Positions 1 to 17,640 of a stretch of 17,640 nucleotides of DNA are shown one piece after another. This DNA is from Deltaproteobacteria bacterium (GTDB lineage: Bacteria > Desulfobacterota > Desulfobacteria > C00003060 > C00003106): positions 1 through 17,640 of the forward strand of contig JAFDAE010000013.1 of the NCBI GenBank assembly GCA_019314005.1. Reading direction: 5' to 3'. A model generated the notes under the pieces. That model ran no database searches and was not told where the DNA came from. It saw only the letters and a list, made by a program, of their open reading frames with translations. Position 1 is the first letter of the stretch, and each line of letters starts with the position of its first letter. Position numbers and translations under genes: made by a program.

Positions 1-121
1 ACAAGACAAATGCGCTATGTCAAGACGAAAACAGACTAAAACCAAGGTGACAAATGAGGCTGTTCAGGTGAGCAGACATGCGACTCGAAGAGAGGACGAA
101 CAGAGGAGTTCACTATTCCAT

Positions 122-3100
122 TTATAAGTGGATACCACTTAGTATCTCCAGAGCGTCTTTGTTGTACGGGTCGTTCTGCAGTACTTTGTGGAGATAGGTT
201 CGGGCCTGTAATTCATCGCCCTGACGATGGTAAGAGAGCCCGAGTTTTAAATACGCTTCAACAAGGTCAGGGTTCTGCTCAATCGCGGCGCGGTACATCT
301 CGATAGCCTTCCGGTACTCGCCCTGCTCAAAATAAATATCGGCTAAATGTTGACGGACTTCGGCAGATTCGGGCGCAATCTTCAGGGCCATCTTAAGCGT
401 CCCTACTGCCCTGTCATACAGTTTCATTCGCTCATAACAGGTTGCCAGATTGTCCCAGACCAAAGGCTCATTTAGCCGTTTTCTTCGCAAAACACCCTGG
501 ATATGATCCGCAGCCAGGGCAAAGTTCTCCATATCTATCAAGGCAGAGGCCATGCCTATTTTAAATACGGCGTCAAAGGGAGAGATTGCAAGCGCATTTT
601 GAAAGTCCTCAATAGCGCTGCTGAGTAATTGCTGTTCATAATAAGCCTTCCCGCGATAATAATAGGCATGAGCCTTCAGAGGGTTGAGTTCCAAAACTCT
701 ATCAAATTCTTCCACGGCCTTTACGTAAAGTCCCTGGGAAAGGCAGACTTTGCCCAGCGACATATGGGTCGAGGGATTGTTGGGGTCCAGCTCTGCCGCC
801 AAAAAAAATCCCTTAAGCGCTTCTTTGACGAGCCCTTCCCGGGAATATTCGATCCCCTTTTTGTAATGAAAAACAGCGCGCTCCCGCCTTTCAGCCCCTG
901 ATAGGATTGATTCTGAATACTCCTCATGTTTTTCCCGGGCACGGTCCCTCCCCGCCGCAAGCCTATGATCATTCGGGGAAATTTGTAGTGCCTTTTCAAA
1001 ATCGATTAAGGCCTTATGGAACAAGTGCTGCTGGTAATAGGTCTTGCCGCGGTAATAATAGGCAGAAGCCTGCTTGGGATCAAGACCGATAGCGGTATTA
1101 AAGTCTCTTAGCGCCTTTAGGTAGGACCCTTCAGCAAGCTGAATTCTCCCTGTGTACACGTGAGCTTTAGGATCTTGTGGTTCAATGCTTGCTGCCCGCT
1201 CAAAATTCTTCAAAGCCTCTTGGATTAATCCTCTGTCGAAATAAGAGCGCCCTGTGTGATAATAAAAATCAAATGTTTGCAATTCCATCGATTCAACATT
1301 AGTCAAGGGAGGCAGCGAAGAGGTTTTATATCTTAAGATGCCCTGAAAGTTCTTATCCGCAGTATGCAAATACAGGTTCTTGGGCGCAGAAAACTCTAAA
1401 AGCGGCAGGTCGTCTGTATTTAACTCAGAAAGAATCGTAAATTTTTGAACATCCTCCTCCCCCAATAGAAAACAACCCAGTATCGAAAAAGGATGATCGA
1501 AGGAATATTTTTCGAAATCAGCCCTGATTTCAGGGAAGCTTGCCAGCCTTTCTGATATGACGCGATAATCTATTTTGATCTCATTGTTTTTCCCGATTAA
1601 AAGTATATCACTTTTAGAACTAAACCAGACCTGAGAGTGAGTAAAGATACTCCGGAAGGTATTGACAATCATTTTAAAATCATGTGGTAACATGGAATAG
1701 GTATGAACCCACTGAACCATGATGCCGTTCTGATTTAAACGGCTTTTGCATAGCTCATAGTGCTCTCTGGTAAAAAGGCTTGAAATGCCGGATATCCAGG
1801 GATTGGAGGGCTCAGAAACAATGATGTCATACCTCTTATTGGTGGCCAGGAGATGATTTCTACCATCTGCTGTGATCAGATTTAATTTCGGATTATCCAG
1901 CACGTTATGGTTGTACTCATTGAAATATCGGGCAGCATCGATTATTGCTGGCTCTATCTCAACGCAATCTATCTGGTTTAACGGATATTGGGATAGAGCC
2001 CCCGCAGTTACTCCGCTACCCAATCCAAGGACAAATGCGTTTTGCGGATCGGGATGGAGCAGGATCGGCAGATATCCCAACATAAGCTGATTGATCATAT
2101 CACCTTTCCCATTTGAGGCATCTGTCTTTCCATTAACCGCGAGGGAAATATGTGGAGTACGGTCCTGATGCGAATCAATGCTATCATGATAGCTTCCTGT
2201 TATATAAGGTATCTTCTCTTTTACATCCATAAGTGTTTCCATGACAGAAACTGTGCAATTTACGCCGTCTTTATAGTAAAGAACCTTCTTGTTCAGAAAT
2301 TGCCGGCCAAAGTCCTCCTTGCTCTTCACGTCGTAGCGGTTGGCATAGACAGCAACCCCGCTGGCCATAAGCCTTTTATCCCAGTGAGGCCCCCAAAAAA
2401 AGAGGCTCAAAGGAATAAGAACCAGACAACCATAACAGGCTCTTAGAGCTGCGCTCTTTTGGTCCGCAATAAGCAGAGTGATACCAATAAAGGTATTGAC
2501 CAAGATGGCCAACCACAGAGTTGCCTGGACCCCGAGCAAGGGGATCAAGACAAAGCCTGCCGCAAATGAACCGAGAATGCAGCCGACAGTATTTGCTCCA
2601 TACACCGTGCCGATGCTGCCGCCAAGGCTTGAGAGGCTTTTTGTATAGAGTTGACTCGCAATAGGGAATGCCGCTCCCATCAAGAGCGTGGGAATGAGCA
2701 TAACCGCAAAGCAAAGAATGAATTGTAAGGATATAATCAGGCCAAAACTGCAGCCAAACGTGGGATAAAGTCTCAGAAAATAGTACGGCAGCTCCCCCAA
2801 AACGGGTACTATGATCAATGCGGTAAAACCGATCGCAAGCTCTACGATTCCCAGCACGGTTAAACTAACGCTTCTTTTTCCCCACAACCGGGCAAACAAG
2901 AAACTCCCGAGAGCGATTCCCGCGAGAAAGGTGACCAGCATGGTACTGAAGGCATAAGTGGAGCTGCCGAGTACCAGGGCCAAAACACGCGTCCAGCCAA
3001 CCTCATACATCATGGAGGCAAGACCGGCGAGCCCAAATGCTACCAGAATCACGACCGAATGCCACCTTCCAGTCTCAATCAACGGCCTTTCGATCACGTC

Positions 3101-3790
3101 CGCCTTCTTTGGGGCACAATCTATCCTATGCACAGGAGCAGGAAGACGTGAGTCACTTGCTGAAAGCCTTGCCAGCAATAAGACCAACAATCCTATCCCC
3201 ATATTCATGACAGCGGTCATGTAGATAGTCAAATGTATCCCTATCAGGGTAGGCAGTACATAGCCTGCTAATATGACTCCCAGGACAGCGCCAAAGGTAT
3301 TTATAGCGTAAAGGTCCCCCACCCGTTTTCCCAACCGATGATAATTCTTGATAAAATACTTACTTAAAATCGGTAAGGTGGCACCCATAAAAGTAGTAGG
3401 AATAAGCAGAACTAACATGCACAAAAGAAAACGAAGTATACTGAAAGGATAAAAGGAGAGGCCTTGATACGCCTTAATATAAACGGTTTCAATCCCTTTA
3501 AAGATCAGGGGGGTAAAGAGACAGTAGACACCTATTCCGCCCTCCAAAAAGGCGTATAATCTTAAGAGCCCGGATGATTCGCGATGTTTAACATACTTGT
3601 CGGAATATTTACCGAAGAGGAAGCTCCCTATGGCCAGACCGCCCATAAAAGAAGCCAAAACAGTGCTTAAAGCCAAAACAGTGCTGCCAAACACCAGGCT
3701 CAACAGCCTTATCCAGGCTACCTCATAGACCAGGGCGCAGGTGCCGGAAAGGAAAAAGCAAGTTAGGATGGCAATGCCATACACGGTCAT
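122..3790 (-). CDS. Fused MFS-like membrane / spermidine-synthase-like / TPR protein
   Basis: 1222 residues. Two homologous membrane halves begin with related motifs (ALVYEVAWIRLLSLVFG at 19-35; MMYEVGWTRVLALVLG at 260-275) and span about 1-210 and 243-470. This is the 'fused MFS/spermidine synthase' architecture. A Rossmann methyltransferase-like domain follows, about 500-820, with GLGSG (589-593), CVEIEP (609-614), DGR (642-644) and SEPSNPW (659-665). The acidic catalytic segment of true spermidine synthases is replaced by SEPSNPW, so polyamine synthesis is doubtful. From about 840 to the end are roughly nine or ten TPRs, including a duplicated three-TPR block. ATG at 3790 has AAGGA upstream and lies 12 bp after the preceding stop. 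It is the last gene of the minus-strand cytochrome operon. A role in cytochrome maturation, export or assembly is a guess from context. Family call is confident; function is unknown. Confidence 0.88.
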   Translation of the reverse strand: MTVYGIAILTCFFLSGTCALVYEVAWIRLLSLVFGSTVLALSTVLASFMGGLAIGSFLFGKYSDKYVKHRESSGLLRLYAFLEGGIGVYCLFTPLIFKGIETVYIKAYQGLSFYPFSILRFLLCMLVLLIPTTFMGATLPILSKYFIKNYHRLGKRVGDLYAINTFGAVLGVILAGYVLPTLIGIHLTIYMTAVMNMGIGLLVLLLARLSASDSRLPAPVHRIDCAPKKADVIERPLIETGRWHSVVILVAFGLAGLASMMYEVGWTRVLALVLGSSTYAFSTMLVTFLAGIALGSFLFARLWGKRSVSLTVLGIVELAIGFTALIIVPVLGELPYYFLRLYPTFGCSFGLIISLQFILCFAVMLIPTLLMGAAFPIASQLYTKSLSSLGGSIGTVYGANTVGCILGSFAAGFVLIPLLGVQATLWLAILVNTFIGITLLIADQKSAALRACYGCLVLIPLSLFFWGPHWDKRLMASGVAVYANRYDVKSKEDFGRQFLNKKVLYYKDGVNCTVSVMETLMDVKEKIPYITGSYHDSIDSHQDRTPHISLAVNGKTDASNGKGDMINQLMLGYLPILLHPDPQNAFVLGLGSGVTAGALSQYPLNQIDCVEIEPAIIDAARYFNEYNHNVLDNPKLNLITADGRNHLLATNKRYDIIVSEPSNPWISGISSLFTREHYELCKSRLNQNGIMVQWVHTYSMLPHDFKMIVNTFRSIFTHSQVWFSSKSDILLIGKNNEIKIDYRVISERLASFPEIRADFEKYSFDHPFSILGCFLLGEEDVQKFTILSELNTDDLPLLEFSAPKNLYLHTADKNFQGILRYKTSSLPPLTNVESMELQTFDFYYHTGRSYFDRGLIQEALKNFERAASIEPQDPKAHVYTGRIQLAEGSYLKALRDFNTAIGLDPKQASAYYYRGKTYYQQHLFHKALIDFEKALQISPNDHRLAAGRDRAREKHEEYSESILSGAERRERAVFHYKKGIEYSREGLVKEALKGFFLAAELDPNNPSTHMSLGKVCLSQGLYVKAVEEFDRVLELNPLKAHAYYYRGKAYYEQQLLSSAIEDFQNALAISPFDAVFKIGMASALIDMENFALAADHIQGVLRRKRLNEPLVWDNLATCYERMKLYDRAVGTLKMALKIAPESAEVRQHLADIYFEQGEYRKAIEMYRAAIEQNPDLVEAYLKLGLSYHRQGDELQARTYLHKVLQNDPYNKDALEILSGIHL

Positions 3791-3802
3791 TAGAGATTAT
3801 CC

Positions 3803-5008
3803 TTAGAAACCGCCTTTCCCGTATCCGTGTTTGTGACAACCAGCACAGCCAGGTTTGGTTGATTTGTGGTCTGCCTGGGTATGACATGCATTATAACAAA
3901 AACTTTGCCATGACGCGTCTGAGGTGCTAGGCACGGTAATGTCGGCTGCGTTGATGGATGATCTGACCAGATAGATGCTATTGGGTGAACCGTGCGGCTC
4001 GTGGCAGTCAGTGCAACATAGGGTGCGGTCAGCGTATTGGACATACGGAGCTCTTGGCCAAGAAATTGATCCATTGAGAGCGCCATGGGCGTCCGGATCA
4101 ACGACCACGCTCGAGGTTTTCCAGCTCAGTTTCAGAAGGTTTCTTGGCCCACTGGGGAGGCGGGGGTTGGAGCTGTAGATTGTATTATAGTCGTTGTGGC
4201 AATCAGTGCATAACTTGACATAATTTGGCAGATTTGATCCATCGTCTGTCCCATCGCCGGCAGGTTCATAGGTGCTTGTCGAGCCGTACCAGTAGGGTGC
4301 CTGATAATCGGAATATACGCTGCTCATCCTTTCGGTTACGTCATCCCCCCATCTGTTGCTGCGGTCGCTTGGCCTGGAGATGGCCGATTTAGTAGCGTCG
4401 TATGTGGCGTTTTTATTGCGTTGCGCGATATGCGGATTATGGCAGGCGTCGCAGGGATTTATATCCGCGGGCAGCGTCCAGGAATTCCCATCGGCGTCTT
4501 GTAGAGTTGTGCCCCGTAATGCGGCAATGCTGGGAAGGTGATGGGAGGATCCTGATGCCGTGTGACTGAAGGCTTCAAGTATATCGTCATCATAACTACC
4601 CGCAGTGGTATCGCCACCAAAATTATAGCTGTAGCTTCTGTTGACAATTGCAGTGGCGGCATAAGTGGTTGTGTTGTCATGACAGTCGAAGCAAAAATTT
4701 TCAGCTTGGTCCGTATGGTTTGTGTCAAACAGTAAATATTCATCAGGCCCATCGGCAGGGACGGGCTCATCACCGTCGATACTGGCATGCTGTTCGTGAC
4801 AGTGAGCACAGTGGCCCGGGGCATAGCCAATTGTAGCCGTACTGTTCCGATTGACTCCGGCAGTGGCATCCCCATGGGCAGAAACGGAGTAGTTTGGTTC
4901 TCCAGGTAGTGGCGGAAAAGCATACACGTCTTGAACGGAGATTAAAAAGAAAAGGAACACTAATGCGCCGAGAAAGAACTTAAACCATCTGTCAAAAAAG
5001 AAAGACAT
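3803..5008 (-). CDS. Secreted heptaheme c-type cytochrome (six CxxCH plus one CX3CH)
   Basis: 401 residues with an N-terminal hydrophobic segment and likely signal cleavage after VYA (residue 30). CxxCH motifs start at residues 67, 106, 186, 267, 332 and 388; a CYNACH (CX3CH) lies at 371-376. Several motifs are followed by PH or xxH (CHEQH, CHNPH, CHEPHGSP), typical of doubled-CXXCH cytochromes with bis-histidine hemes. Long stretches rich in Ser, Thr, Asp and Asn separate the hemes, which fits an extracytoplasmic, possibly surface, protein. The start overlaps the previous stop by one base (TAATG) and has AAGGAG upstream, so translation is probably coupled. I do not recognise an exact named homologue. 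It may be a surface electron carrier working with the OmcS-like protein of the same operon. Confidence 0.9.
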   Translation of the reverse strand: MSFFFDRWFKFFLGALVFLFFLISVQDVYAFPPLPGEPNYSVSAHGDATAGVNRNSTATIGYAPGHCAHCHEQHASIDGDEPVPADGPDEYLLFDTNHTDQAENFCFDCHDNTTTYAATAIVNRSYSYNFGGDTTAGSYDDDILEAFSHTASGSSHHLPSIAALRGTTLQDADGNSWTLPADINPCDACHNPHIAQRNKNATYDATKSAISRPSDRSNRWGDDVTERMSSVYSDYQAPYWYGSTSTYEPAGDGTDDGSNLPNYVKLCTDCHNDYNTIYSSNPRLPSGPRNLLKLSWKTSSVVVDPDAHGALNGSISWPRAPYVQYADRTLCCTDCHEPHGSPNSIYLVRSSINAADITVPSTSDASWQSFCYNACHTQADHKSTKPGCAGCHKHGYGKGGF

Positions 5009-5835
5009 TATTTGTGTCTCCTTCTTATGGTAATTTCAACCTCATTCGAATCGCCACTCTCTCCTTCGGACGTATTAACAGCGGTAACTACATAATAGTA
5101 TGTCCGGCCTTCCTCTGCCTGCTCATCTATATATCTATGCTTTGTGAGTAACGAATCGTTTATCTTTAGGTAACCGCTTCCCGTGACATCACTTCGGTAA
5201 ACATTATAGCCGGCCAGATCAGGCTCATGATTCCTCTTCCAATGTAACAATACTGCTTTCCTTTGAACCAGTTGCCCCTTTAAGCCTTTTGGGGGCTCAA
5301 GCGATGAGATAGGCTCAGCAGACGCTGAGATTATCTGTGAAATTGTCACAAGAAATTTTCTCGGATAACCATTGTTCATAAAAACAAATGAAGAGGAGGC
5401 ATGCATATCAATCTCCCCTCCTTCTCCGTCTATATCAACGAGTACCGCGTCTTTATCAGGTATTATCTCTTTTAGATCGGGCCATTGAACAGTCAACTCA
5501 CCGGATATATTAGAGACAACCTCAAAGACCCACTCTTTTGGAAAATCAGGCGCCTTAATGTCCTGACGAAATGTATCAAATACATGGCCCCATTCCGGGT
5601 GTGGGAAATAGGTATAAATATAAATATCATTAAGCGTGCCGGGAGGAGCGGGGATGTCCCACGCGTTGTCCTGCCCGTCAGCGGCTCCATCTTTGACGCC
5701 GGCAATACAGTAATCATAAGTCCCCCCGCCTGAAACCCGCAAGGTTATCTTCCAGTCAGTGCCTGAATAAGCAGAAGCGGAGAAACTACTTGAGATTAAA
5801 ATAACCAAAAGCAATTGACATATTCTTGTAAACAT
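5008..5835 (-). CDS. Secreted fibronectin type III domain protein
   Basis: 275 residues. Residues 1-23 form a signal peptide (hydrophobic core LLLVILISS). Residues about 26-165 are a beta-rich region of unrecognised family, with GGGTYDYCIAGVKDGAADG near its start. Residues about 178-272 form a fibronectin type III domain (opening PPKGLKG, then VLLHWKRN, DLAGYNVYRS and YYYVVTAVN). There are no heme motifs, membrane segments or catalytic signatures. ATG at 5835 has AGAAGGAGAG just upstream and lies 17 bp after the preceding stop; its own stop overlaps the next cytochrome start. Placement between a propeller protein and a cytochrome suggests a structural or adhesive partner on the cell surface or in the periplasm. 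Fn3 assignment is good; the role is inference. Confidence 0.85.
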   Translation of the reverse strand: MFTRICQLLLVILISSSFSASAYSGTDWKITLRVSGGGTYDYCIAGVKDGAADGQDNAWDIPAPPGTLNDIYIYTYFPHPEWGHVFDTFRQDIKAPDFPKEWVFEVVSNISGELTVQWPDLKEIIPDKDAVLVDIDGEGGEIDMHASSSFVFMNNGYPRKFLVTISQIISASAEPISSLEPPKGLKGQLVQRKAVLLHWKRNHEPDLAGYNVYRSDVTGSGYLKINDSLLTKHRYIDEQAEEGRTYYYVVTAVNTSEGESGDSNEVEITIRRRHK

Positions 5836-5852
5836 ATCTGCTCTCCTTCTGA

Positions 5853-7967
5853 CTAAGGTTTATAGAGCTTCAGGTCGAGGTCATAGTCGGAAAATATCCA
5901 GTAACCCTTCCATGGCTCTAACTTGGCGGAATCCCATTGAATGGAGTCGTATGTACTGCCGTTCCATATGTAAACGGCATTTCCTATCCAGCCTGAAATC
6001 ACAGCATCCCCATAGGTTTGAGTAAAGGTGTAAATCACATCGCAAGAACTGAGGCTTACGCTTGTCCCATAAGGGTTCCCAATCAAATTCCAGCCGGCAC
6101 TTAAGGAAAGCGTGAACGAAGCATCGGTTATCTCAGTGCCTGAAGCATCGGTGGGGTCGTCGCTTTTGCATGAAAAAAGGAAAACGCCTTTTCCCGGAAC
6201 AATAGTTGCGGCTTTTTCCCAATAACCGGCAACGTCGGGATCACCTGCACCCGCCCAGGTAGAACACCAATGCCACATCCAGTTTATGCCGGCGTCGTCC
6301 CTGAATACCGAACCTGAATCATTGGGAACCGGCTGTAGAGGGCATGAAACCATATTCCAGTCAAAAAGGAGACCGGTCTTGCCAATGGGGCTAGTGGTAG
6401 AGAGGTCGGATGTGTTGATCTCATCCAAAGACTTTATGGCAAAATAGTATACGGTATTTGACTCCAATCCGGTAACTGTAAAATATTCTGTTGTTCCTTG
6501 CACAGAAGGGGTTGGCTCCCCTGTGGCCTGGCCGGCTGCCGAGAATTCAACGTCCGTGGTAATGGGTGTCTTGGCGTATCTGACATCATAGCTTGAGGCC
6601 TGTGTGCCGGGGTCGTTACCATCATCTCCAGGTGCCGTCCAGGTGAGTTCCACCGAATTTGAGCCCACTGTCCCTGTTGTTGCCAGATCGGTTATAGCGG
6701 CCGGCGGAGTAGGGTCAGATACCGGCATATCAGTTACTGTAATATCAGTGCCGGAGGCATAGTTGTCATAGGCGTATCTTTTAATTGCTGTATTATTATA
6801 GTCAGCCGCATATAAATACTGCTGTCCGGCGAAAGAGGTCGCGAAAATACCTAGGCTGACATTGTTAGAATTGAATTGATAATCACCTGTGCCTGAGCTC
6901 GGCCCCCCTACAGTCATCACCCAATTATTGTTGGAATCAAATTGCTGAATCCGGTGATTACCGCGGTCACTTACCCAGTAATAGCCGTTAGCATCAAACG
7001 ATATCTGATAGGGCCCGTTTCCGCTGTTGAATTCTCCGTCCCCTGTTCCTGAGGAGCTGAGGATTGTGGTAAAACTGGATCCGCCAGTAGTGGATTGATA
7101 TACCCTGGTAGCCCCCACATCTGCTACAAGGATAGTGTTGCTGTCTGAAGGATCAATGGCAATGCCTGCAAGAGTTACGGCAACTGGCACCTCGGTTCCG
7201 ATATTCCAACTGTCCCCTGAGTTGATAGATTTATAGATCTTGTCTGTACCCCGATCCACACCGTAGAGTATGGTTCCATCACTGTTACAAGCTATATCAT
7301 AGGGTTCCGAATAAGCCATCATCTTTCCATCCGGCCACCCCAGGAGATCAGAACTCCAGTTACTACCACCATCTATTGAATAGTAAAGCCTCTCGCTTCC
7401 GTTATCCAAGACATAGATCTTCTGCCCGTCATTACTTATGGCAATTCCATAAGCAGGGCCGCTGTACAACAACGCCTGAGACCAACTGGAGCCACCATCA
7501 GTCGATTTGTAAAGTCTGTCGGAGGCGGTCATCCAGAGGTTCTGACTGTTAGAAGGGTCAACAACCAGGTCATAGGGAGACTGCCCGGTAGAAGAGGCGC
7601 TGATATACGCTATATCATCGATATAATAAGGATAGGCGCCGTCCGGTACAATGTCACTCATGTCATCCCTGCCATCCCATACATCGGAATTGCTGCCGCT
7701 GGTTCTATTTTCAGTATAGTTATTGGCGGGGAAGACCAGTTTACGCTTCAGAACACCGGATGAATCATAGATCCTCAGCCAGAGTATGGCTGAGGTGTTC
7801 AGATCATATGAAATGGTAGTATTCTCTGTATCGGGATCGAAGGGGTTAGGGCTTGCTGATACATTGGAGACATTGGCTGCTTCCCCTTGTAAGGTCATGC
7901 CGAAGATAACAAAGAGGCAAATGAGAGCGCCTACTGTAACTTTATATGAATTACAATAATTTTTCAT
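5853..7967 (-). CDS. Secreted BNR/NHL beta-propeller and Fn3 protein with FlgD-like Ig domain
   Basis: 704 residues from ATG 7967, chosen because GGGGGAG lies just upstream and a signal peptide follows directly (cleavage near GEAA, residue 31). An upstream in-frame start at 8084 would overlap the preceding cytochrome and bury the signal. Residues about 33-120 resemble FlgD-type Ig domains (ASPNPFDPDTENTTISYDL, later VWDGRDD and DGAYPY). Then come four Asp-box motifs (155-162, 197-204, 247-254, 292-299; pattern SxDGGSxW, the last degenerate) and an NHL-like stretch (about 308-400). A fibronectin III domain follows (about 421-525), then a C-terminal region with WNMVSCPLQP and GWNLIGNPYG, seen in other exported proteins. 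There are no hemes. It lies directly after the OmcS-like gene in the operon. Likely a surface scaffold or partner; function unproven. Confidence 0.87.
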   Translation of the reverse strand: MKNYCNSYKVTVGALICLFVIFGMTLQGEAANVSNVSASPNPFDPDTENTTISYDLNTSAILWLRIYDSSGVLKRKLVFPANNYTENRTSGSNSDVWDGRDDMSDIVPDGAYPYYIDDIAYISASSTGQSPYDLVVDPSNSQNLWMTASDRLYKSTDGGSSWSQALLYSGPAYGIAISNDGQKIYVLDNGSERLYYSIDGGSNWSSDLLGWPDGKMMAYSEPYDIACNSDGTILYGVDRGTDKIYKSINSGDSWNIGTEVPVAVTLAGIAIDPSDSNTILVADVGATRVYQSTTGGSSFTTILSSSGTGDGEFNSGNGPYQISFDANGYYWVSDRGNHRIQQFDSNNNWVMTVGGPSSGTGDYQFNSNNVSLGIFATSFAGQQYLYAADYNNTAIKRYAYDNYASGTDITVTDMPVSDPTPPAAITDLATTGTVGSNSVELTWTAPGDDGNDPGTQASSYDVRYAKTPITTDVEFSAAGQATGEPTPSVQGTTEYFTVTGLESNTVYYFAIKSLDEINTSDLSTTSPIGKTGLLFDWNMVSCPLQPVPNDSGSVFRDDAGINWMWHWCSTWAGAGDPDVAGYWEKAATIVPGKGVFLFSCKSDDPTDASGTEITDASFTLSLSAGWNLIGNPYGTSVSLSSCDVIYTFTQTYGDAVISGWIGNAVYIWNGSTYDSIQWDSAKLEPWKGYWIFSDYDLDLKLYKP

Positions 7968-8023
7968 AGTCTCCCCCTTCTTCCTCATAATCATTTTTTC
8001 AAGCCACAAAAACCATTGCTTTG

Positions 8024-9040
8024 TTATTGCTTTGACGTATGGCATACTCCGCATCCGATAGAAAAATCGTTGAGAATATCCCACCGTATCATTTTAAAAT
8101 TAGGAGACCCGTGAACACGATGGCACGACAGGCACATAACTATATCGGTTCCGGGTCTCGCTTCACTGGTTACCCCTATGGCTGACAGGTCAGGTCTTGC
8201 CACAGGAGCGATCATACTGTAAGGAGCGGCCGCCCCGCCTCCGGGGCCGCCATTGTAATATTGATATTCGCCCATGGTGGGCAATACGATGTTTGTGGGA
8301 TGTCGCAGCCATGGACTTCCACTTCCTACACCGCTTGTACTATGAAAGTCTCCATGGCATTGAGAACACAAGGAACTTATGTTTGCGGTATCATCAAAGT
8401 CATTAGCCCCCTTATATTCATTATGGCTCGTATTGACATTGTCTTGTTCCCAGTCGTTATCTTCTGTGCCCGATATACCATTCAAGAACCTATAACTCAG
8501 CCCCACACCCGCAGCACCTCCGGGAGTCCCTTCTGAATCGTCCTTATGATGCGCGGTTCTAACTGCATCAAGTTGATCGGAGTTTCCCCTGTCACCGTGA
8601 CACCCGGATACTCCGGCGCAAGTAAGTTGAGACGACAGTGCGCTGCCCCCTGGAGGAATAAGCGCAAGGGTTTGATCCTGACCAACTATGCCCGCAACAT
8701 TGTGGCCTTGTGCGTTAGTTACCGTAACGTAAGAAAAATTGCCGCCGGCCAGAGGGTCGTCCGTGCCGAAATTGCCTCCTATATTCCAGACAATAGGAGT
8801 GCCCGTTGTGCTTATAGTAAATCCTTCCGCGCTGTGACAACCGACACAGGTAGTGTTAAGAAGAGAAGGATTGGCATCAGTGTAGCCTTCGAAGGCTTCA
8901 AAGGCCACAACTTGTTGCCCTCCCTGGCTGTTATGCATTGTATGGCAATGTGAGCACATGCCTGTGACCGCTGCCTGAATTGATCCGGAAAGTCCGAATG
9001 TAAGAAGGATGAAGAGCAAAAAAATCAATGATTTTTTCAT
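8024..9040 (-). CDS. OmcS-like hexaheme cytochrome (putative extracellular nanowire subunit)
   Basis: 338 residues with a signal peptide (cleavage near IQAA, residue 24). Heme motifs: CSHCH 29-33, CVGCH 65-69, CAGVSGCH (CX5CH) 141-148, CSQCH 225-229, CLSCH 303-307 and CGVCH 330-334. Six sites fall in the same order as in Geobacter OmcS and with matching landmarks: CHTMHNS after heme 1, GHNxxAG, PPGG before heme 3, RHP after heme 4, CLSCHRxH with a downstream MIRW, and a C-terminal CH near the end. OmcS is known to polymerise into heme-stacked filaments; that this protein does so is inference. Odd feature: the five-residue spacer in the third heme motif. It is the first gene of the minus-strand operon, with RBS AGGAAA and a long leader from a sigma-54-type promoter. 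It is paralogous to the cytochrome at 12139. Confidence 0.9.
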   Translation of the reverse strand: MKKSLIFLLFILLTFGLSGSIQAAVTGMCSHCHTMHNSQGGQQVVAFEAFEGYTDANPSLLNTTCVGCHSAEGFTISTTGTPIVWNIGGNFGTDDPLAGGNFSYVTVTNAQGHNVAGIVGQDQTLALIPPGGSALSSQLTCAGVSGCHGDRGNSDQLDAVRTAHHKDDSEGTPGGAAGVGLSYRFLNGISGTEDNDWEQDNVNTSHNEYKGANDFDDTANISSLCSQCHGDFHSTSGVGSGSPWLRHPTNIVLPTMGEYQYYNGGPGGGAAAPYSMIAPVARPDLSAIGVTSEARPGTDIVMCLSCHRVHGSPNFKMIRWDILNDFSIGCGVCHTSKQ

Positions 9041-9253
9041 TATAATTTTTTCCTAATTATTATAATCCCCTATCTATCGTTTCATTAAGGTTCGAAGGTC
9101 TTTCTCTCGCTTTGTATCTGTATACTACCCATCGGCTGTTCTTTTTTTGCGCCTTCATTGTTAAGCGAGGTTGAGTTCAAAGATTCCAAAGTCGATCCTA
9201 TTAAAAAATTTTATCCTCGAAATGGTACAAGTTATATAAAATATTCTCCCAGT

Positions 9254-9300
9254 TACCTGCATATCGTAAAGTAGTCTTGTTGTCAAGCAGACAGCAGGTA
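9254..9300. repeat. Inverted repeat in the leader of the minus-strand operon
   Basis: TACCTGC (9254-9260) and GCAGGTA (9294-9300) are perfect complements. Between them CTTG/CAAG (9276-9279, 9284-9287) could form an inner stem. In the RNA this would be a hairpin about 165-210 nt after the predicted transcription start. It has no U-run, so it is not a plain terminator. Confidence 0.4.
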
Positions 9301-9473
9301 CAAGACGCGTGCCGATTCTTTGACCTAAAAAATTGCTATTTTTCACTTGCTTGTACTGTTATTTTGATTTACTTATAAAATTAAAATGTGCCTTACAATT
9401 CTTGAAAATCCCGCAAAAATGAGTCTGCCGGGCAAACTGAAAATTTTGCCTACTTTATCAATGAGTTACTTTC

Positions 9474-9488
9474 GCAAAATTGGTGCCA
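9474..9488 (-). promoter_or_regulatory. Sigma-54 (-24/-12) promoter for the OmcS-like operon
   Basis: Read on the minus strand the site is TGGCACCAATTTTGC. It matches the RpoN consensus TGGCAC-N5-TTGC at every fixed position with correct spacing. Transcription would start near 9462 and run toward the start codon at 9040, giving a leader of about 420 nt. Such promoters need an enhancer-binding activator; no activator gene or upstream site is identified here. Confidence 0.65.
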
Positions 9489-9711
9489 TAAATTACTACA
9501 TAACCGTATTTAATAAATTAGTATGGAATCTTAGATAGTTATGTGCAATTATAGGCGGCAACCGCTTCTCCCTTTTCAACGGATGCCTTGCAAATTTTAA
9601 CACTTTTGGGGCAATATTTTGACTATGCTCAACAGTAGCGAGAAAAAACTTGACAGGACTCACTCTTGAATGATAGAAAATAGAAGTTTTTTTCAATATA
9701 TTATATACTAA

Positions 9712-9723
9712 ATTGTATACAAT
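9712..9723. promoter_or_regulatory. Perfect 12-bp palindrome, candidate operator
   Basis: ATTGTATACAAT is a perfect palindrome about 225 bp upstream of the sigma-54-type promoter. A similar palindrome with one extra central base lies at 13447-13461 upstream of the NHL gene. In such AT-rich DNA chance is possible. Confidence 0.3.
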
Positions 9724-10017
9724 ATGTTTTAAAAGTATGACATTTTTTGGGTCAGGCAAGCTTCTTTCGACAATCGGTACAAACTACGAGACCTTTGCAA
9801 AACGTGACATTTTTTGTCAGGCAAGGAAGGCGAAAATCTTAACCGCAGGAATACATTAGGTATTTTGAGGATAGCGCTGACGCTTCACTGCGTGCCAATA
9901 TTTGAAGCCTGACGCCGCATCACGAAAAAATGGCAGTTATGTAAAGGTTTCACTACGCCGCATAAGGGTGTGTTGAGAAGGTCAGCATTCAAGATAGCAG
10001 TTTTGTAAAGCTCTCAC
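9718..10017. mobile_element. Older, diverged MITE-like copy split by a later insertion
   Basis: The left part (about 9727-9760) contains TATGACATTTTTTGGGTCAG, close to the left end of the intact element at 9788. The right part (about 9995-10017, TAGCAGTTTTGTAAAGCTCTC) matches that element's right end (TGGCAGTTATGTAAAGGTTTC). The two parts flank the intact copy and its target duplication. The simplest reading is an old copy of about 130 bp that received a second copy. Outer limits are approximate. Confidence 0.45.
9783..9956. mobile_element. MITE-like element with 5-bp target-site duplication
   Basis: The 164-bp body (9788-9951) has imperfect terminal inverted repeats: GAGACCTTTGCAAAACGTG on the left; the right end reads GAAACCTTTACATAACTGC on the other strand. 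Both continue into a run CATTTTTT and, further in, TCAGGC. ACTAC occurs directly on both sides (9783-9787 and 9952-9956), as expected for a 5-bp target duplication. It encodes no protein, so a transposase elsewhere would have moved it. It ends about 80 bp before the dodecaheme cytochrome gene and could affect its expression. Confidence 0.75.
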
Positions 10018-10033
10018 AGTGGAGGGAAATGAA

Positions 10034-10807
10034 ATGGGCAAAAAGGCTGGTGTTTTAGTTTTATTAGTGACGCTTGTTATGTTCTGCGGGAATGTAAGGG
10101 CTGAAAAACTCTTAGACTCTGATTGTATTAAATGCCATAAGGTGCAACCGGCAACAATAGCTGATCAAGGGGGCAAACATAAAACAGAGGTAGATTGCGT
10201 GGATTGCCATACACAGCATCCGCCGGAGGGAAAAGAAGCCGTACCTGCATGCAGCGTCTGCCATAGCGGCAAGTCACATTATGATCTTGAAAATTGCGCG
10301 GCCTGTCATAGTGACACCCATGCGCCAATGACATTAAAGATTGAGGGCGATGTAACAGATCCCTGCCTTACATGTCACGAAGGAGAAGGGAAACAATTAA
10401 AAGACCATCCCAGCGCTCATACCGACTTGGCTTGTAACGAATGCCATACAGAGCACCGGTTGATTCCTGAGTGTATGGAATGCCATGAAAAGCATAGCGA
10501 GGACATGGATCTAAAATCCTGTCTAATCTGTCATCCGGTACACATGCCTCTTGTGATTACCTATGATCAGAATCTCCCCTCGAATTACTGTGCGGCATGC
10601 CACGGTGAAGCGGCTGCTTTGCTGAACAAAAATACGACCAAACACAAAGACCTTTCATGTGTCTACTGCCATCGTGTCCAACATAAGACGGTGCCGACCT
10701 GTGTTTCGTGCAAGATACCCCATGGTGAACCACATCCACCCAAGATGCTGGCAAAGTATCCTGAATGCGGTCAATGCCATGGTATAGCCCATGATATAAG
10801 AAAGTAA
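10034..10807 (+). CDS. Periplasmic dodecaheme c-type cytochrome (11 CxxCH plus CVSCK)
   Basis: 257 residues from ATG 10034, preferred over GTG 10019 because GGAGGG (10021-10026) lies at the right distance from the ATG. Signal peptide ends at VRA (residue 23). Heme motifs start at residues 31, 55, 73, 88, 111, 134, 147, 163, 186, 209, 223 and 245, forming three repeats of four (about 31-105, 111-180, 186-252). The eleventh is CVSCK, where the neighbouring paralogue has CSVCH. CxxCK binds heme in NrfA using a dedicated lyase; here it may bind an atypical heme or none. With no lipobox, the protein is probably soluble in the periplasm, passing electrons to the 12-heme lipoprotein encoded 19 bp downstream. 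This resembles the OmaB position in porin-cytochrome conduits by logic, not by proven homology. Confidence 0.92.
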   Translation: MGKKAGVLVLLVTLVMFCGNVRAEKLLDSDCIKCHKVQPATIADQGGKHKTEVDCVDCHTQHPPEGKEAVPACSVCHSGKSHYDLENCAACHSDTHAPMTLKIEGDVTDPCLTCHEGEGKQLKDHPSAHTDLACNECHTEHRLIPECMECHEKHSEDMDLKSCLICHPVHMPLVITYDQNLPSNYCAACHGEAAALLNKNTTKHKDLSCVYCHRVQHKTVPTCVSCKIPHGEPHPPKMLAKYPECGQCHGIAHDIRK

Positions 10808-10826
10808 TTAAATGGAGGTGCCTTAG

Positions 10827-11741
10827 ATGAAAAGTGCAAGAAAGGGAGCCATAGTTTTTAGTGCTGTAGTGATTGCAATGCTATTGCTTGTTGCTATGGG
10901 GTGTCAAAAAAGAATGGCAGCTCCAATGCTGGGAGAAGCCGAAGCGATTTCCGCCAAAGATATAAAAAAAGAAGCGACCAAAAAAATCTCCGATCTCTAT
11001 GATTTTGAAGCCGCGCCTCTTCGCACGGTAGCACAGTGTGCGCAATGCCACATTACCGTCTTTGACGATATTAAGAAACAGGGCGGGAAACATCAGATTG
11101 AATGCGTTCGCTGCCATACGCAGTTCCACATGTTCAACCCTAAAAAACGTCCTTATGAGACGGTCATTCCAAAGTGTGAAACTTGTCACGGGGTATTTCA
11201 CGGCAAGGGAACAAAAACGGTGCGCCTTACCAATTGTGCATCTTGTCATGCCGATCCGCATGCCCCTCTGATTATCCCGAGTTCAGAGATAGAGAATGCC
11301 TGTCGCTCATGTCACAAGAAAGAGGCAAACCAGATTAAAAAGAATGTCAGCATGCATACAACAGAGGTGGCTTGCGTGGATTGTCATGCCGACAAACATG
11401 GATTTATACCGGAATGTAACGCGTGTCACGAGTCACATAGCCCTGAGGTTGATATGAATTCTACGACCTGTATGGGGTGTCATCCGGTTCATATGCCCAC
11501 GAAAATTGCATATGGTGTGGAGACCTCTTCTACTATTTGCGCCGGATGCCATGACAAAGCCTATGATCTGCTTCAGAAGAACCGTACCAAACATACAGAC
11601 CTTGCATGCGCAAAATGCCACGACGCCCATGGGAAGATTCCAAAGTGCAGCGTTTGCCATGGTCAGCCTCATTCAAAGGCGCTGCTGAAGAACAAAAAGT
11701 GTTCAGATTGCCACGGCATAGCTCATAACCTGCCGAGTTAA
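10827..11741 (+). CDS. Dodecaheme c-type cytochrome, probable outer-membrane lipoprotein
   Basis: 304 residues. RBS GGAGGTG lies six bases before the ATG. The N-terminus is a lipoprotein-type signal (hydrophobic core VVIAMLLLVAMG, Cys26); the lipobox AMGC is slightly unusual. After a linker rich in Lys and Ala, twelve CxxCH motifs start at residues 71, 93, 117, 137, 159, 183, 197, 215, 238, 261, 274 and 292, arranged as three four-heme repeats like the preceding gene. The closing CSDCHGIAH matches CGQCHGIAH of the neighbour, so the two arose by duplication. Expected role: electron transfer at or across the outer membrane together with the neighbour and a barrel protein. The stop codon is a few bases before a riboswitch, so this gene ends the first block of the series. 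Confidence 0.92.
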   Translation: MKSARKGAIVFSAVVIAMLLLVAMGCQKRMAAPMLGEAEAISAKDIKKEATKKISDLYDFEAAPLRTVAQCAQCHITVFDDIKKQGGKHQIECVRCHTQFHMFNPKKRPYETVIPKCETCHGVFHGKGTKTVRLTNCASCHADPHAPLIIPSSEIENACRSCHKKEANQIKKNVSMHTTEVACVDCHADKHGFIPECNACHESHSPEVDMNSTTCMGCHPVHMPTKIAYGVETSSTICAGCHDKAYDLLQKNRTKHTDLACAKCHDAHGKIPKCSVCHGQPHSKALLKNKKCSDCHGIAHNLPS

Positions 11742-11746
11742 TAGGG

Positions 11747-11850
11747 CGGGTAACACGAGAAAGCCAAACTTGTCGTGAGGTAAGGGTGGAAAGTCACGGG
11801 TCTTTTGGACGTGTATGACACAGACAGCCGGACTGCCGAAGGGTAGTTCG
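11747..11850 (+). ncRNA. Cyclic di-GMP-I (GEMM-I) riboswitch
   Basis: The core matches GEMM-I. CCAAAC (11764-11769) leads into a helix 11769-11774/11779-11784 capped by the GNRA loop GTGA. Then GGAAAGTCACGGGTC (11788-11802) and ACAGCCGGACTGCCGAAG (11824-11841) follow. A second helix, GTCT/AGAC (11800-11803, 11822-11825), contains an inner GTGT/ACAC hairpin. The base aligned with Vc2 G20 is G11763 and the one aligned with A47 is A11790; a G at position 20 favours c-di-GMP over the cGAMP-type (A20) variants. Position 21/46 shows a covariant flip (C-G instead of G-C). P1 may be CGGGTAAC/GTAGTTCG (11747-11754, 11843-11850), with wobbles. It lies between the dodecaheme lipoprotein gene and the second OmcS-like gene, on the coding strand. 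Confidence 0.9.
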
Positions 11851-11863
11851 GCTGTCTTTTTTT
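11822..11863 (+). terminator. Intrinsic terminator forming the riboswitch expression platform
   Basis: AGACAGCCGGACTGCC (11822-11837) pairs along all 16 positions, with two G-U pairs, with 11842-11857 across a GAAG loop, followed by a run of seven T. The 5' arm is part of the riboswitch aptamer and the 3' arm overlaps its likely P1 strand. Ligand-bound aptamer and terminator are therefore mutually exclusive, which predicts that c-di-GMP allows readthrough (an ON switch). Confidence 0.88.
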
Positions 11864-11976
11864 GTTTTTAATTTGGTGTTTTCATATTGCATCCGTACTC
11901 TATTCAATGTATATTATTTTAAATTATATTTAATTATATATTATTTCAACCCACTAAAGCGTGTATAAAGCAATAC

Positions 11977-12030
11977 GAGACTTTTGCAATACGTGACATT
12001 TTTTGTCAGGCAAGGAAGGCGAAAATTTTA
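11977..12030. mobile_element. Truncated left end of the MITE-like element
   Basis: These 54 bases match 51 of 54 positions at the left end of the element at 9788, from GAGAC(C/T)TTTGCA to GGCGAAAAT. The match then stops abruptly and no convincing right end follows. It lies between the riboswitch terminator and the second OmcS-like gene, in the same orientation as the intact copy. Confidence 0.7.
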
Positions 12031-12138
12031 AGCAGAAGCTATTAACAGTGTGGGCCATGGTGGAATTCCCCCAGGTGTTAATAATGAGTCCTATCCATTT
12101 GAGATAATGTAAAAAAGACAGTGAGGAAGAGGTCATCT

Positions 12139-13257
12139 ATGAAGCAGCTAAAGATATTAGTAATCATAGTGGTTGGCGTGTCATTGTTGTTCATTTCTCA
12201 TGCGGTCCATGCCAAAGTAACAGGCTCTTGCGCAAACTGTCACACTATGCATAACTCACAGAACGGCACTGAAGTTGTTACCGACCCACAACCAGCTCTC
12301 ACCGTGAATAATTGCGTCGGGTGTCACTCTTCTACCGATTCCGATCCCACCTATGAGTTGGGTGATTCGACCGTCCCTGTCGTCTACAATACAAATGGTG
12401 CGAGCACCTATCTGGCAGGAGGTAATTTTTACTGGGTGGCCGCGGGAGATGATACCAAAGGACACAATATATTCTCTGATAACCCTGATGCCCTGAGCAC
12501 AGCCCCCGGGGGATCTTGGGGTACTGGTTGCGACACTAATTCCTGTCATAATAACCTTCACACAACTTACAATGATGGTCCCAACCCTGGTTTGGACGGT
12601 AGGCAGGGCTGCACCAAGTGTCACATGGTCGATGATCAGTATGGCCCTAGCGGTTTCCATCATGCAGATGACTCGAACATTGTAGTGGGCAGTGAACTGA
12701 ATGATCAAGACGGTTATTACCGCTTCCTCAAAGGACATCAGAGCGCGGACGACAGAGGCGTTTCAGGAATTGAGGATAACGACTGGCAATATACAAGAAG
12801 CTCTACCGACCACAATGAATATCTGGGAAAGCAGAATGCTCTAAAGTCCAAGGGAGGTCTGGGTAACTTAGACAACACTATGACAGGCTATTGCTGTGGC
12901 TGCCACGGCGACTTCCACGGGCAAAATGAGAAGGATGACGGATCAGGGAATTGGATCCGCCATCCCTCGGATGCGGTGATACCAAGCCAAGTCGAGTATG
13001 CCAATGCCTTTGGCGCAGCGGGCACCGGAGAAGGTACCTATAATCCACTTGTTCCGGTGGCTCGGCCCAGCCTGAGTGTCGTAAAGGGTACCGTGGCCCT
13101 GGGCACCGACCTGGTTATGTGCCTCTCATGCCACAGGCCCCACGGAAGCCCTTATTCCGATATGCTAAGGTGGGATTACGAAAACATGATCGCTGGAGGC
13201 GGAGGCGCTGATGGTACCGGCTGTTTTGTCTGTCATACAAATAAAGACGGTTCTTAA
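12139..13257 (+). CDS. OmcS-like heptaheme cytochrome (putative extracellular nanowire subunit)
   Basis: 372 residues from ATG 12139, which has AGAGG six bases upstream; GTG 12121 would add six residues before the signal. Signal cleavage near AVHA (residue 25). Heme motifs: CANCH 31-35, CVGCH 59-63, CDTNSCH (CX4CH) 131-137, CTKCH 158-162, CCGCH 252-256, CLSCH 328-332 and CFVCH 362-366. Six correspond in order to OmcS and to the divergent paralogue (8024-9040): CHTMHNSQ, KGHNI, APGG, EDNDW, DHNEY, WIRHPS, VPVARP and CLSCHRPHGSP are shared landmarks. CTKCH at 158 is extra. Export and heme stacking are expected; filament formation is inferred from OmcS. It lies downstream of the c-di-GMP riboswitch, about 270 bp after its terminator, so its transcription is probably c-di-GMP dependent unless a promoter lies in the gap. 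Confidence 0.9.
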   Translation: MKQLKILVIIVVGVSLLFISHAVHAKVTGSCANCHTMHNSQNGTEVVTDPQPALTVNNCVGCHSSTDSDPTYELGDSTVPVVYNTNGASTYLAGGNFYWVAAGDDTKGHNIFSDNPDALSTAPGGSWGTGCDTNSCHNNLHTTYNDGPNPGLDGRQGCTKCHMVDDQYGPSGFHHADDSNIVVGSELNDQDGYYRFLKGHQSADDRGVSGIEDNDWQYTRSSTDHNEYLGKQNALKSKGGLGNLDNTMTGYCCGCHGDFHGQNEKDDGSGNWIRHPSDAVIPSQVEYANAFGAAGTGEGTYNPLVPVARPSLSVVKGTVALGTDLVMCLSCHRPHGSPYSDMLRWDYENMIAGGGGADGTGCFVCHTNKDGS

Positions 13258-13428
13258 AGATATTAACTTCCAAGTTCCACACCTGCGATAATCTCTTGCT
13301 TTCATAGCAGCAGCTCTCTTAAGGCATACCTGCTCAATCCGATCATCACCCTACTCCCTTTAGTCTGGAAGATAATTGCAAGACCTTTGCAAATCACGTT
13401 AAGGATGCTCCAGATACGAACACTATAA

Positions 13429-13457
13429 TTGACAACAGCCTGAGATTATTGTATTAC
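13429..13457 (+). promoter_or_regulatory. Candidate sigma-70 promoter for the NHL/YVTN/barrel genes
   Basis: TTGACA (13429-13434) is a perfect -35, followed after 17 bases by TATTAC (13452-13457), a 4/6 match to the -10. The start would be near 13464, about 145 nt before the NHL gene. The 15-bp palindrome at 13447-13461 covers the -10. Confidence 0.5.
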
Positions 13458-13461
13458 AATA
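13447..13461. promoter_or_regulatory. 15-bp palindrome over the -10, candidate operator
   Basis: TATTGTATTACAATA is a perfect odd palindrome. Its position over the predicted -10 would suit a repressor site. It shares half-sites (ATTGTA/TACAAT) with the palindrome at 9712-9723. Confidence 0.35.
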
Positions 13462-13505
13462 TACAAAATAGTTATAGTTGAACTTAGCTCTACTTCGTTT
13501 CGCAA

Positions 13506-13577
13506 TTGGCCGAGTTGTTGAGTAGTCAGGTTGTTCATTCGTTAAGCCTCTGACCTTTTCTCCAACTACTCGACCAA
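13506..13577. repeat. Long imperfect inverted repeat before the NHL gene
   Basis: Outer arms 13506-13522 and 13560-13577 pair at 15 of 17 positions with one bulge; an inner GTCAG/CTGAC (13525-13529, 13550-13554) extends the stem. It ends about 31 bp before the start codon and has no U-run. It could be a leader hairpin in the RNA, a DNA operator or a relic of a small mobile element. Confidence 0.45.
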
Positions 13578-13608
13578 AGTCGTAGGGATCTCGCTGGACT
13601 GAAACATT

Positions 13609-14616
13609 ATGTATGAGAGAATGCCAAAAGATAAGCTATTGTCTCCAAGAAAGCCTATAGCGCTCATAACGCTGTTTCTGCTTGTCTTTGCCTTCCCAAC
13701 AGCAAAAGACTTACTCTTTGCGCAAGCCAAGGAAAAAGAAAAAATAGTTGTAGAACATATAATTCTTGAGGATTACGAAGGTAAACATTTATCTCACCCT
13801 TCTGGTTTGTTTCATGATTCGTTTAGGCGGGAGACGTATGTGGTTGACTCTGGAAATAACAGGATATTGATATACGCATACGATTTTTTCCATCTCTTAT
13901 CTATCGCCAAGACTGATGGTATTAACTACCCTGTAGCAGTGACGCTCGATTCAGAGGGGAACTTATTTATAACGCAGTCCAGCACAAAGAAATACCCACG
14001 GGGGAGATTGTCGGTACTTAATGCTAATCTTAGATGGGAGCGGGATATCCTTTTTGAAGATTTTGAGGGAGCGGACAAATTTACTCCCTATAATATCGTC
14101 TACCACAAAGACGGCTTTTTGTATGTAACGGGAAAGGACTATCCCGGAGTGGTAGTCTTAGACAAAAACGGCCATTTTTCGCGTCTCCTTACTCCCGTTG
14201 ATTCGTTTGCAGGTAAGACTAAGAAGGCTTTAATACGTGATGTGGAGATTGATGACTTTGGTAAGATATATCTGTTGAGCCAGGAAATGGGACGGATTTA
14301 CGTCTATGACACACAAGGCAACTTTTTGTTGAAATTTGGTAAAAAGGGTGGTGGGCCGGGGAAGTTCAGTCGTCCCAACGGCCTGGCCGTGGATAGCCAC
14401 AGGAAGCGTGTTTATGTTGTGGACTATATGCGACACACTATTTTGGTTTATTCCATGGAAGGAAAATTTTTGTTCGAATTCGGTGGCCTTGGTTGGGCAA
14501 AAGGATGGGTACAGTTCCCCAGCGATATATGTACGGACAGGGAAGGGAAAATACTCGTCGCAGATACATTTAATAACAGAGTCCAGGTCTTCAAAACAGT
14601 CCCTTTGAGACAGTAA
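13609..14616 (+). CDS. Exported NHL-repeat beta-propeller protein
   Basis: 335 residues. Residues about 17-38 (IALITLFLLVFAFPTA) are a signal peptide or anchor. The rest is about six NHL-type blades of roughly 45 residues, with recurring motifs such as YVVDSGNNRILIY, NLFITQSS, YVVDYMRHTILVY and VADTFNNRVQVF, and glycine-rich FGKKGGGPGKFSRPNGLAVD before blade five. No heme or catalytic motifs. ATG 13609 is the first start; no strong ribosome site is visible and ATG 13621 is an alternative. NHL proteins often lie next to multiheme cytochrome genes in Geobacter-type and syntrophic bacteria, where their role is not settled. Here it sits between the second OmcS-like gene and a YVTN lipoprotein. 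Likely a protein-interaction platform in the periplasm or at the surface. Confidence 0.88.
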   Translation: MYERMPKDKLLSPRKPIALITLFLLVFAFPTAKDLLFAQAKEKEKIVVEHIILEDYEGKHLSHPSGLFHDSFRRETYVVDSGNNRILIYAYDFFHLLSIAKTDGINYPVAVTLDSEGNLFITQSSTKKYPRGRLSVLNANLRWERDILFEDFEGADKFTPYNIVYHKDGFLYVTGKDYPGVVVLDKNGHFSRLLTPVDSFAGKTKKALIRDVEIDDFGKIYLLSQEMGRIYVYDTQGNFLLKFGKKGGGPGKFSRPNGLAVDSHRKRVYVVDYMRHTILVYSMEGKFLFEFGGLGWAKGWVQFPSDICTDREGKILVADTFNNRVQVFKTVPLRQ

Positions 14617-14626
14617 ATGATCGAGT

Positions 14627-14638
14627 AACCACGTGGTT
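14627..14638. repeat. 12-bp perfect palindrome between the two propeller genes
   Basis: AACCACGTGGTT is a perfect palindrome 11 bases after the NHL stop. With no loop and no U-run it is not a terminator; it may be a protein-binding site or chance. Confidence 0.3.
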
Positions 14639-14736
14639 GGGCAGTTCTAATTCATGACAGGTTGCGAGTTTCGGGCCGGATGCAAGTTATTTCCGAATTG
14701 ACCAAGCATGAACGTATACGAGAGAGGACGCTTACT

Positions 14737-16155
14737 ATGAAAAAGTTGGCTCTACTGCTTGTTTTTGTATTTTGTATTTCATTGTTTGTCTCGTGTGTAC
14801 CTAAACCCGATTTAAAGAAATCCATATATTCTAATGCCGGCCAAGTTTTCGTTTATCTTTCTCCTTTTCAAGAACCCTCTTTAGACATTACTTTCACCCT
14901 CTCTGCAATGAGTTTCATGAACGAGGAAGGTATATGGTATGATGTTGCATTGGAACACCAGGTTATCAACTCAACAAAACTTGCAGGCACTCAGATAAAA
15001 CTAAAAGAATTCTATCTTCCGGCGGGGAAATATGAACGATTAAAGTGGGGAATCTCTGAGGCAACTTATAAACGCGGCAATAAAAAGTTTAGCCTTGCCC
15101 TTCCTGAGGCAGTTCACAATCAGACACTCGATGGCGAGTTGTCCGTAGACATTAAATTTGACGTTTTTTATCGAGAGAGCTTGTGTCTGTTTGTCGAGTG
15201 GGCTGCAGACCGATCCATCATAGATAACTATCTTTTTAAACCTCAACTCACCGTAAGACCGCAAGGATTAGAAATAAAGAATGTTTTAGCCTATGTTTCG
15301 AACGAGGCCTCTAATTGCGTTACAGTGATAGATAGACAGGAGAACTTGGTTGTAGGAACCATTGCTGTAGGAGAAGCGCCAAGAGGTATTATTGCAAGCG
15401 ACGACGGCACCAAAGTCTATGTGGCCAACTCTGGATCGAACAGTATTTCTGTGATTGATACATCGGCAAACAGAGTAATCAATACCATTGAAAATCGTGG
15501 ATATACCCCTGAGGAACTTGCATTGTCCGGGGACGATAATATCCTCTATGTGACCAATCCCTTTTCGAATAATGTATCGGTCATAGATGTTGTTTCCAAA
15601 GTGGTAATTGCTCGAATAGATGTTGGGAAAAAACCTACTGGAATTGTGGCAGATAAAGAACGGCGGAAGATCTATGTTGCAAACACAGATTCACTTAATA
15701 TCTCTGTGATTGATACGGACAGCCGAACGGTTGCGAGCTCTTTAACTGTTAGTTCAAACCCTCGCTTTTTGGCTCTCTGCAATGACCGGTTATACGTGGG
15801 TAATGAAAGGGTCAATGACATATATGCCATTGACCTCCCATCTTATTCCATCAAAACAATAAACGTCGGGTTCAGGCCCGAATGGTTGGTTTGTGGTTTG
15901 TCCAACAGGATTTATGCCGCAAATAGTAATTATAACGAAGTTTCCTTTGTACACACCACCTTAGACATGGTCACGCGGAGTATACCTGTGGGACATTACC
16001 CATCAGGAATGACTGTTGATACAATAAGAAGAAAGCTTTACGTGGCAAATCGTTTGTCAGGGAATGTGTCTGTCATAGACGTAATAACAGAAAAACTGAA
16101 AAAGACTATTCAGGTAGGTGAACAACCTCATAGGATAGCACTTATTGCGGAATAA
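14737..16155 (+). CDS. YVTN beta-propeller lipoprotein
   Basis: 472 residues from ATG 14737, chosen because AGAGAGG lies nine bases upstream and a lipoprotein signal follows at once (hydrophobic core, then LFVSC with Cys20). The earlier TTG 14662 would push the signal 25 residues inward. Residues about 30-175 form a beta-rich N-terminal domain I cannot name (FVYLSPFQEP, LPAGKYERLKWGI, LFVEWAADRS). From about 183 to the end are seven YVTN-family blades, each with Y(V/A)xN...VxVID and a xVGxxPxGI-type turn. No heme motifs. The gene follows the NHL gene by 120 bp. Two different propellers next to surface cytochromes suggest a binding or scaffold role on the outer membrane; the partner is unknown. 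Confidence 0.9.
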   Translation: MKKLALLLVFVFCISLFVSCVPKPDLKKSIYSNAGQVFVYLSPFQEPSLDITFTLSAMSFMNEEGIWYDVALEHQVINSTKLAGTQIKLKEFYLPAGKYERLKWGISEATYKRGNKKFSLALPEAVHNQTLDGELSVDIKFDVFYRESLCLFVEWAADRSIIDNYLFKPQLTVRPQGLEIKNVLAYVSNEASNCVTVIDRQENLVVGTIAVGEAPRGIIASDDGTKVYVANSGSNSISVIDTSANRVINTIENRGYTPEELALSGDDNILYVTNPFSNNVSVIDVVSKVVIARIDVGKKPTGIVADKERRKIYVANTDSLNISVIDTDSRTVASSLTVSSNPRFLALCNDRLYVGNERVNDIYAIDLPSYSIKTINVGFRPEWLVCGLSNRIYAANSNYNEVSFVHTTLDMVTRSIPVGHYPSGMTVDTIRRKLYVANRLSGNVSVIDVITEKLKKTIQVGEQPHRIALIAE

Positions 16156-16306
16156 GTATTCCTAATCCTGGACAAAAAACGAGGATTCAGAATTGAGGAA
16201 TCCATAATTACCAAATTCGGAATTCTTGATAACCTGCGCTCTACTTTATTGATTTCCGAATTGGCGACGTCTGTATGAATGATGAAAGGTTGAATTTTCC
16301 GGCGAT

Positions 16307-17640
16307 ATGATTAAATGGTGGATTGTTACTCCCCTATTAGTTTTGATTTTGTTTCAAAGCGCTTATGCCGATGATATAAGTGGTTCTGCTCAGATTTATT
16401 GGCAAACAACCTCAACTGAGGAGGAACATGAAAAGGAAAAGTCGTGGTATCTTAGTCAGACGTATAATCTTGGTTTAAGTAAGGATGTTACGCCCAACAT
16501 CTCTTTTAGTGGAGACTTAGGCATCAATACCACTGAAAGCGACGATACCAAGACGACCCGTATGTATCCCTCATTCCGTCTTAACTTGACAAATGAGTAT
16601 TTTGACGCAAATGGGGGTTATCAATTATATGAACGCGGACTCGAAATTTTTGGAATGCCCTCGGATGAAACCCGTCGTACCAACGAGACCTGGAATACCA
16701 ACTTATCTACAAAATCTACAAGTTACCCAAGGCTTCGATTTCGTTATGACAAAAACAGGCTCTACGATCATCTATCTATTCACGAAACAGATACCCGTTC
16801 TGAGCGTTATGAGGCAACAGCTGATTATACCTATCAATTTTTAAATTTCGCAGTAAAGCATTATAAAAATGTTAGTGACAATTTCGTGGCTGATAGTACG
16901 CAAACTACCACAAACGATGAAGGGAGAGTAGAATTCAGACAATCTTTTTGGGACAACAGGTTCAGTAGTTCCGGATCTTACAGATGGACTGAACAAGAAA
17001 CAGAAAGCATGACCCGAAGACAGGATGTTCGGGTTAGCATCGAAAGAGACAGAAAGGTAGGGCTGTATGATAGGGATACCACGCCTACCGCAGACCTGCT
17101 GACAGACACTCCACTCCTCATAGATGACAATATATCGACGAGCGCTGGAATAAACATCGGATCTAATGGCAACGATTACCAGAACATCGGCGCGGAATTG
17201 ACAAGTCCCGAGGAAATTGAAGAGATATGGATTTACACGGATGTTGAGTACACTGATAATACCAACAATCCTGTTCGATGGGATGTCTATTCGTCCGGCG
17301 ATGGTACAATTTGGACTTCCATAGCAACAAATGCAACTTCCGAATACGTCCTGTCCGAGAAACGATTTGAAATATCCTTTCCCCAAACTACAGCGAGTTT
17401 TTTTAAAGTAGTCAATACTACTCAGGCCAGTGTTGTTAATCTTGATGTTACAGAAATCAGATTGTTCGGTTATACAACTCAGGCAGCCCACACCACTGAC
17501 ACGACCACAGTAACCAGAGAAAATATTATTTTTAATGCCGGACTGCGGCCGGTAGATTGGGGAGTTATTCAATACGATTTCACGCAAGACGAATCCGAAA
17601 CCGATCCTGATTCAAGCAAAACGAGACGATATACCCATAC
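16307..17640 (+). CDS. Probable outer-membrane beta-barrel protein with F5/8C-like insert (partial)
   Basis: The frame is open from ATG 16307 to the window edge (444 codons, no stop). Residues 1-21 are a signal peptide (WWIVTPLLVLILFQSAYA, cleavage before DD). Residues about 22-265 show short alternating polar/aromatic strands and charged turns (such as RLRFRYDKNRLYDHLSI and ATADYTYQFLNFAV), typical of outer-membrane barrels. Residues about 275-388 resemble a discoidin/F5/8C sandwich (RWDVYSSGDGTIWTSI, RFEISFPQTTASFFKVVNTT). Barrel-like strands resume after it. No heme motif appears in the visible part. The ribosome site is weak (AAAGG, 17 bases upstream); an 11-codon frame from ATG 16274 ends in ATGA overlapping this start and might couple translation. 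As the only barrel candidate here it could be the porin of the conduit. Family not confirmed. Confidence 0.78.
   Translation, partial: MIKWWIVTPLLVLILFQSAYADDISGSAQIYWQTTSTEEEHEKEKSWYLSQTYNLGLSKDVTPNISFSGDLGINTTESDDTKTTRMYPSFRLNLTNEYFDANGGYQLYERGLEIFGMPSDETRRTNETWNTNLSTKSTSYPRLRFRYDKNRLYDHLSIHETDTRSERYEATADYTYQFLNFAVKHYKNVSDNFVADSTQTTTNDEGRVEFRQSFWDNRFSSSGSYRWTEQETESMTRRQDVRVSIERDRKVGLYDRDTTPTADLLTDTPLLIDDNISTSAGINIGSNGNDYQNIGAELTSPEEIEEIWIYTDVEYTDNTNNPVRWDVYSSGDGTIWTSIATNATSEYVLSEKRFEISFPQTTASFFKVVNTTQASVVNLDVTEIRLFGYTTQAAHTTDTTTVTRENIIFNAGLRPVDWGVIQYDFTQDESETDPDSSKTRRYTH

Follow-up and report, generated by a model that had tools for sequence, protein, structure and literature searches.

GEMM-I riboswitches ahead of Geobacter electron-transfer genes, the OmcST operon included, are already known (PMC6456294; PMC8683041), and the one in the Geobacter sulfurreducens OmcST operon is reported to respond to both cGAMP and c-di-GMP (Kellenberger 2015, cited in PMC6456294). 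The pilM riboswitch of Geobacter metallireducens is a GEMM-I ON-switch in which aptamer and terminator are mutually exclusive, the terminator taking up the C with which the ligand pairs (PMC9262584). The oetABI cluster of ANME-partner sulfate reducers, which encodes OetA, the lipoprotein OetB, the porin OetI and OmcS-like extracellular cytochromes, has been proposed to act in interspecies electron transfer (DIET; PMC10553843). The main text of that paper mentions no riboswitch, c-di-GMP or second messenger in connection with oet clusters; among the matches listed in a literature search, none describes a riboswitch within an oet cluster or one that separates conduit from wire genes, and searches for riboswitches inside operons gave a paper on CRISPR control and, ranked first in a broader search, one on internal transcription starts.

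The DNA analysed here (the window, 17,640 nucleotides; Table 1) resembles each of these systems in part. As in the OmcST operon, a GEMM-I aptamer precedes an OmcS-type cytochrome gene (PMC6456294); as in pilM, the aptamer and a terminator exclude each other. Unlike pilM, which senses cGAMP and serves pilus genes, the window aptamer has G at position 20 and lies between cytochrome genes, with a putative wire cytochrome downstream (PMC9262584). The switch type is well known, and the interest lies in its location within the gene cluster, between conduit and wire genes; new here are a GEMM-I aptamer in an oetABI-like cluster, its recurrence before OmcS-like genes and the case of a related locus, L163, described below.

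Table 1. Features of the window discussed in the text, in order of position
Feature	Position	Strand	Remarks
OmcS-like gene, first of two in the window	8024-9040	-	divergent
11-heme cytochrome, OetA-like	10019-10807	+	11 CXXCH; Cytochrom_c3_2/Cytochrome_C7
Dodecaheme lipoprotein, OetB-like	10827-11741	+	12 CXXCH; lipobox-like LVAMGC in the translation
GEMM-I (c-di-GMP-I clan, CL00126) aptamer	11754-11841	+	RF03167, 67.9 bits; 21/21 pairs standard
Intrinsic terminator stem-loop	11822-11857	+	16 pairs, 9 of them G-C, then six T
MITE-like repeat fragment, 58 nt	11974-12031	+	in the wire-gene leader
OmcS-like multiheme cytochrome, putative nanowire subunit	12139-13257	+	372 aa; 6 CXXCH and one wider-spaced motif; likely ATG at 12139
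Promoter-like site before the NHL gene	13429-13457	+	TTGACA-N17-TATTAC
NHL-repeat protein	13609-14616	+	PF01436, E 1.7e-17
YncE-like beta-propeller protein	14662-16155	+	PF21783, E 2.9e-14
ORF truncated by the window end, candidate OetI-like porin	16307-17638	+	by position and analogy

The genes of the plus strand follow one another as 11-heme cytochrome, dodecaheme lipoprotein, riboswitch, OmcS-like gene, NHL-repeat protein, YncE-like propeller and putative porin, an order that resembles the published oetABI cluster. Two multiheme cytochromes, one of them with a lipobox, are clear; the third part is the candidate porin, which has no NCBIfam match and has a homologue in each of the 12 relative genomes searched (68% identical in G208, 53% in G024). 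The OetA label is given to the 11-heme cytochrome by analogy with that cluster (PMC10553843); of 40 mapped relative loci, 38 have its homologue next to the dodecaheme gene. Homologues of the dodecaheme protein are 85% identical in G208 and 68% in G024, two genomes within the four-genome family of G208. Locus L025 of G024 is MAXM01000079.1, from Desulfobacterales bacterium C00003106, and in PMC10553843 MAXM and the strain name C00003106 appear against two strains belonging to a single Seep-SRB1g species; the window organism may be a sulfate reducer of the ANME-partner type.

The name OmcS-like, proposed in the earlier note, depends on the method of comparison. A profile of 20 sequences matches OmcS (6ef8) with E 3.8e-18 in two stretches and upholds the kinship, whereas single-sequence searches of PDB with three cytochromes, among them a phmmer search with this protein, returned nothing. 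The protein has 3068 homologues at E <= 0.001; its AlphaFold model, built without haems, has a pLDDT of 40, too low for use in fold comparison. Two minus-strand ORFs elsewhere in the window deserve mention. One of 743 aa (5853-8084) overlaps the divergent OmcS-like ORF only through a far-upstream GTG; its L163 homologue starts at MKNY, and the same start in the window would remove the overlap. The other (122-3790) encodes a protein of 1222 aa beside the cytochrome genes, in which numerous TPR repeats accompany an MFS-like stretch and a spermidine-synthase-like domain.

The aptamer begins 12 nt past the dodecaheme stop. It gives the only Rfam match above the gathering score in the whole window, full length, with E 1.8e-14 and a score above the RF03167 (c-di-GMP-I-GGC) cut-off of 59; the match was recovered when the sub-region was scanned, and a chance match is ruled out by its E-value. 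The earlier note had read a complete GEMM-I aptamer with a GNRA loop, located inside the cytochrome series and not at the operon head, and all of this is borne out, as are its coordinates: the consensus pairs span P1, P2 and P3, the P2 loop is GUGA (11775-11778, read in the sequence), and the element lies between the dodecaheme stop and the OmcS-like gene. RF01051, the model named in that note, is in part displaced: the clan is as expected, and, with one best match reported per clan, the score obtained is that of RF03167 and not of RF01051. The observation of a signal-sensing RNA switch between the conduit genes and the OmcS-like gene is thereby confirmed.

Related aptamers were aligned (A2: 29 of 30 RF03167 loci plus the window, the 54-nt match of L103 being left out). 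Among the 29 distinct sequences, two-sided changes occur in 17 of 21 pairs, a number reached in none of 500 shuffles; all rows but that of the window had been retrieved with RF03167, so the covariation favours the family fold. One inner P2 pair is C-G in the window and G-C in 20 of the 29 rows.

The pocket letters of the window, in the usual Vc2 numbering, are G20 (11763), A47 (11790) and C92 (11836), in agreement with the c-di-GMP type first proposed. The name GGC presumably denotes these three positions, yet the consensus G at position 47 is absent: all 30 rows of A2, the window included, have A, and the RF03167 label is therefore not taken to signify a different ligand. A search of the literature on this family gave nothing by accession and, by name, excerpts in which the ligand is not defined. 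Position 20 is G in 27 rows of A2 and A, C or U in one each; it is G in the window and in the 13 rows of alignment A5 that were taken as true aptamers, the remaining two of its 15 rows, the L163 remnant and a low-scoring match on the reverse strand of L062 (13.2 bits), being left out of the count. The A at position 20 that marks cGAMP-type GEMM-Ib aptamers is thus absent from the window, and cGAMP as the sole ligand was rejected; dual sensing is still compatible with G. In PMC6456294, an A20G change in Gmet_0970 switched preference from cGAMP to c-di-GMP. On the evidence of these letters c-di-GMP is the favoured ligand, possibly shared with cGAMP. That the aptamer responds to cGAMP, or equally to both, and not to c-di-GMP alone is a minority reading that we hold to be rather unlikely: GEMM-Ib riboswitches ahead of Geobacter cytochrome genes sense cGAMP, and that of OmcST reportedly senses both (PMC6456294), a possibility that the earlier note left aside, but the recurrent G20 and the Gmet_0970 result argue for a c-di-GMP choice. 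Pocket letters alone are weak evidence, because the same three align in the decayed L163 copy. Three relatives have another base at position 20, namely A in L097 (1501-1588), C in L099 (1311-1401) and U in L100 (1501-1590), the last overlapping a second, same-strand match by 2 nt in tandem; the C and U variants may bind other ligands.

Of 25 terminator-like sites detected in the window, against 15.7 expected from shuffled sequence, the terminator ranks first. Its 5' arm consists of the 3' strands of aptamer P3 and P1, and 11 of the 21 aptamer pairs, together with C92, use bases of this arm; the terminator thus overlaps and excludes the aptamer, the hallmark of a transcriptional ON-switch. Both the 16-bp terminator and the ON-switch logic put forward in the earlier note are sustained, the design being that of pilM (PMC9262584). 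In a growing transcript without ligand, the terminator fold is predicted, with a mean probability of 1.00 for ten of its 16 pairs once position 11857 is reached; the folding energy of the 129-nt region is -50.9 kcal/mol (z -5.0, none of 200 shuffles as low), and its 102-nt part lacking the terminator 3' arm folds unremarkably (z -0.38). The native aptamer fold is not favoured ligand-free: in the 88-nt window aptamer the native helices are nearly absent (P2 0.01, P3 0.08), a value among the lowest of the 30 rows and equalled by L094 and L101, because CACGA at the 5' end can pair with UCGUG in P2. This alternative hairpin (11754-11778) beats the native fold in the ligand-free prediction, in programs that disregard the ligand and tertiary contacts.

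We consider it probable that the element is a transcriptional GEMM-I ON-switch that acts as a gate where the conduit unit ends. Having passed through the OetA- and OetB-like genes, RNA polymerase would transcribe the aptamer. When the ligand is absent, the 3' strands of the aptamer would pair with the sequence after them to form the 16-bp hairpin, stopping transcription at about 11860, so that the hairpin is proposed to be the usual 3' end of the conduit message. Bound c-di-GMP, and possibly cGAMP too, would keep these strands and C92 within the aptamer, the hairpin would be blocked, and transcription would continue into the OmcS-like gene, whose product may form the wire.

Recurrence in relatives supports a link between GEMM-I aptamers and OmcS-like genes, as had been suggested. 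The model R1, built from 30 aptamers with the window among them, found four aptamers at 75 OmcS-like loci, three of them on the strand of an OmcS-like gene and no more than 400 nt ahead of it (L008, L028, L062), where 0.010 would be expected by chance from the RF03167 background rate (91 matches in 50 genomes, 135 Mb; P ~2e-7, or ~7e-5 at the densest single-genome rate), the 400-nt limit having been fixed after the hits were known. When neighbouring contigs are included, ten GEMM-I copies in six genomes precede an OmcS-like gene: the window, four in G026, two in G008 and one each in G202, G005 and G004. Eight of the ten, the window included, are preceded at a distance of 12 to 984 nt by a same-strand gene for a multiheme cytochrome; of the remaining two, one stands at the head of its series and one lies too close to a contig end for its upstream neighbour to be seen. 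In G005 and at C271 of G008 about 700 nt separate the aptamer from the following OmcS-like ORF, and that of C271 is only 25% identical and does not reach E 1e-20. G202 comes nearest to the window: there the dodecaheme stop is followed by 63 nt, an aptamer (52.6 bits with R1; a weak 35.2 with RF01051, cut-off 35) and two OmcS-like genes. In the window, L179, L028, L173, L172 and L008 the aptamer runs into an overlapping terminator; at L062 none follows directly. The 2.2-Mb genome G026 has 11 GEMM-I matches, of which four precede genes for OmcS-like cytochromes; L028, L232 and L233 supplied its aptamer sequences, and its dodecaheme locus, L126, lies outside the set of 40 dodecaheme loci scanned with R1.

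Among those 40 loci, counted besides the window, R1 scored only L172, L173, L179 and the L163 relic, with at least 1 kb of downstream sequence in 34 of the 40 and less in six. Six of the 40 have an OmcS-like ORF within 4 kb downstream on the same strand, and intact R1 aptamers occur in three of these six versus none of the 34 others, kinship not being allowed for; the other three (L175, L186, L187) have no R1 match. Most relatives lack the aptamer-wire arrangement, with an aptamer close upstream at only 3 of the 75 OmcS-like loci, and this counts against the proposed gate. For comparison with the OmcST operon, nine loci around oet-like clusters in five genomes of the family of G020 were scanned and gave no Rfam match, both sides of the cluster being covered in four genomes and only the upstream side in one.

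A probable natural loss bears on the question. Locus L163 of G208, whose dodecaheme protein is 82-85% identical, keeps the gene order of the window except for the wire gene: the dodecaheme gene is followed by 294 nt and then the NHL gene, and the OmcS-like gene is absent there. At the same place after the stop lies a remnant aptamer, scoring 14.8 bits with R1 vs 74.5 for the window and sharing with it the segments AAAGCCAA and TCGTGAG. It keeps outer P2 (6/6 pairs) and most of P3 (7/10), has lost inner P2 (0/2), P1 (0/3) and one of three conserved A's, and contains an insertion; the terminator is intact, and the segment folds at -30 kcal/mol. Elsewhere in G208, whose assembly is possibly incomplete, there are OmcS-like proteins with 41% and 36% identity, the former encoded by the divergent gene of this cluster. 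The simplest reading is that the aptamer decayed together with the loss of the wire gene, though it could instead be an unfinished gain, never completed. G024 has a plain terminator at the aptamer's place, and its genome has no RF01051 match. The apparent joint loss in L163 and the recurrence in five relative genomes agree with the initial link of aptamer and wire gene, and L163 suggests that the aptamer is retained only alongside its wire gene.

These same loci raise the prospect that the window aptamer is itself decaying and that its hairpin is now a constitutive terminator. Its poor ligand-free native fold, the decayed copy in L163 and the plain terminator in G024 would fit such a course, which we nonetheless regard as most improbable: all 21 pairs and the pocket letters are kept, including an inner P2 pair in an orientation opposite to that of most rows, the RF03167 score is 67.9 bits and the wire ORF is intact.

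The importance of the gate for the wire gene depends on what lies in the leader between terminator and start codon (11870-12138), which is long, AT-rich and contains a fragment of a mobile element. A strong separate promoter here had been named as what would make the wire gene independent of the switch. At the default threshold no plus-strand sigma70-like site was found in this interval; a relaxed scan gave several weak sites matching 8-9 of 12 positions, such as TTTAAA-15-TATTAT at 11918 and TTGCAT-17-TATATT at 11887. A sigma54 scan was at chance level (25 sites vs 23 expected). The AT-rich leader could hide a promoter, and the aptamer might then be functional while the wire gene is transcribed mainly from its own start; the riboswitch would in that case only define where the conduit message ends, or contribute a minor share. 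The length and composition of the leader and the relaxed-scan sites speak for this arrangement, as does a repeat common to the wire-gene and conduit leaders, but the repeat is a dispersed element, no site passes the default threshold, and in L163 the wire gene is missing and the aptamer decayed together; we judge it rather unlikely.

The repeat itself was considered as a dedicated shared promoter and rejected. Its 58 nt in the wire-gene leader are 95% identical to 9785-9842 in the conduit leader, and copies in the window lie at 9785-9957, at 11974-12031 and, in part, at 13374-13393. The full element, some 140-175 nt long and bounded by imperfect terminal inverted repeats, is most plausibly a MITE. 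Copies related to it are present in 14 of 50 relative genomes, with as many as 18 scored in G025, and the longer copy at the head of the conduit genes is missing in L163, which has an empty site. A 21-nt core of the repeat, sought in viral contigs, was not found there.

Downstream, the promoter-like site before the NHL gene recurs in relatives as TTGACA-N17-TATTAA in L163 and TTGACA-N17-TATATA in L117 (spacing by eye), and G202 has no TTGACA in the 800 nt spanning the start of its NHL homologue; the site is kept in three of four genomes examined. The site suggests that the NHL, propeller and porin genes are independent of the riboswitch in the window and its nearest kin, and hence that the gate may act on the wire gene alone.

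For the biology of these organisms a wider reading can be given, though we stop just short of favouring it. The conduit terminator of relatives of ANME-partner sulfate reducers may have become a second-messenger gate: the conduit would be made at a basal level and wires only at high c-di-GMP, aptamer and wire gene would be kept or lost together, and c-di-GMP would be a control point of DIET. If the proposed gate is real, one RNA element would directly link second-messenger signalling to wire synthesis, in a form that can be tested.
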